DNA of 64,000 nucleotides, taken from NCBI GenBank assembly GCA_001777915.1, contig MFFN01000006.1:186001-250000 (forward strand). The letters are read 5' to 3'. Position numbers and translations under genes: made by a program. Origin of the DNA: Candidatus Edwardsbacteria bacterium RifOxyA12_full_54_48. Lineage in GTDB: Bacteria; Edwardsbacteria; AC1; EtOH8. The notes below the pieces were generated by a model that made no database searches, was not told the DNA's origin, and saw only the letters and a list, made by a program, of their open reading frames with translations. How positions within the stretch are numbered: position 1 is the first letter of the stretch; the number at the start of each line of letters is the position of its first letter. Shown here in pieces: positions 1-64,000 of the stretch.

Positions 1-1138
1 TATTGACTGCCGGCTGATCACCGGTCCAGACCAGGTGCATATTTCCCCGGAGATCAGCAGCCACCGAAGGCAATACCGCCGAGGCCCTTTGATCGGTCAC
101 CGGCTCCTCCTGCCCCCAGCTGTCGTTGGCGCTCTGCCGGTGATATATCTCGTAGTAGCCGCTGCGGTCATCCGCCCAGAAGATGTCCACCAGGCTATCC
201 CGGCAGACTATGACCGGGCCCTCGGTCCGGGAAGCAGTGGCGCTGAGAACCGTTTCCGGACCCCAATTCCGTGACAGGAGGGAATACTTGCGGTAGCATA
301 TCTTGGAGCTGTTAAGCGACCAGTCCTCCCAGACCACATGGATGTTGCCGAAATTATCGGCGGCTATGGCCGGGCTGAATGCCCCCAGCGAGCTATGGCT
401 GATAAGGCTGTCGCCCTCCCAACCGCTGGTGGACATTTTACGGAACCTTACCTGAAAGGTTCCGGAGCTGAAATCCTCCCAGACCACAGCCGGCAGTCCC
501 TGGCACATGGCGACGCTAGGCATCCCGCAATAATCAGCATTCTCTCCCAGGATGCCCTCCGACCCCCAGCTGGATCCGGCATATATCTTATGGTAAACCC
601 GATAAAGGCCGCCCCTTTTATCCTGCCAGAAGGCGAACAGGCGGCCGTCCCCGGCAACTGCGATCGCGGGATTGGTGGACGGACCGGAACTGGCGGTAAG
701 CCTGGTAATTCCCGTCCAGTGATTGTTGCTGTACCTTCGGTAGGCGATCTCGAAGTTCTCGATATCGGTGGTGAACTCGTTGGTTTCCCAGACCAAGTGG
801 AAATTTCCCCCAGCATCCGTAGCGCATGAAGGATACCAGTTGTTGAGCCTGCTGTTGCCGATCAAACCGACCGTGGTGTCGCCGGACCAGACACTCCCAT
901 CGTATCGCTTGAACCTGATCTGGCAGCCCATGTTGTTTGGGCTTGAATAGAAATCGTACCAGGCCAGATAGATCCAATTTTCGAAAACCGCCAGGCTGTG
1001 GCTGTTATTGCTCGTGGTGTATGATCCGCCGTCGGAGCTGGTCAGGTTGCTGTCGGCCGTCCAACCCTGGGCATAGGACAGAAAGGGGGAAAATCCAGCG
1101 ACCGCTACGATCATAAAAATAATTTTAAGATGTCTCAT
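1..1138 (-). CDS. Secreted beta-propeller-like repeat protein, 3' end outside window
   Basis: An open frame of 379 codons runs off the left edge without a stop. The start at 1138 gives MRHLKIIFMIVAVAG then FLSYAQ, a normal signal peptide, and is preceded by GGTGG. The visible mature part consists of at least six repeats of about 50 residues. Each has a core such as GNFHLVWE, LFAFWQDKRGG, AVVWED, NIHVVWED, DIFWADDRSG or GNMHLVWTG, followed by an aromatic strand such as YRVYHKIY or YEIYHRQS. This pattern suits a sialidase/BNR-like or YVTN-like beta-propeller exposed outside the cell. No enzyme motif is visible. By analogy with its neighbours the missing C-terminus probably carries a sorting domain, but that is inference. 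It has its own promoter and a long leader. Confidence 0.8.
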   Translation of the reverse strand, partial: MRHLKIIFMIVAVAGFSPFLSYAQGWTADSNLTSSDGGSYTTSNNSHSLAVFENWIYLAWYDFYSSPNNMGCQIRFKRYDGSVWSGDTTVGLIGNSRLNNWYPSCATDAGGNFHLVWETNEFTTDIENFEIAYRRYSNNHWTGITRLTASSGPSTNPAIAVAGDGRLFAFWQDKRGGLYRVYHKIYAGSSWGSEGILGENADYCGMPSVAMCQGLPAVVWEDFSSGTFQVRFRKMSTSGWEGDSLISHSSLGAFSPAIAADNFGNIHVVWEDWSLNSSKICYRKYSLLSRNWGPETVLSATASRTEGPVIVCRDSLVDIFWADDRSGYYEIYHRQSANDSWGQEEPVTDQRASAVLPSVAADLRGNMHLVWTGDQPAVN

Positions 1139-1174
1139 GAACCACCGTTATCATTTGCGGTTGATATAATTAAT

Positions 1175-1203
1175 GAAGCCGGTATCATCCGGATACCGGC
1201 TTC
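1175..1203 (-). other. Hairpin in the leader of the leftmost gene
   Basis: A 12-bp perfect stem (GAAGCCGGTATC against GATACCGGCTTC, 5-base loop) lies 37 bases upstream of the start at 1138, inside the long leader predicted from the promoter at 1321-1349. It has no T-run, so it is a poor terminator on its own. It could be an attenuator, a stability element or a site that affects translation. Confidence 0.5.
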
Positions 1204-1320
1204 AAAACGACGATAAATTAAAGCATAGCCAGTATCCATAGCTCACCATTTGAAACAAAGATGACTGTGATACTGACATTTTTCCGGCTATAGGGCACCT
1301 CTTATCGTTCAATTTTTATT

Positions 1321-1349
1321 ATGTTATCTTAAAGTACGAAATTTGTCAA
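1321..1349 (-). promoter_or_regulatory. Sigma-70-type promoter for the leftmost gene
   Basis: On the minus strand TTGACA (1349-1344) is followed after 17 bases by TAACAT (1326-1321). A start near 1314 would give a leader of about 175 bases before the gene at 1138. The -35 box begins just after the T-run of the preceding terminator, so the gene seems independent of its upstream neighbour. Confidence 0.55.
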
Positions 1350-1350
1350 G

Positions 1351-1387
1351 CAAAAAAGCGCCGTATAAAAATATTTTTATACGGCGC
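1351..1387 (-). terminator. Rho-independent terminator of the kelch protein gene
   Basis: A perfect 15-bp self-complementary arm pair (GCGCCGTATAAAAAT and its complement) is followed on the minus strand by six Ts. It lies 9 bases after the stop of the gene ending at 1396. Confidence 0.85.
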
Positions 1388-1395
1388 ATAAATCC

Positions 1396-4300
1396 TTACC
1401 TAAGCAACACCAGCTTCTTGGTGGCCGTTTTGCTTTCCGTTCCGGAATTCATCTGCAGTCTATAGAGATATACGCCATTGGCCACCTTTTGTCCCCGGCT
1501 GTCGTCCCCCGCCCATTTCACCGAATGGCTGCCCGCAGAAATTCTGCCCGAAACCAATGTCTTTACCTTTTGTCCCAGGACATTATATACAGCCAGTTCC
1601 ACTCTTGAATTGGACGGTATTTGATAATTTATATTGCAGGAACCCCTGGCCGGATTGGGATAAGCAGGCTGCAGCGCAAAGGAGGAGACCACTGCGCCAG
1701 GTTTGCCGCCGGACACCCCGGTAACGGGACCGATGTCTGTAATCCTGCCCCAGCGCACCACCACATCAGAAATAACGGTATCCATCACCCCGGCCTTATA
1801 GATGTGGACATTGTACCGGCCCGGCTCCAGCCCGGCCAAAGTGTAGTAGCCGCTATTATCGGTAGCTTCGGTGTTTTTAACCTTCGAATCGGAGATGGCG
1901 CTGACCAAGGCACCGATCACCGGGCCGTCGGTGGTGGTATTGCAAAGACCGGTTATGCCTCCGGCTTTATACCCAAAATAGATATCATCCGAAATGTAGG
2001 TGTCGGCTGTTTTACCGCCTAAAATCCAGATGCCAGCCGAATCAACGGCGGCCGAGGAATGGAAGGCCACCGCCTGGGGGAAATCGTCCAGGGTCGTCCA
2101 GTTGTTGGCAAAAGTATTGTAGACCCCCAATTTGCTCAAATAGCCGTCGGTGATGTTCTTGCCGCCGATAAAGTACAATGAATCATTCACCGAAACAGCC
2201 GAGCTGAAGGCCGCCAGCCAGGGTAGCGAGGTCCGGGTGGTCCAGGCGTTGGTTATGGGGTTGTATTTGACATTGGTCTGCAGAATAGAACCATCCACCT
2301 TTTGTCCCCCGATGGAGTAGACCCGCTTGGTCCCCAGGCTGTCCAGGGTGGCAAAGCCGATCCCGGCCCGCCCGAATCCCGGCCCGCCTAGCAGGGCCTT
2401 TTTGGTCACCCAGCTGTCCGAACCCGGCAGATACAACTCTACGGTATCCAAACCAGGTATGGCGCTGTTGAAGCCCCCTACCGCATACACGGTATCGGCT
2501 ATGCTGGCCACTCCTAGAAACGCCCTGGGTGTGGGCATCAGGGCCAGCCCGGAAACCCAGGAATCGGTGTTGGGAACATAGGCTTCTATCACCGATAGAG
2601 CGATGCTGTCGCTATCATAACCTCCAACCACATAAATAATGCTGTCACCCACCGCGGCAGCGCCCAACCCGTATCTGGAGGAAGACATCGGAGTTAGAGA
2701 TGCCCAAGCATCCCCACCGCTGGTATCAGCCGCCGGATCGTAACGGTAGACCGTATTGGTGGCACCCAGATAATCCCTCCCACCGAATACATAGACCTTG
2801 CCCTGCACCTGGCAGGTTCCGGCCCCGTACCTCCAGCCCGGCATGGCTGACTTCTTCTTCCAGATCAGGTCGCTGACATTGTTCTCCTGTTTGAGGATCT
2901 GGTTGACGATGGTGGTGGAGTCGACCACCACCTCCACTCCGGAGACCGAATCGCCGGCGAACCAAGGGGCCGCAAAACTTACGGCATAACTGCCGGCCGG
3001 CAGGCCGCTCAGGCTGTAGCTTCCGTCGCTGCCGGAAACGGCGTTTGAGGTGTCAACCCCGCTGACCGCCTGGATGACGGCCCCGGCAATCGGAGTGATG
3101 CCGTCCAGCTTGGTTATCAGGCCGTCTATCCAGCCGGTCAGGGAATGCATGGTATGGTTGAAGACCGCCGCGGAATCCTCGGCCAAAACGATGCCGGGCA
3201 CAGTGTCGGTCAGGCAGTAAGGAGCAGTGAAGATCAGGGTATCCCCGACGGTGATTTTCAAGTCGGAAAACCGATAATACCCGGAAACATCGGAAAAAGA
3301 GGAATCGATATTAGCCCCCCGGATATCGACCCGAGCCATTTTTACCGGAGTGGTCCCATCGGCCCGGACGATGTCGCCCGACAGGTCGGCCCGTGAAGAT
3401 GCCAGGGTCAGGTTGTTTCCCCCATTATCCTGCTCATTGGTGACGGTTACATTGCTCAAGCTGGCAGGCAGATAATTTACCGCCCAGGCCACCAGCGAAT
3501 CGTAAAGTCCGCCGGATATATTGCTGATGAAATACCGTCCATTGTCATCCGCATAGGCCGAGTCAATGGGCGCCACACCCTGATAGGCCACCACCTTGGC
3601 CCCGGAGACCGGCCCCCTTCCGGCGGTCCTTTCCACCATGCCGGAGATCGATCCGGCCAGGGCCGAAATAGTGACTGATGGATTGTTCCAGATATAAAGG
3701 GCAGAATCCGAGGCGGCCTGAAGTTCGGATAATGTATTTCCCGCCACCACGGCAAAGACCGCTCTGGCCGTATCGCCCGGATCCATGGTCCAGGGGCCGA
3801 CCGAGGTCAGAACATTCTTGACCGAAAGCTCCGGCTTGTAATTTTTTACCCAGACGCTGGGAAGTCCCAGATAGCGGTAGGTTACATAAACATTATGATA
3901 ACCGTCAGAGGAAAAGGGAATGCCCAGGGTGATGGTGCCACTGGCAGGATCGTAGCTTCCGCCCGTGTACCTATTGGTATCGCCGTCGTCGAAAACCCCT
4001 AATATCTCGACTATTTTGGACAGGTCCAGCTCGGATATGTCCAGGGTATCATCCTGCGGAAGCCAGGATGCATCGTGCATGAATGTCGGATACCTTTCAA
4101 AAACCAAAGTATCCGGATCTATCGGCGCCGCCAGGCTGATCATCCCGGAGGACTTGTCAAACGACCCTCCGGTATAATAATTGGTGCCGGTGCCGGAGCT
4201 GTCCTTGGACCAATAGACCCCTTCCACATTCTGAACCGCATAGGGATCTATCTGCAGAGTGTAGCTGTCCCAGGGCGTGGTGATGACCTTGTTGTAATAA

Positions 4301-5607
4301 TAATTATAGGTTACCGCCACATTGTTTATCCGGTAATAATAATCCACATACAGCTGGGCGCCGCCGTAATAGGGGGTGCCCAGGGTGATCAGGCCGCTGG
4401 CCGGATCGAAACTGCCTCCGGGGTAATAGTTGACGCCGGTATCCAGTGGATTGTCGTAAACTCCGGCCACCGAGGCCACCGGGGTCACCGAGACCGTCAG
4501 GGTCAGGGTGTCGCTGGGCCAGATCTCCTCACTGTTGATCAGAGCGGTCCGGTCGGCCTTGGGCGTCCCCAGATAGATCATCCCCTTTTCGGCGTCGAAC
4601 GATCCTCCGGTGTAATAATTCAGGCCCAGATGGTTGGTGTCGTTGACGTCCCACACCCCCTCCACATCGGTGATAACCTGGCCGAAGAAATCAAGGCTGA
4701 GGGTATCGAAAGTGGTAACCGGAGCATTGACCTTTTGGATATCGGCCACATCCGATCTGTTCCGGCTCAGGTAAAAATACTTGCTGTAGGGGTTCAGGGG
4801 GTCGTCGTCGCTGTATGGTTCCATCCTGAGGCCGAACCAGCTGGAAGCCCCGCTCAGCCCGGACGGGCTGCCAGAGGGATCCATTGCCTGCAACAATCTG
4901 ATGCCCAGAAACTGGGGGTTGACCCCGTAGCTGTTGGAGCAGGAGACAGAATCGGCCGTGATCCACAGCAGGTTCCGCCCCCCCCCGTTTACCGGATCGG
5001 GAGAGCTGTCAAAACCGCAGAAATCGAGGCTGGATGAATTATTGGCCGCATCCCGGAAAACAGTGGGCAGATGGTAAAGCCCGGCATACAGGCTGTCCAC
5101 CTTTTCGCCCCCGGCATTCTCCAGTTTATAGTTCAGGATGTAAAATTTGTCTATCGGCGAATAACTCCACTGATGCACCGTCAGATCCGCCTTGATGCCC
5201 AGCTTAATACCCTGGTTGGCGGCATTGCTGGTGTCCGACCAACCGGCTGAAAGTTCCAGTGGCGAAACAGCCCCCGGAATAGCGGTCGATATCAGGCTGC
5301 CGTCGTTGCTCCATTCGCTGCTGATAATGCCGTTTCCATCGATATATCCGGCGCTGACCCCGAAATGTTTTTTATTGTCGATGGACCCTCCCAGCCACAG
5401 GCTGCCCAGTTTCAGCAGCGACTTAGCGTCATGATAGGGAAATAACCCGGCCGGAAGGTACTGGGCGGCGGTGGTGTCCCCCATCAGGTTGTTTGACAAC
5501 AGGTCGGTCCTCAACGCCCCGGCATTGATGGTGGCCCGGTCGGACTGGGCCAGTCCCCAGCCGGCCGCCAGCGATAAAACAAATACCATGGACAAAATTT
5601 TTCTCAT
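1396..5607 (-). CDS. Large secreted kelch-repeat protein with sorting domain
   Basis: The protein has 1403 residues. The start at 5607 is chosen because GGAGG lies 5 bases upstream and the product opens with a signal peptide (MRKILSMVFVLSLAAGWGLA). A longer frame to 5670 would begin before the predicted transcription start. Order of parts: an N-terminal region to about 310; four tandem repeats of about 65-75 residues with core NYYTGGSFD then LGTP (about 310-575); three carboxypeptidase-regulatory-like beta-sandwich domains (about 650-905); six kelch repeats with cores such as VYVFGG, IYVVGG and VYAVGG (about 915-1205, probably one propeller); a fourth beta-sandwich (about 1215-1290); and a FlgD-like/T9SS sorting domain (about 1310-1403). 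No catalytic motif is seen. It is probably a surface adhesin or binding protein. Confidence 0.88.
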   Translation of the reverse strand: MRKILSMVFVLSLAAGWGLAQSDRATINAGALRTDLLSNNLMGDTTAAQYLPAGLFPYHDAKSLLKLGSLWLGGSIDNKKHFGVSAGYIDGNGIISSEWSNDGSLISTAIPGAVSPLELSAGWSDTSNAANQGIKLGIKADLTVHQWSYSPIDKFYILNYKLENAGGEKVDSLYAGLYHLPTVFRDAANNSSSLDFCGFDSSPDPVNGGGRNLLWITADSVSCSNSYGVNPQFLGIRLLQAMDPSGSPSGLSGASSWFGLRMEPYSDDDPLNPYSKYFYLSRNRSDVADIQKVNAPVTTFDTLSLDFFGQVITDVEGVWDVNDTNHLGLNYYTGGSFDAEKGMIYLGTPKADRTALINSEEIWPSDTLTLTVSVTPVASVAGVYDNPLDTGVNYYPGGSFDPASGLITLGTPYYGGAQLYVDYYYRINNVAVTYNYYYNKVITTPWDSYTLQIDPYAVQNVEGVYWSKDSSGTGTNYYTGGSFDKSSGMISLAAPIDPDTLVFERYPTFMHDASWLPQDDTLDISELDLSKIVEILGVFDDGDTNRYTGGSYDPASGTITLGIPFSSDGYHNVYVTYRYLGLPSVWVKNYKPELSVKNVLTSVGPWTMDPGDTARAVFAVVAGNTLSELQAASDSALYIWNNPSVTISALAGSISGMVERTAGRGPVSGAKVVAYQGVAPIDSAYADDNGRYFISNISGGLYDSLVAWAVNYLPASLSNVTVTNEQDNGGNNLTLASSRADLSGDIVRADGTTPVKMARVDIRGANIDSSFSDVSGYYRFSDLKITVGDTLIFTAPYCLTDTVPGIVLAEDSAAVFNHTMHSLTGWIDGLITKLDGITPIAGAVIQAVSGVDTSNAVSGSDGSYSLSGLPAGSYAVSFAAPWFAGDSVSGVEVVVDSTTIVNQILKQENNVSDLIWKKKSAMPGWRYGAGTCQVQGKVYVFGGRDYLGATNTVYRYDPAADTSGGDAWASLTPMSSSRYGLGAAAVGDSIIYVVGGYDSDSIALSVIEAYVPNTDSWVSGLALMPTPRAFLGVASIADTVYAVGGFNSAIPGLDTVELYLPGSDSWVTKKALLGGPGFGRAGIGFATLDSLGTKRVYSIGGQKVDGSILQTNVKYNPITNAWTTRTSLPWLAAFSSAVSVNDSLYFIGGKNITDGYLSKLGVYNTFANNWTTLDDFPQAVAFHSSAAVDSAGIWILGGKTADTYISDDIYFGYKAGGITGLCNTTTDGPVIGALVSAISDSKVKNTEATDNSGYYTLAGLEPGRYNVHIYKAGVMDTVISDVVVRWGRITDIGPVTGVSGGKPGAVVSSFALQPAYPNPARGSCNINYQIPSNSRVELAVYNVLGQKVKTLVSGRISAGSHSVKWAGDDSRGQKVANGVYLYRLQMNSGTESKTATKKLVLLR
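3890..4680 (-). repeat. Four tandem NYYTGGSFD protein repeats
   Basis: Inside the kelch protein gene four units share an E-G-V-(W/Y/F)-D segment, then N-Y-Y-(T/P)-GGS(F/Y)D, then G-(M/L/T)-I-(Y/T/S)-L-G-x-P, and two of them end in a YVDYYYR or YVTYRYLG strand. The cores lie near 4610, 4420, 4160 and 3960. The last unit is shortened to RYTGGSYD. I do not recognise the family. Confidence 0.75.
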
Positions 5608-5650
5608 GGGTCCCTCCGAATTATTGATGGATGTTTTCATAACAGCTTTA

Positions 5651-5680
5651 AGTATAAGACATAACGCCATTGGATGTCAA
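5651..5680 (-). promoter_or_regulatory. Sigma-70-type promoter for the kelch protein gene
   Basis: On the minus strand TTGACA (5680-5675), an 18-base spacer and TATACT (5656-5651) are present. A start near 5645 gives a leader of about 40 bases to the ATG at 5607 and excludes the in-frame upstream codon at 5670. Confidence 0.6.
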
Positions 5681-6299
5681 CAGTTTCCTTGCCTTTCGGG
5701 TTCAAACGACCTGCTGATTAAAAGCACGCCTCAATAGATATGATTATCCCCTTGGTTCAGGAAAGGACGGGGGATCATAACGGGACGCTGATAAACGCAG
5801 ATTATTTTTTCAAATATCAGCGTGAATCGGCAGCCATCAGCGCATATCTGCGTTCCGGTTGGTCTTTGGTCTCGGCTTCCTGAATGAATGGGATGGTCGT
5901 TTTAATAGATTACAGCCAAGACGGTGAACAGACTAAGGCCAGGGCATAGCATATGACCTTAACCCAGCCCTTCCTCCTTCGCTATAGCTTTGGCCGGCAC
6001 TATCATGTCAGCCCTCTTTTAAATGACTAATTTGCCAAAATTTTCAAACTCTCTTTGGCCTGCTTTCTTTTCGTTTTGTGTGTCATACCTGCACTTCATT
6101 ACATTCAGCATAAACTCCAGCAGGCCTCCAGGTTTTTCTGGATTTCCTCCTACGTTCGCCATCGGCGAACTGCGGCGGACAGGCCCGCCGACGTTTACCC
6201 CTGGATTTCCGCTTGGGCGGGAATGACAATTTGAGGACTGGGATAACAGATAATAGACGAAAGTGAAATTTGCCGACAGTTTGGCAATAGCCTAAAACG
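5681..6299. other. Intergenic region without a gene
   Basis: I see no credible gene here. Short open frames lack ribosome sites and recognisable products. The stretch holds a degenerate copy of the GGAATGACA-type intergenic repeat at its left-hand gene's far side (about 6113-6229). Near 5790-5850 there are short inverted sequences resembling CGCTGATAAACGCAG and its complement. Confidence 0.6.
6113..6229. repeat. Degenerate TTGTCATTCC/GGAATGACAA intergenic repeat, copy 1
   Basis: The right end reads GGGCGGGAATGACAA, the same end as the copies at 24500-24575 and 27912-28074. The interior contains repeated CTGGATTTCC segments. The left end is unclear. It is non-coding and lies between two genes. 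Confidence 0.5.
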
Positions 6300-6331
6300 A
6301 ATTGACGCCCCTGCCTTCAGGGGCGTCAATT
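6300..6331 (-). terminator. Terminator hairpin after the subtilase gene
   Basis: A perfect 14-bp stem (AATTGACGCCCCTG with its complement) has a 4-base loop. It is centred about 30 bases after the stop at 6347. The T-run on the minus strand is weak (TTCGTTTT). Confidence 0.8.
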
Positions 6332-6346
6332 TCAGGTCAAGAATGG

Positions 6347-9300
6347 CTATTTTATAAGCGTGATCTTCTTGGTGGATTTGTAGCTGCCGGCCTCCAGCGA
6401 GTAGAAATAAACACCGTTGGACATGGTCTGGCCCTTATCGTTCTTGCCATTCCATATGGTCGAGTAATAACCCGCCGGTCTGACCTCGTTGACCAGGGTA
6501 TTGACCAGCTGTCCGGTGATGTTGTAGATCTTCAGGCTGACATTCGATGCCACCGGCAGTTGGAATCTGATCTCGGCCTGGCCGGAGAACGGATTGGGTA
6601 TGGGAGCGCCCAGGGCAAATGACGCCGGCCCCAGGGTCCTGACCTCTATCGGCCCGTAAACTGTCCGGTTCCCGCTCCGGGATACCTCCACCAGCTGGTA
6701 ATAGTAAATCTTCTGGGGAGCGACCGAGGCATCAAAGTAGTCGTACTCGGTCGGCTGGTTGGTGGTTCCCTGGGCCTCTTTTTCGGCAATTTTGACATAG
6801 GGTCCGGCGGCCGATGCGCTTCTCTCAATTTCCCAAAGCTCTGAATCCAGCTCTGATTGGGTGGCCCATTTGAGGGTCACCCCCTGGGTGGAGACCAGAT
6901 GGTTGAAGGAGGAGAGCGAGACCGCGCCCGGGGTGCTGATGCCGCTTAGAACGGTCAGGGTTGTAGTGGACCAGGCCCCCCAGTTGTTGACCGATTTGGC
7001 CGTCGAATTGTCCTGGGCCCTTAAATATACGGTGTAGATGCCCGGCGTCCACCCATCGGTTGAAATACCGCCGTGAGCCTTCTCGTAGATGCTGCCCCAT
7101 GATCCATCGGTGGGAGAAAGATTGCCTATATGGGAGCTGGCGCCCACCCGGACCGAGCATCTGACTGCGCCTATGCCGGAAAGCCCGGTGCTGGAATCGG
7201 AGGCGTCGCAGGAAACGATGAAGCCGTTGCCGGCCTGGTTGCCCACCGGGTTGCGGGCGAATTTAATGGTCCCGGGAACTATCACCGGCCCGGTGAAGTC
7301 GTTGCCCACCCGCTGGATGGTGAAGTTGCCCACCGTATCGAAGCCGCTCATGGCCGGATAAAGTCCCTTGTCCTGGACCCTGACCCTGACCTGATACTTG
7401 GTGCCGTTCTCCCGGGTGGTGATGTCCCAGGTGTATGGCGAAGCGACCAGAGAGGTGGTCTTAAGCAGGGTGTTCCAGCTGGCCCCTTCGTTGTTGGAGT
7501 ATTCCACCCAGGTGGTGTCGATGATGGTCCCGCCCTTGGCATAGGCCCGCCAGGCGATGGGAATGCTGTTGCCGGTATATACCTGTCCGGCCACCGGGGT
7601 CTGAATGGTGTCATAGGGATGGTCGTGGCCGATCAGCCAGATGAACATCTTATTGAGGATATCGGTACGGATGGCGCTGTTGGGAATTGCCGCTTCCAAC
7701 TGGGTGATCTCGAAAGCGTTGAAAACCGTCCTGGTGGGATAGCCGCCCCACACCCCGTTGCCCAGGGATCCAAAATTGTTGGTGGATTGCCACTTTGTTC
7801 CGCAGCTATCAGCGGCCAGCGGGAAATCCCAGACGGAACTGCCGGTTCCGGCCGCTCCGGAATAGCCTGGCGTCCATTGAGAGTTGGTAATGCCGTCGCC
7901 GCAGGCGCCCTCTCTCCAACTGGTGTGGCTGACCCCTCCGGTGTAGGCCCCTGAGATGGGATCCCCGGTTATACCGTAAACGGTGAGAGCGTCGTTTTCG
8001 ATTATAATATCGCTCTTGTAGACGAAATGCAGATAGTTGCGGCAGAATATGGTGTCGGACTGCAGGTCGGGCCCTATTGCCTGATTCTCCCAGGTGTCCC
8101 AGCCGATGTCGTTGCCGGTGACCGCGAAGCGGGCTCCGGCATTATGATAGGCGATCAGAGTATCGCGCTGGGCCGGAGTAAAGGCCGGATAGGTCCCGCC
8201 CGACGAACCGTCCTGGGCCACCTGAACGAACACCGCCTTGTATTTTTTGAGCTGGGCGGTGGTAACCGCGCCCTGCAGTTGGCTGGACCACCAGTCGTAG
8301 CCCCAGCCGCCCTTGGTCAGGGCCGAGGTCAGATAATCGGCGTGAATGAACGAGTTGGCAAAGCCGTTATCGTCCCACATCCAGATCAGAACGTCGTTCT
8401 GGCCGCTGCCGCCGCCGGTGCTGAACATATAATGGCGGCCGGCATTGTCGTCCCGCAGGGTATTGCCGCCGGCATCCTTGGACTCCACGTCGTAATAGTA
8501 TATCTGGTTGGCGGCCAGCCCGGTCAGGGTTACTACGTTATTGGTCATCAGGGGGGTATCAACCGAGGCGATGCTGCCCAGAGCGGTGGTGGTGCCATAA
8601 TAGACCCGGCTGGTGGTGTTCTGCGAAGTGTTCCACATGATCAGCTTCATGCTCCCCGCCGGGGGCTGGGTGTCGCCGGCCCGGACATTGGTGATGGTAA
8701 AGGTCCCGCCGTTGATGCTGGCATAGGCGGTATCGGTTGCGCCGGCCGGTATATTATCAACATACACCACCCTGACGGAATCGAGGTAATCCACGCTCAG
8801 ACGTCCGTCGCCGTTCACCGGATTTCCGTTATACAGGGCGATCTTGCCCCGGAACAGCCCGTCGCCCACCTTGACGCAGGAGACGTTCTCCGGAGTGGTC
8901 TCCACCAGTTTGGCGTAAACCGCCACGTTGTTGGAGGCCAGGATATTGTTGGGATCGAGAATCTCTATGCGCAGGGTGTCGCCCACTCCGCCGCCGATGG
9001 GGGTGTCGTAGGAATTTTTATCCAGATAAACCTTGCCCATGGCCGGCAGGGCGGTCCGGTAGGTGATCACCAGGGCAAAGGGCTGCGGTCCCATGGCCAC
9101 GTTCTTGCCGGTGACCCTCACCCTCCAGATCCCAGTCGGCGGAGCAACCACCTTGATGCCCTCCAGGATGTCAATGTCATCGTTGCTGGTGGCGGTGGTG
9201 ACCGATTGCCGGGGCAGTACGGTGCCGTAGCGGTTGCCGCGGTAGCGGGCAGCCGCGGGATTGTAGGCATCCAGATCCAGGTCGTTCACCAATGCTTTAG

Positions 9301-11356
9301 CGGCGGTGGTGCTGCCGGGATAGTCGGTCCAGGTCAGTGATATCTTAAGCCCGCTGGCCCCGACCGGGATGTTCACCAGGTATTCCACGGCCTCGCCGGT
9401 ATTGACCCCGGTCCGGTTGTCGTTGACCAGCAGCTTTACCTGGTTGCCCGACAGGTACAGGGCGGTGTCCAGGTTGACCCTCCCCCAGCCGAACAGGGAG
9501 TCCGGCACGAAAGAACCGGCCCAACTGGTGGTGCTGTCGCCGCTGATGGCCAGGGTGGCCTTCATTAAGGCGGCCGAGGGGGTAAAGCCGTTGGCGGCTA
9601 TCTTGGTTCCGGTGGGATACCAGCCATCGGTAAAATATTGACGAAGCAGGGCGGTGCCCCCGGCCACGATCGGACAGGCCATGGAGGTGCCGCTCATGGT
9701 GCGGGTGCCGGCCCCGTCGCCGTCGGCCGATATGATATTAACCCCCGGGGCGCTGACGGTGGGGCTAAGCCTTCCGTCCAACAACCGGCCCCAGCTGGAG
9801 AAGGTGGCCTTGGTATTGGCCCCGCCCAGGCCGCCGGCCCCGGCGGTCGCAACGGCGCCCACCGCCACCCCGTTCTTGCAGGTGGCCGGCGAGCCGGCCT
9901 TGGACAGCGGCACTGCCTCGGTGCCGGTGTTGCCGTTGGCGAACACCCACAGGTAGTCCTTGTGGCTCCACATGAACTGGTCGGACTCCATGGAGCTGCT
10001 GCTGTAGGTTCCGCCGTCATCACTGCCCCAGGAGTTGGACGAAATGCAGGCCCTCTGGTTGATGTATTTGTAGGTGCTGTCCCAGCCCCAGGAGCCCACC
10101 AGGTTTATGTCCCAGGTGCCGTAAACCGAGCCGGAATCTCCGCCACCGTCTATGAACACCAGCTTGGCGTGCTTGGCCATTCCTTCATAGGTGCCGGCAA
10201 GTATCGAACTGTCGTTGCCGCAGTTGCTGCCGGTGGTATGGGTGCCGTGGTAGGCATTGGCCGATTCGTCACCGAACTTGGACATGGTGCCCGCGGCCCA
10301 GCCCAGCTCGATCTCGTCGGCCCGGGCGCCCGGCTGCTGGCCCACCACCTTGCGGTGGGTGTTGTCCCAGTACCAGGTGGACTTGCGGTTGGCGTTATCC
10401 CGGAAGTACTCATTGGCCTCGGAGCAGCCGGTGTCTAAGTTCTGGATCAGCTGGCCCTCGCCGCTGATGCCCAAAGCCCAGAAAGGCCGGGCGTTGGCGG
10501 TCAGCACGCCGTTCTGCACCGTCACCTCTGTGTTGGCGTTATAGATCTTGAACTCGGGCATGGGCTCCATCCAGGATACCCCCTTGAGGTTGGCCAGGGC
10601 GCTCGTCTTGTCCAGGCTGATGTCAACGAAGATCTTCTTGTTGAACTTGCCGGGTTCCCACTCAAAGGTTGATTTGTAGAATATCTTGTGGCCCACGATG
10701 GCCTCGATCTGCTTTATCGCTCCGCTGACATCCTCCGGGCTGAACAGGTTGATGGAGGCCCGGATCTTTCCATCCTTGGCTTTGGAGGCCAGCCGGGGGG
10801 ATATTTTATAGGCCGGCTGATAAAGCCCGGTCCATTTGACCTCGCTTTTTGAGGCCCGGATATTTTTATCGATGGTCTGGTTCATCCGGACCACAAAGGC
10901 GTAGTTGGGCAGGTAGAACATCACCTCGGCCCCGGCCTTCTCCAGGCCCTTGCGCCAGGCTTCCTGCACCGGGCCGTTGAATTGAACGATGTAATAGGTG
11001 AACTCGTCGCCCTTGGGGGCGTCGTATTTCAGGTCGGTCGGCAGCTTGGGCTCGCCCTCGCTGGTGTTGATCTTGTAGCCGTTGGAGAACTCAATGACGC
11101 CGGCATTGGCGTAGGGCTGAACCCCTACCGCAATTTTATTCTCGCCGATGAATTGGGGATTCTCGCTAAGGGCAACAGCCTGGCCGTTGCTGACGGTTTT
11201 GGCCGCCGGAACGACAGTGGCCTTGGTCGCCTGCGGTGCGCTCTGAGTAGCATCCAACTTATAGGCTGAAACATCTTTCAGACCCACCAGGGAGATAGTT
11301 ACCAGAGCTGTCACCAGCACCAAGCCGGTTAACCATACGCTAGTTTTTCTAGCCAT
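6347..11356 (-). CDS. Secreted subtilisin-family (S8) serine protease, multidomain
   Basis: The protein has 1669 residues. AAGGAGA sits upstream of the ATG at 11356 and the N-terminus (MARKTSVWLTGLVLVTALVT...) is a signal peptide. The catalytic triad is visible: Asp in NLDTG (about 309), His in HGTHTTG (about 370) and Ser in GTSMACP (about 558). Residues about 115-270 form a propeptide-like region shared with the subtilase at 21312-24173 (YIVQF-GPV, AWR, PNY, YQPA motifs). After the protease domain come beta-sandwich modules, a degenerate class I glutamine-amidotransferase-like region (about 985-1170), more beta-sandwich and a FlgD-like/T9SS sorting domain (about 1575-1669). It presumably degrades extracellular protein. 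A sigma-54 promoter precedes it. Confidence 0.93.
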   Translation of the reverse strand: MARKTSVWLTGLVLVTALVTISLVGLKDVSAYKLDATQSAPQATKATVVPAAKTVSNGQAVALSENPQFIGENKIAVGVQPYANAGVIEFSNGYKINTSEGEPKLPTDLKYDAPKGDEFTYYIVQFNGPVQEAWRKGLEKAGAEVMFYLPNYAFVVRMNQTIDKNIRASKSEVKWTGLYQPAYKISPRLASKAKDGKIRASINLFSPEDVSGAIKQIEAIVGHKIFYKSTFEWEPGKFNKKIFVDISLDKTSALANLKGVSWMEPMPEFKIYNANTEVTVQNGVLTANARPFWALGISGEGQLIQNLDTGCSEANEYFRDNANRKSTWYWDNTHRKVVGQQPGARADEIELGWAAGTMSKFGDESANAYHGTHTTGSNCGNDSSILAGTYEGMAKHAKLVFIDGGGDSGSVYGTWDINLVGSWGWDSTYKYINQRACISSNSWGSDDGGTYSSSSMESDQFMWSHKDYLWVFANGNTGTEAVPLSKAGSPATCKNGVAVGAVATAGAGGLGGANTKATFSSWGRLLDGRLSPTVSAPGVNIISADGDGAGTRTMSGTSMACPIVAGGTALLRQYFTDGWYPTGTKIAANGFTPSAALMKATLAISGDSTTSWAGSFVPDSLFGWGRVNLDTALYLSGNQVKLLVNDNRTGVNTGEAVEYLVNIPVGASGLKISLTWTDYPGSTTAAKALVNDLDLDAYNPAAARYRGNRYGTVLPRQSVTTATSNDDIDILEGIKVVAPPTGIWRVRVTGKNVAMGPQPFALVITYRTALPAMGKVYLDKNSYDTPIGGGVGDTLRIEILDPNNILASNNVAVYAKLVETTPENVSCVKVGDGLFRGKIALYNGNPVNGDGRLSVDYLDSVRVVYVDNIPAGATDTAYASINGGTFTITNVRAGDTQPPAGSMKLIMWNTSQNTTSRVYYGTTTALGSIASVDTPLMTNNVVTLTGLAANQIYYYDVESKDAGGNTLRDDNAGRHYMFSTGGGSGQNDVLIWMWDDNGFANSFIHADYLTSALTKGGWGYDWWSSQLQGAVTTAQLKKYKAVFVQVAQDGSSGGTYPAFTPAQRDTLIAYHNAGARFAVTGNDIGWDTWENQAIGPDLQSDTIFCRNYLHFVYKSDIIIENDALTVYGITGDPISGAYTGGVSHTSWREGACGDGITNSQWTPGYSGAAGTGSSVWDFPLAADSCGTKWQSTNNFGSLGNGVWGGYPTRTVFNAFEITQLEAAIPNSAIRTDILNKMFIWLIGHDHPYDTIQTPVAGQVYTGNSIPIAWRAYAKGGTIIDTTWVEYSNNEGASWNTLLKTTSLVASPYTWDITTRENGTKYQVRVRVQDKGLYPAMSGFDTVGNFTIQRVGNDFTGPVIVPGTIKFARNPVGNQAGNGFIVSCDASDSSTGLSGIGAVRCSVRVGASSHIGNLSPTDGSWGSIYEKAHGGISTDGWTPGIYTVYLRAQDNSTAKSVNNWGAWSTTTLTVLSGISTPGAVSLSSFNHLVSTQGVTLKWATQSELDSELWEIERSASAAGPYVKIAEKEAQGTTNQPTEYDYFDASVAPQKIYYYQLVEVSRSGNRTVYGPIEVRTLGPASFALGAPIPNPFSGQAEIRFQLPVASNVSLKIYNITGQLVNTLVNEVRPAGYYSTIWNGKNDKGQTMSNGVYFYSLEAGSYKSTKKITLIK

Positions 11357-11413
11357 GTTTTTCTCCTTTTATTGATTAATTTTTACGATATTACGATATT
11401 AAATCTATTATAT

Positions 11414-11430
11414 ATGCAATTTATATGCCG
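11414..11430 (-). promoter_or_regulatory. Sigma-54 promoter of the subtilase gene
   Basis: The minus strand reads CGGCAT-ATAAA-TTGCAT. GG at 11429-11428 and GC at 11417-11416 are separated by exactly 10 bases, as in the RpoN consensus TGGCAC-N5-TTGCW. The predicted start near 11404 leaves a leader of about 48 bases. Confidence 0.7.
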
Positions 11431-11593
11431 TCATTAATTTTATTCTCTATTTTAACTTATTGCTATTTAATGTGTTAAAAATATTTTTCTAAATTAATTC
11501 TGACACTTTCAAATATTATATTAAATTTACGCAAAATTTACATAATTTTTATTTTATCAGCGTAAAGCATTTATTATTATAATGTTATGCTAA

Positions 11594-11605
11594 TGCATTA
11601 ACTGC
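11594..11605 (-). promoter_or_regulatory. Possible activator site upstream of the subtilase promoter
   Basis: The minus strand reads GCAGTTAATGCA followed by TTAGCATAA, about 190 bases upstream of the predicted transcription start. Related sequences occur upstream of three other protease genes, so it is a candidate enhancer for a sigma-54 activator. Confidence 0.4.
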
Positions 11606-11624
11606 GTTTAATAATGGCGATATG

Positions 11625-11657
11625 AAAAAATGGCAGGGCTTGAAGCCCTGCCATTTT
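11625..11657 (-). terminator. Rho-independent terminator of the gene ending at 11672
   Basis: A perfect 14-bp stem (AAAATGGCAGGGCT and complement) has a 3-base loop and runs into six Ts on the minus strand, 15 bases after the stop codon. Confidence 0.88.
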
Positions 11658-11671
11658 GTTGGGTGATCAGG

Positions 11672-14068
11672 TTATTTGATCTTCACCATTTTCTTGGTCA
11701 GGCTTTGGTTGCCTGCGGTCAGGCGGTAGAGATAGACACCGTTGGACACTTTTCTGCCACTGCGGTCCAGGCCGTTCCAGGAAACCTCGTGCATACCGGC
11801 AGCCTGCTCCTCGTCGCACAGGGTGGCGATCTCCTGCCCCACAATGTTGTAGACCTTCAAAGCCACCCGGGAGGCAGTGGGCAAGGCATAGGAGATGGAG
11901 GTATTGCTGGTGAACGGATTGGGCCTGGCCTGGTTAAGAATGACTGTTTTGCCGTAGACCAACGCCTCGGGCTCGCCATCCACCTTGTAGAAGGCCGTAA
12001 TGCCGAACCATCTGAGCACCCTGGCGATGAACTCGGTCCGGGACAGCTTACCCGGGGAGTTGGAGGCCACCGCCTCCAAAGGAGTGGAAGAGAATACGGC
12101 CTTATAGACTCCGGTGGAACAGCGGATGACGCTGGAGCCGCCGATGGTCTTGAACTGGAACACCGATTCCGCTCCGGGCAGCGGATGCATCTTGTCTATG
12201 GATTTGTAGTTCCCGGCCGTCCCGCCGGTCATGATGGCCAGGGTATCCGGGGTGCCGTGGCTTATCGGCAGGGCCACCTGCCCGATGGAGTTGATGTAGG
12301 CCGCGGACACGTTGAAAGTGTCCGTGTAGTCCGCTTTAAGATAGCTGTTGTAAAATACCGCCGTGTCGCCGACGTTCTGGCCCAGGTTTTTGGAGGACAA
12401 TAACAGATTTCCTCCCCGATCCAGGAATGCCGACAGGCTGTCCCGCTCCGTCTGGGTCAGGGTGGTCAGACTGTCATCGCCGGTGAACCATACCAGCACA
12501 TCGAAGTTGCCCAGCGCCGACAGTACATCGGCCTTGCGGTTGTCCCAGTAGCCGTAGAGCACCCCGGTGGTATCCATGCAGGTGGTGTAATAGTCCCCGT
12601 AATCATTGGCCGGCAGGGCGTCGTTGACCAAGAGCATCTTATACTTGTGCTCGCCTACAAAGAAATGCCAGGGGGTCAGCGATCCGCCGGCCGGATAATA
12701 GCCGGCATTCCAGATGGGCTGCCCGGCCTGGTCCAGGGCACCGTCACGGCCGCTGACATAATACTGGACCATGGTGCCGGGGTACTGCGGGGGAATGGAG
12801 CCCGTATACTCGTTGGGGCTGCCGGTGGGAGACATCGGCAGGTAGTTCCAGCTGGTGTCGCCGGCGGTGAACGGTTTCACCCGGTAATAAAGCCGGACCT
12901 GGGATATGCCGGAAGTATCCGTCACTTGGGTGTACACCGGGAACGGTCCGGTATAAGAGGTGTCCATCCAGGTGGTGGTATTGGTTACCTGGGGCGGGAC
13001 CCAATCGAATATCTTAAAGTTATTGTTGACCCCCGGAGCGGTGACCGGCTGATAGGAGTAATTGCCGGTGGTGCCGTCGGTAGCCTTGATATGCCAGGCC
13101 ACCGTGATCGGATTGACCACCGGAAGTTCCTGGGCCGGGATCGTATAATAATATATCTGCCCAACTACGCTGTCTCTGGGGAAGGGCGCCCAGGCCGAGG
13201 CATCAAAGTCGAATAACCATAGGGAATCATTGGAGATGGGTCCTTCGCTCTTGAAGCTGGTCCATACCGGGAAGGGCCCCAGTTGGTCGGTATCGGCTAT
13301 CAGCTGGGTGTTGTATGACCAGGGATCGATGATCCGGAAATGATTCATGGTATCCCGTTTGGTGGGATACTGTGCCCAGTTGCCCATGGTGTCGTAGGCC
13401 GTCATGAACCAGCTGACCTCCACCGGGGTCAGGGTATTGCCCGCCTGCCGGGGGATGCTGTAGTAGTAGAATCCGTCGGTCCCGACGCTGTCCCGGGGAT
13501 AACTGGCCCCGCCGGCGATGTCGCTGTAGATCTCGTCGTTGTTCACCGTGTCGCCGTAGGCGGTGGTTAAATTTGTTTTAACTATGAAAGGCCCGGTATA
13601 AAAGGTATCCTTCAATGCACTGACGTTGGAGTACTCCGGCGAATAGATGGTGTTGATAAAACTGTAATAATTATTAGAGCCCGGATCCTCAACATAATCA
13701 CCGGTGGAAGCATTTTCAGCATACAGGGAATAGCATACTTCGACCGGGGTTTCCAACCCTACGGGAATCATTGGGATGTCAAAGTAGAAAGTATCGCCCA
13801 CCTGGGTGAATTCTTCTATCCAATAATCATTGGGATCGCCCCAGGAATAAGGCCAGGACCACGGCCCAAACCCAGCTGGTGGATTATAATAAAACCCAAG
13901 CATGGGGTAGTTAACTCCATCAGGACATTTTATAACCGCCCTGACGGTGTAAGGCCCGGCGTAGGAAGTATCAGGCCAGATGGTGGTCAGAGTAACTGAC
14001 GGAGGGGCTGCGTTGACGGCAACAACAGCCAAAGCCAGAATGGCAGTTAAAAATATGAATTTACGCAT
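11672..14068 (-). CDS. Secreted modular protein with sorting domain
   Basis: The protein has 798 residues. GGAGAG precedes the ATG at 14068 and a signal peptide is clear (MRKFIFLTAILALAVVAVNA). Residues about 22-470 form four repeats of about 105 residues with a D-T-(S/F)-Y-(A/T)-GP-(Y/F) motif and a later YYYxIP motif, probably beta-sandwich domains. Residues about 476-690 resemble a degenerate class I glutamine-amidotransferase fold (KMLLVNDA, VLVWFTGDD, FLDRGGNLLLSSKN) without a visible catalytic Cys. The C-terminal 90 residues are the FlgD-like/T9SS sorting domain. It lies 13 bases after the gene at 14082-16766, so the two are probably co-transcribed. Function is unknown; a surface binding role is likely. 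Confidence 0.87.
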   Translation of the reverse strand: MRKFIFLTAILALAVVAVNAAPPSVTLTTIWPDTSYAGPYTVRAVIKCPDGVNYPMLGFYYNPPAGFGPWSWPYSWGDPNDYWIEEFTQVGDTFYFDIPMIPVGLETPVEVCYSLYAENASTGDYVEDPGSNNYYSFINTIYSPEYSNVSALKDTFYTGPFIVKTNLTTAYGDTVNNDEIYSDIAGGASYPRDSVGTDGFYYYSIPRQAGNTLTPVEVSWFMTAYDTMGNWAQYPTKRDTMNHFRIIDPWSYNTQLIADTDQLGPFPVWTSFKSEGPISNDSLWLFDFDASAWAPFPRDSVVGQIYYYTIPAQELPVVNPITVAWHIKATDGTTGNYSYQPVTAPGVNNNFKIFDWVPPQVTNTTTWMDTSYTGPFPVYTQVTDTSGISQVRLYYRVKPFTAGDTSWNYLPMSPTGSPNEYTGSIPPQYPGTMVQYYVSGRDGALDQAGQPIWNAGYYPAGGSLTPWHFFVGEHKYKMLLVNDALPANDYGDYYTTCMDTTGVLYGYWDNRKADVLSALGNFDVLVWFTGDDSLTTLTQTERDSLSAFLDRGGNLLLSSKNLGQNVGDTAVFYNSYLKADYTDTFNVSAAYINSIGQVALPISHGTPDTLAIMTGGTAGNYKSIDKMHPLPGAESVFQFKTIGGSSVIRCSTGVYKAVFSSTPLEAVASNSPGKLSRTEFIARVLRWFGITAFYKVDGEPEALVYGKTVILNQARPNPFTSNTSISYALPTASRVALKVYNIVGQEIATLCDEEQAAGMHEVSWNGLDRSGRKVSNGVYLYRLTAGNQSLTKKMVKIK

Positions 14069-14081
14069 CTTATGCCTCTCC

Positions 14082-16766
14082 TTATTTAACCAGGTTTAAT
14101 CGTTTGGTCTGGGCAAACTTCTGCCCGTTGGCTCCGGTAGCCTCCATCCGGTAGAAATAGATGCCGTTGGCCACCGCCCGGCCGCTCTGGTCCGATCCGT
14201 TCCAGGTAATATTATGGTAGCCGGGATTCAGGTTGTCATCAACCAATGTTCTTATCTGCTGGCCGGTGATGTTGTAAACGACCAGCCTGACCCGGCTCTG
14301 GGCCGGCAGGGCAAATTGAATGTTGGTGGACCGGCTGAAGGGGTTGGGATTGTTCTGCCCCAGGCTGAAGTATCTGGGAGACGATGCCACCGGCTCCCCC
14401 TCCACCCCCTTCCATGAAGTTACCTGCAGATAGAACCAGGAGGAGAGGACGCTCTCGTTGGCCGGCAGTTTGTCATCAAAGGCGGTGACCGCGTAGTGAT
14501 ATATAGCGCCGTCGGCAATAGCTTTGTCCACAAAGTTATTCGTGGCGGCGGTGCCGATCTTGACCCATACCGGCAGGCCCACCTGCAGGGAGCGGTATAC
14601 ATTGTAGCCGGCCAGGTCTGGTTCGCTGTTGGCATCCCAGGCGCAGATCACGCTGTCATACTGCTGGGTGGCCGACAATCCGGTGGGAACCGCCGGAGGC
14701 ATGTATTCCAGAGCGCCGGGCATCAGCCACTGGATGATCCGGGAGGCCAGGGTGTCGCGCTTCTCCGGCAAAGAGACCGCCTCGAACGGGAATGAGGTGT
14801 AGACCATCTGGTAGTTGCCGGAGGTGCCGTCCCAGTACCTGATCCCTATGAAGTTTCCGCCGTCGTCGGTAATGAAGCCGGCAGCGTCGCTAAAAGCCGG
14901 ATCGGGGGTCAGGCCGTAGCCATAACCGGGGGTTGACCAGATCGAGCCGCCGCCATTGATGGGATCGTACAACAAGCTGTCGTATAATCCGTCTCCGATG
15001 GGATCGCCGGCCACCCCGGTACCGGTGTAGCAGGTGGAGCTGAACCAGCCGTTGTCCGGAGCCAGATGCAGGTAGTCGCTCCACAGGTTGGAATGAACCG
15101 TGGTATCCAGGGCCGGTGCGCTGAAGCCCAGATAGTTCTGCCCGGACATCCACAACTTTCCGCCGTTGTTCAGATATGATTTGATATTTTCCTGATCATA
15201 GGGGGTCAGGGCAAAATAGGATGCCCCCGCCCGGCCGTCGTAGTTGGCGCCCAGGTTCCAGATCACCAGCGGGAACTGCTCCAGGTAGCCGGCCGGCATA
15301 CTCTTGTTATAACCAATAGTGGCTAAGCTATAGCGATATCCCAGATTGGCTAACGAAGCCTCCATATATTTGGTCCAAGACTCGTTCCTAATATCTACCG
15401 CGCTACCATCGTTATCAACTAGCAATACTGTATTGGGGCCGGGCAACGGTTCCTGTGTTTTCCCTGTAATTATAAAATTGTCCACATAAACACCCTCACC
15501 GCCATCATCTTTTTCATCAGTACACATGGCAATTCTTATTTGAACTGTTTTACCGATATAAGAATTAAGAGATATTGAACCGGTATACTTCAAAGCTTGT
15601 TCTAATGCAATCCAAACCTGTTGGGGTGTGGCTACATTATATTGGTCAGCCCAAACCCAAGTTTTTCCGCTATCGGAGGAAATCTCAATATCAAAATAAT
15701 CCCAATCCCTAGTATATTCACTATAGGGTCCGGGGAAATCTACCCAAAGCGAAAAGCTGGCTATACAGGGCTGAGTTCCCTGCACCTTGCTCAAATCAAT
15801 ATAAGGTGAAATCAACGCATCCGAATAACCCCAAGAATGAAGAAACGTGCCTTCTTCGCCGCTATACCATGATTGGGTGGCACTTGTTGAACGATTTGTT
15901 GTTTTATGCCAACTTATCCTTGGTACTTTTACGCCTACTGTCCAACCATTTGTTCCACTTTCAGCATCGTCATAGAAAAAAGCACTTCCTGTGCTACCAG
16001 CATTTAAGGTGTCAATCTGTATATTATCAATATACCAGGCGCCGTTATATGGGCCGCCATCCTCATCGCATTCAGCCCAATCACTAACGGTAGAAAATCT
16101 GAGCTGCAGATTCTGCCCTTTATATGCAGTCAAATCAAAAACGACCTGTTGCCAGCCGCTATTTGAGCCGCCCCAACCTGCTACATTGTTAGTGCCCGAA
16201 GTCAGGCCCATATAATCCCACGCTCGCGAATCTGATAGGTTATATAGCTTATCAGAGGTATTCCTCAGTACATCGGGTGACAAAATAAACCAATTGGCAC
16301 CACCGTCAATTGTGCCCCACAGGTTAACACAATCCCAATCATCTCCACCGCTGGGGCCCTCGACGCTGTAGTAGTGGTAAAATTTCAATAAAACCGTATC
16401 GGAAATTACTGTGGTTAAGTCAAAACTTGGCGAATATAGATATTGCACCCAAGCAATGCCATAACCCGGGGTGGCCAAATAAGCAGGATCGTATTTACCG
16501 CACCACCAGAGGTTGCCTGAATAAGCGCCTACAGGGCAATATGAATCAATATGCCAATAGGCTGAATCTTGTACTAAAATGTCTACCACCGACCAGCCCA
16601 TGGTATCGGTTTCAAAGTTATCGAAAAAAACCGTATCATAGGTTGCTTTAGCAAGTGCATAATCAGTCTTGTTAAATTCCGTTTGTGTTGCCAACGGTTT
16701 AGCCCAAACACTTGAATAAATGCTCAATAAAAGCAAGAGGCTAATTGTTAAACATATTTTTTTCAT
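14082..16766 (-). CDS. Secreted protein with MAM-like, amidotransferase-like, FN3 and sorting domains
   Basis: The protein has 894 residues from the ATG at 16766, which opens a good signal peptide (MKKICLTISLLLLLSIYSSVWA). GAAGGA lies almost against this ATG, so the in-frame ATG at 16781 or GTG at 16802 remain possible. Two MAM-like jelly-roll domains (about 30-440) repeat F-(E/D)-x-(D/G)-x-x-GW and WY-IDNIQI / VYVDNFII motifs. A degenerate amidotransferase-like domain follows (about 445-640; VLLVDND, LNNGGKLWMSGQN), then a fibronectin type III domain (about 690-790) and the sorting domain. The first half of the gene is clearly more AT-rich than the second, which hints at a recombined or acquired segment next to the AT-rich cassette. 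No enzyme activity can be assigned. Confidence 0.85.
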   Translation of the reverse strand: MKKICLTISLLLLLSIYSSVWAKPLATQTEFNKTDYALAKATYDTVFFDNFETDTMGWSVVDILVQDSAYWHIDSYCPVGAYSGNLWWCGKYDPAYLATPGYGIAWVQYLYSPSFDLTTVISDTVLLKFYHYYSVEGPSGGDDWDCVNLWGTIDGGANWFILSPDVLRNTSDKLYNLSDSRAWDYMGLTSGTNNVAGWGGSNSGWQQVVFDLTAYKGQNLQLRFSTVSDWAECDEDGGPYNGAWYIDNIQIDTLNAGSTGSAFFYDDAESGTNGWTVGVKVPRISWHKTTNRSTSATQSWYSGEEGTFLHSWGYSDALISPYIDLSKVQGTQPCIASFSLWVDFPGPYSEYTRDWDYFDIEISSDSGKTWVWADQYNVATPQQVWIALEQALKYTGSISLNSYIGKTVQIRIAMCTDEKDDGGEGVYVDNFIITGKTQEPLPGPNTVLLVDNDGSAVDIRNESWTKYMEASLANLGYRYSLATIGYNKSMPAGYLEQFPLVIWNLGANYDGRAGASYFALTPYDQENIKSYLNNGGKLWMSGQNYLGFSAPALDTTVHSNLWSDYLHLAPDNGWFSSTCYTGTGVAGDPIGDGLYDSLLYDPINGGGSIWSTPGYGYGLTPDPAFSDAAGFITDDGGNFIGIRYWDGTSGNYQMVYTSFPFEAVSLPEKRDTLASRIIQWLMPGALEYMPPAVPTGLSATQQYDSVICAWDANSEPDLAGYNVYRSLQVGLPVWVKIGTAATNNFVDKAIADGAIYHYAVTAFDDKLPANESVLSSWFYLQVTSWKGVEGEPVASSPRYFSLGQNNPNPFSRSTNIQFALPAQSRVRLVVYNITGQQIRTLVDDNLNPGYHNITWNGSDQSGRAVANGIYFYRMEATGANGQKFAQTKRLNLVK

Positions 16767-16847
16767 TTCCTTCACTTTCATTAAATTTGTTTTACTTTGC
16801 ACTTTATATTTATAATTCTCTTTCGAGAAATAACTTCTTATTAATAA

Positions 16848-16886
16848 CCCATGGCACCATATTTCCCGCCCTTATAGTGCCATGGG
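16848..16886 (-). terminator. Hairpin after the Cys-rich peptide gene
   Basis: A perfect 10-bp stem (CCCATGGCAC with GTGCCATGGG) encloses a 19-base loop, 6 bases after the stop of the small peptide gene. The following minus-strand bases are AT-rich but lack a clean T-run. It could be a terminator or a processing and stability hairpin that separates the cassette from the gene at 16766. Confidence 0.5.
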
Positions 16887-16892
16887 CCGGTA

Positions 16893-17036
16893 TTATTGGC
16901 AAACATACCTCGGATCTGAACAACTTACATTATCGGGGCAACAAGAACTACATGGCAACGCAAACATTGTATCACCTTTTTGACCATAATGCTGGGAACT
17001 TGTAAATGCATTTACACCCTTATTAAGCAATTCCAT
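16893..17036 (-). CDS. Cys-rich 47-residue peptide, candidate RiPP precursor
   Basis: The ATG at 17036 follows an ideal Shine-Dalgarno (AGGAGGTGAT, 4-base spacing). The product has a leader-like part, MELLNKGVNAFTSSQHYGQK, then GDTMFALP, then a core starting at residue 29. Cysteines are at 29, 32, 33, 39 and 46 (pattern C-x2-C-C-x5-C-x6-C), with Asp at 35 and 41 two residues after a Cys. The gene starts 21 bases after the stop of a radical SAM/SPASM enzyme. Such neighbours are typical of sactipeptide, ranthipeptide and other Cys-thioether RiPPs. It has no hydrophobic signal sequence. The order (maturase first, precursor second) and the Cys spacing do not match the SCIFF or subtilosin precursors I know. 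Assignment as a precursor is inference; the gene itself is well supported by its ribosome site. Confidence 0.75.
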   Translation of the reverse strand: MELLNKGVNAFTSSQHYGQKGDTMFALPCSSCCPDNVSCSDPRYVCQ

Positions 17037-17040
17037 ATAA

Positions 17041-17050
17041 ATCACCTCCT
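17041..17050 (-). promoter_or_regulatory. Unusually strong ribosome binding site of the peptide gene
   Basis: The ten bases AGGAGGTGAT fully complement the usual 16S rRNA tail, far better than most sites in this window. This fits a peptide made in large excess over its maturase. Confidence 0.85.
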
Positions 17051-17057
17051 CTCAAAT

Positions 17058-18392
17058 TTAGTTAAGGGTATTTATCAATTCGTTAAATTTTATATTTAAC
17101 CACTGTTCCCAATACCCACAAATTTCATTATTTGGTATACCAAGTCTTTTCCTGCTACTCGGGCAACCACCCATACACATAGGCACGTATTTACAACTCA
17201 TACATTTTTCATTATTATTAAAAATATTATAGTTGAACCATTGCCAAAAAACCTCATTGGGCTGAAAGTCACCATCAACTATAAAACCAACAGAATCACT
17301 GTATCCAAGGGCTTCTGCACATTTGTATATTTTAAGTTTGGGCCCAATTATAAAACATTTATGGCTTTCTGCGCCACAATTAGTGTGTTTTATTTGAATC
17401 GGCATTTTATTAACAGTTTTAACTCTTTTATAATAATTATCTATATAACCTTGGATGTTTTGTAATTCAAAGCCATTGAGACAATCATTATCATTTTCTT
17501 TGCTAACAATGCCTCCTAAATAATTTTTTAACCTACCAACACTTATAACAATATTATTTTTATTGAAGATATCGCTTTTATTTTTCAATAACCTAACTAT
17601 ACCCTCGTGGTTGCTTTTATTTGTGTTAAACCTTACTGTAACTAACTCGAAATAACGTTGTGCAATAATGATAGAGTTTAATATTTTATCGAATGTGCCT
17701 TCACCGTTTTTTAATATTCGTTGTTTATTATGCGCATCCCTGTCACCATCTAATGTAATTTGTATTTTTTTTATACCACAATTAAATAATCTTTTAGCAC
17801 AATCTTCGTCTAATAAATAACCGTTCGTTACTATAGAGTCACAAGCTCTTTTTATATTGTTGTTTTTACATATAATATCAATTTTATTAGAAATATTTTC
17901 TATAGTATCTACTTCAAGCAAGGGTTCGCCACCATACCATGAAATACCGAAATCATTGGGTTGACATATAAAAAGTTGTTTATCAATAAACTTATAAATT
18001 TCCTCGTATTCTTTTAAAGTTATATTTTCGTCCCTTTTATCCCTTTCAAAACAATAAGGGCAATTAAGGTTACAATTCAGCGTTGGTACAATTGTAACAC
18101 GGAAATCTCTACTGTTAAAAACCCCTCTATAATATCTAAATTTAACTTGATCTATTTCATTAATTTTATTATTAATAATGAAACCGTTATTAATTAACAA
18201 ATTATACTCGTCCGTTTCTAATTCATTTAGATCATTCAATTTTAATGTTATTTTTATTTTCTCAGCTTTTTCTTTTGTTAGTTTAATCAATGCTGTAGTA
18301 AAGGTATTATACAGCAGCGTCACACCTGCTTTATCTTCAAAAAATATGTTGTATTGCGAAGATTTATAAACATCCTTTTCCATACATTTCAT
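17058..18392 (-). CDS. Radical SAM/SPASM peptide maturase-like enzyme
   Basis: The protein has 444 residues from the ATG at 18392. Codons upstream fall inside the promoter, and the next ATG (18383) may be the true, leaderless start. The N-terminal segment SSQYNIFF then LLYNT resembles the short N-terminal region of Cys-rich-peptide maturases. The radical SAM motif C-x3-C-x2-C is at Cys107, 111 and 114 (CNLNCPYC), followed by YGGEPLL. The C-terminal SPASM region has many cysteines (CGAESHKC, then KCAEA, then CMSCKYVPMCMGGC, then a late Cys), enough for two auxiliary Fe-S clusters. The family uses SAM radicals to crosslink or otherwise modify peptides. The probable substrate is the adjacent Cys-rich peptide. 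Codons are strongly AT-biased, unlike the surrounding genes, which suggests recent transfer. Confidence 0.9.
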   Translation of the reverse strand: MKCMEKDVYKSSQYNIFFEDKAGVTLLYNTFTTALIKLTKEKAEKIKITLKLNDLNELETDEYNLLINNGFIINNKINEIDQVKFRYYRGVFNSRDFRVTIVPTLNCNLNCPYCFERDKRDENITLKEYEEIYKFIDKQLFICQPNDFGISWYGGEPLLEVDTIENISNKIDIICKNNNIKRACDSIVTNGYLLDEDCAKRLFNCGIKKIQITLDGDRDAHNKQRILKNGEGTFDKILNSIIIAQRYFELVTVRFNTNKSNHEGIVRLLKNKSDIFNKNNIVISVGRLKNYLGGIVSKENDNDCLNGFELQNIQGYIDNYYKRVKTVNKMPIQIKHTNCGAESHKCFIIGPKLKIYKCAEALGYSDSVGFIVDGDFQPNEVFWQWFNYNIFNNNEKCMSCKYVPMCMGGCPSSRKRLGIPNNEICGYWEQWLNIKFNELINTLN

Positions 18393-18419
18393 TTTAGGAT
18401 ATTTGGCCCAAAATGTCAA
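18391..18419 (-). promoter_or_regulatory. Sigma-70-type promoter of the radical SAM/peptide cassette
   Basis: On the minus strand a perfect TTGACA (18419-18414) is followed by a 17-base spacer and TAAAAT (18396-18391). The -10 box touches the first in-frame ATG (18392). Transcription would then begin within one or two bases of the second ATG (18383), so translation may be leaderless. Confidence 0.65.
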
Positions 18420-18553
18420 GGATATATTTCATTAGGGCTTATAAAAATCGCGCCGGGACAAGGGCTAAAACTGTCACCAATCATGAATTCCCCGACAATT
18501 TTTCAATATAGCCCCTGTAGGGAGCCGGTGGCTATATAAAAGACTATGAATCA

Positions 18554-18585
18554 GAGGGCGGCGTCTATTATCAAGCGCCGCCCTC
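18554..18585 (-). terminator. Terminator hairpin after the M14 peptidase gene
   Basis: A 10-bp G+C-rich stem (GAGGGCGGCG with CGCCGCCCTC) with a 12-base loop lies 20 bases after the stop at 18606. No strong T-run follows. Confidence 0.65.
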
Positions 18586-18605
18586 CGTTGCAAAATACAG
18601 GGACC

Positions 18606-21215
18606 TTATCTTAAGATCATCACCTTGCCGGTGGCCGAGAAATCCCCGGAGGTCATCTTATACAGGTAAACCCCATTGGCCGCTTTTTGGCCCTGGGAAT
18701 CCTTACCGTCCCACGGCAGACTGTAATGCCCGGCCGGCTGGATGCCGTCCGCCAGGGTCCGCACCTCCTGCCCGGCGATGTTGTAAATTTTTAGGCTGAC
18801 CTGTCCTGATTTTACAATTTGATATTTTATATTTGTCATTTGGCCAAACGGGTTGGGATAGGCCTTCTCCAAACGGTAGCTCAAGGGCAGGTCCCGGCCC
18901 CCGTACTCCACCAGCATCGGCCCGTAGTAGGTTTTGGTCCCGCTCAGATCCACCTCGGCCAACCGGTAATAATAAATCCCTGTTTCCAGTTTCCAGTTGT
19001 CTGTGTAGCTGTATTCATGCGGCTCGTTGGTGGTCAGATTACCAATAACTTTTCCCACCTCGGCAAAATTCCCGTCTTCGGTGGTTGACCGCTCTATCAG
19101 CCAATGATCGCAGTCCTTCTCGCTCTCGGTCCGCCAGCGAACCTCCACTTTATCTTTGACCTGCAGTGCCGTAAATGAGCTTAACTCGACAGCCGAAGGA
19201 TAGACTAAAACTTTTTTCAGTTGGCTCCAATCCCCCCAGCTTCTTTTGCCATTATATCCGCGCACCCGATAGTAATAAGTCTCCCCTACTGTCCGTTGGC
19301 CGACAACATAACTGGGTATGGTTATGGAATTTGAAAGCGAAACAGCCGTCGAGTAAGCCGCTACCGGTTTTACATCATCGATATATATCCCGTCGGTGGC
19401 GGTCAGACCGTCGCCCACCAGACGGATGCGGAAGAACACCGACCGGTCGAGATATTTTGCGGGATCGATGGCGAAGGCCCTTCTGGTCCAGCTGAGGACA
19501 TTGCCGTATAACTTTCCTAAAAGGTCCCACTGCCGGCCGTCGGTGGAGATCTCCACCCAGATGCGGTCGAAGGTGGTCATGGCCTGATAGCTGTAAAAGC
19601 TGAACGAATCGCTGGCCGAGCTGACCGGGTATGGGCTGGTGGTGGTGATGCTAGCAATGTTGTACTGGTTGCTGACCGCGCTGTAATAACTGCGGCTGCC
19701 GGAATACATCCTGACGGTGGAGGAGACAAAACCATTCAATGAAATATTGGGATTGGCCGAAGCCCCCACCGTGTCGGTGGCGGCATTAAAACCGGTCATT
19801 TCCTGCAATTCGTAAACCGAAGGATTCGACGCCGGATTCAGGAGGTTCCAGCTGAGGGCAACGGTATTGGTGGCTTTGCCTTTCAGCGGGAACGAAGGCG
19901 GATTGAAGGTCGGCGGCAGGACCGGCGGCGGCGAGGTGGTGCTGACCAGGCTGTCGGTGCGCAGGGCCAGGTACATGAATCCTTTGAGGGTCTGGGGACA
20001 GACCGAATCTATATGGCTGGGCGGGGTGTAGAAGGCGGTGTCCGCCTCCACGCAGTAGGGAAAGATCACCCGGCCCAATTGGGTCAGGCCGTAGCCGTAG
20101 ATCCAGCCGTCGGAATCCCCGGTGGTGGGATACAGGGCCGAGCTCTGCATGGGCGAATAACTCTGGACGCTGCGGTACTTTTTGATCCGGGCCGCCGACT
20201 GCTGGCCGAAATAGCGCAATTCCAGGCTGTCCGGAGCCCGCTTGACGGTGGAATCCACATAGCCCAGGGGCCACAGCACCAGCTCGCTGTAAGTATGATA
20301 GGAGATGGACAGCACGATGTTATGTTCTTTGACCAGCTTCATCACGGCCTGCTGTTCCGGCTCGCCGCTGGGAGAGAATCCGTAGAAGACATCGTTGGAG
20401 GAATCGGGGCTGGTGTAGGGATTTACCGATCCACCCCAGGCCCCCCGGATGTCGCCGTCCACCGAGCCGTCGTAGCCCCGGTTGAGGTCAACCCCGTAGA
20501 CCGTGGGGCTGTTCTGGCGGCGGTTCTTGCGCCACATCACCCCCGTCCCGTAATTGCCGCCGTTGTCGTAGATAAAACCGTCCGGGTTGACCAGCGGGGC
20601 AATGTATATCTCCCGGGTCTTGATCAGGGTGGAGATGGAATCGGTCCCGGCCGGGTTGTAATTGTTGGTCAGGTAATTGGCGAGGTACAGGCAGATCTCC
20701 GGCGTCATCCATTCCCGGGCGTGATGATTCCCCATTATCAGGATGCCGTGGCGCGAATTATCACTGACCGCGGGATTGTCCGAGATCTTAAGGCACCATA
20801 CCTTGCCCCCCTGGGCCGCCACGGTCAGGGTATCCAGCCTGGTGATGGCCGGATGGTCGGCCGCGATCTGCTTCAGCTCGGCCCGGATGCCGTCATAGGT
20901 ATGATAGGCTGCCTTGCCGCTGTAGGGGGTTACATCCCGGGGAGAGCTCATCAATACCTTGTAAACCAGCCCGGCCCCAGCTATCCGCCACAGTTGGTCG
21001 GGCAAAATGACGATGTCGGCGTACTCCCCGGGCCGGTAGGCGGCCACATCCAGGCCATATCCGATATGGGCCAGCCGTTCGGCTGCTGCCGGATCGGAGA
21101 TGTCCACCCGGATCAGCATCTTGTCGGCGCTGTCCTGACCATAGGCTGTTGCAGACGATATAACCAGAGCAGCCATAAAGATCAAAACGATTTTCATATC
21201 TTTGCTTTTAAGCAT
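18606..21215 (-). CDS. Secreted M14 zinc carboxypeptidase with sorting domain
   Basis: The protein has 869 residues. AAGGA lies 5 bases before the ATG at 21215, and the product begins MLKSKDMKIVLIFMAALV, a signal peptide. Family M14 features are present: GNHHAREWMTPE supplies the zinc-binding His and Glu (HxxE), NPDG and WRKNRR follow, then VDLNRGYD (substrate-binding Asn-Arg), the third zinc ligand in SISYHTYSE and the catalytic Glu in FPYCVEADT. It most resembles carboxypeptidase T-type enzymes. After the catalytic domain (to about 420) come a MAM/immune-inhibitor-A-like beta-sandwich, a fibronectin III-like region and the FlgD-like/T9SS sorting domain. It would trim peptides outside the cell. 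The C-terminal third is nearly the same as that of the next gene (21312-24173). Confidence 0.93.
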   Translation of the reverse strand: MLKSKDMKIVLIFMAALVISSATAYGQDSADKMLIRVDISDPAAAERLAHIGYGLDVAAYRPGEYADIVILPDQLWRIAGAGLVYKVLMSSPRDVTPYSGKAAYHTYDGIRAELKQIAADHPAITRLDTLTVAAQGGKVWCLKISDNPAVSDNSRHGILIMGNHHAREWMTPEICLYLANYLTNNYNPAGTDSISTLIKTREIYIAPLVNPDGFIYDNGGNYGTGVMWRKNRRQNSPTVYGVDLNRGYDGSVDGDIRGAWGGSVNPYTSPDSSNDVFYGFSPSGEPEQQAVMKLVKEHNIVLSISYHTYSELVLWPLGYVDSTVKRAPDSLELRYFGQQSAARIKKYRSVQSYSPMQSSALYPTTGDSDGWIYGYGLTQLGRVIFPYCVEADTAFYTPPSHIDSVCPQTLKGFMYLALRTDSLVSTTSPPPVLPPTFNPPSFPLKGKATNTVALSWNLLNPASNPSVYELQEMTGFNAATDTVGASANPNISLNGFVSSTVRMYSGSRSYYSAVSNQYNIASITTTSPYPVSSASDSFSFYSYQAMTTFDRIWVEISTDGRQWDLLGKLYGNVLSWTRRAFAIDPAKYLDRSVFFRIRLVGDGLTATDGIYIDDVKPVAAYSTAVSLSNSITIPSYVVGQRTVGETYYYRVRGYNGKRSWGDWSQLKKVLVYPSAVELSSFTALQVKDKVEVRWRTESEKDCDHWLIERSTTEDGNFAEVGKVIGNLTTNEPHEYSYTDNWKLETGIYYYRLAEVDLSGTKTYYGPMLVEYGGRDLPLSYRLEKAYPNPFGQMTNIKYQIVKSGQVSLKIYNIAGQEVRTLADGIQPAGHYSLPWDGKDSQGQKAANGVYLYKMTSGDFSATGKVMILR
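19084..19139 (-). repeat. 56-base exact repeat, copy in the M14 gene
   Basis: This stretch is identical to 21790-21845. It encodes the WRTESEKDCDHWLIERST segment before the sorting domain. Flanking sequence is also highly similar (18616-19140 against 21322-21845), which indicates recent duplication or gene conversion of the C-terminal cassette. Confidence 0.85.
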
Positions 21216-21262
21216 CCTTTTCCTTAATTTCAATTGACCGGATTATACCATGCACTGGCATA

Positions 21263-21299
21263 AAATGACAGCCCGACTTGAAAAATCGGACTGTCATTT
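21263..21299 (-). terminator. Terminator hairpin after the second subtilase gene
   Basis: A 14-bp stem with one mismatch (AAATGACAGCCCGA against TCGGACTGTCATTT) lies 13 bases after the stop at 21312, and the minus strand continues with TTTTA. Confidence 0.75.
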
Positions 21300-21311
21300 A
21301 TAAGTTTTATA

Positions 21312-24173
21312 TTACCTTAAGATCATCACCTTCTGGGTGGCCGAGAAATCCCCGGAGGTCATCTGGTACAGATAAACCCCGTTGGCCGCTTTTTGGCCCC
21401 GGGAATCCTTGCCGTCCCAGGGCAGGCTGTAATGACCGGCCGGCTGGATGCCGTCCAGCAGGGTCCGCACTTCCTGCCCCAGCACGTTGTAGACCTTGAT
21501 CGAGGTCCGGCCGGTATTCTTCAGGGCGTACCTGATGGTCACGCTCGAGGCCGCCGGATTGGGATAGGCCTTCCCCAGCTGATAGCTCAGCGGCAGGTTT
21601 TTCCCTCCGAACTCCACCAGCATCGGACCGTAGTAGGTTTTGACCCCGCTCAGATCCACCTCCGCCAACCGGTAGTAATATATCCCCGTCTCCAGATCGG
21701 AAGCATCGGTATAGACGTACTGATGAGGCTCGTTGGTAGTCAGGTGCCCGGTTACCTCGCCAAGCTTGGCAAAGTTTCCAGACTCTTCCGTTGACCGCTC
21801 TATCAGCCAATGATCGCAGTCCTTCTCGCTCTCGGTCCGCCAGCGGACCTCGACCGTGTTGTTGACGGCCATGGCGCTGAAGGAGGTCATCTCCACGGCA
21901 TTGGGCGATATGGTAAACCCTGTGGAAGCTGCAATATCGCCGGCCACAGTAAGCACATAGGGCTGCGGGCCGTTGTTGATGGCCCGGGCGTTCACGGTTA
22001 CCGTATAGGTGACATTGGCCTTGGTGGCCGAAGCCGGCAGCCAGACCACCTCCTCGCAGTTCACAGTATCCTTGGCTCCGCCGGTGATGGAAAAGCCGTT
22101 GCTGGCCGGCTGGCCGAAGACGTTGCCATAATAGGTATTCCCGCCGCCGGTGACGGTAAGATCCAGGTCGTTGACGGTGATGTCGGTGGCCCCGGGGGTG
22201 CCGGGATAATCGAAATATGACAGGACGAACTTGAGGGTCTGGGTGCCGGAGGTGCCGGTGGTCACGGTAAAGGTCTTGCTCTGTCCGGAAGAGCTGAAAC
22301 CGACCGTGGCATCCTCCAGGGCCGACTTTCTGGCATCGCCGGCAAAGAACAGGGCATCATCCAGCACCACTCCTCCCCAGCCCTGGCCCTGGGAGGGAAG
22401 GTTCTGGGTCCCGGTCTGGCCGACGGCATCGATGCTGTAGGCCCCGTTGAAATTCCTGGTGGCCAGCATCATCATGGCCTTGATCAGCGATCCGGAGGGA
22501 TTGGCGATGGCGTTGGCCGGCACCTTGGTCCCGGTGGGATACCAGCCCTCGGTCAGGTACTGCCGGACCAGGGCCCCCATCCCGGCCATGGTGGGGGTGG
22601 ACATGGAGGTTCCGCCCATGGTCATGATGCCGGTATTGTTGGTGGTCAGGCTGCCGTCGGAATCCACCGACCAGATATACCATCCGCCGGCCCCCAGCAG
22701 GGTGGGACGACGCAGGCCCTCGTCGGTCGGACCGTGCGAGGAGAATTCGGCCACATCTAAAAGTTCGTTGCGGTCGGCAGTGCCGTTGACCGCCCAGGTG
22801 GTAGCCGTTGAACCAAAGCCGGATTCGCTGGCCCCCACGCAGATGATGTTCTTTCCGGTGGCCGGGCTGTTCACCCGGTCGCCCGAAGTGTTGGAGTTTC
22901 CGGCCGAGCGGAACATGGCGTAGTTCTTGTGGGTCCAGGCCACCTGGTCCAGCTGCTGACAGTTCAGGGTGTAGGCCGAGGAGCCGCCGGCGCTCTGCCC
23001 CCAGGATGAGGAGTGGATCCGGGCCCCGGCGTTGTAGGCCCACAGGTATATTACGGAATAATCGGTGGGCAGCACCAGGGCGTCGCTGGCCCCGCCGATG
23101 TCGGTAAAGGCTATCCGGCACTTGGGGGCCATGCCCATGGCCCGGGGCAGCGAAGCCTGGGTGGTCAGCCAGCCCAGGCTGTCGGCTCCGATGGAGCCGC
23201 TGGTGTGGCTGCCGTGGCCCGAGGAGGTCAGGTCAAAGGTGTCGGCATGGACGTTGTAGGCCACGATCTTGCGGTGGGCGTTGGTGCTCTCACAGATGGT
23301 GTCCTTGTCCTTGTCGTAGACCGGTTTCAACGAGGCATCCCGGAAATAGATGTTGTCCCAATCCATGCCGGTATCATCGTCGCCCACGATCTGCCCCTGG
23401 CCGTACAGCCCCCGTTTGTAGATCGGCATTTTCAGGGAATCGTCGGCCGTGTTGATGGTCAGCTTCGATTTCCAGGAATCGGCCGCCGCCCTCATGCCGG
23501 TGGAATCCAAAGACTGGTTGATCCAGCGGCTCCAGGCGTTGTGCAGCACCGGCTGGTAATAGCGCTCCACCCAGAACACCTCGGGATAATTGGCGAACTC
23601 CTTGGACAGCTCGACCGCCCGGTCCGAGGGAAGGGATATCTGGACGATGTTGCCGCCCTCCTGCAGCCAGCGGACATCCATCATTCCCTTTGCTTTTTGG
23701 CCGACCGAAGGCAGATCCTCCTTATCGAACAGTGCGATGTTCAGCATGATCCGGCCGGGCTCGTCCTGGGCATAAAAATTAGGCGCCGACAGCAGATCCG
23801 GGCTGATCCGGAAGGCCGGCTGGTAATAGCCCACAAATTGGACGAAGGGCAGCTTTTCGATCTTTGATCTCACCTCGCCGTTCATTTTGACTATCTGACC
23901 ATAATTGGGGATGTAATCGCTGTGGATCTTCCCCCCGACCCTACTGACCTCGCTTCTCCAGGCATCCTCCACCGGCCCGGTGAACTGGACTATATACCAG
24001 TCGGCCTCGGTGGATTTTGGCGCCCGCTCCAACCCCAGTTTGGCGTAGGAGGGCATGCCATTGGCGGTGGAAAAATGCCCGATCTTGAATTTAAGAACGC
24101 TGGGATCGGAGGCCAGGGTCAGGGATGCCGCCACCAGCAGCACCGACAAGACCAGAAAAGTTTTCTTATGCAT
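21312..24173 (-). CDS. Secreted subtilisin-family (S8) protease with sorting domain
   Basis: The protein has 953 residues. AAGGGG precedes the ATG at 24173, followed by a signal peptide (MHKKTFLVLSVLLVAASLTLA). The catalytic Asp lies in GDDDTGMDW (about 267), His in HGSHTSG (about 320) and Ser in GGTSMSTP (about 523). The propeptide-like region (about 58-205; YIVQFTGPV, AWR, PNYGQIVKM, YYQPAFRISP) matches that of the subtilase at 6347-11356. A P-domain-like beta-sandwich (about 630-760), the WRTESEKDCDHW module and a sorting domain (about 860-953) follow. It is probably a secreted, surface-anchored general protease. Control by sigma-54 is indicated by the upstream promoter. Confidence 0.94.
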   Translation of the reverse strand: MHKKTFLVLSVLLVAASLTLASDPSVLKFKIGHFSTANGMPSYAKLGLERAPKSTEADWYIVQFTGPVEDAWRSEVSRVGGKIHSDYIPNYGQIVKMNGEVRSKIEKLPFVQFVGYYQPAFRISPDLLSAPNFYAQDEPGRIMLNIALFDKEDLPSVGQKAKGMMDVRWLQEGGNIVQISLPSDRAVELSKEFANYPEVFWVERYYQPVLHNAWSRWINQSLDSTGMRAAADSWKSKLTINTADDSLKMPIYKRGLYGQGQIVGDDDTGMDWDNIYFRDASLKPVYDKDKDTICESTNAHRKIVAYNVHADTFDLTSSGHGSHTSGSIGADSLGWLTTQASLPRAMGMAPKCRIAFTDIGGASDALVLPTDYSVIYLWAYNAGARIHSSSWGQSAGGSSAYTLNCQQLDQVAWTHKNYAMFRSAGNSNTSGDRVNSPATGKNIICVGASESGFGSTATTWAVNGTADRNELLDVAEFSSHGPTDEGLRRPTLLGAGGWYIWSVDSDGSLTTNNTGIMTMGGTSMSTPTMAGMGALVRQYLTEGWYPTGTKVPANAIANPSGSLIKAMMMLATRNFNGAYSIDAVGQTGTQNLPSQGQGWGGVVLDDALFFAGDARKSALEDATVGFSSSGQSKTFTVTTGTSGTQTLKFVLSYFDYPGTPGATDITVNDLDLTVTGGGNTYYGNVFGQPASNGFSITGGAKDTVNCEEVVWLPASATKANVTYTVTVNARAINNGPQPYVLTVAGDIAASTGFTISPNAVEMTSFSAMAVNNTVEVRWRTESEKDCDHWLIERSTEESGNFAKLGEVTGHLTTNEPHQYVYTDASDLETGIYYYRLAEVDLSGVKTYYGPMLVEFGGKNLPLSYQLGKAYPNPAASSVTIRYALKNTGRTSIKVYNVLGQEVRTLLDGIQPAGHYSLPWDGKDSRGQKAANGVYLYQMTSGDFSATQKVMILR
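21790..21845 (-). repeat. 56-base exact repeat, copy in the subtilase gene
   Basis: This is identical to 19084-19139 in the M14 carboxypeptidase gene and lies in the equivalent position before the sorting domain. Confidence 0.85.
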
Positions 24174-24229
24174 TTATAGCCCCTTAATTAATTTTTAATT
24201 TTGGTATATCTTTCTTTTATTTATATACA

Positions 24230-24245
24230 AGCAATAAATATGCCA
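24230..24245 (-). promoter_or_regulatory. Sigma-54 promoter of the second subtilase gene
   Basis: The minus strand reads TGGCAT-ATTTA-TTGCTT, one base from the TGGCAC-N5-TTGCW consensus. GG is at 24244-24243 and GC at 24232-24231. The predicted start near 24219 gives a leader of about 46 bases. Confidence 0.75.
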
Positions 24246-24318
24246 TAACCGACATATCTTAACTCATTACATCACAAAGAGTTTTTCCTAAAATTAAAAT
24301 TATGTGAATTTAATGCGA

Positions 24319-24331
24319 TGCATTAATTGCA
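24319..24331 (-). promoter_or_regulatory. Possible activator site upstream of the second subtilase
   Basis: The minus strand reads TGCAATTAATGCA, a perfect 13-base odd palindrome, followed by TCGCATTAA. It lies about 105 bases before the predicted start. It is the best copy of a motif found upstream of four protease genes. A similar GCAAATATTGC lies beside it. Confidence 0.5.
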
Positions 24332-24499
24332 GAATTAGCAATATTTGCAATTTACTTATAAAATATTATAATATTTATTACTTACCTATTTAAGTTCTTT
24401 TTTTGAATTATCGCTAAATATATATCATCAACGCCAGCCATTAAATAAGACCGCCCGCCCCCTTTTATATCAAACATCATCGGCAGGAAGGACAGCAAT

Positions 24500-24575
24500 T
24501 TGTCATTCCCTCCCCTGTCATTCCAGCGCAGGCTGGAATCCAGGGCCTGGATGCCCGATTTCCCGGGCATGACAA
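24500..24575. repeat. TTGTCATTCC/GGCATGACAA intergenic repeat, copy 2
   Basis: The ends TTGTCATTCCC and GGGCATGACAA are inverted copies. The interior has a second TGTCATTCCAGC and its inverted partner GCTGGAAT. It is a compact, non-coding palindromic element. Confidence 0.65.
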
Positions 24576-24630
24576 CAAGGACGTTCAAAAAACGAGTATG
24601 GATTATTCCCTATTCAATTGCCAAGTTAAT

Positions 24631-24665
24631 AAAAGGGCGGTGTTCATAAAGAACGCCGCCCTTTT
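24631..24665 (-). terminator. Rho-independent terminator of the C25 peptidase gene
   Basis: A 15-bp stem with one G-T pair (AAAAGGGCGGTGTTC against GAACGCCGCCCTTTT) has a 5-base loop. It starts 17 bases after the stop and ends in TTTT on the minus strand. Confidence 0.8.
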
Positions 24666-24682
24666 AAGATGTTGTTAAATGC

Positions 24683-27586
24683 TTACCTCAGCAGCATCAA
24701 CTTTCTGGTGGCGCTGAAATTCCCCGAGATCAATTTATAGAAATAGACCCCCTTGGCCGCTTCCCGGCCGCTGTTATCCCTGCCATTCCAGCTTACGGTA
24801 TAATTATCGGCAGCCTGCCTGGAATTTACCAGGGTCTTCACTTCGGCGCCCATAATGTTGTATATCGTCAGACTGGTATGTCCCGGATCTTTTAAAGAGT
24901 ATCTGATGGCCACTTTGCCGGTGGTGGGATTGGGATAGCTCTGCTCCAGCTTATAGTCAATTGCCCGAACCGGCCCGGAATAGCTTACCTGGATCGGCCC
25001 GAAGGTGGTTTCCTTGCCGGAGACATCGATCTCCACCAGCTTGAAGTAATATTCCCCTACCGCGGGAATGGAGGCATCGGTGAACTGGTAGTTGCTGGTC
25101 TCATAAACGGTGCCATTGCCGTTTACCGTGCCGACCTCGGCGAAGGATCCCTCCGCCTGGGTCGAGCGTTCGATCCTCCAGGACTGGCAGTTGATCTCGC
25201 TGGCGGTCTGCCATGACAGCAATATCCCTCCGGAAGATGGCGCGGCGGTAAAGCTGGCCAGGCTGACCGCGCCGGGCAGGCTGACGGTGGAGGCGAAATT
25301 GCCCCGGACGAAATTGGACTTGGTGGCCGTCACCGTCAGCTGGCCGGCATTGGCGGGGTTGATGGTGAAGGAAGCGTTGCCGCTGGCATCGCTCAGTTTG
25401 GAGGTGCAGATGTCGGTGGCCTTGGTCGATCCGTCCTTGGCCGGAACATTCATGTACAGCCCCACCAGGGCGCCCTGGACGTTGGTGTTGTTCTGCTTCT
25501 TGACGTTGACATTGAAGGTCTGGGAACCGGTATTGATGTTGGCATTATAGGTCACGTATTTGAAGGTGTCCGGCACCTGCGAGCAGAAGGTCATGAAGGG
25601 ATCGCCGAACACGTGGAACAGGTGGCAGGTGAATTCCTTGTAGTCGGCCGGGATGGCCGGGTCGGTATAGGTCTGGGTCATCAAATGCCACTTGCCGGAG
25701 ACCAGGGCGAAGGCCGGCCGCAAATCCTCGGTGTAGCGGTCGTAGGTCTGGCCGGCCCCGGCGTTGGGCACATCCCAGTTGTTGGTGCTGTTGAAGTTGG
25801 GCCACATCCCGTCCATGATCCCCATGATCAGGGCATCGTTGACGAAGGAGTAGGAGACCTCGGTGGCGCACATCACCCCCAGGGCCCCGTAACGGCTGCG
25901 GTGGAACAGCTCGGAAAAGGAGGTGGGGGCGGTGGTGACCTGGAAGGCCCCGGTCTGGCAGTTCATGGAGAAGACGAACGGCAGGTTGGTGTTGGTCAGG
26001 CTGGGAATGTTGGTGCTGGTGAAGGCCGGCTCGCCCCAGCCGGTGTACATGCCGTGGTCCCGGTGCATGATCATGAAGGTGCCGTTGTTGATGGCCGATA
26101 CCACCCCGGCCCCGGTGCCGGTGTTCCAGACCATGCCGGAGGGCACGGTATTGGCGATGTAGCCCTCTCCGGCCGTGCCGTAGGCCGCCACCAGGGCGCT
26201 GGGGTTGGTGGTGGACCAGGGGTCTCCGCCCACCGGACCCGAAGCGTCCACCAGGGCATACTGCTGCTGGGTGGTCTTGCCTAATTTATTCTTTAGGAAG
26301 CCACGGACGATCTCGGAGCACATCCCGAACCAGCGCTCGTCCTGCCAGCCGGCCGCCGACAGCGGCAGGTTGTAGAAGGTGGCGCTGGAGGGCGGGGCGG
26401 TCTCATACCGGATGATCTTCCGCACCATGGTGGAGCAGTGGGTGACGGTCTGGGCCGGCATCCGGGCGAACACCATCTCCGGAGCCCCGCCGTTGTCCCA
26501 GGTGGAGGCGGTGTTGGTGATATTGATATCGGCGAAGACATTGTCCGAGACATACTGGGGGTACCCGCCGGGGTGCAGCATAAGTTTGGACGAGGTCAGG
26601 CCGTAGGCCTTGCCGGAACTGGCTATGTCTGACATCATCAGCACCGCCAGCGGCTTGGTGGTCCAGGTGTTATAGGCATTGTCGATGAAGGCTTCCACCG
26701 AATCCGGGGTGGTGCCGGTCTCGGCGGTGGTGAATATGCCGGTCTTGATCCCCTGCTTCTTGCGGAACAGCTTTAAAGTATCGGCCCAGGCGATGAAGAT
26801 GGGATCGTTCGGCACTATGATGATATATTCAAACTGGCCAGCCTCCTTGGAGGGATCATCGGCGGCCAGCTTCTCGTGGATCTCGGAATATTTGGTGGGT
26901 TCCAGCGAGCTGTAGTTGATGATGTTCTGCTGCAGGATCCGCTCGAACATCGGATGTCGGTAAAGGTCGTCGCCGAACCCGCCCTTGCCCCCCTCGAAGG
27001 TGACCTCGACCTCCATATCGCGGCGGACGATCAGCTCTTTGGTGACCGGGTTATATCTGAAAGGCGCCAGCGACAGAATGAATACGTCAACTCCCCGCAT
27101 CTTTTGGACCGGGGACTTGATCACGAAATCGCTGGGGAAGAATTCGTTCTTGGAATAGACCACGGAATTTTTAGACAGTGGCTTGAACACCTTGTCCTGC
27201 TCGGTGGGGATCTCCATGCCCGGCGCGATGTCGATATTCTGAAATCTCTCCTCGCGGTAGGACAGGATCTTCACCCTGGGCGTCGCCCCGTTGGGGACCG
27301 CCACATAATTGCTGATCACCGGCAGGTCGGGATAGCCGGCGCCGATGGGCAGGATCGAGCCTTCGGTTACCACCGCCTGGGCCTTGGCTCCCTCAACATC
27401 CTTTTCCTCGAAATTGAAGCTGTTGACGGAATAGACCAAATTCAAGCTGCCCTTGGTCTGATTCTTAACGCTGATGCCGCGTTTTGACCAAGAGTCCTTA
27501 TAGGTAATGGTCTGGGTATTGGCAGCCCAGGAAATTCCGCAGATCGAAACCAGCAAACCAGCTATCAACAACTTATATTTCCCCAT
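24683..27586 (-). CDS. Secreted C25 gingipain-like cysteine protease with sorting domain
   Basis: The protein has 967 residues from the ATG at 27586. This start has AAGGAGAGG upstream and opens a signal peptide (MGKYKLLIAGLLVSICGISWA). A longer frame to 27634 would begin upstream of the predicted transcription start. An N-terminal C25 propeptide-like domain (to about 210) is followed by the caspase-like domain. It contains the probable catalytic His in MHRDHG (about 510) and the catalytic Cys in FSMNCQTGAF (about 542). A beta-sandwich domain, a WQTASEINCQSW module and a FlgD-like/T9SS sorting domain complete it. Family members cleave after Arg or Lys in gingipains. PorU, the T9SS sortase, is a relative, so a sortase role cannot be excluded. 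Confidence 0.92.
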   Translation of the reverse strand: MGKYKLLIAGLLVSICGISWAANTQTITYKDSWSKRGISVKNQTKGSLNLVYSVNSFNFEEKDVEGAKAQAVVTEGSILPIGAGYPDLPVISNYVAVPNGATPRVKILSYREERFQNIDIAPGMEIPTEQDKVFKPLSKNSVVYSKNEFFPSDFVIKSPVQKMRGVDVFILSLAPFRYNPVTKELIVRRDMEVEVTFEGGKGGFGDDLYRHPMFERILQQNIINYSSLEPTKYSEIHEKLAADDPSKEAGQFEYIIIVPNDPIFIAWADTLKLFRKKQGIKTGIFTTAETGTTPDSVEAFIDNAYNTWTTKPLAVLMMSDIASSGKAYGLTSSKLMLHPGGYPQYVSDNVFADINITNTASTWDNGGAPEMVFARMPAQTVTHCSTMVRKIIRYETAPPSSATFYNLPLSAAGWQDERWFGMCSEIVRGFLKNKLGKTTQQQYALVDASGPVGGDPWSTTNPSALVAAYGTAGEGYIANTVPSGMVWNTGTGAGVVSAINNGTFMIMHRDHGMYTGWGEPAFTSTNIPSLTNTNLPFVFSMNCQTGAFQVTTAPTSFSELFHRSRYGALGVMCATEVSYSFVNDALIMGIMDGMWPNFNSTNNWDVPNAGAGQTYDRYTEDLRPAFALVSGKWHLMTQTYTDPAIPADYKEFTCHLFHVFGDPFMTFCSQVPDTFKYVTYNANINTGSQTFNVNVKKQNNTNVQGALVGLYMNVPAKDGSTKATDICTSKLSDASGNASFTINPANAGQLTVTATKSNFVRGNFASTVSLPGAVSLASFTAAPSSGGILLSWQTASEINCQSWRIERSTQAEGSFAEVGTVNGNGTVYETSNYQFTDASIPAVGEYYFKLVEIDVSGKETTFGPIQVSYSGPVRAIDYKLEQSYPNPTTGKVAIRYSLKDPGHTSLTIYNIMGAEVKTLVNSRQAADNYTVSWNGRDNSGREAAKGVYFYKLISGNFSATRKLMLLR

Positions 27587-27629
27587 CGTCCCTCTCCTTG
27601 AATAATTTATATTTACAATGATTTTATGT

Positions 27630-27645
27630 TGCAATTATTATACCA
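27630..27645 (-). promoter_or_regulatory. Sigma-54 promoter of the C25 peptidase gene
   Basis: The minus strand reads TGGTAT-AATAA-TTGCAA, with GG (27644-27643) and GC (27632-27631) exactly 10 bases apart. The predicted start near 27619 gives a leader of about 33 bases to the ATG at 27586. Confidence 0.65.
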
Positions 27646-27782
27646 TTACTTAATATTTATTTAGTCTATAACTCATTGGTTATCAATAATATAGGAATCA
27701 ATATTTTTATCATTGCCCCCGCTAATATTAAAATATGCAATATTACATGCTAATCTGCTAATTAACAGCGAGTTATGCGTAG

Positions 27783-27794
27783 TGCAATAATTGC
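27783..27794 (-). promoter_or_regulatory. Possible activator site upstream of the C25 peptidase
   Basis: The minus strand reads GCAATTATTGCA followed by CTACGCATAA, about 165-175 bases upstream of the predicted start. It matches the palindrome seen upstream of the other sigma-54 protease genes. Confidence 0.4.
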
Positions 27795-27911
27795 TTTTCA
27801 ACTCTTTCTTGACTTTTCTAAACTTTGGATCAAGTACGCATCCGGTCCATATTATCATATATTTTGGGGCTTAATTATTAACGCGGCAATTGAATAGGTT
27901 AATAATACCAA

Positions 27912-28074
27912 TTGTCATGCCATTCCCGCATCAAGTGCAGGATAAAATCCGAATGGCATCCCGACCTGGATTCCCTCTGGAAGCCTGCCCTGAGTAAGGC
28001 AAGCAAGCCCTGCTGGCTCAGGGTTTATGCTGAATGCAATGAAGTGCTGGAATGACAGGGGCGGGAATGACAAG
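27912..28074. repeat. Inverted-repeat intergenic element, copy 3 (MITE-like)
   Basis: The element starts TTGTCATGCCATTCCCGC and ends GCGGGAATGACAA, giving imperfect terminal inverted repeats of about 13-18 bases around 130 bases of non-coding sequence. Related ends occur at 6113-6229 and 24500-24575. Confidence 0.6.
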
Positions 28075-28235
28075 TTGCCGGGTTTAATCGCCGGTGTAAT
28101 AATATCCTGGCAAACGTAATAGAATCTTGCATAGGCGGGGTCGGCCTACAGGGCCAGAGTATATGCCGAAAATGATCTGCCGCAGTCCCCTTTCGTCCCC
28201 CAGATCAGGCCGCGGTAAAATATGCGGCAAACGGA

Positions 28236-30314
28236 TCAGTTTATTTTATATAAAGTCTTTAGCTTTCTCAAATTTTCGGCGGCCTCCGAATTTGGATCTA
28301 TGGCAGCCCCTTTTGACAGATACCTGACGGCCTCCCGGGGCCTCCCCCGGGTGATCAGCATCATGCCCATCCGGTTATAGGCCCAAGTGTTCAGCGGGTC
28401 TATGGACTTCAAAATCTTGGCGTAATATTTTTCGGCCGCTTCGTAATTTCCTTCCCTTTCGCGGATATATCCGATATTGCAGTAGGCCTCGGTGATGTTC
28501 TTGTCCAGGGCGATGGCCTTTGAATATTCCTCCACCGCCTGGCTGTTTTGCCCCTTGGTCAGGTGGATATTCCCCAGATTGTTGTGCAGGCTGGCATCCT
28601 GGCCGTCAATGGCCAACCCCTGCCGGACGTAACTCTCCGCCAGGACCAGATCCCTCTGGTAATAATAATTGAAGGCCGCCAGATAGGGGGTTACCATGCG
28701 GGGATTTTGTTCCATGGCCCGGGATAATTCCTGCTGAAATTTATCCGCCGGCGCCGCTGGATCGGTGAAGATCGGGTTGATATATTTATATTGGTATTTC
28801 AGGATAGGGTCGCCATGCTTGCCGATCCTTTTGGCGAACACCAGGCAGATATCATCCCAATATACCAGGGCCCACCGGCTGCTGCCGGATAGATATTCAT
28901 GCAGTCGGCTGCTGAGGGATTTCCCGCTGCGGGGATAGCGCAGCAGAGCCAGGTCCACGCCATATCCATTCATCAGGGCGGTGTCCCCCTTGATGATGGA
29001 TACATAATCCTCCAAAACATGCCTGAAGGGCGACATCCGGCCGTCGATGAAGACCGGGACATGGTTCCAGATCAGATAACCGCCGTCCATAAGGTCGTTA
29101 AGGATCTTGGGATCGGGAAAATTCTCCTTTACGAATCTCGTCCCCTCCACCGGAAAGGCCCGGCCATCCAGTCCCAAGGGATGCGTCCCGGCAGGCTTTT
29201 CGGTGAATCCCGGGCCTAACAGGACCCCGGCCAGTGCGACGCCCAGGCAGGCCGCCCAGAAAAGCGGTTTGGCCGATAGGTTGGAATATTTCCGGAATAA
29301 TTTAACGGAAAAACCGGTGAGTATCTGGCTCCAGTTTGCCGCCGTGAACCCCAGGGTGGCAAAGACGAAAAGCGGGACGAACCTGACGGCATAAAAGGCC
29401 AGGTAGAAAAATGCCAGCCATAACAGCAGGCTGGACAACCGGAAATTCCGCCAGTTTAAGATGATCCCCAGGGCGGAGAAGGCCATCCAGCCCAGGCCCC
29501 ATCTTACCGCGGCATCGCCCATGATGGAAGGAGAAAAGATGGAGGTATATTCATGGATGGTGCCGTAGATCAGCCGGTCAAACTCGATCAGCCGGGGGTC
29601 GAAATAGAATTTAAAGAAGGGCTTGACCAGGGAGATCCCGTAGGGGTTGATCAAGGTAGCCAGACAGGCGATCAAAAACCCCAGGATCAGTATCCGGAAG
29701 GGTGACCAGCGGCCCTGGCGAAAACCGGTCAGCAGGGAATCCAGTAGGTATATGAATAGAACCACCAGGCCGGACATCAGGCCCAGATGGGAATTGGCCC
29801 ACAGCATGAAACCGGCGGCGGCGATGATAAGGAAGGCTCTGGCCGATATACCGTCCCGCTCCAGCAGATCCAGCAGAAAGATCTCGGCCGTCAGGGCCAG
29901 AAAGGTTACCAGCTGAACCCGCTCGCTGAAGCCTATCCGGCCGGCCATCACCGCCAAAGCCATGACCAATAGGGTTATCAGCGGGTTCAATCCCCGTCTC
30001 CGGGACGCGATTATTCCTATAAAAAAGATCAGGTTAAGCAATAGGATCTTTAATATCACTATCCCCGGGAAGCCGGCGAACTTGTGCAGGCCGTGAAGGA
30101 TGACCGACGGCAGCCATTCGTGCATCACCCAGGGCTGGCCGTTAGCGGTATGGCTCCAGAGATCGGTATGAGGTATCTGGCCGCTTTCGGCGATATGGCG
30201 GCCGGTGGTCAGCATGATCCACAGATCGGGATCGGACACCGGGGTCAATGAGAGCCCGGTGATCAGCACCAGCAAGGAGCCGCCGGCCAGCAGCCATTTC
30301 CAGTTATTTCTCAT
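28236..30314 (-). CDS. Polytopic membrane protein with C-terminal TPR repeats
   Basis: The protein has 692 residues from the ATG at 30314 (a TTG lies directly before it; no clear ribosome site). About ten hydrophobic segments occupy residues 1-360, starting with LLAGGSLLVLITGLSL. The first loop has SDPDLWIMLTTGRHI and WVMHEW, an acidic arrangement typical of GT-C-type polytopic glycosyltransferases and related membrane proteins. A soluble middle part includes FIDGRMSPF and VYWDDICLVF. Residues from about 560 form three TPR units with the A-Y-N-G-Y pattern. It is a clear paralogue of the protein at 35264-37399 (shared DPDL, TGR, DLWSHTA-GQPW, HEW). Catalytic function is not proven; it may handle lipid-linked sugars. 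Confidence 0.85.
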   Translation of the reverse strand: MRNNWKWLLAGGSLLVLITGLSLTPVSDPDLWIMLTTGRHIAESGQIPHTDLWSHTANGQPWVMHEWLPSVILHGLHKFAGFPGIVILKILLLNLIFFIGIIASRRRGLNPLITLLVMALAVMAGRIGFSERVQLVTFLALTAEIFLLDLLERDGISARAFLIIAAAGFMLWANSHLGLMSGLVVLFIYLLDSLLTGFRQGRWSPFRILILGFLIACLATLINPYGISLVKPFFKFYFDPRLIEFDRLIYGTIHEYTSIFSPSIMGDAAVRWGLGWMAFSALGIILNWRNFRLSSLLLWLAFFYLAFYAVRFVPLFVFATLGFTAANWSQILTGFSVKLFRKYSNLSAKPLFWAACLGVALAGVLLGPGFTEKPAGTHPLGLDGRAFPVEGTRFVKENFPDPKILNDLMDGGYLIWNHVPVFIDGRMSPFRHVLEDYVSIIKGDTALMNGYGVDLALLRYPRSGKSLSSRLHEYLSGSSRWALVYWDDICLVFAKRIGKHGDPILKYQYKYINPIFTDPAAPADKFQQELSRAMEQNPRMVTPYLAAFNYYYQRDLVLAESYVRQGLAIDGQDASLHNNLGNIHLTKGQNSQAVEEYSKAIALDKNITEAYCNIGYIREREGNYEAAEKYYAKILKSIDPLNTWAYNRMGMMLITRGRPREAVRYLSKGAAIDPNSEAAENLRKLKTLYKIN

Positions 30315-30350
30315 CAACAGTCAGAACGATACGGTTTGGAATCAAATAAA

Positions 30351-30379
30351 AAGGCTTTCTCCATTACGGAGAAGGCCTT
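30351..30379 (-). terminator. Rho-independent terminator of the MshEN-like gene
   Basis: A 12-bp stem with one mismatch (AAGGCTTTCTCC against GGAGAAGGCCTT) has a 5-base loop and is followed by TTTTTA on the minus strand. A second, weaker hairpin lies just before it. Confidence 0.75.
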
Positions 30380-30407
30380 AAAACAGATGGCGCCCTTTTG
30401 GCGGCCA

Positions 30408-30617
30408 TCAATCGTGGCCCTGGACAGATAAGGCCCTTTTTACTTCCTCTTCCTGTATATAGCCCAGTTCCACCAGGCACTCTCCGATCCGTTTCCCGGC
30501 GCCCTGCATCTGGTGCCGACGGGCTTCATTAATGTGCTCTATGGAAACGTAGCCCAGGGAGACCATGATCTCCCCGATCATCTTATGCGATCCCATCATT
30601 GTAAATATTCCATCCAA
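30408..30617 (-). CDS. Stand-alone MshEN-like (GspE N-terminal) mini-protein
   Basis: The protein has 69 residues (the start is uncertain: ATGs at 30617, 30599 and 30581 are in frame). Almost the whole product is two copies of the motif IGE-(I/C)-(M/L)-V-x-LGY-(V/I)-x5-(I/V)-x2-A-x4-Q, the signature half-repeats of MshEN domains. In type II secretion and pilus ATPases this domain sits at the N-terminus and in some proteins binds cyclic di-GMP. Here no ATPase is attached or adjacent. The first repeat lacks the usual Arg before the G (KMIGE), while the second has KRIGE. It may be a small cyclic-di-GMP adaptor. The terminator at 30351-30379 supports a separate transcript. Confidence 0.78.
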   Translation of the reverse strand: MDGIFTMMGSHKMIGEIMVSLGYVSIEHINEARRHQMQGAGKRIGECLVELGYIQEEEVKRALSVQGHD

Positions 30618-30966
30618 TTAGATTTATTTTCAAGCCCTGGTTAAACTAACCGCCGCCGATAGACCAGCTTGACGGGGAAACTGGTGTAAACCACTGAAAC
30701 ACGGAACTACTGAAAATAAAACCCCTCCCCGCTAAAAACGCGAATACTCGCGAAAATTATTAAACTCGATCTTTCGCACTGGTTATTATTCCAATAATTC
30801 AGTGTTTCCATACCTGCCTGACGTTGGCCGAATGGCCGGTGGTTTCGATACGCTTTTTATGCTACTCAATCACCGGCTGTATCGAGACCAGGAAGGCCGG
30901 CATACACAAGCGTGGTTAAACTTGTCCTGTCTGTGTGCCGAACTTTGGTTCGCCTGATTTAAAGAA
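30618..30966. other. Intergenic region with nothing recognised
   Basis: I see no gene, RNA gene or strong repeat in these bases. Confidence 0.5.
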
Positions 30967-30994
30967 GGGCGGCGTCCATGTCGGAACGCCGCCC
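30967..30994 (-). terminator. Terminator hairpin of the M6 protease gene
   Basis: A 9-bp G+C-rich stem (GGGCGGCGT with ACGCCGCCC) lies 14 bases after the stop at 31009. The T-run is weak. Confidence 0.65.
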
Positions 30995-31008
30995 CGGGGT
31001 GGGATGGT

Positions 31009-34000
31009 TTATCTCAAGACCATCATCTTCTTGGTGGCATTGAACTCTCCGGAGTTCAGCTTGTAGAAGTACACTCCGTTGGAGACCGTCTGCCCCTGGT
31101 TGTCCCTGCCGTCCCAGTGGATCGTGTAGAAGTTGGCATCCTGTTTGGCGTTCACCAGGGTCTTGACCTCTTCGCCCAGCAGGTTGTAGATCTTCAGGCT
31201 GGTCTGGCCGGGATTCTTAAGCGAGTACTTGATGGTGGTCGGCCGGTTCCCGATGGGGTTGGGATAATTCTGGGCCAGGGCGTATACCGAGCCCACCACC
31301 ACCGAGATCGGTCCGTGATAGGTCTTCTCTCCGGTCTTGGAGACGTCGACCAGGCGGTAGTAGTACACGCCAACCGACGGAACTTTGTCGGTGTAGGAGT
31401 ACTTGTCACCGTAGGGATTGGTCCCGTCCACGTCGATGGACCAGACATTGGTGAAGCTCTCGTTGTCGACCGAGCGCTCCAGCTCCCACTTGTAGTTGTC
31501 CATCTCGGAGGCGGTCTGCCAGTTGATGGTCACCGCATTGCCGCCGGACAGGACGCAGGCGAACTCTGTCAGCTCCACCGCGGTGGGGATCAGGGGAGCG
31601 CTTACCGAGGCGCCCCAGGTTCCCTCGCCGTAGTAGTTGAGGGTCTTGATGGTGTAGACATAGGCGATCTTGGCTCCGGCGCCCACGTCGGTCCAGGTAT
31701 GAGTGGCCGGTCCGCCGTAAACATTCTGGACCCTGATCCGCTCATCGGCCGAGCTGGGCGGGGTGGTGGTTCCCGGGGCCTGGCGGTAGATGATATACTG
31801 GGCCACCTTCTGGGCGTCGTCATTGGACTTCCACCAGTCCAACCGGTTGTCGGCGCCGGTGTCGGTCACCTTGACGCTGTCCGGAGGAGTGGGCAGCACG
31901 AAGTCGGTCATGTCAACCTTGTAGATCTTGCCCTCGTCCATGGAGGCGCAATACAGGTAGAACCTGGTGCCGGCGGCGCCGGGGACGAAGGCGGCCGATC
32001 CCACCGGGGCGTAGGGCACGCCGGCGGCGTTGGTGGCCTCGATGGCCGAGCCGTAGGTGCCGTAGGAGCCGTAGCTGGACGGTCCGGGCATGATATCTTG
32101 AGTGGTGGCGTTGACGGCACTGCGGCGGAACAGATAGTTCATCCATACCGAGGAGGTCCAGATGCTGGAGCCGTCGTATTCCAGGGCCCGGCCGTTCCAC
32201 CATTCTCCCTTGCCGTTGATGGTGTTCGCCGAAGCTCCGTCATCGTCCCAGCTGTAGCCGTAGCGTTTGACCGCGGTGCCGGAGGCCGGTTTGCTGTAGA
32301 CCATCAGGGATTCGGAATACATCTCGTAATTTTGCCAGTAGGCCCACAATGAATCGCCGGCGATCAGGTTCGGACCAAAGGTGTCTATAACCGCAGGACC
32401 CATGGCTATGCCGCGGATGCGCTTCATCGGGGTGCCGCCCCAGGAACAGTTGGGGGCCAGGAAGCCCGATACATGGGTGGTGGCGCGGTTGGTCTGGATG
32501 ATGGAATCCTGCAGGGATATCCACAGGTTCTTGGCATTGTCGATATCGATGCCGCCGCCATAATGCGCGGCCGAATGCCACGGACCATGGTTGTTGGCCG
32601 AGCGGATGGTGTCGCCGCCCACGCCGCCCACCAACGGGCTATTGGTGGTATTCTTCTTGACCGCATAGATCCTGGTCTGGAAGGTGGCGTTGTCCAGGTT
32701 GGCGTTGCATAAGAACAGGGTATCGGCCAGTATGGCCACCGAGGAGGGCTGGATCCGGTATCCCCAGGTGGTTCCGCCCACCCGGATATCGGTGAAGTCG
32801 TAGCTCTTGACCACCTGCAGGCCGCTGACCCTCAGGCCGAAGTTGCTGGTGGTGCTGTAGGCCGGGGTGGTGCTGCGGAAGATGACCCCGAACACTATGT
32901 CGGTGAACTTGGGGACGTCCTTTTTGATCTTGACCACGAACGGGCCGCTCTGGGCCTCGGCATTGGTGGCCAGGGCCCCGCTGCCCACCGTTACCGTGGT
33001 AAGGGGGCTGATGCTCTCCACATAGGCTCCGCCGCTGACCACATACAGCGAACAACGGGCCCCGGCGGTGATGGCGGTGCCGGTGTTGCGGAAGGTCACC
33101 TTAAGGGTGTCGGTCTCCCAGGGATCCAGCATGGCATTATTGTTGTTGGCGGTGTTCACCACGATGGGATCCTTGACCACTACCGATACGTATCCCACCG
33201 AGGGGGCGGTAACCAAGCCGGTGCGGGCCACCCGGAAGGTCATGGTGGGGCCCTCGGCCGAAACGTCGTAGATCCAGGGGCCGTTGCCGTTGCCGTTGCC
33301 GGCGCCACGGTTGGTCTTGCAGTTGGGGCTGGACAGCGAATCTATGGCGTTCTCGGTGTAGCCGCCGGCCGAGAAGTCGTTGGCCGAATAGCAGGCGTTG
33401 CTGGGATTGCGGGGGAAGTTGGAATCGCCGGCCGCATAGTTGATGTTGGGATTGAAGCCGGGCTGTTCCACCCAGGAGTAATAATACTTTTCGCAGGGCG
33501 GGCCGTCGTTGAAGCGGGTCTGGAGCCCCATCCGGGTGTCGATATGGGTGATGATCAGGCCGCTCTCGGAGGTGCCTATCTCATAGGGTGGGGTCCGGCT
33601 GCGCAGCTCCACGAAGAACACCTGGCCGGAATCCCGGAAGGCCATGTTGCGGACCCGCCACAGGCGGATGCCGCTGGTGGGATTGCCCCGGCGGGCCTCT
33701 CCGGAGGAATCCAGGGCGGCGATGGTGTACTGACCGTCGCCGCGGTAGGCGCTGGAGATGGAGTCGGTGTTGCCCACCGCGCCGCTGGTCAGCCAGCCGT
33801 CAATCGAGCCGATGGCGCCGTCAACGTCATAGACCAGGTGGCCGCCGGGGAACGAAGGCTGGTCGCCGCCCTCGATGCCGTTCCAGGAGCCGTTGTCCAT
33901 CAAGGACCATTCGCCCCAGGGGGTGCCGGAGTAGCCGTAGTCGTACAGGTCGGGTCCGCCGATCTGGTGGAACATCTCGTGAGCGAAGACTCCCAGCTGG

Positions 34001-35004
34001 CCGTTCTGGGGGCAGACGATAAGCTTGCTTATGGTGACGCCGTCCCTGGTGCCAAAAGAGCCGGTCATGGACATCGACCAGATATCCCTGGTGTCGCCGG
34101 ATTCCTCCTGGCCGGGGCCGGGGTGGACCAGGATCAGGCCGTCGGCCACACCGTTATTGTCCTGGTCGTAATCCACCGAGGCATCGGCTCCATTCAGCGC
34201 CGGAGTGTAGTAGGTGGATGATGGAGCGCCGCCGGAGGCCACTGCGTTCGCTCTGGTAATGCCGGTGGCCACGATAGCGGAAACGCTGCCATACCACCAG
34301 CACTTTTTATAGGTGAAATCGTAGTAGTAGTTGCTCATCCCGCCCACCCCGGTGGAATCCGGGACATAGGGGGAGATGGAGTCGCCGAAGGCCAGGAACC
34401 AGAAGAACTTGGTGTTGGCCAGGGCGTGGTTGTTGGTCGCGGTGGCATCGTAGGGGAAGCGGCCGTAGGGATTCTGGCCGGCCTTCTCGGTGCCGGAATA
34501 CCAGGCAAAGGTGCTGTCGGAGAAGTCGCCCAGCACCATGTTCATGTAATTACGTCCGGAGGCCGCCTTGGTGGGATTCTCCTTGGTGCCGCCCACCCCG
34601 TAAAGCATATCGGTTGACCACTTGTGGCGGGTATCCAAGGGAACATTGATGATCCGGTTGGCATTATAGGGAATGGCCGCCACGGCCGCGGCGCTGGGCC
34701 GCAAATGCCTGGTATAAGGACAAGCGGTTTTGTTGGCCCTGAGATTGGTGGCCACCAGCAGACCGTTCTCCTGCTTGGCATAGGTCCACCAGCCGTCCTT
34801 GTCCTGGATGATGGAATAGCCATCGGCATCCTCGGCAAAGTGGAAGTGTTCATCGCCCTTGAGGACGCCCACAAAGGACGATCCGTCGGGCTGATTCAGC
34901 CTTACCGGCCGGGGTTTAGCCGGAATGGCAAAGCTGGTGCCGGCTATGGCCACGATCATGATGATCGCTAAAACCATAGTCAGAAATCTGAACCTTGACT
35001 GCAT
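31009..35004 (-). CDS. Secreted M6 (immune inhibitor A-like) metalloprotease with sorting domain
   Basis: The protein has 1331 residues from the ATG at 35004, which has AAGGAG upstream and begins a signal peptide (MQSRFRFLTMVLAIIMIVAIAG). The longer frame to 35070 would start before the predicted sigma-54 transcription start. Early residues contain the M6-type propeptide (RLNQPDGSSF, HFAEDADGYSI). The zinc motif HEMFH lies at about 340 within GVFAHEMFHQIGGPDLYDYG, and GEWSLMDNGSW follows; both are typical of family M6. After the protease come beta-sandwich domains, a propeller-like stretch, a fibronectin III-like region, a WQTASEMDNYKW module and the FlgD-like/T9SS sorting domain. It probably degrades proteins at the cell surface or in the medium. 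Confidence 0.93.
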   Translation of the reverse strand: MQSRFRFLTMVLAIIMIVAIAGTSFAIPAKPRPVRLNQPDGSSFVGVLKGDEHFHFAEDADGYSIIQDKDGWWTYAKQENGLLVATNLRANKTACPYTRHLRPSAAAVAAIPYNANRIINVPLDTRHKWSTDMLYGVGGTKENPTKAASGRNYMNMVLGDFSDSTFAWYSGTEKAGQNPYGRFPYDATATNNHALANTKFFWFLAFGDSISPYVPDSTGVGGMSNYYYDFTYKKCWWYGSVSAIVATGITRANAVASGGAPSSTYYTPALNGADASVDYDQDNNGVADGLILVHPGPGQEESGDTRDIWSMSMTGSFGTRDGVTISKLIVCPQNGQLGVFAHEMFHQIGGPDLYDYGYSGTPWGEWSLMDNGSWNGIEGGDQPSFPGGHLVYDVDGAIGSIDGWLTSGAVGNTDSISSAYRGDGQYTIAALDSSGEARRGNPTSGIRLWRVRNMAFRDSGQVFFVELRSRTPPYEIGTSESGLIITHIDTRMGLQTRFNDGPPCEKYYYSWVEQPGFNPNINYAAGDSNFPRNPSNACYSANDFSAGGYTENAIDSLSSPNCKTNRGAGNGNGNGPWIYDVSAEGPTMTFRVARTGLVTAPSVGYVSVVVKDPIVVNTANNNNAMLDPWETDTLKVTFRNTGTAITAGARCSLYVVSGGAYVESISPLTTVTVGSGALATNAEAQSGPFVVKIKKDVPKFTDIVFGVIFRSTTPAYSTTSNFGLRVSGLQVVKSYDFTDIRVGGTTWGYRIQPSSVAILADTLFLCNANLDNATFQTRIYAVKKNTTNSPLVGGVGGDTIRSANNHGPWHSAAHYGGGIDIDNAKNLWISLQDSIIQTNRATTHVSGFLAPNCSWGGTPMKRIRGIAMGPAVIDTFGPNLIAGDSLWAYWQNYEMYSESLMVYSKPASGTAVKRYGYSWDDDGASANTINGKGEWWNGRALEYDGSSIWTSSVWMNYLFRRSAVNATTQDIMPGPSSYGSYGTYGSAIEATNAAGVPYAPVGSAAFVPGAAGTRFYLYCASMDEGKIYKVDMTDFVLPTPPDSVKVTDTGADNRLDWWKSNDDAQKVAQYIIYRQAPGTTTPPSSADERIRVQNVYGGPATHTWTDVGAGAKIAYVYTIKTLNYYGEGTWGASVSAPLIPTAVELTEFACVLSGGNAVTINWQTASEMDNYKWELERSVDNESFTNVWSIDVDGTNPYGDKYSYTDKVPSVGVYYYRLVDVSKTGEKTYHGPISVVVGSVYALAQNYPNPIGNRPTTIKYSLKNPGQTSLKIYNLLGEEVKTLVNAKQDANFYTIHWDGRDNQGQTVSNGVYFYKLNSGEFNATKKMMVLR

Positions 35005-35065
35005 CTTTTGCTCCTTTAAAATTAATTTTTGTTTAAAAATTCTTAGATAATTGCTATTAAATATA

Positions 35066-35081
35066 TGCATTAATTATGCCA
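35066..35081 (-). promoter_or_regulatory. Sigma-54 promoter of the M6 protease gene
   Basis: The minus strand reads TGGCAT-AATTA-ATGCAT; GG (35080-35079) and GC (35068-35067) are exactly 10 bases apart. The predicted start near 35055 gives a leader of about 51 bases. Confidence 0.7.
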
Positions 35082-35246
35082 TACATATAATTAATATTAA
35101 TTAATGTCTAATCTTTTGAAAATCAATATGTTGCTTTATTTATTACCCGTCTCATATTTTCGATCAACTGGATGATTTTGTGCAAATATTACCTTTATAT
35201 ATGTATATATTATTATCTCTTTGTTATTCAATTAATTAGAATATGC

Positions 35247-35257
35247 GCATAAATTGC
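35247..35257 (-). promoter_or_regulatory. Possible activator site upstream of the M6 protease
   Basis: The minus strand reads GCAATTTATGC followed by GCATATT, about 195 bases before the predicted start. It resembles the palindromes at 11594, 24319 and 27783 and sits just outside the end of the neighbouring gene. Confidence 0.38.
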
Positions 35258-35263
35258 ATTATG

Positions 35264-37399
35264 TCATTTTTTGTACTGAAGGATATCTCTAAGATTTTTA
35301 GCTGACTCGGAGTTCGGGTCAATTTTTGCGCCTTTTTGCCAATATTTCATGGCTCCCGCCCTGTTGCCGGACTTCATCTCGATCATCCCCAGGCGGTTAT
35401 AAGGCCAGGCATCTCCCGGGGTAACCTTGGTGGCAATGGTATAAAGCCTGATCGCTTCCTTGGTATCCCCCTTGGCCTCCATCAAATACCCCCAATTGGT
35501 GTAGGCCAGCCCCAGGTTCACGTCAATTTTGACCGCCTTTTTATAAGATTCGACGGCCTCGCCCACCCTTCCTTGTCTTAAATAAGCATTGCCCAGATTA
35601 TTATACATCATCGCATTATATGGATCGATCTTTATGACCTTTTGGAACTCCCGCTCGGCCATCTTGGCATCGTTGTGATAGAAGAAATAATTTCCCGCCA
35701 GGGTGTGCGGCATCAACAGGGTTGTATCTTCGGCAATTCTCCTGGTCAGTTCCCCCAGAAACAATTTCGGCTCCAGGCTGAAATCCGGGACTGCCGGATT
35801 GACATATTGGTAACTGTATCGGTCGATCATGTTTTTATACTTTTCGGCTCTGCGGACATACACCAGGCAGGCATCATCCCAAAACACCAGGGCCCATCCC
35901 CCGGTGGAGATGATCTTTTTATTGAAGCGGTCAAAATCCTCGGTCTGGCTGGTCTTGGCATAGGGCAGGAACAGCCAGTCGATGCCGTATTTATCCAGCA
36001 GGCCCAGATCGCCCCCCAGGATCCTGAAATGATCCTGCAGGACCCGGATGCCGAAATAGGGCCCGATCCGGCCGTCCACGAACACCGGGATCTCCTTCCA
36101 TAACAGGTATCCGCCGATGTCAAAATCGTTGAAGACCTTTCCGCCCTCCCGGTGCTGTTTGATAAAATCCGCCGCCTTATCGGAATACATCCGGGGCTTC
36201 CACCCCAGCTCCACCCTCTGCCAGATATGCTTTCCGGTCCGCTGGTACAGCCCGGCCCCGGTCAGAACCAACAGAACCAACCCAGCAAACAATACGTTTT
36301 GCGGAATCCTGAATTTTGAATTCGTAATTTTAAATTTTGAATTTAATGCACTGAACGCCCCCTGCCAGTGCCAGCCCACCCCTATCAGGGTGATGAAGAC
36401 CTGCAGCCATAGAAAGCGGGCATAGCCGATGGCCCAGTAGGTGAATAATATCCAAAGAAGCAGAAAAGAGAATTTCAGTCTTCTCCAGCCTATCAATATC
36501 CCGATAGCCGAAAATACGATCCATATCATTCCGTATATCACCAGGGGCTCCCGGGAGAAGCCGGGAGACAGCAGCGGCTGATATTCCAAAAGGCTGGAGG
36601 TTATCTGGGCATCTGCCTTTTGCAGCTCCGGCCGGAAGTAATAGCTCAGCGTCAGCCAGACATTGTCAAACCCATAGGGGTTCAGGCCGGTAACGGCAAA
36701 GCCAGCCACAAAGGAAACGACCGGTTTTTTGACAAGACCCCAAGCTTTCTTTCGGAAGGCGAAGATGATTTCATCAAAAAGATACAATCCGATGATGAAG
36801 ATCCCGAAGACATAGGTCAGGTGAACATTGGCCCACAGGATCATCAGCCCCATAATGCCCGACAAAAACGCCGGATACTTTATTTTGCCGGCCCGGTTGA
36901 TCTCCAGCCAGAAAATGAGCAGCACCAGGAAGAAGAACGAAAATATCTGGATCCGTTCGCCAAAACCGTAACTGGATGCCAGCAGGGCCAGGACTGCCGT
37001 GATAAAAGCAATATGGGGCGAGACCCTTTTCAGCTTCATGGTGTACAAAGCCAGCCCGAAAGTCATGACCAGCAAAGCAGCTTTGAAAAGTATTATGCCG
37101 TTGATGCCCCACAGCGAAAATAACCCGTAAAATATCAGGCTGGAGAACCATTCATGCATCAGCCATGGCTGGCCATAAGCCGTGTGGCTCCACAGGTCTG
37201 CCGTGGGGGCCTGGCCGGTCTGGGCCACGTACCGGCCGGTGGCCAGCATGATGTACAGGTCGGGGTCGGAGGCCGGGTAGATGGCGGCCGCCAGGGCCAG
37301 GCCCGCCACCAATACCAAAGCGACAACCCAGTGCCAGTTGCAACTTGCTTCGGGAGTTTCTATCCCGGTTTTATTTTTTTTCATCGTTTTTAAATACAT
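35264..37399 (-). CDS. Polytopic membrane protein with C-terminal TPR repeats (paralogue)
   Basis: The protein has 711 residues (an in-frame ATG at 37384 is an alternative start). Both starts overlap the end of the upstream gene, so translation is probably coupled. About ten membrane segments are followed by a soluble domain (FVDGRIGPYF, VFWDDACLVY) and three to four TPR units (about 575-700; AYLRQGRVGEAVESYKKAV and similar). The first loop SDPDLYIMLATGRYV with HEWF and the overall plan match the protein at 28236-30314. The shared acidic loop is reminiscent of GT-C glycosyltransferases. It closes the operon ATP-grasp, methyltransferase, acyltransferase-like, membrane protein. A role in adding or exporting a glycan or lipid is plausible, not shown. 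Confidence 0.85.
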   Translation of the reverse strand: MYLKTMKKNKTGIETPEASCNWHWVVALVLVAGLALAAAIYPASDPDLYIMLATGRYVAQTGQAPTADLWSHTAYGQPWLMHEWFSSLIFYGLFSLWGINGIILFKAALLVMTFGLALYTMKLKRVSPHIAFITAVLALLASSYGFGERIQIFSFFFLVLLIFWLEINRAGKIKYPAFLSGIMGLMILWANVHLTYVFGIFIIGLYLFDEIIFAFRKKAWGLVKKPVVSFVAGFAVTGLNPYGFDNVWLTLSYYFRPELQKADAQITSSLLEYQPLLSPGFSREPLVIYGMIWIVFSAIGILIGWRRLKFSFLLLWILFTYWAIGYARFLWLQVFITLIGVGWHWQGAFSALNSKFKITNSKFRIPQNVLFAGLVLLVLTGAGLYQRTGKHIWQRVELGWKPRMYSDKAADFIKQHREGGKVFNDFDIGGYLLWKEIPVFVDGRIGPYFGIRVLQDHFRILGGDLGLLDKYGIDWLFLPYAKTSQTEDFDRFNKKIISTGGWALVFWDDACLVYVRRAEKYKNMIDRYSYQYVNPAVPDFSLEPKLFLGELTRRIAEDTTLLMPHTLAGNYFFYHNDAKMAEREFQKVIKIDPYNAMMYNNLGNAYLRQGRVGEAVESYKKAVKIDVNLGLAYTNWGYLMEAKGDTKEAIRLYTIATKVTPGDAWPYNRLGMIEMKSGNRAGAMKYWQKGAKIDPNSESAKNLRDILQYKK

Positions 37400-38399
37400 G
37401 CGGAGTTGGATATTTTTTTCGATAACTGAAAATATCGGTTTTTTTAATTATTTGATTTATCAGACAATTAGTATGTCTGACCAGAAGGAACCTTTCGCGC
37501 GGATAGCCCCCAATCCTCATTTTGCTCAACTCTGCGGTCTGTCCCAAGTTTACTTTATCAAATTTATTTTCGATGGCAAACCTTATTATCGCCAGTAAAA
37601 GATTGTTGTATATGCTTAACTCTTCATTCAATCGATCGTTAAAACCTCCAAAAAGGAAATACAGATACCTCCCCTGCGGCACCAAGAAAGCCCAGGCCAA
37701 GACGGCGGCATCCAGTTCCAGGCCTAAAATATAACTTTTAGTGGGAAATTTTGTAAAAAATTCACGGGGTAAAACAATCGAGTGATATCTCCGGGCAACA
37801 TCTACATACAAAGAATATGTTTTCTCATCAAGACTGTCGGGCGGAATAGTTAAAGATCGCAACTTGCATCCTATCCGTAATGCATCAGTCACTCTGGATT
37901 TATAATCTGAACGGATGGCCCCAAGATATTCAGCGAAAGAACCCCACCTGACATCAAAATCAACGGTAGGATAATGCCTTCGCCACGACCAGCCATCTAT
38001 CTCCGGCTCAGGCTCACTAAACCCGCTTATTAACTGGAACCCCCCGCCAAAACTGTCCATCACTTCCGCCACGTCTTCAACCCGTCCAATATCCGAGAAC
38101 GCCGGATCGGTGCTGAACGGCATTGACAGGGAACATACGGTTGCCGGTTGGTGGACAGTGATCGGCCCCGCGGTAAAGGGAAGTTCGGGACGGCACACCG
38201 GGCCGGCCAGGGGTTTCCCGCCGGGTCTCCTCAGCCAAAAATATTTTTGCTCCAGGGGGCTGTATAAAAACAGATGCTGGAGAATGGATGTTTTGTTTAA
38301 AATATCATCCTCCCGATATAACATATCCCACTCTTCGGGCAGTTCATCCGGACGGTCGAATACTTTTATTTCAGCTTTATTTTTTAAATGCTTTGACAT
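37371..38399 (-). CDS. FemAB/GNAT-like acyltransferase
   Basis: The protein has 342 residues. The ATG at 38399 lies inside the end of the methyltransferase gene (23-base overlap). The C-terminal half (about 165-300) has the FemAB/BioF2-like acetyltransferase pattern: YKSRVTDALRIG, then YHSIVLPREFF, DAAVLAWAFLVPQGRYLYFLFGG, and NNLLLAIIRFAIENKFDKVNLG. These proteins transfer aminoacyl groups from tRNA or acyl groups from a thioester to amino groups of peptidoglycan precursors, sugars or peptides. Together with the upstream ATP-grasp enzyme and the PLP decarboxylase of the neighbouring operon it suggests amide-bond chemistry. Base composition is lower in G+C than in nearby genes. The exact substrate is unknown. 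Confidence 0.75.
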   Translation of the reverse strand: MSKHLKNKAEIKVFDRPDELPEEWDMLYREDDILNKTSILQHLFLYSPLEQKYFWLRRPGGKPLAGPVCRPELPFTAGPITVHQPATVCSLSMPFSTDPAFSDIGRVEDVAEVMDSFGGGFQLISGFSEPEPEIDGWSWRRHYPTVDFDVRWGSFAEYLGAIRSDYKSRVTDALRIGCKLRSLTIPPDSLDEKTYSLYVDVARRYHSIVLPREFFTKFPTKSYILGLELDAAVLAWAFLVPQGRYLYFLFGGFNDRLNEELSIYNNLLLAIIRFAIENKFDKVNLGQTAELSKMRIGGYPRERFLLVRHTNCLINQIIKKTDIFSYRKKYPTPHVFKNDEKK

Positions 38400-39138
38400 A
38401 GATCATAACCGAATTTGAGATGTGCGGGATCATTGTTATCGGACCGTCATAACTGAACTGAATTTTATGAAAGCCCGATTTATCCAGCCAGCCCTTCAGT
38501 CTTTTTTGCTTATATCTTTTCAACGGATGATATTTTTCATCCTCCTCTCGAGGGAGCAAGATGTCCCTTGATCTTATCAGTGCGGACTCCCTGGTTTTGA
38601 CACCCGGGAAATAATCCCGGGCCGATAAAATGTGCACCGGCCAGAACGGCAATTCCCAAGGGCTGTGTTGGCGCAACGTTGTCAGCAACAGCATTCCTCC
38701 GGGCTTCATTGCCCTTGATACACTCCGAATATATTCGCATGGATCATCGGCTGTCTGCAGAACCCCGAACAGCAAAATAACATCAAATATGCCTGGTTTA
38801 AAAGGCAAATTAGACACATCTCCGCCGACCAGGCCCCAAATTTGCCGGTTATCGCTATGAGGGTTTACTTTAAGTGCTTTCAGCGAAAAGTCGAGGCCCA
38901 CCATATTGCAGCCAGGTTTCGATAACCGGTCAAAGTATAATCCCGGACCGCAGCCCAGGTCGGCGATCAGTAGATTTTTCAGGCCGCGGGGATAATGCCG
39001 CCTTAAGTTCTGCTCCAGGTATTTTCGCTGATTATCTACGATATAGGCATACCACCAACTTGAGCGCTGCCAATCGGGGATGTCCATAATAGCCAGTTGG
39101 TCGAATTTCCGGTGCCAGTATTTTTCCGATTCCTCCAA
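38377..39138 (-). CDS. Class I SAM-dependent methyltransferase
   Basis: The protein has 253 residues from the TTG at 39138, chosen because GGGAGG stands 5 bases upstream. No in-frame ATG exists in this part, and the frame stays open to a TTG at 39177 directly after the previous stop. The SAM-binding glycine motif is LLIADLGCGPGLYF with an acidic end of strand 2 (VGLDFS). FDVILLFGVLQTADDP and ALKPGGMLLLTTLR follow, as in Methyltransf_11/25 proteins. It overlaps the acyltransferase-like gene by 23 bases. The target could be a sugar, amino or carboxyl group made by the pathway; the sequence does not say which. Confidence 0.85.
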   Translation of the reverse strand: MEESEKYWHRKFDQLAIMDIPDWQRSSWWYAYIVDNQRKYLEQNLRRHYPRGLKNLLIADLGCGPGLYFDRLSKPGCNMVGLDFSLKALKVNPHSDNRQIWGLVGGDVSNLPFKPGIFDVILLFGVLQTADDPCEYIRSVSRAMKPGGMLLLTTLRQHSPWELPFWPVHILSARDYFPGVKTRESALIRSRDILLPREEDEKYHPLKRYKQKRLKGWLDKSGFHKIQFSYDGPITMIPHISNSVMIYVKAFKK

Positions 39139-39177
39139 AATTTCCTCCCGTGATTTCAATCTGCCGGGCAAAGGCAA

Positions 39178-40338
39178 TTAATTTCGTATGATCCTTTTCA
39201 ATTTCAGGTCCGCTATATTCTTCATATGCCGAATCTCCGGTCGGCAGTCACCTATGTCGAATATTCTGGCGGTATTATTGCTATTCCGCAGCTGGCGTAG
39301 GAACGGATTTCGCCAGGGCATGAACCGCTCCTTGGCCCATTCGTCAAAATAGACCCAATAAAAACCAGAACGGGCGATCCTGGGTTCCCCGAGGTGGGCG
39401 CCCATGGCCAGTTGAACGGCGGTTTCGGCCAAACTAACTCCCGCCATTTGGGAAACCCTCTGTCCCAGACCGTAGCGGGGATTGAACTCGATGAACTGAA
39501 ACTCTCCGGTATCCCAGTTGCGCATGAACTCGATGTCGCAGATGCCGGAATAATTTATCTGCCTTAAAAATCTCATCCCGGCGTCGTATAACTCCTGATG
39601 ATATATGGTCCGGATCATCACCCCGCTGCCGTAGGGTTGGGGATCGGCCTTGAGCTTCTGGGCCATGCAGACGGCAAAGGGCATCCCGTCCTTGACCGAC
39701 GCTCCGAATAAAAACTGATTATAGTCAACTCCGGGGATCACTTTTTGTATCATTGGTTTGAAACCCAAGCCGATTATTCTATTGCAAGCCTTCCTCAATT
39801 CTTGGTCGGTATTGACCACAATGACCTTTTCTCCCAGCGCGTCCCGGAAGGGCATTGATTTTGGGGAAAATCTGGCCTTGACCACCGCCGGAAACCTGAC
39901 ATTATTTGCCGGCGCATTATTCTCATCCAATATCGAGCTTTGGGGTATGGCGATCCCCGCCGATACCGCCATTTGCAGCTGGTTCCATTTGTCCAGCAGG
40001 GCGTCCATCACCTCCAGGGGGCAGGCCAGCATTTTGAATTGCCGGGACAGTTCCTCCCGGTTATGCGAGACCCATCGGCGATACCCGTCGCTGGCACCAA
40101 TGAGTACCCTGTCTCCCGGGATATCCCCTGCCAGACCAACCAGGCCGGCCAGCAACGACTGCGAATCCTGCTGCGGCAACGGCAATATGCGGCCGGTCAC
40201 GCCTTTAGCCCGGATCGCTATATCGTTTTTCGAATAGCCGATCACCACCACCGGATAGCCGGCATCACGCAGTTCCCGGGCCATCTCCAACCCCAGAAAA
40301 TTACCTTCCAATATGAATACTGTCGGTTTCATCATCAT
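39178..40338 (-). CDS. ATP-grasp ligase-like enzyme
   Basis: The protein has 386 residues (three consecutive ATGs at 40338, 40335 and 40332). The N-terminal Rossmann-like domain (VFILEGNFLGLEMARELRDAGYPVVVIG) is followed by an ATP-grasp domain: FPAVVKARFSP carries the ATP-binding Lys, FKPMIQKVIPG the hinge, and ICDIEFM then FQFIEFNPRYGLGQ the metal-binding Glu and Asn. This arrangement is seen in carboxylate-amine ligases and in ATP-grasp proteins of surface-glycan and peptide pathways. It would join a carboxylate to an amine or another nucleophile using ATP. It is the first gene of a four-gene overlapping run and lies 185 bases after the decarboxylase gene. Confidence 0.83.
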   Translation of the reverse strand: MMMKPTVFILEGNFLGLEMARELRDAGYPVVVIGYSKNDIAIRAKGVTGRILPLPQQDSQSLLAGLVGLAGDIPGDRVLIGASDGYRRWVSHNREELSRQFKMLACPLEVMDALLDKWNQLQMAVSAGIAIPQSSILDENNAPANNVRFPAVVKARFSPKSMPFRDALGEKVIVVNTDQELRKACNRIIGLGFKPMIQKVIPGVDYNQFLFGASVKDGMPFAVCMAQKLKADPQPYGSGVMIRTIYHQELYDAGMRFLRQINYSGICDIEFMRNWDTGEFQFIEFNPRYGLGQRVSQMAGVSLAETAVQLAMGAHLGEPRIARSGFYWVYFDEWAKERFMPWRNPFLRQLRNSNNTARIFDIGDCRPEIRHMKNIADLKLKRIIRN

Positions 40339-40523
40339 TTTTCATTGTTATTAATGGAGTCAATAAATAAGTAACATTTTTTATTAGGAATCCATGAAGC
40401 CCTGAGTACTAAACTGTGGGAACCCTGATTGATTCCTGCTTTCCGCTCCTACGCTTTGCTTCGGCGCACAAGCTGGCTTCCTTATAAAATAAATTCGTTT
40501 CCCTTAGAGTGCTATGCTTCAAA

Positions 40524-41744
40524 TTAAGTGACCTGGTTAATAACAATTAATTTCGGCCGGGCGAAAGAGAACTCGGTCTCCATGGGAACGAAATAGGCCC
40601 CGGCGCCTTCTATGCAGATCATATCTCCAATTTCCAGTTCCGGCAACTTGGCCCCGGCAAACAGCCGGTCCCAGGGCATGCAGGTGGGGCCAATGATATC
40701 GTAGACTTTATATTGGCACTTCCCCTTGTTCCCCAAGACGGATAATTTTCTGGTCTCCCCCACCAATGGCCCGGCGGCGCCCACCCGGCCGCCGTCGACA
40801 ATGGCATAATTTTTCCTGCCGGACTGGCGCAAGCCCACCACTTTTACCGCCAGGACCTGGGCGTTCCCGGTGATCAGTCGTCCCGGCTCGGCCCACATTT
40901 CCAGATCATTCAAGCCATATTGGGCCAGAGCTTGGTGAAAATATCCGGCGGCTTCCCCCATTATCTTAAATCCATCATCGGGGCCGGCCACCGGGGCCGG
41001 CCAGGGCCGGCCAAAGAACCTCAGCCAAGCCTGCTCCCACAGCGTCAGCAAGCGCATGTCCTTGCCGGGAAAGCCGCCGCCGATGTCCAGGGCCCTGATA
41101 TCGGTTCCCAGTTTTCGGTTTATGGTTCCGATGAAGGCCAGACATTCATCTACCGCCCGACGATAGGCTGAGAGATTGCTGCTGCCCAGATGGAAATGGA
41201 TGGTCTTGAGATCAAGTTTTTTATTAGCGCATATTTTTTCGGCCATGGCACAGGCCGAACCGTCTTTGATGATATGTCCGAACTGGCCCTGCCAGCCCAC
41301 CGATGGCCGCACCCGCAGCCCCAGTCCGATCTTGTATTCGACATCCTTTGACAGCTGATTGACGATATCCAGCTCCTGCGGGGCATCTATGTTTATGCAT
41401 TTGATCTTTTTCTGCACTGCCGTCTGCAGGGCCGCCGGAGATTTGTAGATCCCGTTGAAGACGATCCTGTCCGGAGACACCCCCAGAGAAAGAGCCAGGT
41501 TCAGTTCCCGCTCCGAGATCACCTCGGCCCCGGCCCCGTTCTGGTGCAGAACCTTCAGAGCCTGCGGTACCGGATTGGTCTTGTAGGAATAGAAGATATT
41601 ATCCTGCCAGCCATGCCGGGCCAATATTTCCCGGGCCCGGCCCATGTTGCCGGCCAGCATCTGTGTGGAGGCAATCTCCAGCGGAGTGCCGTGTTCTTCG
41701 ACAGCCTCTTTTATCATCTCCTCAGTGAACATATCTGTCCTCAT
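40524..41744 (-). CDS. Fold-type III PLP-dependent decarboxylase (DAP/ornithine decarboxylase-like)
   Basis: The protein has 406 residues. Lys55 in FYSYKTNPVPQ is the PLP Schiff-base residue. Other family marks are HFHLGSSNL, LDIGGGFPGKDM (phosphate-binding glycines), WAEPGRLITG, and GPTCMPWDRL near the C-terminus, where the Cys and Asp complete the active site of the dimer partner. The family decarboxylates diaminopimelate, ornithine, lysine or arginine, or carrier-protein-bound amino acids as in BtrK. Its place at the end of a glycosyltransferase and radical SAM operon, instead of with lysine genes, suggests a specialised substrate. It overlaps the upstream methyltransferase by 23 bases. 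Confidence 0.88.
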   Translation of the reverse strand: MRTDMFTEEMIKEAVEEHGTPLEIASTQMLAGNMGRAREILARHGWQDNIFYSYKTNPVPQALKVLHQNGAGAEVISERELNLALSLGVSPDRIVFNGIYKSPAALQTAVQKKIKCINIDAPQELDIVNQLSKDVEYKIGLGLRVRPSVGWQGQFGHIIKDGSACAMAEKICANKKLDLKTIHFHLGSSNLSAYRRAVDECLAFIGTINRKLGTDIRALDIGGGFPGKDMRLLTLWEQAWLRFFGRPWPAPVAGPDDGFKIMGEAAGYFHQALAQYGLNDLEMWAEPGRLITGNAQVLAVKVVGLRQSGRKNYAIVDGGRVGAAGPLVGETRKLSVLGNKGKCQYKVYDIIGPTCMPWDRLFAGAKLPELEIGDMICIEGAGAYFVPMETEFSFARPKLIVINQVT

Positions 41745-42630
41745 GGCCGCCGTCCTGTTTGCTAGGTTGATTGCACTTCTTTAAGACCATCATCCACCCT
41801 CCGGCAATATAATACGGCAACACATCAGCTATTTTGTAATCTAATTTCAGCAGGCCGGGGCCAATATCAAACCAAGGGAACAAAGTGCCCCATAAAGTAG
41901 CCCAGGCGTCCTGGTTTTGATAATCAATCATTCGGAACCCACAACAACTAAAAATATTCAACAAGGTCGGCATTTTGAAAAAACGTTTGTGATAATCATC
42001 AGTATAAACATCCCAAGCGGTGAGGTTCCCCTGCGAAGCTTCAGAAGCCATTCTGCGAAAAAACCTGATACACGATCTGCCGGCCACACTTTCTCTGACC
42101 GGAAGCAATATCTGCTCCAAACATTCCCGGAGGCCCTGTTTATTTGGTATAGTAAGGAGAACAAACCCTTTATCCTTCAATAATCTATGACAATGCATCA
42201 TCACCAAATCGGGTGCTGAAACATGCTCCAATACTTCACTTATGATTATCACGTCAAATATCTTTTCACCGGACATTTCATCTACCGGAATGTTCATGTA
42301 TGCAGCCCTGTCCGGGAACCTGTTGGTCTGCGAGGCATATTTAATTACATTCCTGTCGGTATCAATTCCAACTGCAGATGCACCCAGGGAGCATACTGAC
42401 TGGGTAAGGAATCCATAACCGCACCCTAAATCCAACGCTCTTATCTTCTGTTTTGGGCCAAATGACTGCAATTTGCTTATGATAAAATTTAAATTGACAT
42501 TCCATGACGCCACTTGCCCTGCTTCTATTCGAGCCCCTCTCCCGGTATTAGCGCACCTTTCATTAACAAGGGTAGCGTATAGTTCATGGGCGGCATTGAC
42601 TGCAATATTGCTTTTTGCCTGCCGCTTCAT
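41722..42630 (-). CDS. Class I SAM-dependent methyltransferase
   Basis: The protein has 302 residues. The ATG at 42630 has GGAGGG six bases upstream and overlaps the previous stop (ATGA). A UbiG/Coq3-like core is clear: RALDLGCGYGFLTQ (SAM glycine loop), VGIDTDRNVI, FDVIIISEVLEHV and LKDKGFVLLTIPN. The opening ARIEAGQVASWN region also recalls UbiG-type O-methyltransferases. Beyond residue about 200 a longer tail replaces the usual end. In this operon it probably O- or N-methylates a pathway intermediate; ubiquinone synthesis is unlikely from context. Confidence 0.87.
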   Translation of the reverse strand: MKRQAKSNIAVNAAHELYATLVNERCANTGRGARIEAGQVASWNVNLNFIISKLQSFGPKQKIRALDLGCGYGFLTQSVCSLGASAVGIDTDRNVIKYASQTNRFPDRAAYMNIPVDEMSGEKIFDVIIISEVLEHVSAPDLVMMHCHRLLKDKGFVLLTIPNKQGLRECLEQILLPVRESVAGRSCIRFFRRMASEASQGNLTAWDVYTDDYHKRFFKMPTLLNIFSCCGFRMIDYQNQDAWATLWGTLFPWFDIGPGLLKLDYKIADVLPYYIAGGWMMVLKKCNQPSKQDGGHEDRYVH

Positions 42631-43436
42631 TTTATTCCCTCCACTGCCACCCACCAGCCGGTAAATAACTTCATCCTGGTATCCAGCCGGCCCCATTTGC
42701 GGCAGGCGCCGATCATCAGGCCATTGATCCGGTCGGCAACCGGATTATCGATCCGGTCAAAAAATTCGATCAGGGTGGTGAGCCCGATGGGAACATGCAT
42801 GATGGCCGTTGACCGCCCGACGGCAAACCCGGCCTGCTCCAGCAATCTTGCTGTCTGTCTCAGGGAATAGAAATAATCGGTCTGGTATTCATGTTTTTTG
42901 AACCTCTCGGCCAGCCTGACCCCCGGCTTGAAAAACGGATTGTCGGCGGAGTTCAGGGCCAGCACCAGTTTCCCCCCGGGCTTTAAGATCCTATGGCACT
43001 CGGACAGGGCCCGGTCTATTTCCGGGAAGTGGTCAAAGGTCGAGGGGGAGATTATGACATCCACGATATCATTTGACAGAGGGATCATTGCGGCATCGCC
43101 CGATATGATCCCGATATCAAGGTCCTGCCGTTTGAAATGCTCCCCGGCCCTGAAACAAAATTTGGCGGATATGTCCATTCCCCAGACCTCATTGGCTGGG
43201 CCGCTAAGATAGCCATAGATGCCGGTATTGCCGAAGGCGGCTTCGTAGAGGTCGGTGATCAGAACACTTTTATCATCCCCGATCCCCCATTCTTCCAGCA
43301 GGCCGGTGTATTCCTGGCTTTTATACTCGGCCAATATGGGAATAAGATAATAGCCGCCGACCTGGTCTGCCACACCATCCCAATAGGCCCGGCCGGGGCC
43401 CTTTCTTAAACCGGCCTTCACCGCAGCTGACCCCAT
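42627..43436 (-). CDS. SAM-dependent methyltransferase-like protein
   Basis: The protein has 269 residues from the ATG at 43436. A GTG at 43421, overlapping the previous stop as GTGA, is an alternative. The open frame continues further upstream but that part is an out-of-frame shadow of the glycosyltransferase. The core has LITDLYEAAFGN in place of a classical glycine loop, WGMDISAKF, DLDIGIISGDAAMIPL, VDVIISPSTFDHF and LKPGGKLVLAL, typical of Methyltransf_11. The weak glycine loop means SAM binding should be treated as likely, not certain. ATGA coupling links it to the next methyltransferase. Confidence 0.78.
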   Translation of the reverse strand: MGSAAVKAGLRKGPGRAYWDGVADQVGGYYLIPILAEYKSQEYTGLLEEWGIGDDKSVLITDLYEAAFGNTGIYGYLSGPANEVWGMDISAKFCFRAGEHFKRQDLDIGIISGDAAMIPLSNDIVDVIISPSTFDHFPEIDRALSECHRILKPGGKLVLALNSADNPFFKPGVRLAERFKKHEYQTDYFYSLRQTARLLEQAGFAVGRSTAIMHVPIGLTTLIEFFDRIDNPVADRINGLMIGACRKWGRLDTRMKLFTGWWVAVEGIK

Positions 43437-44143
43437 TTTTCGCTTTTGGCCAGGTACCGCAGGATGGGGATCATCATGAACCCTTCGTACATGATCCTGA
43501 AATTGAAGCTGGAATTGCCCCGCTGCCGGTCGATGAACACTATCGGCACTTCCTTGATTTTGAATCCTGACAGGATGCTGCTGTAAAGGATCTCCTGCAC
43601 TATGGCCGGGCCGCGGGAGATCAGGGAATCGACGTCGATGGCCTCCAGCACCTCCCGCTTGAAGACCCGGTAGCCGGAGGTACAGTCCCTTATCTTTATC
43701 CTGAGCACCAGCCTGATATACCAATTGGCAAAAACGGTGACGGCATGCCGCAGCCAACCCCGGCCCACATCCGCCCCGCCCTGGACGAATCTGGAGCCCA
43801 GAACCACATCGGCCTGGTTCAACCCTTCCAACAATGAGGGAAGGTATTTGGGGTCGTGGGAAAAATCGGCATCCATCTCCACCACCGCCTCCGCCCCCCA
43901 GTTCAAGGCATATCGAAGCCCGGCTATGCCGGCCAGCCCCCTTCCCCTCAGCTTCTTTCTATGCAGAATATGGACCCGCGGGTTCTCGGCTGATAGTTTA
44001 TCAATTATCCGCCCGGTGCCGTCCGGGGAATTGTCGTCCACCACCAGGATATCGACCTGGGAGACATGGTCGAATATCTGTCCTATCAGCCGTTCAATGT
44101 TTTCGGCTTCACAGTAAGTCGGGATCATCACCATGGTCCTCAT
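43418..44143 (-). CDS. Dolichol-phosphate mannose synthase-like glycosyltransferase (GT2)
   Basis: The protein has 241 residues. It follows the DPM1 pattern closely: MVMIPTYCEAENIERL, LVVDDNSPDGTG, then MDADFSHDP (the DxD metal site), GSRFVQGGADVGRGWLR, and IRDCTSGYRVFKR. The C-terminus lacks extra membrane helices, so it is the short soluble type. The enzyme transfers a hexose from a nucleotide sugar to a polyprenyl phosphate at the inner face of the membrane. It starts as ATGA on the end of the radical SAM gene. It would supply a lipid-linked sugar to the glycan or lipid made by this operon, possibly for the GT-C-like membrane proteins. Confidence 0.9.
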   Translation of the reverse strand: MRTMVMIPTYCEAENIERLIGQIFDHVSQVDILVVDDNSPDGTGRIIDKLSAENPRVHILHRKKLRGRGLAGIAGLRYALNWGAEAVVEMDADFSHDPKYLPSLLEGLNQADVVLGSRFVQGGADVGRGWLRHAVTVFANWYIRLVLRIKIRDCTSGYRVFKREVLEAIDVDSLISRGPAIVQEILYSSILSGFKIKEVPIVFIDRQRGNSSFNFRIMYEGFMMIPILRYLAKSEKWGQLR

Positions 44144-45519
44144 GTCGACCGCCCCTTAAAAAGCATTCCGGCCGCTTCCCGGAGGTTGATCATTAATTCG
44201 GTCAAGGACCTCACAGACAGCGCTCTTTTGATGAGATATCCCGGCCTGAGATAAAATTTCCGGATAGCCTCTTTCTGCCACTGTTTCATCATCTCCCGGG
44301 AAATCTCACTGGACACTACCCCGGCCTCGGTTGACTGGTCTCCCTGGCTGGAGATATCCCAGCCCTCCTTTTCGGCCATGGATTTTAGGGGGGTCCGCGG
44401 CTTGGCCACCGGCAGATTGAATGAGGAGAAATCGGGGCCAAGCTCCAGGGCCAGGGACATGGTCCGTTCGAAAGTTTCCCGGGTCTCCCCGGGCAGGCCG
44501 ATGATGAAGGTGGCCAGGGTCCGGATGCCCTCCCGGCGGCAGTCCCTGAAGGCCCGTCTGATGACCTCAAGCTTGACCCCCTTGTGATGCCGGTCCAGGA
44601 TCTCCTGGCTGCCGGATTCCACCCCGATCATGATCAGGTCGCAGCCGGAATTTTTCAGTAACCTCAGCCTTTCCGGATCCAGCAGATCGGCCCGGCAGAA
44701 ACAGCCCCAGGGCAGGCCGATCCTTCTTTTATTCATCCCTTCCAGCAGGATCTCGGTCCTTTTCCGGTCAACCCCGAAGGTCTGGTCGCCGAAGGAAAAA
44801 TATCTGGCGCCCAGTTTCTTGATATATTCCAGTTCATCCAACACTTCCTCCACCGGCCTCATTTTATAGGGCAACTGGCCGACCAGGCAGAAATCGCATT
44901 TAAAGGGGCAGCCAAAGTCTGTGACCACGCCGGCATAGGGAAGTTTTCTGGCAAACGGCATCCGGTATTTTTGGTAGGGGAACAGGTCATGCCTGGGGAT
45001 GCCTGCGGAATACTCCTCTGTCCGGGGGCTGCGCCGGCAGCAATATATCCCTTCGGATAAAAAGGCAATATCCACCGCATTTTTCTCATCGCCAACCAGG
45101 TAGGGAAGCCACCCGCTTGAGGCATAGTCCAGCAGAACAGCACCGATGAAATGATTTTCCCTCAGGAGTTTTTCGGTTTCGGCAAATCCGGCGTCGCCGC
45201 TGACAATGAGTTTGACGCCTGGCAAAGCCTTATTGATCAGTTTAAAAAATCTGACATCGTTGGCAAAGGAAGCCAGTCCCAAGAGCGAGATGATGAAATC
45301 CGGACGGCGGTCCACTATTTTATCCAAGGCAGAATCAAATGACAGCCTTTCGGCCATGGCGTCCAGCGCAAAAATTTCGTGCCGATCGCCCAGATAGCCG
45401 CTGATCAGCAGCAGATCGATGGGCGGAGTCAGGTAGGCCGCCTTGGAGACCTTGCTGCAATAGCTGTCCCTTAGATAGATCCGATCTCCCGGGGGATTCA
45501 AGAGCATTACTTTGACCAT
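44140..45519 (-). CDS. B12-binding-domain radical SAM enzyme
   Basis: The protein has 459 residues from the ATG at 45519. The N-terminal half (about 1-165) has the Rossmann-like cobalamin-binding plan (KVMLLNPPGDR, then PPIDLLLISGYL, PDFIISLLGL, VKLIVSGDAGF). No DxHxxG is visible, as in many members of this class. The radical SAM domain begins near 198 with GCPFKCDFC (C-x3-C-x2-C), followed by YFSFGDQTFGVD, WGCFCRADLLD and LIMIGVESGSQEIL. Relatives catalyse radical methylations, ring closures and rearrangements in lipid, hopanoid and natural-product pathways. The gene follows the DUF362 gene by 10 bases and overlaps the GT2 gene by ATGA. Confidence 0.88.
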   Translation of the reverse strand: MVKVMLLNPPGDRIYLRDSYCSKVSKAAYLTPPIDLLLISGYLGDRHEIFALDAMAERLSFDSALDKIVDRRPDFIISLLGLASFANDVRFFKLINKALPGVKLIVSGDAGFAETEKLLRENHFIGAVLLDYASSGWLPYLVGDEKNAVDIAFLSEGIYCCRRSPRTEEYSAGIPRHDLFPYQKYRMPFARKLPYAGVVTDFGCPFKCDFCLVGQLPYKMRPVEEVLDELEYIKKLGARYFSFGDQTFGVDRKRTEILLEGMNKRRIGLPWGCFCRADLLDPERLRLLKNSGCDLIMIGVESGSQEILDRHHKGVKLEVIRRAFRDCRREGIRTLATFIIGLPGETRETFERTMSLALELGPDFSSFNLPVAKPRTPLKSMAEKEGWDISSQGDQSTEAGVVSSEISREMMKQWQKEAIRKFYLRPGYLIKRALSVRSLTELMINLREAAGMLFKGRST

Positions 45520-45529
45520 GGCAATACAA

Positions 45530-46684
45530 TCATTTCTTAAGTTTGGCAAAGGCCTCCGCCAGCATCTCGGGCGAGGGGGGGCAGCCATCCACCCATATCA
45601 CGTCGGGCAGGTCCTTGAGGTGTTTGGTGCACTCGCCCACCGCTATCACCTTCCGGCTGTTTTTGGGGATCTCGGCGTTTTTTCCGTAGACGAAATCCAC
45701 CCGGCCGAAAACCATTTGGCGCAGTACCGGCATCAGACTGGCGGCCCACTTCCTGGGGTCTCTGGCCGATGATAGCAGTCCTTCTCTGGCCGAACCGCCG
45801 CAAAGGCTGCAGGCCAGGGGCGTCCGTTGATTGTGCAGGCCCAGCATTTTCAGCATCTCCATCTGCGGGCGCTTGAATCTGCGGGCGCAGGCATCAAGCC
45901 GATCCCCGATGATGGTTGCCTCCAAGCTTCCCAACCTCATTTGACTGGCCAGCGATAAATGGTCCACTTCAAGGGGGTCGATGCTCATCAGCCGGCAGCC
46001 GGCGGCATCAACTGCCAGGGGGTCGGCCCCGGCGATCAGAACCTTGAATCCGACCTTCTTTCCGGCGAACAGCGGCCCATCGCCTTCGATGGCGGTGAAA
46101 CCGTCCAGGATGGTGAAATCGGGACGGATTATCTTATAGAGTTCGGCCACCGGACGATGCAGCCCGTTCTTGTGAAACCTCTTCTTATCGGCGTATGACA
46201 ACAAACCCTTCTGGTTCTTCAGGCCCAACGTGACCAGGGTATTGATATGGGTCTTCATTTTGGGCAGGTTGATGTAATAAGCGTCTTTGAATATCACGGG
46301 CAGATCAAGTTGGCCGTCGTACCATTTCACCGGGTATCTGGGGGCCTGGTTCAGGTCCAGCAGCGGGACCTGGTATCTTCGGGCCAGTTCGCTGAATCCT
46401 GTTCTTTCAAAGGCCTCCCAGGCATCAACCCCCAGCCCCGGCCCTTCGGCGATGGTAATATCCCTGACGCCGATTTCTCTCAAGTACTCGACCAGCATTC
46501 CTACCAGGCGGGCATCACTGACCACCCCGCTGGTCCCCGGAGCGGGGAAAACCAAGTTGGGCTTCAGCACCACCGGCCGGTCCAGGGGGATCGCCAGAGG
46601 CAGTTCCTTAAGCCAGCCGGAGAACTGCGAAAGGTGTTTGATTTTTTTTAGATATATGTCGGGCATTTTATCTGTACGGATCAT
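45530..46684 (-). CDS. DUF362-domain protein
   Basis: The protein has 384 residues (an ATG at 46666 is an alternative start; the one at 46684 overlaps the preceding gene by 17 bases). The DUF362 signature is seen: VVLKPNLVFP near the N-terminus, VRDITIAEGPG, YYINLPKMKTH, TLGLKNQKGLL, and DFTILDGFTAIEGDGP with DPLAVDAAG. Two CxxC-like pairs expected in ferredoxin-bearing members are not obvious; only SLCGG near residue 290 is seen. The molecular function of DUF362 is not settled; members occur beside redox and radical SAM enzymes. It sits between a SPASM radical SAM and a B12 radical SAM gene. Confidence 0.83.
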   Translation of the reverse strand: MIRTDKMPDIYLKKIKHLSQFSGWLKELPLAIPLDRPVVLKPNLVFPAPGTSGVVSDARLVGMLVEYLREIGVRDITIAEGPGLGVDAWEAFERTGFSELARRYQVPLLDLNQAPRYPVKWYDGQLDLPVIFKDAYYINLPKMKTHINTLVTLGLKNQKGLLSYADKKRFHKNGLHRPVAELYKIIRPDFTILDGFTAIEGDGPLFAGKKVGFKVLIAGADPLAVDAAGCRLMSIDPLEVDHLSLASQMRLGSLEATIIGDRLDACARRFKRPQMEMLKMLGLHNQRTPLACSLCGGSAREGLLSSARDPRKWAASLMPVLRQMVFGRVDFVYGKNAEIPKNSRKVIAVGECTKHLKDLPDVIWVDGCPPSPEMLAEAFAKLKK

Positions 46685-47738
46685 TTATGATACATTGATC
46701 ACAAATGGTTTGGCTTTTGAACCAGCCCCTGGTCCTCAATGTTTTTCGGGCCCGTTGATATTTTTTATTATTCCATACGGCCATGATGTCGCTATTGGAA
46801 AGGGATCCGAAATCATCATTCTTATGATAGCTCCCGCAGCAGGGAGCAATTCCCCCGTCGGTCCGAACCGCTATCTGGCTCCACAAAAAGGGACATTGAA
46901 GAAATTTTCGGGCCGCTGCTTTATTGGATTTATACAAGTGATACCGGTGGTCTTGGGGCAGATAATCCTCCACTTCCTCCCGTTTCTTATCGGCGGCATT
47001 ATAAGCCAGGGTCTCCATTTTGGCGAAGGATGCGATGAATTTGATCTCATCGATCCCCAGCTGTTTGGCCATAGCAATGGCCCGGTTGATCTCGGATTCA
47101 TTGTGCCGAAACACGATGAACTGCCAGATCAGGCGGGGTAATTTGACCCGTCGCTTTATCTTCTGGGCGGCGATGGCCTTTAAGTTTCCCATGACCTTTT
47201 CGAAATCCCCGCCGCGGCGGTATTTAGAATAGGTATCGCCCGAAGCCCCGTCCAGGGATACTATCAGGGTGTCCAGTTTCGAGTCCATCAGAGGGTCCAT
47301 CATCCGGCTTTCAAAAAGCGTCAGGTTGGTGGAGACCACCGTCCGGATGCGCCGGGCCGAGCAGTACCTCACCATGTCGAACAATTCGGGGTTGAGCAGG
47401 GGCTCCCCCCAATTGTACAGAAACACTTCATAAAGGTATGGCGCCAAAGGATCGACTGCTTTTTTGAAGGTGCTAAAACTTAGCTCCCGCTGCTGGCGGC
47501 CGGCCATCCCCCGGCCGGTGGGACACAGCGGACAATTGAGGTTGCACCGGTCGGAAGGCTCTATGATCATCTTTACCGGCCGGGCAAAGGCCCGGCCGGG
47601 GAGCAGGAAATTATGGGCCAGCCCCAGCAGGAGGTTATAGAACTTGCGCCAGCTGAAATATGATGTAAATACGAAGCGCTTCAGCAGGGATAGGTTATAA
47701 TTATTTTCCCAGGGATAGGAAACCTTGGTTTGGGGCAT
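46668..47738 (-). CDS. Radical SAM/SPASM-type enzyme
   Basis: The protein has 356 residues. The radical SAM motif is at Cys65, 69 and 72 (CNLNCPLC), followed by YNWGEPLLNPE and LIVSLDGAS. The C-terminal half carries a SPASM/twitch-type cluster region: CPFLWSQIAVRTDG, then APCCGSY, and CDQCI at the end. Family members act on peptides, sugars (as in the dehydrogenases of aminoglycoside synthesis) or unknown substrates. No small Cys-rich peptide gene is next to it, so a sugar or small-molecule substrate is more likely. It begins 5 bases after the previous stop. Confidence 0.87.
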   Translation of the reverse strand: MPQTKVSYPWENNYNLSLLKRFVFTSYFSWRKFYNLLLGLAHNFLLPGRAFARPVKMIIEPSDRCNLNCPLCPTGRGMAGRQQRELSFSTFKKAVDPLAPYLYEVFLYNWGEPLLNPELFDMVRYCSARRIRTVVSTNLTLFESRMMDPLMDSKLDTLIVSLDGASGDTYSKYRRGGDFEKVMGNLKAIAAQKIKRRVKLPRLIWQFIVFRHNESEINRAIAMAKQLGIDEIKFIASFAKMETLAYNAADKKREEVEDYLPQDHRYHLYKSNKAAARKFLQCPFLWSQIAVRTDGGIAPCCGSYHKNDDFGSLSNSDIMAVWNNKKYQRARKTLRTRGWFKSQTICDQCIINDPYR

Positions 47739-47743
47739 AATAT

Positions 47744-48745
47744 CTACGTTCCGTCAGTTGCTTTTCCGACGACATATATATGATGGGCGTTGAGGTTCTT
47801 GAACCAGGACGGCAGATTGGCCTCCAGCCAACAAAAGCAATCTAATAGACCGGATTTATTTTCAACCTTATTATTCAATCCCCATTCCCATCTTTTGCCG
47901 AACAGCCTGACCACCCTGTCTATATCGTCCTTCAGGGGCATATCCTGGGTGTCCATCGAGGGGGGAACATCGACCGCGCCGGCCTCCAGCACCTGCAGCC
48001 CGGCCTCGGTAAAGGCCTTTATTATCCCGGCCTTTTGGGTCATAGCAATGTTCCCGTGGTCCCAGGGGGCTTTTCTTATCGCGTGATACCACCGATGCCA
48101 GGCATTTCCCATGTTGTTATTATTGATGGTCACCATCAGGACGATATTGGAGCTCACCCGGGACAGCTCTTTAAGGTACAGGACCGGGTCTTTCATCTTT
48201 TCCAGCATGCAGAAGCTCCAGCACAGCTGGCGGCTTCTGTCGGGAAAGGGCAACGCCGCCACCCCACACTGAGACAGGCGGACCTTGTGGCCCAGGCCCC
48301 TGCCCCGCCAAGTGGCCCGGGCCTCTGTCAATAAAAGCCGGGAAGGGTTGGTCAGATCCATGGGCCGGGACAGGCCATCCGCCAGCGCCAGGCTGTTGGC
48401 CCCCGGGATCCCGGTTATGCCGTCGGCCGGAGACTCTAGGGCCGATTTTATTCCATATTGACTGGCCAGCCGGCACAGCAGGCCGTCAACCATCATCCTT
48501 TCGTATTTGGTGCCCAAACCCTCGTCCCCCTGGCGGGGCGCCATGTACTTAAGGTTGTTCTCCACAAAAAGCCTGATCCGGGCATCGGATTCTTCGGGGA
48601 CCGGCTCTGCAATGGCCGGTTTTCTGCCCGACAGGACCTGCCTTATAAAAACAAACAGAACGAAGATATTAAGTGGAATATTCAGCAACATCCACAGAAC
48701 GATGGCGGCCGATTGTCTCAGCATTGATGATAAGAAACGTATCAT
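47744..48745 (-). CDS. Membrane-anchored methyltransferase-like protein
   Basis: The protein has 333 residues. A hydrophobic stretch near the N-terminus (AIVLWMLLNIPLNIFVLFVFI) should anchor it in the inner membrane. The rest has a methyltransferase-like layout: SALESPADGITG where the SAM glycine loop would be, CGVAALPFPDRSRQLCWSFCMLEKM (acidic and hydrophobic strand 4 region, changed), then a C-terminal domain with GLQVLEAGAVDVPP. The usual D-x-G-x-G-x-G is absent, so it may be inactive, a scaffold or bind another ligand. It starts as ATGA on the preceding radical SAM gene. Confidence 0.68.
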   Translation of the reverse strand: MIRFLSSMLRQSAAIVLWMLLNIPLNIFVLFVFIRQVLSGRKPAIAEPVPEESDARIRLFVENNLKYMAPRQGDEGLGTKYERMMVDGLLCRLASQYGIKSALESPADGITGIPGANSLALADGLSRPMDLTNPSRLLLTEARATWRGRGLGHKVRLSQCGVAALPFPDRSRQLCWSFCMLEKMKDPVLYLKELSRVSSNIVLMVTINNNNMGNAWHRWYHAIRKAPWDHGNIAMTQKAGIIKAFTEAGLQVLEAGAVDVPPSMDTQDMPLKDDIDRVVRLFGKRWEWGLNNKVENKSGLLDCFCWLEANLPSWFKNLNAHHIYVVGKATDGT

Positions 48746-49827
48746 TTTCGGATCCTAAGGACGTTGACAAGCAGGTCACTCAGGACCCTCAGGGAAGTCC
48801 GGACATCGAAGGTCATATTGGTGTATGAAGCGTTGGCCAGGGGGCAGGCGCACTTCCTGGATTTTATCTGCCGCCTGATCTGGCGGGCCTGGCCCGAACG
48901 CCACAGCTTTTTGAAATCGTAGTCGTGATCAGACAGCCGGCCCATTTCATCGCCCCGGATGCAGCAGCCCCAGACCGCCCCGTCCGGCATTATCTGAACC
49001 GAGGCATAACCGGAATAACAGGGCAGGCCGCCCTGGCCCTTGAGCACCTGATAGACATATTGGTAATACTGCCGGCGGAATGACTGGGCGATGGCGGCCC
49101 AGCCCCGCTTCCTGTTAAAATCGATCTCCTTGATCAGATGATCGGCTATCGGCTTATATTCTTCCGGGGACGGGGTGATGTCCATATCCCGGTTCAATAA
49201 CTCCGCCCGGTTTTCGGCCACCTCGGCCACCATGGAGCCGGCCCCCAGCTGGGCCAGATCTTTTCGCCGTTCCAGAAACCCATCCAGATTGCTTTTGGAG
49301 ATGACCGTGCCGATGCCGATCAGCAAATTGGCCGGCTGGGCCTTCTTCAGGGCCTCGATGGTAGAGACGGCATTCCGCCAGGCATCCCCGCTGCCTCGGA
49401 TGCTGTTCTGTTCCTCCCCGGCGGAATCCAGCGAAACATTGACGATGAAATTTATCCCGGGGTATCGGTTGGCCAGGGCCCTGACCACCGCTGAGGTTCT
49501 ATCGGGCATGCTTCCGTTGGTGGGGATGTTTACTAATCTGGGACGACAGCTGCCGCAGCACAGGTCAACGATATCTTTGAAATCATCCCTTAGGAAAGGC
49601 TCTCCGCCGGAGAAGGTGACCCAATAAGCCGATCTGCCCAGGGACAAAAATATTTTCCGGTAATCCTCAATCCCCATCTCCGGAAGATTTGACTGGTATA
49701 TCCGGCAGGTGGCGCAGCGGTAATTACACCGGGTGGTGACGCTGATGGTGTAGTTCAGCGGCATTGCCACCGGCCATCCCCAGGCCCGGAACATCCGGTA
49801 TGGTATCTGTCCGGCGATGGGGTTCAC
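48742..49827 (-). CDS. Radical SAM/SPASM-type enzyme
   Basis: The protein has 361 residues. Cys34, 38 and 41 form the radical SAM motif (CNYRCATC). FSGGEPFLRDDF and INFIVNVSLDSAG follow, as in AdoMet radical enzymes with a SPASM-type tail. The C-terminal cluster region reads CYSGYASVQIMPDG, WGCCIRGDEMG and CACPLANASYT. It overlaps the GT2 gene before it and the methyltransferase-like gene after it, each by 4 bases (ATGA). Together with the enzyme at 46668 it forms a pair of related but not identical SPASM proteins. The substrate is not predictable. Confidence 0.87.
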   Translation of the reverse strand: MNPIAGQIPYRMFRAWGWPVAMPLNYTISVTTRCNYRCATCRIYQSNLPEMGIEDYRKIFLSLGRSAYWVTFSGGEPFLRDDFKDIVDLCCGSCRPRLVNIPTNGSMPDRTSAVVRALANRYPGINFIVNVSLDSAGEEQNSIRGSGDAWRNAVSTIEALKKAQPANLLIGIGTVISKSNLDGFLERRKDLAQLGAGSMVAEVAENRAELLNRDMDITPSPEEYKPIADHLIKEIDFNRKRGWAAIAQSFRRQYYQYVYQVLKGQGGLPCYSGYASVQIMPDGAVWGCCIRGDEMGRLSDHDYDFKKLWRSGQARQIRRQIKSRKCACPLANASYTNMTFDVRTSLRVLSDLLVNVLRIRK

Positions 49828-50723
49828 GTTCTATCCTCCGGATCTTTGGTGGAGGCAGCCATATCCCAGACGAAGGGATTTCTTTTGGCCAGATGGAAGT
49901 CATACCAGGCCAAAAGCCTGGCCCCAAGTTCCAAAAGCAGGGACCCTGTAAGAAGCACCACATTTTTCATGCTGGCCGGCATTTCATCCTTCAATAATCC
50001 CAGGACCATGAGGTTGTTCATGGTGTCGGGCAGCTTCCAATCCGGCCGCAATTTAAGCAGATGGTGGTAACCGACCAGATGCCGCCGCCGGACCTTGAGG
50101 AAATCGCGGATATTGTCCGGCCCCCTGTTCCTGAAAACAGCTTGAGGTATGTATTGGGGGAAATATCCCCTCTCCTGCACCAACTGAACTATCCAGGTCT
50201 CATCGGTGGCGGTGTCGTTCGGAATGGCATCAAACACCCGGCGGAAAGCCACTACTTCGCCGGCCTTGAAACTCTTCAGCGCTATGCGGTGATGCAGCGA
50301 CCAGAAAAGGTTCACATAGAAACCCATGAAGCTGGCCCGGTCATTCTGGGGAATGATCCTGCCGGCAGTAACCCCTACAAGGTCATCGGCAAAAGGCCCG
50401 ACCAACAGTTCTAAGGCCCCTTCGTCCGGCAGGATGTCGGCGCTCATCAACACCAACAGATCGTTGGAAGAATTCCCGATGAAAAGGTTGACCGCCGAGG
50501 CCTTCCCCCTTCGCCGGGGTTCTGTTATCAGCCGGACCCGATGGTCTTTGGCGGCATAGGACCTGACGATGGGCTCAGTCTGATCGGTGCAGCCGGAGGC
50601 CACCACCAATATCTCGGACAGTCCGGAATCGCCCCGCTGATATATCAAGAGGCGGTCCAGTAATCTGCCGATATTGGCCGCCTCGTTATATGCCGCAATG
50701 CCTACGCTGAATTCCCTGGTCAT
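49824..50723 (-). CDS. Family 2 glycosyltransferase with membrane-associated tail
   Basis: The protein has 299 residues from the ATG at 50723, which overlaps the previous stop as ATGA. The longer open frame upstream is a shadow of the GT9 gene. A GT2 core is visible: VGIAAYNEAANIGRLL, ILVVASGCTDQTEP, RRRGKASAVN, and LLVLMSADILPDEGAL (DxD position occupied by SAD). TDETWIVQLV follows as the ED-like motif, and RRRHLVGYHH resembles the QxxRW region of processive or lipid-linked enzymes. A hydrophobic stretch near the end (VVLLTGSLLLELGARLLAWY) may associate with the membrane. It probably transfers a sugar from a nucleotide donor. Confidence 0.85.
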   Translation of the reverse strand: MTREFSVGIAAYNEAANIGRLLDRLLIYQRGDSGLSEILVVASGCTDQTEPIVRSYAAKDHRVRLITEPRRRGKASAVNLFIGNSSNDLLVLMSADILPDEGALELLVGPFADDLVGVTAGRIIPQNDRASFMGFYVNLFWSLHHRIALKSFKAGEVVAFRRVFDAIPNDTATDETWIVQLVQERGYFPQYIPQAVFRNRGPDNIRDFLKVRRRHLVGYHHLLKLRPDWKLPDTMNNLMVLGLLKDEMPASMKNVVLLTGSLLLELGARLLAWYDFHLAKRNPFVWDMAASTKDPEDRT

Positions 50724-51817
50724 AGATTTCTCTTTACAGCCGCCAGCACCTCCCCCGGAGTGATGCCGGCCAGGCATTTGAGGTCCGGGCAGAACTGGCG
50801 GTAACAGGGGGAACAGGCTGTTCCGGCCGAAAGCTTTTCCCCCCTGCCGTACAGTTCGATCTCCTGCTGGCAGGTGGGGCCGAACAGGGCGATCACCTTT
50901 TTCTCCAGGGCGATCCCCAGGTGCATGGCCAGGCTGTCGGCGCTGACAATGACATCCAGGCACGAGATCAGGGCCGCAAATTGCCGGATGTCAAGGTCGC
51001 AGGCCGTGGCTGCGGTTCCGGGGGCCAACCGGACTATCTTTTTGATCAACGGCACCTCGTCCGGCCCGCCCAGCAGCACCGGATGGCCGATCCCCTCCTT
51101 TTTGACGGCCTTGGCCAGCCGGGCATAGTTGTCAGCCGGCCAGGCCTTGGTGGGGAAAGCCCGCCCCACCCCGGTATTCAGGCCGATCAAAGGAAGCCGG
51201 CCCTTGTTCTTTAGCAGTTTTGCCAGGTATTCGGTTGCCCGACCTGTCTCCTTTTCGCTGGGGAGGTACTGGTATTTTTGATTGGCATATTCCAGCCCGG
51301 CTGATTCGATGACCAGCTGCTGGTAGCTTTTTCGGTTGCTGTGGAACTTCAGCTGGTCCGATAATCCCAGGTCATAAAGATATCGGGACCTTTTATCTAA
51401 CGGGACCAGGTAGCCCTTGGGATCCCAGCCGAAACCGGTCTTTTTATCAGCTTCCAGTATCGAAGCCAGGGCCGCAGCCCGGGGCTCCTTGTCCAGGCAT
51501 ATTATCCGGCTGAAATGCTGGACCGACAGCTGGGTCAGGGATGCCGCATCAAAACACAGCAGTTCATCGATGGCCGGGTTGTTGTACAGCAGCGGAGCGG
51601 CATCGTGGTCGGTCAGCCAGGTGATCTTCATATTCGGGCGGTGCTGCTTCAGGGCCGAGGACAGCGGGGTGGTCCTCAGCACGTCCCCCTTGGCGGCCAG
51701 TTTTATTATCAGGCAGCTTTCCTTCCAGGGGCGGTAGGTATTGCAGCCGACGCATTGGCTGGAATGTTTGCAGGGCCTGGCCCCGGCGAAATGGCGGCAG
51801 TCACTTTTCCAGTGCAT
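50720..51817 (-). CDS. GT9 (heptosyltransferase-family) glycosyltransferase with Cys-rich N-terminus
   Basis: The protein has 365 residues. The body matches the GT9 family (ADP-heptose:LPS heptosyltransferases): CLIIKLAAKGDVLRTTPL at the start of the first Rossmann domain, IGLNTGVGRAFPTKAWP and VLLGGPDE in the second, and DVIVSADSLAMHLGIALEKKVIALFGPT as the nucleotide-sugar motif. Before it lies a 35-residue extension with five Cys and two His (C7, C16, C22, C25, C35; pattern C-x8-C-x5-C-x2-C), which could bind a metal or Fe-S cluster. Near the C-terminus CSPCYRQFCPDLKC adds four more Cys. It overlaps the sigma-54 activator by 17 bases. It suggests LPS-core or related glycan synthesis. Confidence 0.88.
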   Translation of the reverse strand: MHWKSDCRHFAGARPCKHSSQCVGCNTYRPWKESCLIIKLAAKGDVLRTTPLSSALKQHRPNMKITWLTDHDAAPLLYNNPAIDELLCFDAASLTQLSVQHFSRIICLDKEPRAAALASILEADKKTGFGWDPKGYLVPLDKRSRYLYDLGLSDQLKFHSNRKSYQQLVIESAGLEYANQKYQYLPSEKETGRATEYLAKLLKNKGRLPLIGLNTGVGRAFPTKAWPADNYARLAKAVKKEGIGHPVLLGGPDEVPLIKKIVRLAPGTAATACDLDIRQFAALISCLDVIVSADSLAMHLGIALEKKVIALFGPTCQQEIELYGRGEKLSAGTACSPCYRQFCPDLKCLAGITPGEVLAAVKRNL

Positions 51818-53318
51818 GGCCGTCCTGTTTCAGCTCTTTCAATTTATACTGCAGGGTCCGCAGGCTTATTCCCAGTTGGTTGGCGGTCCTCTTGCGATCC
51901 CCCTGGCAGGCCCTCAAAGTTGACAGAATATAGTCCAGCTCCATCTGATGCATGGTTTTTCCGGTGATCACCGGCTGGGCCTCGGGCTTTTGGGACAGCA
52001 CCGAACCCGGCAGGTCCTCCACCCCGATGATGCTGCCCTTGGTCATCACAATGGCATAGGATATCACGTTCTCCAATTCCCGGATGTTTCCCGGCCAGTA
52101 ATAGCCGGCCATGGCCTCTTTGGCCTCTCTGGTGATATCCGAGATCTTCTTGGCCGCAGCCTGCTGGGAGTTCTCCAGGAAATAATGGATCAGCAGGGGG
52201 ATGTCGTCCCGTCTTTCGCGCAGGGGCGGCAATTCTATGGTGACCACATTCAGCCGGTAGTAGAGATCCTCCCGGAACCGGCCCTCGGCCACCTCCTGTT
52301 TAAGGTTCCGGTTGGTGGCCGAAATGATCCGGACATCCACTCGGATGCTCTTGTTCTCCCCGATCCTTCGCATCTCGCCGTCCTGCAACACCCGCAGCAG
52401 TTTGGCCTGAATGGTGGGGGAGATATCGCCGATCTCGTCCAGGAAGAAGGTGCCCCCGTCGGCCTCCTCGAAAAGCCCCATCTTGTTGGCGGTGGCCCCG
52501 GTGAAAGAGCCTTTTTTATAGCCGAAAAGCTCCGATTCCAGCAAGGTCTCCGGCAGCGCCCCGCAGTACTGGGCCAGGAACATGGCTTCGCGGCGCGGCC
52601 CGTTGTAGTGGATGGCCCTGGCGATCAGCTCCTTGCCGGTCCCGGATTCCCCCTGGATCAGCACCGGCACCGAACTATCCAGCACCCTCTCCACCAGGGA
52701 AAGGGCCGCCAGAAATTTGGCCGACTTGCCGACGATATTATCGAACTGGTAATGGTGCCGGATCTCCTTTTTAAGTATCAGGTTCTCCTGGCGCAGCCGG
52801 GCCTGCAGCCTGGCGTTCTCTATGGATATGGCCGCCATGTTGGCAAAGGCCGCCAGGAAATCCTTATCATCCTCGGTAAAGACATTGGAGGTGGTGCGGC
52901 TGTCGATGTAGATCAGCCCGATTATCTCGCTTTGCTTTTTGAGGGGGGTGCACAGCACCGAGCGGATATTATACAGCATCACGCTTTCGGAGCCGGTAAA
53001 ACGCGGGTCGGTCTTAGCATCCGAGGTCAGCAATGGTTCCCCGGTTTCCATCACCTGGTTCAGGGTGGTCTGGGATATCTCCCCGGGCTTCTCGATATCC
53101 TTCTGCTCCAGGTTCCGGGCCACCTTGACCGACATCTCCTCCCCCGGGGCGTCCCGCAGCATTATGAAGCCCCGCTCGGCCCGGGTGGTGGATATCACCA
53201 GGTCCATCACCTTGCTGAGCAGCTCCTCAAAATCGGGGATGGAGTTTATGACCTGGCTGATATCGTAAAGGGCCAGTATCTCTTTTCTATCGGTCATGAT
53301 ATAGTGATTCCCTTTCAA
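51801..53318 (-). CDS. Sigma-54-dependent transcriptional activator with GAF sensor
   Basis: The protein has 505 residues from the TTG at 53318 (TTGA overlap with the preceding stop); the ATG at 53297 is the alternative and removes 7 residues. Domain order: a GAF sensor (about 20-175), an AAA+ domain with Walker A GESGTGKE (about 225), a sigma-54 contact loop GSFTGA (Ser for the common Ala), Walker B GGTFFLDEIGD, ATNRNL and LPPLRERRDDIP, and a Fis-type helix-turn-helix (KRTANQLGISLRTLQYKLKEL). No receiver domain exists, so it senses a ligand or partner and not aspartyl phosphate. It could activate the four sigma-54 promoters of the protease genes, and the kinase two genes further upstream could modulate it; both are inference. 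Confidence 0.93.
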   Translation of the reverse strand: MKGNHYIMTDRKEILALYDISQVINSIPDFEELLSKVMDLVISTTRAERGFIMLRDAPGEEMSVKVARNLEQKDIEKPGEISQTTLNQVMETGEPLLTSDAKTDPRFTGSESVMLYNIRSVLCTPLKKQSEIIGLIYIDSRTTSNVFTEDDKDFLAAFANMAAISIENARLQARLRQENLILKKEIRHHYQFDNIVGKSAKFLAALSLVERVLDSSVPVLIQGESGTGKELIARAIHYNGPRREAMFLAQYCGALPETLLESELFGYKKGSFTGATANKMGLFEEADGGTFFLDEIGDISPTIQAKLLRVLQDGEMRRIGENKSIRVDVRIISATNRNLKQEVAEGRFREDLYYRLNVVTIELPPLRERRDDIPLLIHYFLENSQQAAAKKISDITREAKEAMAGYYWPGNIRELENVISYAIVMTKGSIIGVEDLPGSVLSQKPEAQPVITGKTMHQMELDYILSTLRACQGDRKRTANQLGISLRTLQYKLKELKQDGHALEK

Positions 53319-54250
53319 GGAGTGCTGAATTTAGCTTCGGTTCGGGCCATGTTGCCCGCGGCATCAACATTGATCACTTTCCATAGGTATTCCTGACCGC
53401 CCTCCAGGGCCGCGTCGCAATAAAGTTTTTCGGCATATGAGAGATCACGATGCCAGACTAACGTGGCGCCCTTCCATATCTCGATCCTGATATCCTCTAA
53501 TACATTGTTATTCAACCAGGACAGGGTATCCGGAGGATTGAATACAGAATTGTTACCGGGGCTGATAATGGAGGGCCAGTTCAGTTCTGTGGGGACAAGA
53601 GCCACCGCGGTTTGCATCACAACTCCAGCGCTATCTAATGTTAAAGTTACGGTATCGCCTTTTTCCACGTTCGGGTCGACAACGCACCAAAAATAATTCA
53701 TAGATTCCTGATCCACCGCCAGGGTTTCCTGGGGAATATAGGTCGACCCCTCAATTCTGCATCTGAAGTTATAATACGCAGACAAGACATCCCGTCCATC
53801 TGTTAGCCTTCCTGTGCACTGGGGCAGTATATATATCGGCAACTGGCCGTCCCACATAGTATAAACGGCGCAAGTCAACACCTTGGCATTATCGATCCGG
53901 GGAACGCCCTTAAGAATAAAATTATGCTTCAGACGGCCGTCGGAGGGGACCGTGATGGTGTCCGTGCGGGCATGATAATAAGAATGCTCCACGGTAAGAA
54001 AATAGGTTCTCCCGCCCTCCAGATCGATGTTGTACTGGCCGCTGCTGTTGGTGCGCACCGAGAGGTTGGCCGGCACGGCGCTTACCACCGCATTGCCGAC
54101 CGCGCCTCCGCCCCAGGCCGACACCGTGCCGCTGACGCCGCTGCCGTTCACCGGGTCCAGCGGATTGTCCCGCTTGGCATCCGGCCCGCAGCCCAGGGTT
54201 GAAACCGCCAGCAGGCAAAGGGCTATGATAAAGCTGTTGTGCATTTTCAT
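53315..54250 (-). CDS. Lipoprotein with carboxypeptidase-regulatory-like domain
   Basis: The protein has 311 residues from the ATG at 54250 (ATGA overlap). MKMHNSFIIALCLLAVSTLGC is a lipoprotein signal with the lipidated Cys after LSTLG-like residues. RDNPLDPVNG follows, a motif common after the lipid Cys in related phyla. Residues about 40-125 form a carboxypeptidase-regulatory-like beta-sandwich (SGTVSAWGGGAVGNAVVSA, SGQYNIDLEGG). The C-terminal part ends in a fibronectin III-like strand set (SWLNNNVLEDIRIEIW, YLWKVINVDAAGNMA). It would sit in the outer membrane or face the periplasm. Position between signalling genes suggests a sensory or envelope role; no enzyme motif is visible. Confidence 0.83.
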   Translation of the reverse strand: MKMHNSFIIALCLLAVSTLGCGPDAKRDNPLDPVNGSGVSGTVSAWGGGAVGNAVVSAVPANLSVRTNSSGQYNIDLEGGRTYFLTVEHSYYHARTDTITVPSDGRLKHNFILKGVPRIDNAKVLTCAVYTMWDGQLPIYILPQCTGRLTDGRDVLSAYYNFRCRIEGSTYIPQETLAVDQESMNYFWCVVDPNVEKGDTVTLTLDSAGVVMQTAVALVPTELNWPSIISPGNNSVFNPPDTLSWLNNNVLEDIRIEIWKGATLVWHRDLSYAEKLYCDAALEGGQEYLWKVINVDAAGNMARTEAKFSTP

Positions 54251-54960
54251 TTTGAGATGATGATATCCGCCAGGTTGTATACCCAAAATGATACTGCCAG
54301 ATTGACGGTAAAATTCCGGGTCTTATACCAGCTGTTATATGTTTTATACTTGGCTTCGATGTCTCCGGGATCGGTGGCGTCCAGGTATCGCTGGTGGCTG
54401 ACATAGGTCCCCAGCGCCGCCAGCCCTGTCCCGGCGGCAACCCCGGCCGCCCCCCATTTGAGGATCCTCCCTTTCCGGGGATCCCCTCGCACCGACTGGC
54501 CCCAGCCCGGCCAGAGGGATGATCGCCAGAGCCCCTGAAATTTGCCGGGCCGGCCCTTTTCGAACAGCAGGTTTGACCTGGGGTCACCAGTGGAGACGGC
54601 CCGAAAGAACTCTGCCTGGGCCCTTTTGAACACCTCTATGATCTTGGGAGAGACGAACTCCGGATTTAGCTCCAGCTTTGGTTTTACGGCCAGGATCTGC
54701 TTGAACCTTTCAATGGCGGCCGGCTCCTGACCCATGGCCACCAGGGAGAAGGCCAGATAGGTCCGGAAGTAGATGATGTCCTCCTGGGTAAACCCCGCCG
54801 TATCCTCCAGGGATCTTTCGGCGATTGCGATCACCTCCTGGAAATAACCATGCTCATAGGCTCTGATGACGGCGTTCATGGGGTTTTCCCGCTGGCCAAA
54901 GGCCCTGGCGGAAAGCAACGTGATCAAGGCCCCGATATATATGATATTTTTATTCATCAT
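54247..54960 (-). CDS. DUF5683-like envelope protein with signal peptide
   Basis: The protein has 237 residues from the ATG at 54960 (ATGA overlap with the kinase stop; a second ATG follows immediately). The start MMNKNIIYIGALITLLSARAFG is a signal peptide. Residues about 25-125 look like a TPR-type helical region (AVIRAYEHGYFQEVIAIAERSL, FRTYLAFSLVAMGQEPAAIERFKQIL). The C-terminal part has SSLWPGWGQSVRGDPRKGRILKW, the DUF5683-type motif, then a hydrophobic segment (GAAGVAAGTGLAALGTYVS) and a second near the end. Function of the family is unknown. The gene lies between a kinase and a lipoprotein, which suggests an envelope component of the same signalling unit. Confidence 0.8.
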   Translation of the reverse strand: MMNKNIIYIGALITLLSARAFGQRENPMNAVIRAYEHGYFQEVIAIAERSLEDTAGFTQEDIIYFRTYLAFSLVAMGQEPAAIERFKQILAVKPKLELNPEFVSPKIIEVFKRAQAEFFRAVSTGDPRSNLLFEKGRPGKFQGLWRSSLWPGWGQSVRGDPRKGRILKWGAAGVAAGTGLAALGTYVSHQRYLDATDPGDIEAKYKTYNSWYKTRNFTVNLAVSFWVYNLADIIISK

Positions 54961-56669
54961 TGCAGAACGATCTGTTTTTCGGTGACCATGTCCTCGGCGA
55001 TCCGGATGGTCTCTTTCCATTCCCTCCCCTCCGGGCCCACCAGCCTGAGTTCATGCTCCCCGATGGAGATCTTTATCGGCTGGCCCAGGGGGGTGGTGCC
55101 GTGTTCGGCTCCATCGATCAATACTTTGGCCCAGGGCAGGACGCTGAGTTTAAGATAGCCGAATGCTTCGGGCAGGTCCAGCGCCACCAGGGCGGTGTCT
55201 CCCGGGGTTATCTGGACATCCTGGCGGTGTTCCCGGCGGTTGGGATGGCGCAATATCAGGGCATGGCGGCCGGCATCCAGTTTTAACGGGGCCTTGATGG
55301 GCGTCCGGTCGATATAATTGCCGTCCACATACACTTCGGCCCAGGGCTTGACGGAAAACCTGAGATAGCCCGGAGACAGAACCACCGGCAGAAGATCTAC
55401 CGTAATTGAAAACTTCTGGCTTTTTGCCAATGTAAATTCCGAGGTCTGGTCCTGATAGCCGGTTTGTTTCACCCTAAGCCGGTGCCGGCCGGTATCCAGG
55501 GTGTTGATGGCCAGGGGAATTTTGCCCTGATAGCGGTCGTCGATATAAACCCTGGCCCCGGTGGTGCCGGAAATATTCATCAATTGCCCCGCCTCTGGCG
55601 CCGCTATCGGTGTCGTGGCTGAGGTATCGGCCGGCACAGCGGCTGCCGGCAGGGTCCTTTTAAGGTACCGGCTTAGATATTTTATCCCGTAAAAAGCCGC
55701 GCTGAGAGCCAGGGCCGTGGCCGCAAAATATATGATCAGGCGCTTAATGAAGTAATCCCATCGTTCCTGCCGGGCCAGCTTAACGATCATTTCCTGATCG
55801 TCCTGCCGCGGCTGATAACTATCAGGATCAGCCATATACCGCGACAGGGCCTCGTTCCTGATCAGGGAATACGGCTCCAGGTCGGAGGATACCTGGGCCG
55901 ATCGGGAATAGCGGCGATGCTTGTCCTTCTCCAACAGTTTAAAAACCAGGTGATCGATGCCGATCGGTATCTCCGGATCAATTTTGGCCAGCCTCCGGGG
56001 CGACAGCCTTAAGGTTCTGTCGATGCTCTGGGAATGGGTCTCCCCGGCAAAGGGGTTATCGCCGGTCAGCATCTGGTACAGCATCACGCCGGCCGCATAA
56101 AGGTCTGAGGCCTCATCGCCCTTCTGCCCCTTTATCTGCTCCGGGGCCAGATAGGCCAGGGTTCCCACAAAAGTTCCGGGATCGGTGATGGTCAGGGCCT
56201 CCTTGGCATAGGCCAGGCCGAAGTCGGTTATCTTGACCACCCCGGATTTGGTGATCATTATGTTGGCCGGTTTGATGTCCCGGTGGACAATGCCTTTTTC
56301 GTGGGCATATCCCAGCCCGCTTATCACCTGCCTGATTATGAATACCGCCACCGTCAGGGGTGCTGTTTTTACCCTGTCCAGCAGTTGTTTCAAAGAGCCG
56401 CCGTCTATGTACTCCAGCACTATGTAATATGATCCCTCAAAGACGAAATAATCGATGATATCGACAATGTTCTGATGATGCAGGCCGCCCAGGATGTTGG
56501 CCTCCCGCTCGAACCGCCTGACGAATTCGGAGTCCTGGGACAGGTGGGGATGCAGCTGCTTGATCACCACCTGCCGGCCCATCTCCCGGTGGGTTCCCAG
56601 ATAGATGGTGGCCATGCCCCCGGTGGAAAGCAGTTCAACGGCCTGATATTTCCCGATGGCCTTGTTCAC
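54957..56669 (-). CDS. Membrane Ser/Thr protein kinase with three PEGA domains
   Basis: The protein has 570 residues from the GTG at 56669 (GTGA overlap with the CheW-like stop; the open frame upstream is a shadow). The kinase domain (about 5-270) has LSTGGMATIYLG, VVIKQLHPHL (ATP-binding Lys), VHRDIKPANIM (catalytic Asp), TDFGLAYA and YLAPEQ. A transmembrane helix (about 310-330; LIIYFAATALALSAAFYGI) leads to three PEGA-type beta-sandwich repeats (ARVYIDDRYQGKIPL, AEVYVDGNYIDRTPI, AKVLIDGAEHGTTPL). The kinase would lie in the cytoplasm and the PEGA repeats outside the inner membrane, perhaps reading envelope state. Targets are unknown; nearby CheW-like protein and sigma-54 activator are candidates. 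Confidence 0.93.
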   Translation of the reverse strand: MNKAIGKYQAVELLSTGGMATIYLGTHREMGRQVVIKQLHPHLSQDSEFVRRFEREANILGGLHHQNIVDIIDYFVFEGSYYIVLEYIDGGSLKQLLDRVKTAPLTVAVFIIRQVISGLGYAHEKGIVHRDIKPANIMITKSGVVKITDFGLAYAKEALTITDPGTFVGTLAYLAPEQIKGQKGDEASDLYAAGVMLYQMLTGDNPFAGETHSQSIDRTLRLSPRRLAKIDPEIPIGIDHLVFKLLEKDKHRRYSRSAQVSSDLEPYSLIRNEALSRYMADPDSYQPRQDDQEMIVKLARQERWDYFIKRLIIYFAATALALSAAFYGIKYLSRYLKRTLPAAAVPADTSATTPIAAPEAGQLMNISGTTGARVYIDDRYQGKIPLAINTLDTGRHRLRVKQTGYQDQTSEFTLAKSQKFSITVDLLPVVLSPGYLRFSVKPWAEVYVDGNYIDRTPIKAPLKLDAGRHALILRHPNRREHRQDVQITPGDTALVALDLPEAFGYLKLSVLPWAKVLIDGAEHGTTPLGQPIKISIGEHELRLVGPEGREWKETIRIAEDMVTEKQIVLQ

Positions 56670-57040
56670 CCGGCGGTCCCCAGGGATTCTATCTGTGACA
56701 GGTCCAGCAGCAGGTACATCTGCGAGTCGGTCATGCCCAGGGCGTAGAACTGGGAGATCTCCTTCAGGATGGCCGGCCACACCCCCAGGGTCTGATCGTC
56801 CAGATCCACCAACCCCACGATCCGGTTCACCAGCAGCCGGATATCCCTGCCGTTCCAGGCACAGTTGATCACCCGGTCGGCCGGTCCGTCCTTGACGCCG
56901 AAAGCCTTTGGCAGGTCATACTCCTCTACCCCGGCGCGTTCGGCCCCTGGCGGGGCAGCCTCCCTCCGGCCCACCGAGTTTATATACTCGGCCGGCAGGC
57001 CCAGGTAGTGCGGCCCTATGGTAAAAGCCAGAATCCTCAT
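56666..57040 (-). CDS. CheW-like domain protein
   Basis: The protein has 124 residues. The layout MRILAFTIGPHYLGLPAEYINSV, DLPKAFGV, RDIRLLVNRIVGLVDLDDQTL and FYALGMTDSQMYLLLDLSQI is that of a small CheW/receptor-coupling fold, slightly shorter than typical CheW (about 150). It starts 4 bases after the chemoreceptor stop and ends as GTGA into the kinase gene. It may couple the receptor to a histidine kinase not encoded here, or link the chemosensory array to the Ser/Thr kinase. The second CheW (60879-61316) is closer to the classical form. Confidence 0.8.
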   Translation of the reverse strand: MRILAFTIGPHYLGLPAEYINSVGRREAAPPGAERAGVEEYDLPKAFGVKDGPADRVINCAWNGRDIRLLVNRIVGLVDLDDQTLGVWPAILKEISQFYALGMTDSQMYLLLDLSQIESLGTAG

Positions 57041-57044
57041 TTTG

Positions 57045-58805
57045 CTAATCGAACTCCGAAACCAGGGTGTTCAGTTTATCGGCCGACTGCGACAGGGTTT
57101 GGGCCACGGCGGTAAGCTCCTCCATCGAGGCCGTCAGCTGCTGCACCGCAGCGGCCACCTCCTGGGTGGAGGCGGCGGTGTCGATGGCCACGGTGGAGAC
57201 ATCCGAAGCCAGCTTGACCACTTCGGTGGCGCTCTTGCTCTGGTTCCGGGTGGCCTCGGCTATCTGCTTGACCATGGTCCCGGCCACCGCCACGGTGCTG
57301 TTGATCACTTTAAGCGACTGCTCGGTCTGGTCCACCGTGACCTTGCTGGCGTCGATAGTGCTCCGGCTTTCGTCGATGACCTCCACGGTCCGGGCAATCT
57401 CCTTCTCCACCTCGCCGATCAGGGTGGCCACCTTCAGGGCCGAGTTGCCGGCCTCCACCGCCAGCACCCGGATCTCATCGGCCACCACCGAAAAACCCTT
57501 GCCGGCCTCGCCGGCCCGGGCCGCCTCGATGGCCGCATTCAGGGCCAGAAAATCGGTCTGCTGGGAAAGGTTGGAGATCAGGCTGACCACCACCCCGATC
57601 TCGGCCGATTTTTTCTGCAGGTCCTGCACCTTCTGGTTGGTCAGAGCCGCCGAGGTGTATATCTCGGCCATCTTGGAGACCGCCTCGAAGGTCTTCTCGG
57701 CTCCCGATTGGGAGGCATCGATGGCCTTCTGGGAGGAGACCATGGTCATCCGGCCCTGGGATTCTATCAGCTTGATGGAGGTGGAAAGCTTCTCCACCTC
57801 CTTGGCCATCTGGGTCAGCCGCTCCGACTGAACGGTGGTGCCCCGGGATATCTGCTGAACGGTGGAGGAGATCTCCTGACTGGAGGCGCTCATCTCCTGG
57901 GAGGAGGCCGCCAATTGCTGGGAGCTGGCCGCCAGGCCCGAGGCCACATTGGTGATCTCCCTGACCATCAGGCGGATCTGCCCCACAAAACTGTTATAAG
58001 CCTGGCAGAGGTCTCCCAATTCGTTGTTGCCCAGCACCGGAAGCTTCCGGGACAGGCCGCCCTTGCCCTCCGAAATATTCTGCAGTATGGAGGTCAGCAG
58101 GGACACGGTGCGGTTTATCCCTTTGGCCGTAAGAAAGGCTATGGCCAGGGTGGCCGCGATGCCCAGGATTGCCACATACCAGATGCCGGGGTATTTGGCG
58201 ATGATCGACCCGAAAGTGAACGCCAGTATCATTATCACCATGAACAGGATTATCAGCCTCCAAAGTATGCTCAGGCGGTAGGAACGGCGGTATACTTTTG
58301 CGCCATCAGCGGTCCCGGCCGCCAGGGAGGAGACATAGGAGGACAGCAGGGCTTCTTCGATCAGGAATATCAGCGAGCCGGCAACCAGGCCGGTCAGAAA
58401 ACCGGGCAGGATCACCTCCGCGGTGTGGACCGGGGTGACCCCGGTGCCCATCAGCATCATCAAAAAGGCGCAGGCCGGAACCCCGATGGTGAAATGTCCC
58501 AGCATATGCAGCGAGGTGGCCAGGGGGAAATTCAGAGCCCTGGTGAAGGCCTGGTCGCTATCAATTTTGTCTGATGGGCTCTGGTTGAAATAGCTTATCA
58601 CCGGCTGCAGCCTTTTCCGGTTGATGATCTGTAATTCCGCGGCCAGGACCAGGGCCCAGGCCGGCCCGAAGAAGATCAGAAATTTCAGCGCGGTCGGCGG
58701 CAGGTCCACCGAATGGCCCACGAATACCAGCAATAATGGAACCCCCAGGAAAATGGCGATCACATCCGGAACGGCCAGGATCAGATTGAATTTGTTAGCT
58801 TTCAT
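57045..58805 (-). CDS. Methyl-accepting chemotaxis protein with polytopic membrane input
   Basis: The protein has 586 residues. GGGGGAGG precedes the ATG at 58805, which overlaps the previous gene by 11 bases. The N-terminal 250 residues hold about six membrane segments (for example [17 protein letters not shown] and [17 protein letters not shown]) in place of a periplasmic sensor domain. A HAMP-like linker follows, then a long coiled coil with the signalling tip [21 protein letters not shown] near 435. Such receptors may sense membrane or intracellular signals. The pairs of Glu/Gln sites expected for methylation lie in the coiled coil but cannot be fixed by eye. No CheR-tethering pentapeptide is seen at the C-terminus (ends in NTLVSEFD). 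Confidence 0.92.
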
Positions 58806-60819
58806 TTTCCTCCCCCTTTATCTGGAAGCTGTCCACCTGACGCTTGAGCTCCTCGGCCAGATGGGCCAGCTCTTGGGCCGAGGCGGTCATCTCCTGCATG
58901 GAAGCCATCTGCTCCTGCTGGGCGGCAGCGGTCTGCTCCATGCCCGAGGCCGCCTCCTCGGCCACCACCGCCACCTGTTCGATGGCCTTGGCGATCTTCT
59001 TTACCCCCTCCACCTGGTTGCCGGTGGCCTGGGATATCTGGGAGGCCCGGTCGGCCGATAGCTTTACCGCCTGGATGATCTGGGAAAAGGCCTGGTTGCC
59101 CTTGGCGGCAAAATCCTTGCCCTCGGCCACCTGCGCGTCGACCTGATTCATGGCCAGCACCGTCTGTTCGGTCTCGCCCTGGATCTCCTTGATCAGATCC
59201 TCGATCTCCTTGGTGGCGCCGGCCGTCCTCTCGGCCAGTTTTTTGACCTCCCCGGCCACCACCGCAAACCCCTTGCCGGCATCGCCGGCCCGGGCGGCCT
59301 CGATGGCCGCGTTAAGGGCCAGCAGGTTGGTGCGCCGGGCCACCGATGAGATCAGTTCTGTTATCCGGCCGATCTCCCCGGTGCGCTTCTCCAGATCGCT
59401 GACCACATTGGTCAGATGGGACATGGTCTGGTCTATCTTGCCCATCTGCTGTACTATGCTCATCATGGCGGCTCCCCCCTGGGAGGCCATCTCCACCGCC
59501 TGGCTGGCCGATTGGGCCGAATCCTGGGCGTTGTTGCTTACCTGCTCCACCGATGTTGAGATGTCATCGATGGCCTCCTTGGTGACCCGGACCGATGCCA
59601 CCTGGGTCCCTATGCCTTGCGATATCCTCTGGACGGTGGCCGATATCTCCTGCTGGGAGGCGTTCATCTCCTGGGTGGAGGCCGCCAGTTCCTCGGAGGT
59701 GGTGGCCACCCCGTTGGCGGTATTGATGATGGTCTTGACCAGGTTCCCCAGCTTCTCCACGAAAGTGTTGAAATGCTTGGTCAGTATCCCGATATCGTCG
59801 TTGGAATGCTGTTCTATCTTGGAGGTCAGGTCGGCCGAGCCGCTGGCCATGTCTCCGATCATCCGGCTGATCATTCCCACCGGTTTGACCACCATCCGCC
59901 GGATTATGTAGCGGACCAGCAGCAGCGCCACGACGAATGTCACCAGCAGGACCAGCACCACATTGCTCAACAGCCTCTGGAACAGCTGGGTTATCACCAC
60001 GGGGTCCAGGTTAAGCCGGGCCGCCTGTTTGGTCATCACCTCTAGAATGATCACCAGGATCGCCCCCATGGACAGGGTCAGGGCCGAGAACAGGACGATC
60101 ACGAAGCCGCTGGTGATCTTGGACTCCAGGCTCACCTCCCGGTCTTTCTCCATGGCCTTGAACAAGGTGACCAGGGCCCAGCCGATGATGCAGGCCGGCA
60201 CCAGCATGGTCAGCAGCCCGATGGTCCCCAGCTTGGAGAACAGGTAGACCCCGATGATGGAGACCGGGGCCAATACCAGATTCAGTTTCAGGTCCGACCA
60301 GGTCAGGCCGAAAACGTCCCGGGCGGTGAAAGTTCCCTCGATCAGGTGATAGGAACTGACCAGCAGATCGTTCACCAGAACATAGATCAGCAGGGCGGCC
60401 AGCAATTTCGGCAGGTTGGCCCAGCTTAAAATGCCGATCCCGCTCTGCCCGCCCAAAATGCCAAACACCCAGGCCATCGCCAGGACTGCGAATACGAACT
60501 GGCCGGGGATAAAGAACACCCTGGGCCAGGGCTTCTTCCTTTTGATCTGGTGGAAGAAAGAGGGCAGGTATATGGCCAGGATCGCCGGAACCGGGCCGAA
60601 CACCAGAAAGGTAAAATAGACCACCACCAGATCCAGGGAGACGAACACCCCGCCGGGCAGGGCCACGGTGAACCACTGGCAGAGGGTCACGGTCAGCAAC
60701 AGCAGCAGCATTACCCACCATTGGATGTTCAGTTCGCCCAAGTGAAGGATCAGGAGGGCCGCCCCGGCCGCCGCCACCGTCCAGGCAAACAGATTGCGCA
60801 AATTTATTCTGCTCAGCAC
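58795..60819 (-). CDS. Methyl-accepting chemotaxis protein with multi-helix membrane input and HAMP
   Basis: The protein has 674 residues. GGAGA stands before the GTG at 60819. The N-terminal region (to about 215) has six or so helices ([49 protein letters not shown]), a MASE-like input module without a large periplasmic loop. Two further helices flank a short segment near 225-300, then a HAMP domain ([18 protein letters not shown]). The signalling coiled coil has the tip [21 protein letters not shown] near 515. It is followed directly by the second receptor gene. Both probably join one array via the two CheW proteins. Confidence 0.92.
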
Positions 60820-60878
60820 TTTTTTATCTCCATATAAAATATATTTTCGGCCTCGATTAAGTTTGCCCTAGTTACTGC

Positions 60879-61316
60879 TTAAGCGATCACCTGGTATAAT
60901 TCCTGGCAATTCAGGGCAAATATGATCTCATCGTTATATTCAAAGGCCCCGTCGACCGACCTGATGGTTGATGCCAGTTGGGCGTCGATCTCCATTTTGG
61001 CGCCCGCCTGCCGGGGAATGATCTCCCCCACCTCATCTGCCAGCAGCCCGATGGCCGCAGGCCCGTCCTGCAGAACGATCACCGGCCTTTGCCCCGGGGT
61101 TTCCCCTACGGCCGGCCGCCCTGGGCCGCCGTCGCCGGCAATATCCACCACCGTTATCTGGCGGCCCAGCCAGTCCATCATCCCGGCCACCGATCTGCCC
61201 AGGGCCGGCAGGCTGGTCAGCGCCGGCTGATAGACTATCTCCTTAACCCGGGACAGGTCCAGGCCGTACCAGACATCGCCCAGCCGGCACAACAGCCATT
61301 TGCCGTCCTGGTCCAT
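60879..61316 (-). CDS. cheW: Chemotaxis coupling protein CheW
   Basis: The protein has 145 residues, the normal CheW size. The two SH3-like lobes are apparent: WLLCRLGDVWYGLDLSRVKEIV, then LGRSVAGMMDWLGRQITVVDI (conserved GxxxxRGxxxPVxDL-like position), PVIVLQDGPAAIGLLADEVGEII and DEIIFALNCQEL. It bridges receptors to a CheA kinase. It begins directly on the base after the TPR gene stop (TAAATG). CheA itself is not in the window and must lie elsewhere. Confidence 0.9.
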   Translation of the reverse strand: MDQDGKWLLCRLGDVWYGLDLSRVKEIVYQPALTSLPALGRSVAGMMDWLGRQITVVDIAGDGGPGRPAVGETPGQRPVIVLQDGPAAIGLLADEVGEIIPRQAGAKMEIDAQLASTIRSVDGAFEYNDEIIFALNCQELYQVIA

Positions 61317-62171
61317 TTACACCTCGTCGCTCTTCAGCAGTTCTATCTGCTCGGCGGCCTTCTTGGCCCACCAGTTGTGGGGCGAGAGCTTCAAGCATTT
61401 CTGCCATTCCTTGAGGGCCGCCCCGTACATTTTCTTTTGATAATAGACCTGCCCCAGGTGGTAGTAGGCTTCGATCAAATTGGGCCCCAGCACCGTGGCC
61501 TTGGAGAAGAAGAACATGGCATCATCCAGCATCTGCCGCTCCAAATAGACCAGGCCCAGATAATAATGGGCGTAAAGCACCGCCGGACGGTCCTTGCCGG
61601 ATTTGATCACCCGGCTCAAATGCTCGATGGCCTCGCCGAAGATGCCCTTTTTGAAGGAGATGAAGCCCAGGTTATTGCGCACCGCGTCGTTGTTGGGCTC
61701 CAGCTGCAGCACCTTCAGGCATACCGCCAGCCCGTCATCGTACCTCCCCTGGTAACTGTAGGCCCAGCCCAGCAGACCCAGGGCCCGGGTGTCGTTGGGG
61801 TTCAGCTTGACGGCGTTGGACAGCGAGCCGATGGCCTTTTCAAACTCCCCGGAGCATATCTGGTTCCAGCCCTCCGCCACATAGGTGGAGCTGCCCAGGG
61901 AATCGGTGCGCATGGTCTCCACAAAGGACCTGATCATCACCTTGGACTCGTCGTCGCTGACCGCGGCCGACTTATACTGGTCGATCAGGGATTTCACCGA
62001 ATCGTGCAGGGCATTCAGGTGCTTGATGCCCACCGCTATCTCCTTGTACAGCGAACGGATCTCCTGTTCCAGCCTGGCCGACTGGGCCTTGGCATCGGGG
62101 CTTTTAAGCGCCTGCTGGATGGATGCTATCTTGTCCTGAAAGTCATTCACCAGCTCCGACAATGTGGCCAT
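61317..62171 (-). CDS. TPR-repeat protein in the chemosensory operon
   Basis: The protein has 284 residues from the ATG at 62171; the open frame upstream is a shadow of cheB. The N-terminal 95 residues are a helical, probably coiled-coil region (MATLSELVNDFQDKIASIQQ...). At least four TPR units follow (WNQICSGEFEKAIGSLSNAV, LGWAYSYQGRYDDGLAVC, LGFISFKKGIFGEAIEHL, LGQVYYQKKMYGAALKEW). There is no signal peptide, so it is cytoplasmic. Its position between cheB and cheW suggests a scaffold for the chemosensory complex; that is inference from neighbours. Confidence 0.85.
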   Translation of the reverse strand: MATLSELVNDFQDKIASIQQALKSPDAKAQSARLEQEIRSLYKEIAVGIKHLNALHDSVKSLIDQYKSAAVSDDESKVMIRSFVETMRTDSLGSSTYVAEGWNQICSGEFEKAIGSLSNAVKLNPNDTRALGLLGWAYSYQGRYDDGLAVCLKVLQLEPNNDAVRNNLGFISFKKGIFGEAIEHLSRVIKSGKDRPAVLYAHYYLGLVYLERQMLDDAMFFFSKATVLGPNLIEAYYHLGQVYYQKKMYGAALKEWQKCLKLSPHNWWAKKAAEQIELLKSDEV

Positions 62172-62220
62172 AATGCACCGCCTCGTTTTTATATTACCGA
62201 CAGATCTGTTTTCAATGATT

Positions 62221-63267
62221 TTAGCGGCAGGCCCTGACGATGGCCCCCGGGATCTGGTCCAGCGGCAGCACCTCGTCCACCGCCCCGGTCTCCACCGCCG
62301 CCTTGGGCATGCCGTAGACCACGCAGGTGGAGCGGTCCTCGGCAATGATGTGCCCGCCCCTCTTCTTCATTCCGGCCACTCCGTTGGCCCCGTCGTGCCC
62401 CATCCCGGTCAGGATCACGCCCACCGTCTCCGCCGGCGAATAAAGCGCCACCGACTCCATCATCACGTCCACCGATGGCCGGACCCCGAACCTGGGAGGG
62501 TCCTGATTTAATGTTATCCGGTCCCCGGAGGGGGACAGCTCCATGTGATATCCGGCCGGGGCCAGCAGGGCCAGCCCCCTTTCCAGGACATCGCCCTCCT
62601 GGGCCTCCCGGATCCTGATCTTGCTGCGGTTGTCCAGCCGCTCGGCCAGGGATTTGGTAAAGCCCACCGGCATGTGCTGCACCAGCAACAGGGCGGCGTT
62701 TATCTCCCGGGGCAGCTTGGGCAGTATCTCGGCCAGGGCCCGGGTGCCGCCGGTGGACGAGCCGATGGCCAGGGTCCTCATGATCCCGGTCGAGATCTTT
62801 CCCTCGAGCGCCGCCTGAGGCGGGCGCTGATTGCTTCCGGGCCTCAGCTTGGCCAGATCGACCCCGGCCGCCATCCGGATCTTCTCCACCAGCTCCTCCC
62901 GGACCTTGTCGATGTCCAGGGAGATCGAGCCGGACGGTTTGGTCACGAAGTCCACCGCCCCCAGCTCCAGAGCCAGCAGGGTGGACTCGGCCCCTTCCTT
63001 GGCGTGGGCCGAGAGCATCACCGTGGCCACCGGGGAATCGGTCATCAGCCGGGCCAGAGCCTGCAGGCCGTCCATCTTGGGCATCTCGATGTCCATGGTC
63101 ACCACGTCGGGGGACAATTGGCGGACCTGCTCGATGGCCTCCAGGCCGTTCTTGGCGGAGCCCACCAGCTTGAGCCCCGGGGTGGCCTTGACGATGTCGC
63201 CCACCATGTTGCGCATCAGGGCGGAGTCGTCGACCACCAGAACTGTTATGGTGCGTAGGTCAGTCAT
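62221..63267 (-). CDS. cheB: Chemotaxis response regulator / methylesterase CheB
   Basis: The protein has 348 residues from the ATG at 63267, one base after the previous stop (TAAGATG). The receiver domain has VLVVDDSALMRNM, the phospho-acceptor Asp59 in VTMDIEMPKMDG, and VMLSAHAKEGAE with DFVTKPSG. The methylesterase domain has the catalytic Ser in IGSSTGGTRAL (about 168), His in LLLVQHMP and Asp in LTGMGHDGANG. The enzyme removes methyl groups from chemoreceptor glutamates and deamidates glutamines, resetting sensitivity. The matching CheR methyltransferase is not visible. The two receptors downstream are its likely substrates. Confidence 0.95.
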   Translation of the reverse strand: MTDLRTITVLVVDDSALMRNMVGDIVKATPGLKLVGSAKNGLEAIEQVRQLSPDVVTMDIEMPKMDGLQALARLMTDSPVATVMLSAHAKEGAESTLLALELGAVDFVTKPSGSISLDIDKVREELVEKIRMAAGVDLAKLRPGSNQRPPQAALEGKISTGIMRTLAIGSSTGGTRALAEILPKLPREINAALLLVQHMPVGFTKSLAERLDNRSKIRIREAQEGDVLERGLALLAPAGYHMELSPSGDRITLNQDPPRFGVRPSVDVMMESVALYSPAETVGVILTGMGHDGANGVAGMKKRGGHIIAEDRSTCVVYGMPKAAVETGAVDEVLPLDQIPGAIVRACR

Positions 63268-63268
63268 C

Positions 63269-64000
63269 TTATTTTGAATATTTCTTTTTACTTTTAACAA
63301 TTTTTACTGGCGAACCAACGTAAAAATGACTGTAGCCTGGGTTACCTACGCCGTATATAAAACCCTTTATTTTCCCGGATATATTTCCAACCCCATTTGG
63401 CGAATATAATGGCCCAGCATAAGGCTCTACTAATATCTGAAATTGATAATATTGTGCAATGGAAGAAGAATAATAACTTAATGGTATTTTAAATATGGTA
63501 TCTACAAGAAAAGTATCAATAAAGTTTGTGCTACCATAATAATATCCCAAAGTATCAATAACATTATAATAAACATTCAACTTATACCAATCTGCCCTTT
63601 GTGCTTTTGTCCATGTGCAGTTAATGTTTTCTACGGGGATGGTATCATATTCAGCTGGGGTTAGTAAACTTGTGCCGCTTGGCACTTGTATGCACCCAGA
63701 ACCAGTGTCAGAATCAGCTATTATTGTAACAGTTACTGTTGTATCATCAAAATAATGAACACAACCAGAATAGAAATACATCTGTCCATTACTTAAATAA
63801 GAAAACAACGTTTGACTTTGGGTGCCCCAACTCATCGTAACTGAAGTACTAGATGGATCCACAATTGGATCAGAGTATAATATACCATTTTGGGTTGGTG
63901 CTTTTAACCAACAATAAAAAACTTTTGGATTGTTAACATAAAAAGTATCAATAATACTAACTGGATTTTTTTCTTTACTACAGCCAATAAATAAAAACAC
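63269..64000 (-). CDS. AT-rich probable lipoprotein, 5' end outside window
   Basis: The frame is open to the right edge (243 codons seen) and the true start is not visible. The first visible residues (VFLFIGCSKEKNPVS) look like the end of a lipoprotein signal with the lipidated Cys. The rest is rich in Tyr, Ser and Thr (NISGKIKGFIYGVG, YYSSSIAQYYQFQILV), probably beta-sandwich. I do not recognise a family. The gene is clearly more AT-rich than cheB, which follows after one base, and may have been acquired separately or be fast-evolving. It could belong to the same operon. Confidence 0.7.
   Translation of the reverse strand: MFLFIGCSKEKNPVSIIDTFYVNNPKVFYCWLKAPTQNGILYSDPIVDPSSTSVTMSWGTQSQTLFSYLSNGQMYFYSGCVHYFDDTTVTVTIIADSDTGSGCIQVPSGTSLLTPAEYDTIPVENINCTWTKAQRADWYKLNVYYNVIDTLGYYYGSTNFIDTFLVDTIFKIPLSYYSSSIAQYYQFQILVEPYAGPLYSPNGVGNISGKIKGFIYGVGNPGYSHFYVGSPVKIVKSKKKYSK

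Follow-up and report, generated by a model that had tools for sequence, protein, structure and literature searches.

The cassette described here lies wholly on the minus strand of the window, a 64,000-nucleotide stretch of Candidatus Edwardsbacteria DNA, and consists of a gene for a radical SAM/SPASM peptide maturase followed by a tiny gene for a cysteine-rich peptide. An earlier sequence-only reading had left the strand unstated. The genes and features at the locus are as follows.

18391..18419, minus strand: sigma-70-like promoter TTGACA-17-TAAAAT, matching 11 of 12 consensus positions, which now precedes the maturase gene
17058..18383, minus strand: radical SAM/SPASM peptide maturase, 441 aa from ATG 18383 (444 aa from ATG 18392, 17058-18392)
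Maturase residues about 1-90: N-terminal RRE-like domain
Maturase C104, C108 and C111: radical SAM motif CX3CX2C
Maturase C336, C355, C394, C397, C403, C407 and C422: the seven SPASM cysteines
17041..17051, minus strand: near-perfect Shine-Dalgarno of the precursor gene, GAGAGGAGGTGAT (GAGGAGGTGAT region), near-identical in the two closest relatives
16893..17036, minus strand: 47-aa precursor peptide MELLNKGVNAFTSSQHYGQKGDTMFALPCSSCCPDNVSCSDPRYVCQ, with a short leader (MELLNKG...) and a C-terminal core with five cysteines
16848..16886, minus strand: hairpin shortly after the precursor stop, folding into a 16-bp stem at -26.7 kcal/mol and lacking a U-run
Approximately 16770..18387, minus strand: inserted low-GC segment, which three relatives lack at the corresponding position
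14082-16802: gene for a secreted protein of 906 aa, downstream of the cassette

The open reading frame at 17058-18392 encodes the 444-residue radical SAM enzyme with a cysteine-dense SPASM tail that the sequence-only reading described, with both the motif and the SPASM cysteines in place; the start is likelier the next in-frame ATG, at 18383, since ATG 18392 overlaps the -10 box. The enzyme scores 55.9 bits against PF04055 (cut-off 29.5), and its radical SAM motif and all seven SPASM cysteines are invariant among 77 aligned sequences. The precursor gene also proved to be as first described, a tiny five-cysteine gene behind a strong Shine-Dalgarno, with its ATG (17036) 21 nt after the maturase stop. 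The five cysteines fall within the last 19 residues in the pattern C29-x2-C32C33-x5-C39-x6-C46, with two C-x-D spacings (C33-x-D35 and C39-x-D41). Among the 3201 possible starts in the window, that of the precursor is unique in combining a leader score this good or better with a product of at most 90 aa and at least four cysteines, and a Shine-Dalgarno of at least eight bases precedes just one further start. The peptide itself matched no protein family.

The same gene pair occurs in two genomes of the same family, G003 and G007. The G003 maturase (L009) is 44% identical to that of the window and is followed by the peptide MELVNKGITALKGECKEESGSLGNPCCGTLCAINLLHCVCA, and the G007 maturase (L010) is 37% identical and is followed by MEILRTGKHNIYTTEAESENAAPISCCADNLCIPTKVCY. 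The three maturases form one clade (support 100/97, with 100/99 for the inner pair, and bootstrap values of 100 for two rows and 100 for three), and the three peptides have in common a short ME[LI][LV]..G start. The peptide alignment score between window and L009 was reached in 4 of 2000 shuffles, and that between window and L010 in 6 of 2000. The window-L009 match lies mainly in the leader and the cysteine spacings are not kept; all three cores differ in cysteine spacing and in candidate acceptor residues. The pattern GGAGGTG-N3-8-ATGGARNTNNTN has four matches in ten genomes of the phylum, of which one each in the window genome, G003 and G007 is the gene right behind the maturase; it was devised after seeing these three genes, such that its informative part is the near absence of other matches. 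A match in G009, considered as an orphan precursor, was rejected as it lies inside a longer ORF. The reversed control gave zero matches in the ten genomes, and tblastn returned no convincing orphan precursors elsewhere in the phylum. Conserved in this manner, the maturase and its own cysteine-rich precursor, as had been proposed from the window alone, are probably a functional RiPP pair.

Other homologues in these genomes have different surroundings. A second copy in G007 (L012), 33% identical to the window maturase, belongs to another clade and is accompanied by three peptides in tandem and another two radical SAM genes. On contig C10 of G007 (L111, 4234-10569), three radical SAM genes surround three tandem cysteine-containing peptides (44, 44 and 35 aa), and an ABC-transporter-like gene lies upstream in the opposite orientation; this is a larger RiPP cluster of the same maturase family. 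The window genome also holds a second, very divergent homologue (L002, 1498-2682; C4:230243) of 394 aa and about 24% identity. It sits immediately after a pilT-like gene and is conserved in a congeneric species (L011, G002), and no precursor was identified for it.

Beyond the closest relatives, a search with a four-sequence alignment, run against a single genome from each species, recovered 80 loci from many phyla. At least 43 of these 80 distant homologues are adjoined by tiny cysteine-containing ORFs, most with a strong Shine-Dalgarno. They often stand in tandem, as many as seven in a row, and annotated precursors of the Clo7bot and CefA types are found next to homologues on plasmids. The expectation that homologous maturases would be accompanied by similar small cysteine-rich ORFs was thus borne out, in G003 and G007 as well as across the wider family, and this identifies the enzyme as a peptide maturase. 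Among 52 peptides from 45 loci, some of which contributed two or three, the common leader start is M-[KED]-[YFW]-[LIV]-[VI]-[KED]-P, with Leu, Ile or Val at position 4 in all 52 and Pro at position 7 in 43; these figures are descriptive and constitute no test, since the set was partly picked by eye for that start. The annotated Clo7bot (MKFIKKP...) and CefA (MQYLVQP) peptides have the same start. The leader of the window clade is of the same length and keeps the aliphatic positions, with Leu/Ile at position 3, Asn/Arg at 5 and Gly at 7; the window leader is without the aromatic-3/Pro-7 signature and scores 1.1 bits against a median of 13.5.

Several further observations were made in this wider set. 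In many precursors, the cysteine core is followed by a PLYG[VI]xP-like C-terminal motif, possibly a follower or cleavage signal (L032, L044, L048, L049, L076, L081, L082, L084, L088 and L092, mostly Zixibacteria, and L012); the two such precursors that were scanned had no NCBIfam match. In a Stahlbacteria locus (L036, 1392 onwards) the maturase homologue is directly followed by a ThiF/E1-like gene, which suggests a mixed RiPP pathway. The core likeness between CPDNVSCS of the window and CPDRVSCS of a Clostridium peptide (L020) was reached by 5 of 2000 shuffles, and by 41 of 5000 with the cysteines fixed, and is not significant given that about 50 peptides were compared.

Measured against curated families, all 77 aligned maturases match TIGR04334, TIGR04463, NF038107, NF052473 and TIGR04280, whereas the window maturase reaches only about one third of the cut-offs of the nearest, namely Clo7bot (TIGR04334, 203 bits against 600), TIGR04463 (198 against 525) and CefB (NF038107, 182 against 600). 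It scores 152 bits against 400 for the geopeptide model (TIGR04280) and 153 against 500 for FlmE-OhkG (NF052473). With Clo7bot the window has maturase architecture and length in common, and Clo7bot precursors are likewise tiny, cysteine-rich and adjacent to the maturase; they start MK[FY]I.KP, however, and form tandem arrays on a Paraclostridium plasmid, whereas the window peptide is present in single copy, has a leader without Pro-7 and aromatic-3, and does not match the precursor model TIGR04333 (cut-off 31). A genuine Clo7bot member, L021, scores 719 bits for the maturase and 36.7 for the peptide. Homology to TIGR04463 and to CefB of the CefB/CefA pair extends over residues 7-408 of the window maturase, though CefA, which begins with the family leader MQYLVQP, is annotated as a long protein, unlike the 47-aa peptide. 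Because the maturase scores are below the cut-offs and the peptide matches no family, we do not file the window pair under Clo7bot, TIGR04463 or CefB.

More distant systems are further removed still. The maturase of the SCIFF ranthipeptide thermocellin, CteB, combines RRE, radical SAM and SPASM domains, a make-up that the window maturase with its RRE-like N-terminus probably shares, and provides the closest solved structure, but the SCIFF model (TIGR03974) gives the window maturase 48 bits against a cut-off of 425 and the window precursor is not a six-cysteine SCIFF peptide, in accordance with the initial view that the system is distinct from the SCIFF, subtilosin and six-cysteine families. 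PapB, which acts on PapA to give the ranthipeptide freyrasin, is also a radical SAM/SPASM maturase with a cysteine-rich substrate, though its model (NF047865) yields 93 bits against 340 and the window peptide is without C-x3-D repeats. To have called the RiPP system undescribed was too strong, since NCBI curates close relatives (TIGR04334/TIGR04333, TIGR04463, CefB/CefA and geopeptide) and all 77 homologues match their models. The low family-model scores and the deviating leader place the window clade, by sequence comparison, as a divergent branch of the wide family in enzyme and leader alike. The window pair is therefore a divergent branch of a widespread, little-studied peptide-modifying kind and not wholly new. 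In the literature searched we found no product structure for the window clade or for the Clo7bot, TIGR04463 or geopeptide branches, nor any paper that deals with Clo7bot or geopeptide chemistry.

An AlphaFold2 model of the maturase (pLDDT 90, from a 74-sequence alignment) comprises an RRE-like domain, a radical SAM barrel and a seven-cysteine SPASM domain. Its best solved match is CteB (5WHY/5WGG, E 2e-15), with about 20% identity in the structural alignment, followed by anSME, SuiB, TigE and ChlB, and a profile search likewise returned CteB first (5WGG, E 6e-41). The N-terminal 97 residues are modeled as three strands and three helices, whose best matches in the PDB are RREs (TigE, 8VPO, and TbiB1 bound to a lasso leader), weak at E values of only 0.015-0.2. 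The presence of anSME structures among the best fold matches raises the alternative that, as with sulfatase maturases, the substrate is encoded elsewhere and the small ORF is incidental. We consider this very unlikely, as the adjacent peptide is kept in three genomes behind a genome-unique Shine-Dalgarno/leader pattern, the anSME-family score is 72 bits against a cut-off of 349, and anSMEs lack the RRE-like N-terminal domain.

Our preferred interpretation, to which we assign a probability of about 0.72, is a minimal RiPP operon in which a leader-binding maturase puts cysteine-thioether rings into the 47-residue peptide. The RRE-like domain would bind the short leader, and the 5'-deoxyadenosyl radical generated at the radical SAM cluster would abstract a hydrogen from a residue of the core, with a core cysteine bound meanwhile to a SPASM [4Fe-4S] cluster. 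The outcome would be one or more thioether rings of the ranthipeptide or sactipeptide type, and an unlinked protease and exporter would finish the product. No linked peptidase or transporter belongs to the cassette. Peptidase C39 is absent from the window genome, rated 100% complete, and the classical double-glycine bacteriocin route is therefore unlikely. Given the invariant cysteines, the model and profile matches to CteB and the weak match of the N-terminal domain to RREs, leader-guided thioether formation appears the likeliest chemistry. The match to CteB nevertheless leaves the chemistry unfixed, as anSME, SuiB (which forms a Lys-Trp link) and TigE score almost equally.

It is conceivable, though we regard it as unlikely, that the pair makes a RiPP with a non-thioether modification (carbon-carbon, ether or cyclopropane) and that the cysteines form disulfides or bind metal. 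SuiB, which forms a carbon-carbon link, and TigE, whose product is a non-thioether, are close structural matches, the RRE-like domain finds its best match in the N-terminal domain of TigE, and the acceptor residues differ among the three closest cores. Yet the cores of the wide family's peptides have no common feature except cysteine, and the best match by both structure and profile is a thioether enzyme. With respect to the acceptor in a thioether product, C-x-D is found in the peptides of the window and of L010 and is missing from that of L009, and the window peptide does not contain the PapB motif C-x3-D. A Cys-to-Asp thioether at C-x-D would be chemically possible by analogy, since the substrate range of PapB covers Cys-Xn-Asp with n = 0-6 (PMC9413430).

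The setting of the cassette bears on its origin. The maturase gene has 28.8% GC against 54.7% for the window, and in G001 and G007 an M14-peptidase-like gene (identified by eye) adjoins the 906-aa secreted-protein gene with no cassette between them; G003 has a different ORF at this position. The promoter of the 906-aa gene is TTGACATTTTGGGTTAAATACTCTAAAAT in G001 and TTGACATTTAGAGCAAAATATTCTAAAAT in G003, and the same element, TTGACATTTTGGGCCAAATATCCTAAAAT, precedes the window maturase. Homology of the window to G001 stops about four bases behind the -10 box. Together, these place the cassette between a resident promoter and its gene, and the alignments indicate that the promoter is ancestrally that of the secreted-protein gene and not the cassette's own. 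The transcript would start near position 18384, next to ATG 18383, and would be almost leaderless, and read-through would cotranscribe the cassette with the 906-aa gene. The hairpin was rejected as a special regulatory element: similar stems also follow the L009 and L010 precursors, but of the window's 33 long genes, 5 are likewise followed by a comparable stem (at least 12 bp), and the hairpin is therefore ordinary for this genome. The sequence-only picture of a self-contained cassette with a strong promoter is thus inaccurate as to the promoter. Between the M14-like and 906-aa genes (16803-18606 in the window; also L104, L106 and L108), the contents differ among four relatives, being the maturase cassette, DNA resembling repeats, an ORF of 632 aa, or next to nothing, so that this interval may be insertion-prone.

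The low GC of the window maturase, set against 58% for that of G003, suggests transfer from a low-GC donor. No such donor was identified, nor were convincing terminal repeats of a transposon found around the insert. A viral origin was discarded, as a first viral scan returned nothing, a second only distant relatives, and phage and plasmid collections only matches of about 25-34% identity. A GC content of 29%, a site that is empty in relatives and the lack of linked export genes would also befit a horizontally acquired remnant that is intact yet silent. We give this little chance, as the ORFs are full-length, the catalytic cysteines are all kept, and a near-perfect Shine-Dalgarno and a conserved promoter stand in front. 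A more speculative view, which we hold to be improbable, is that the clade of window, G003 and G007 represents a RiPP class apart, with a leader code (ME[LI][LV]..G in place of the wide family's M.[YFW][LIV].[KED]P) and a crosslink peculiar to it. On this view the two genes would have spread together among candidate-phylum bacteria without a promoter, relying on one already resident at the insertion site.

In summary, a minimal thioether-forming RiPP operon is our favored reading of the window pair, which belongs to a maturase family that spans Clostridia, Zixibacteria, Caldisericota, WOR-3/Stahlbacteria, methanogens and others, and in which many maturases have a tiny partner peptide with the common seven-residue start of the leader. 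Compact, with two genes and one short substrate, the cassette is an easy test system for the product and for how the seven-residue leader is read.
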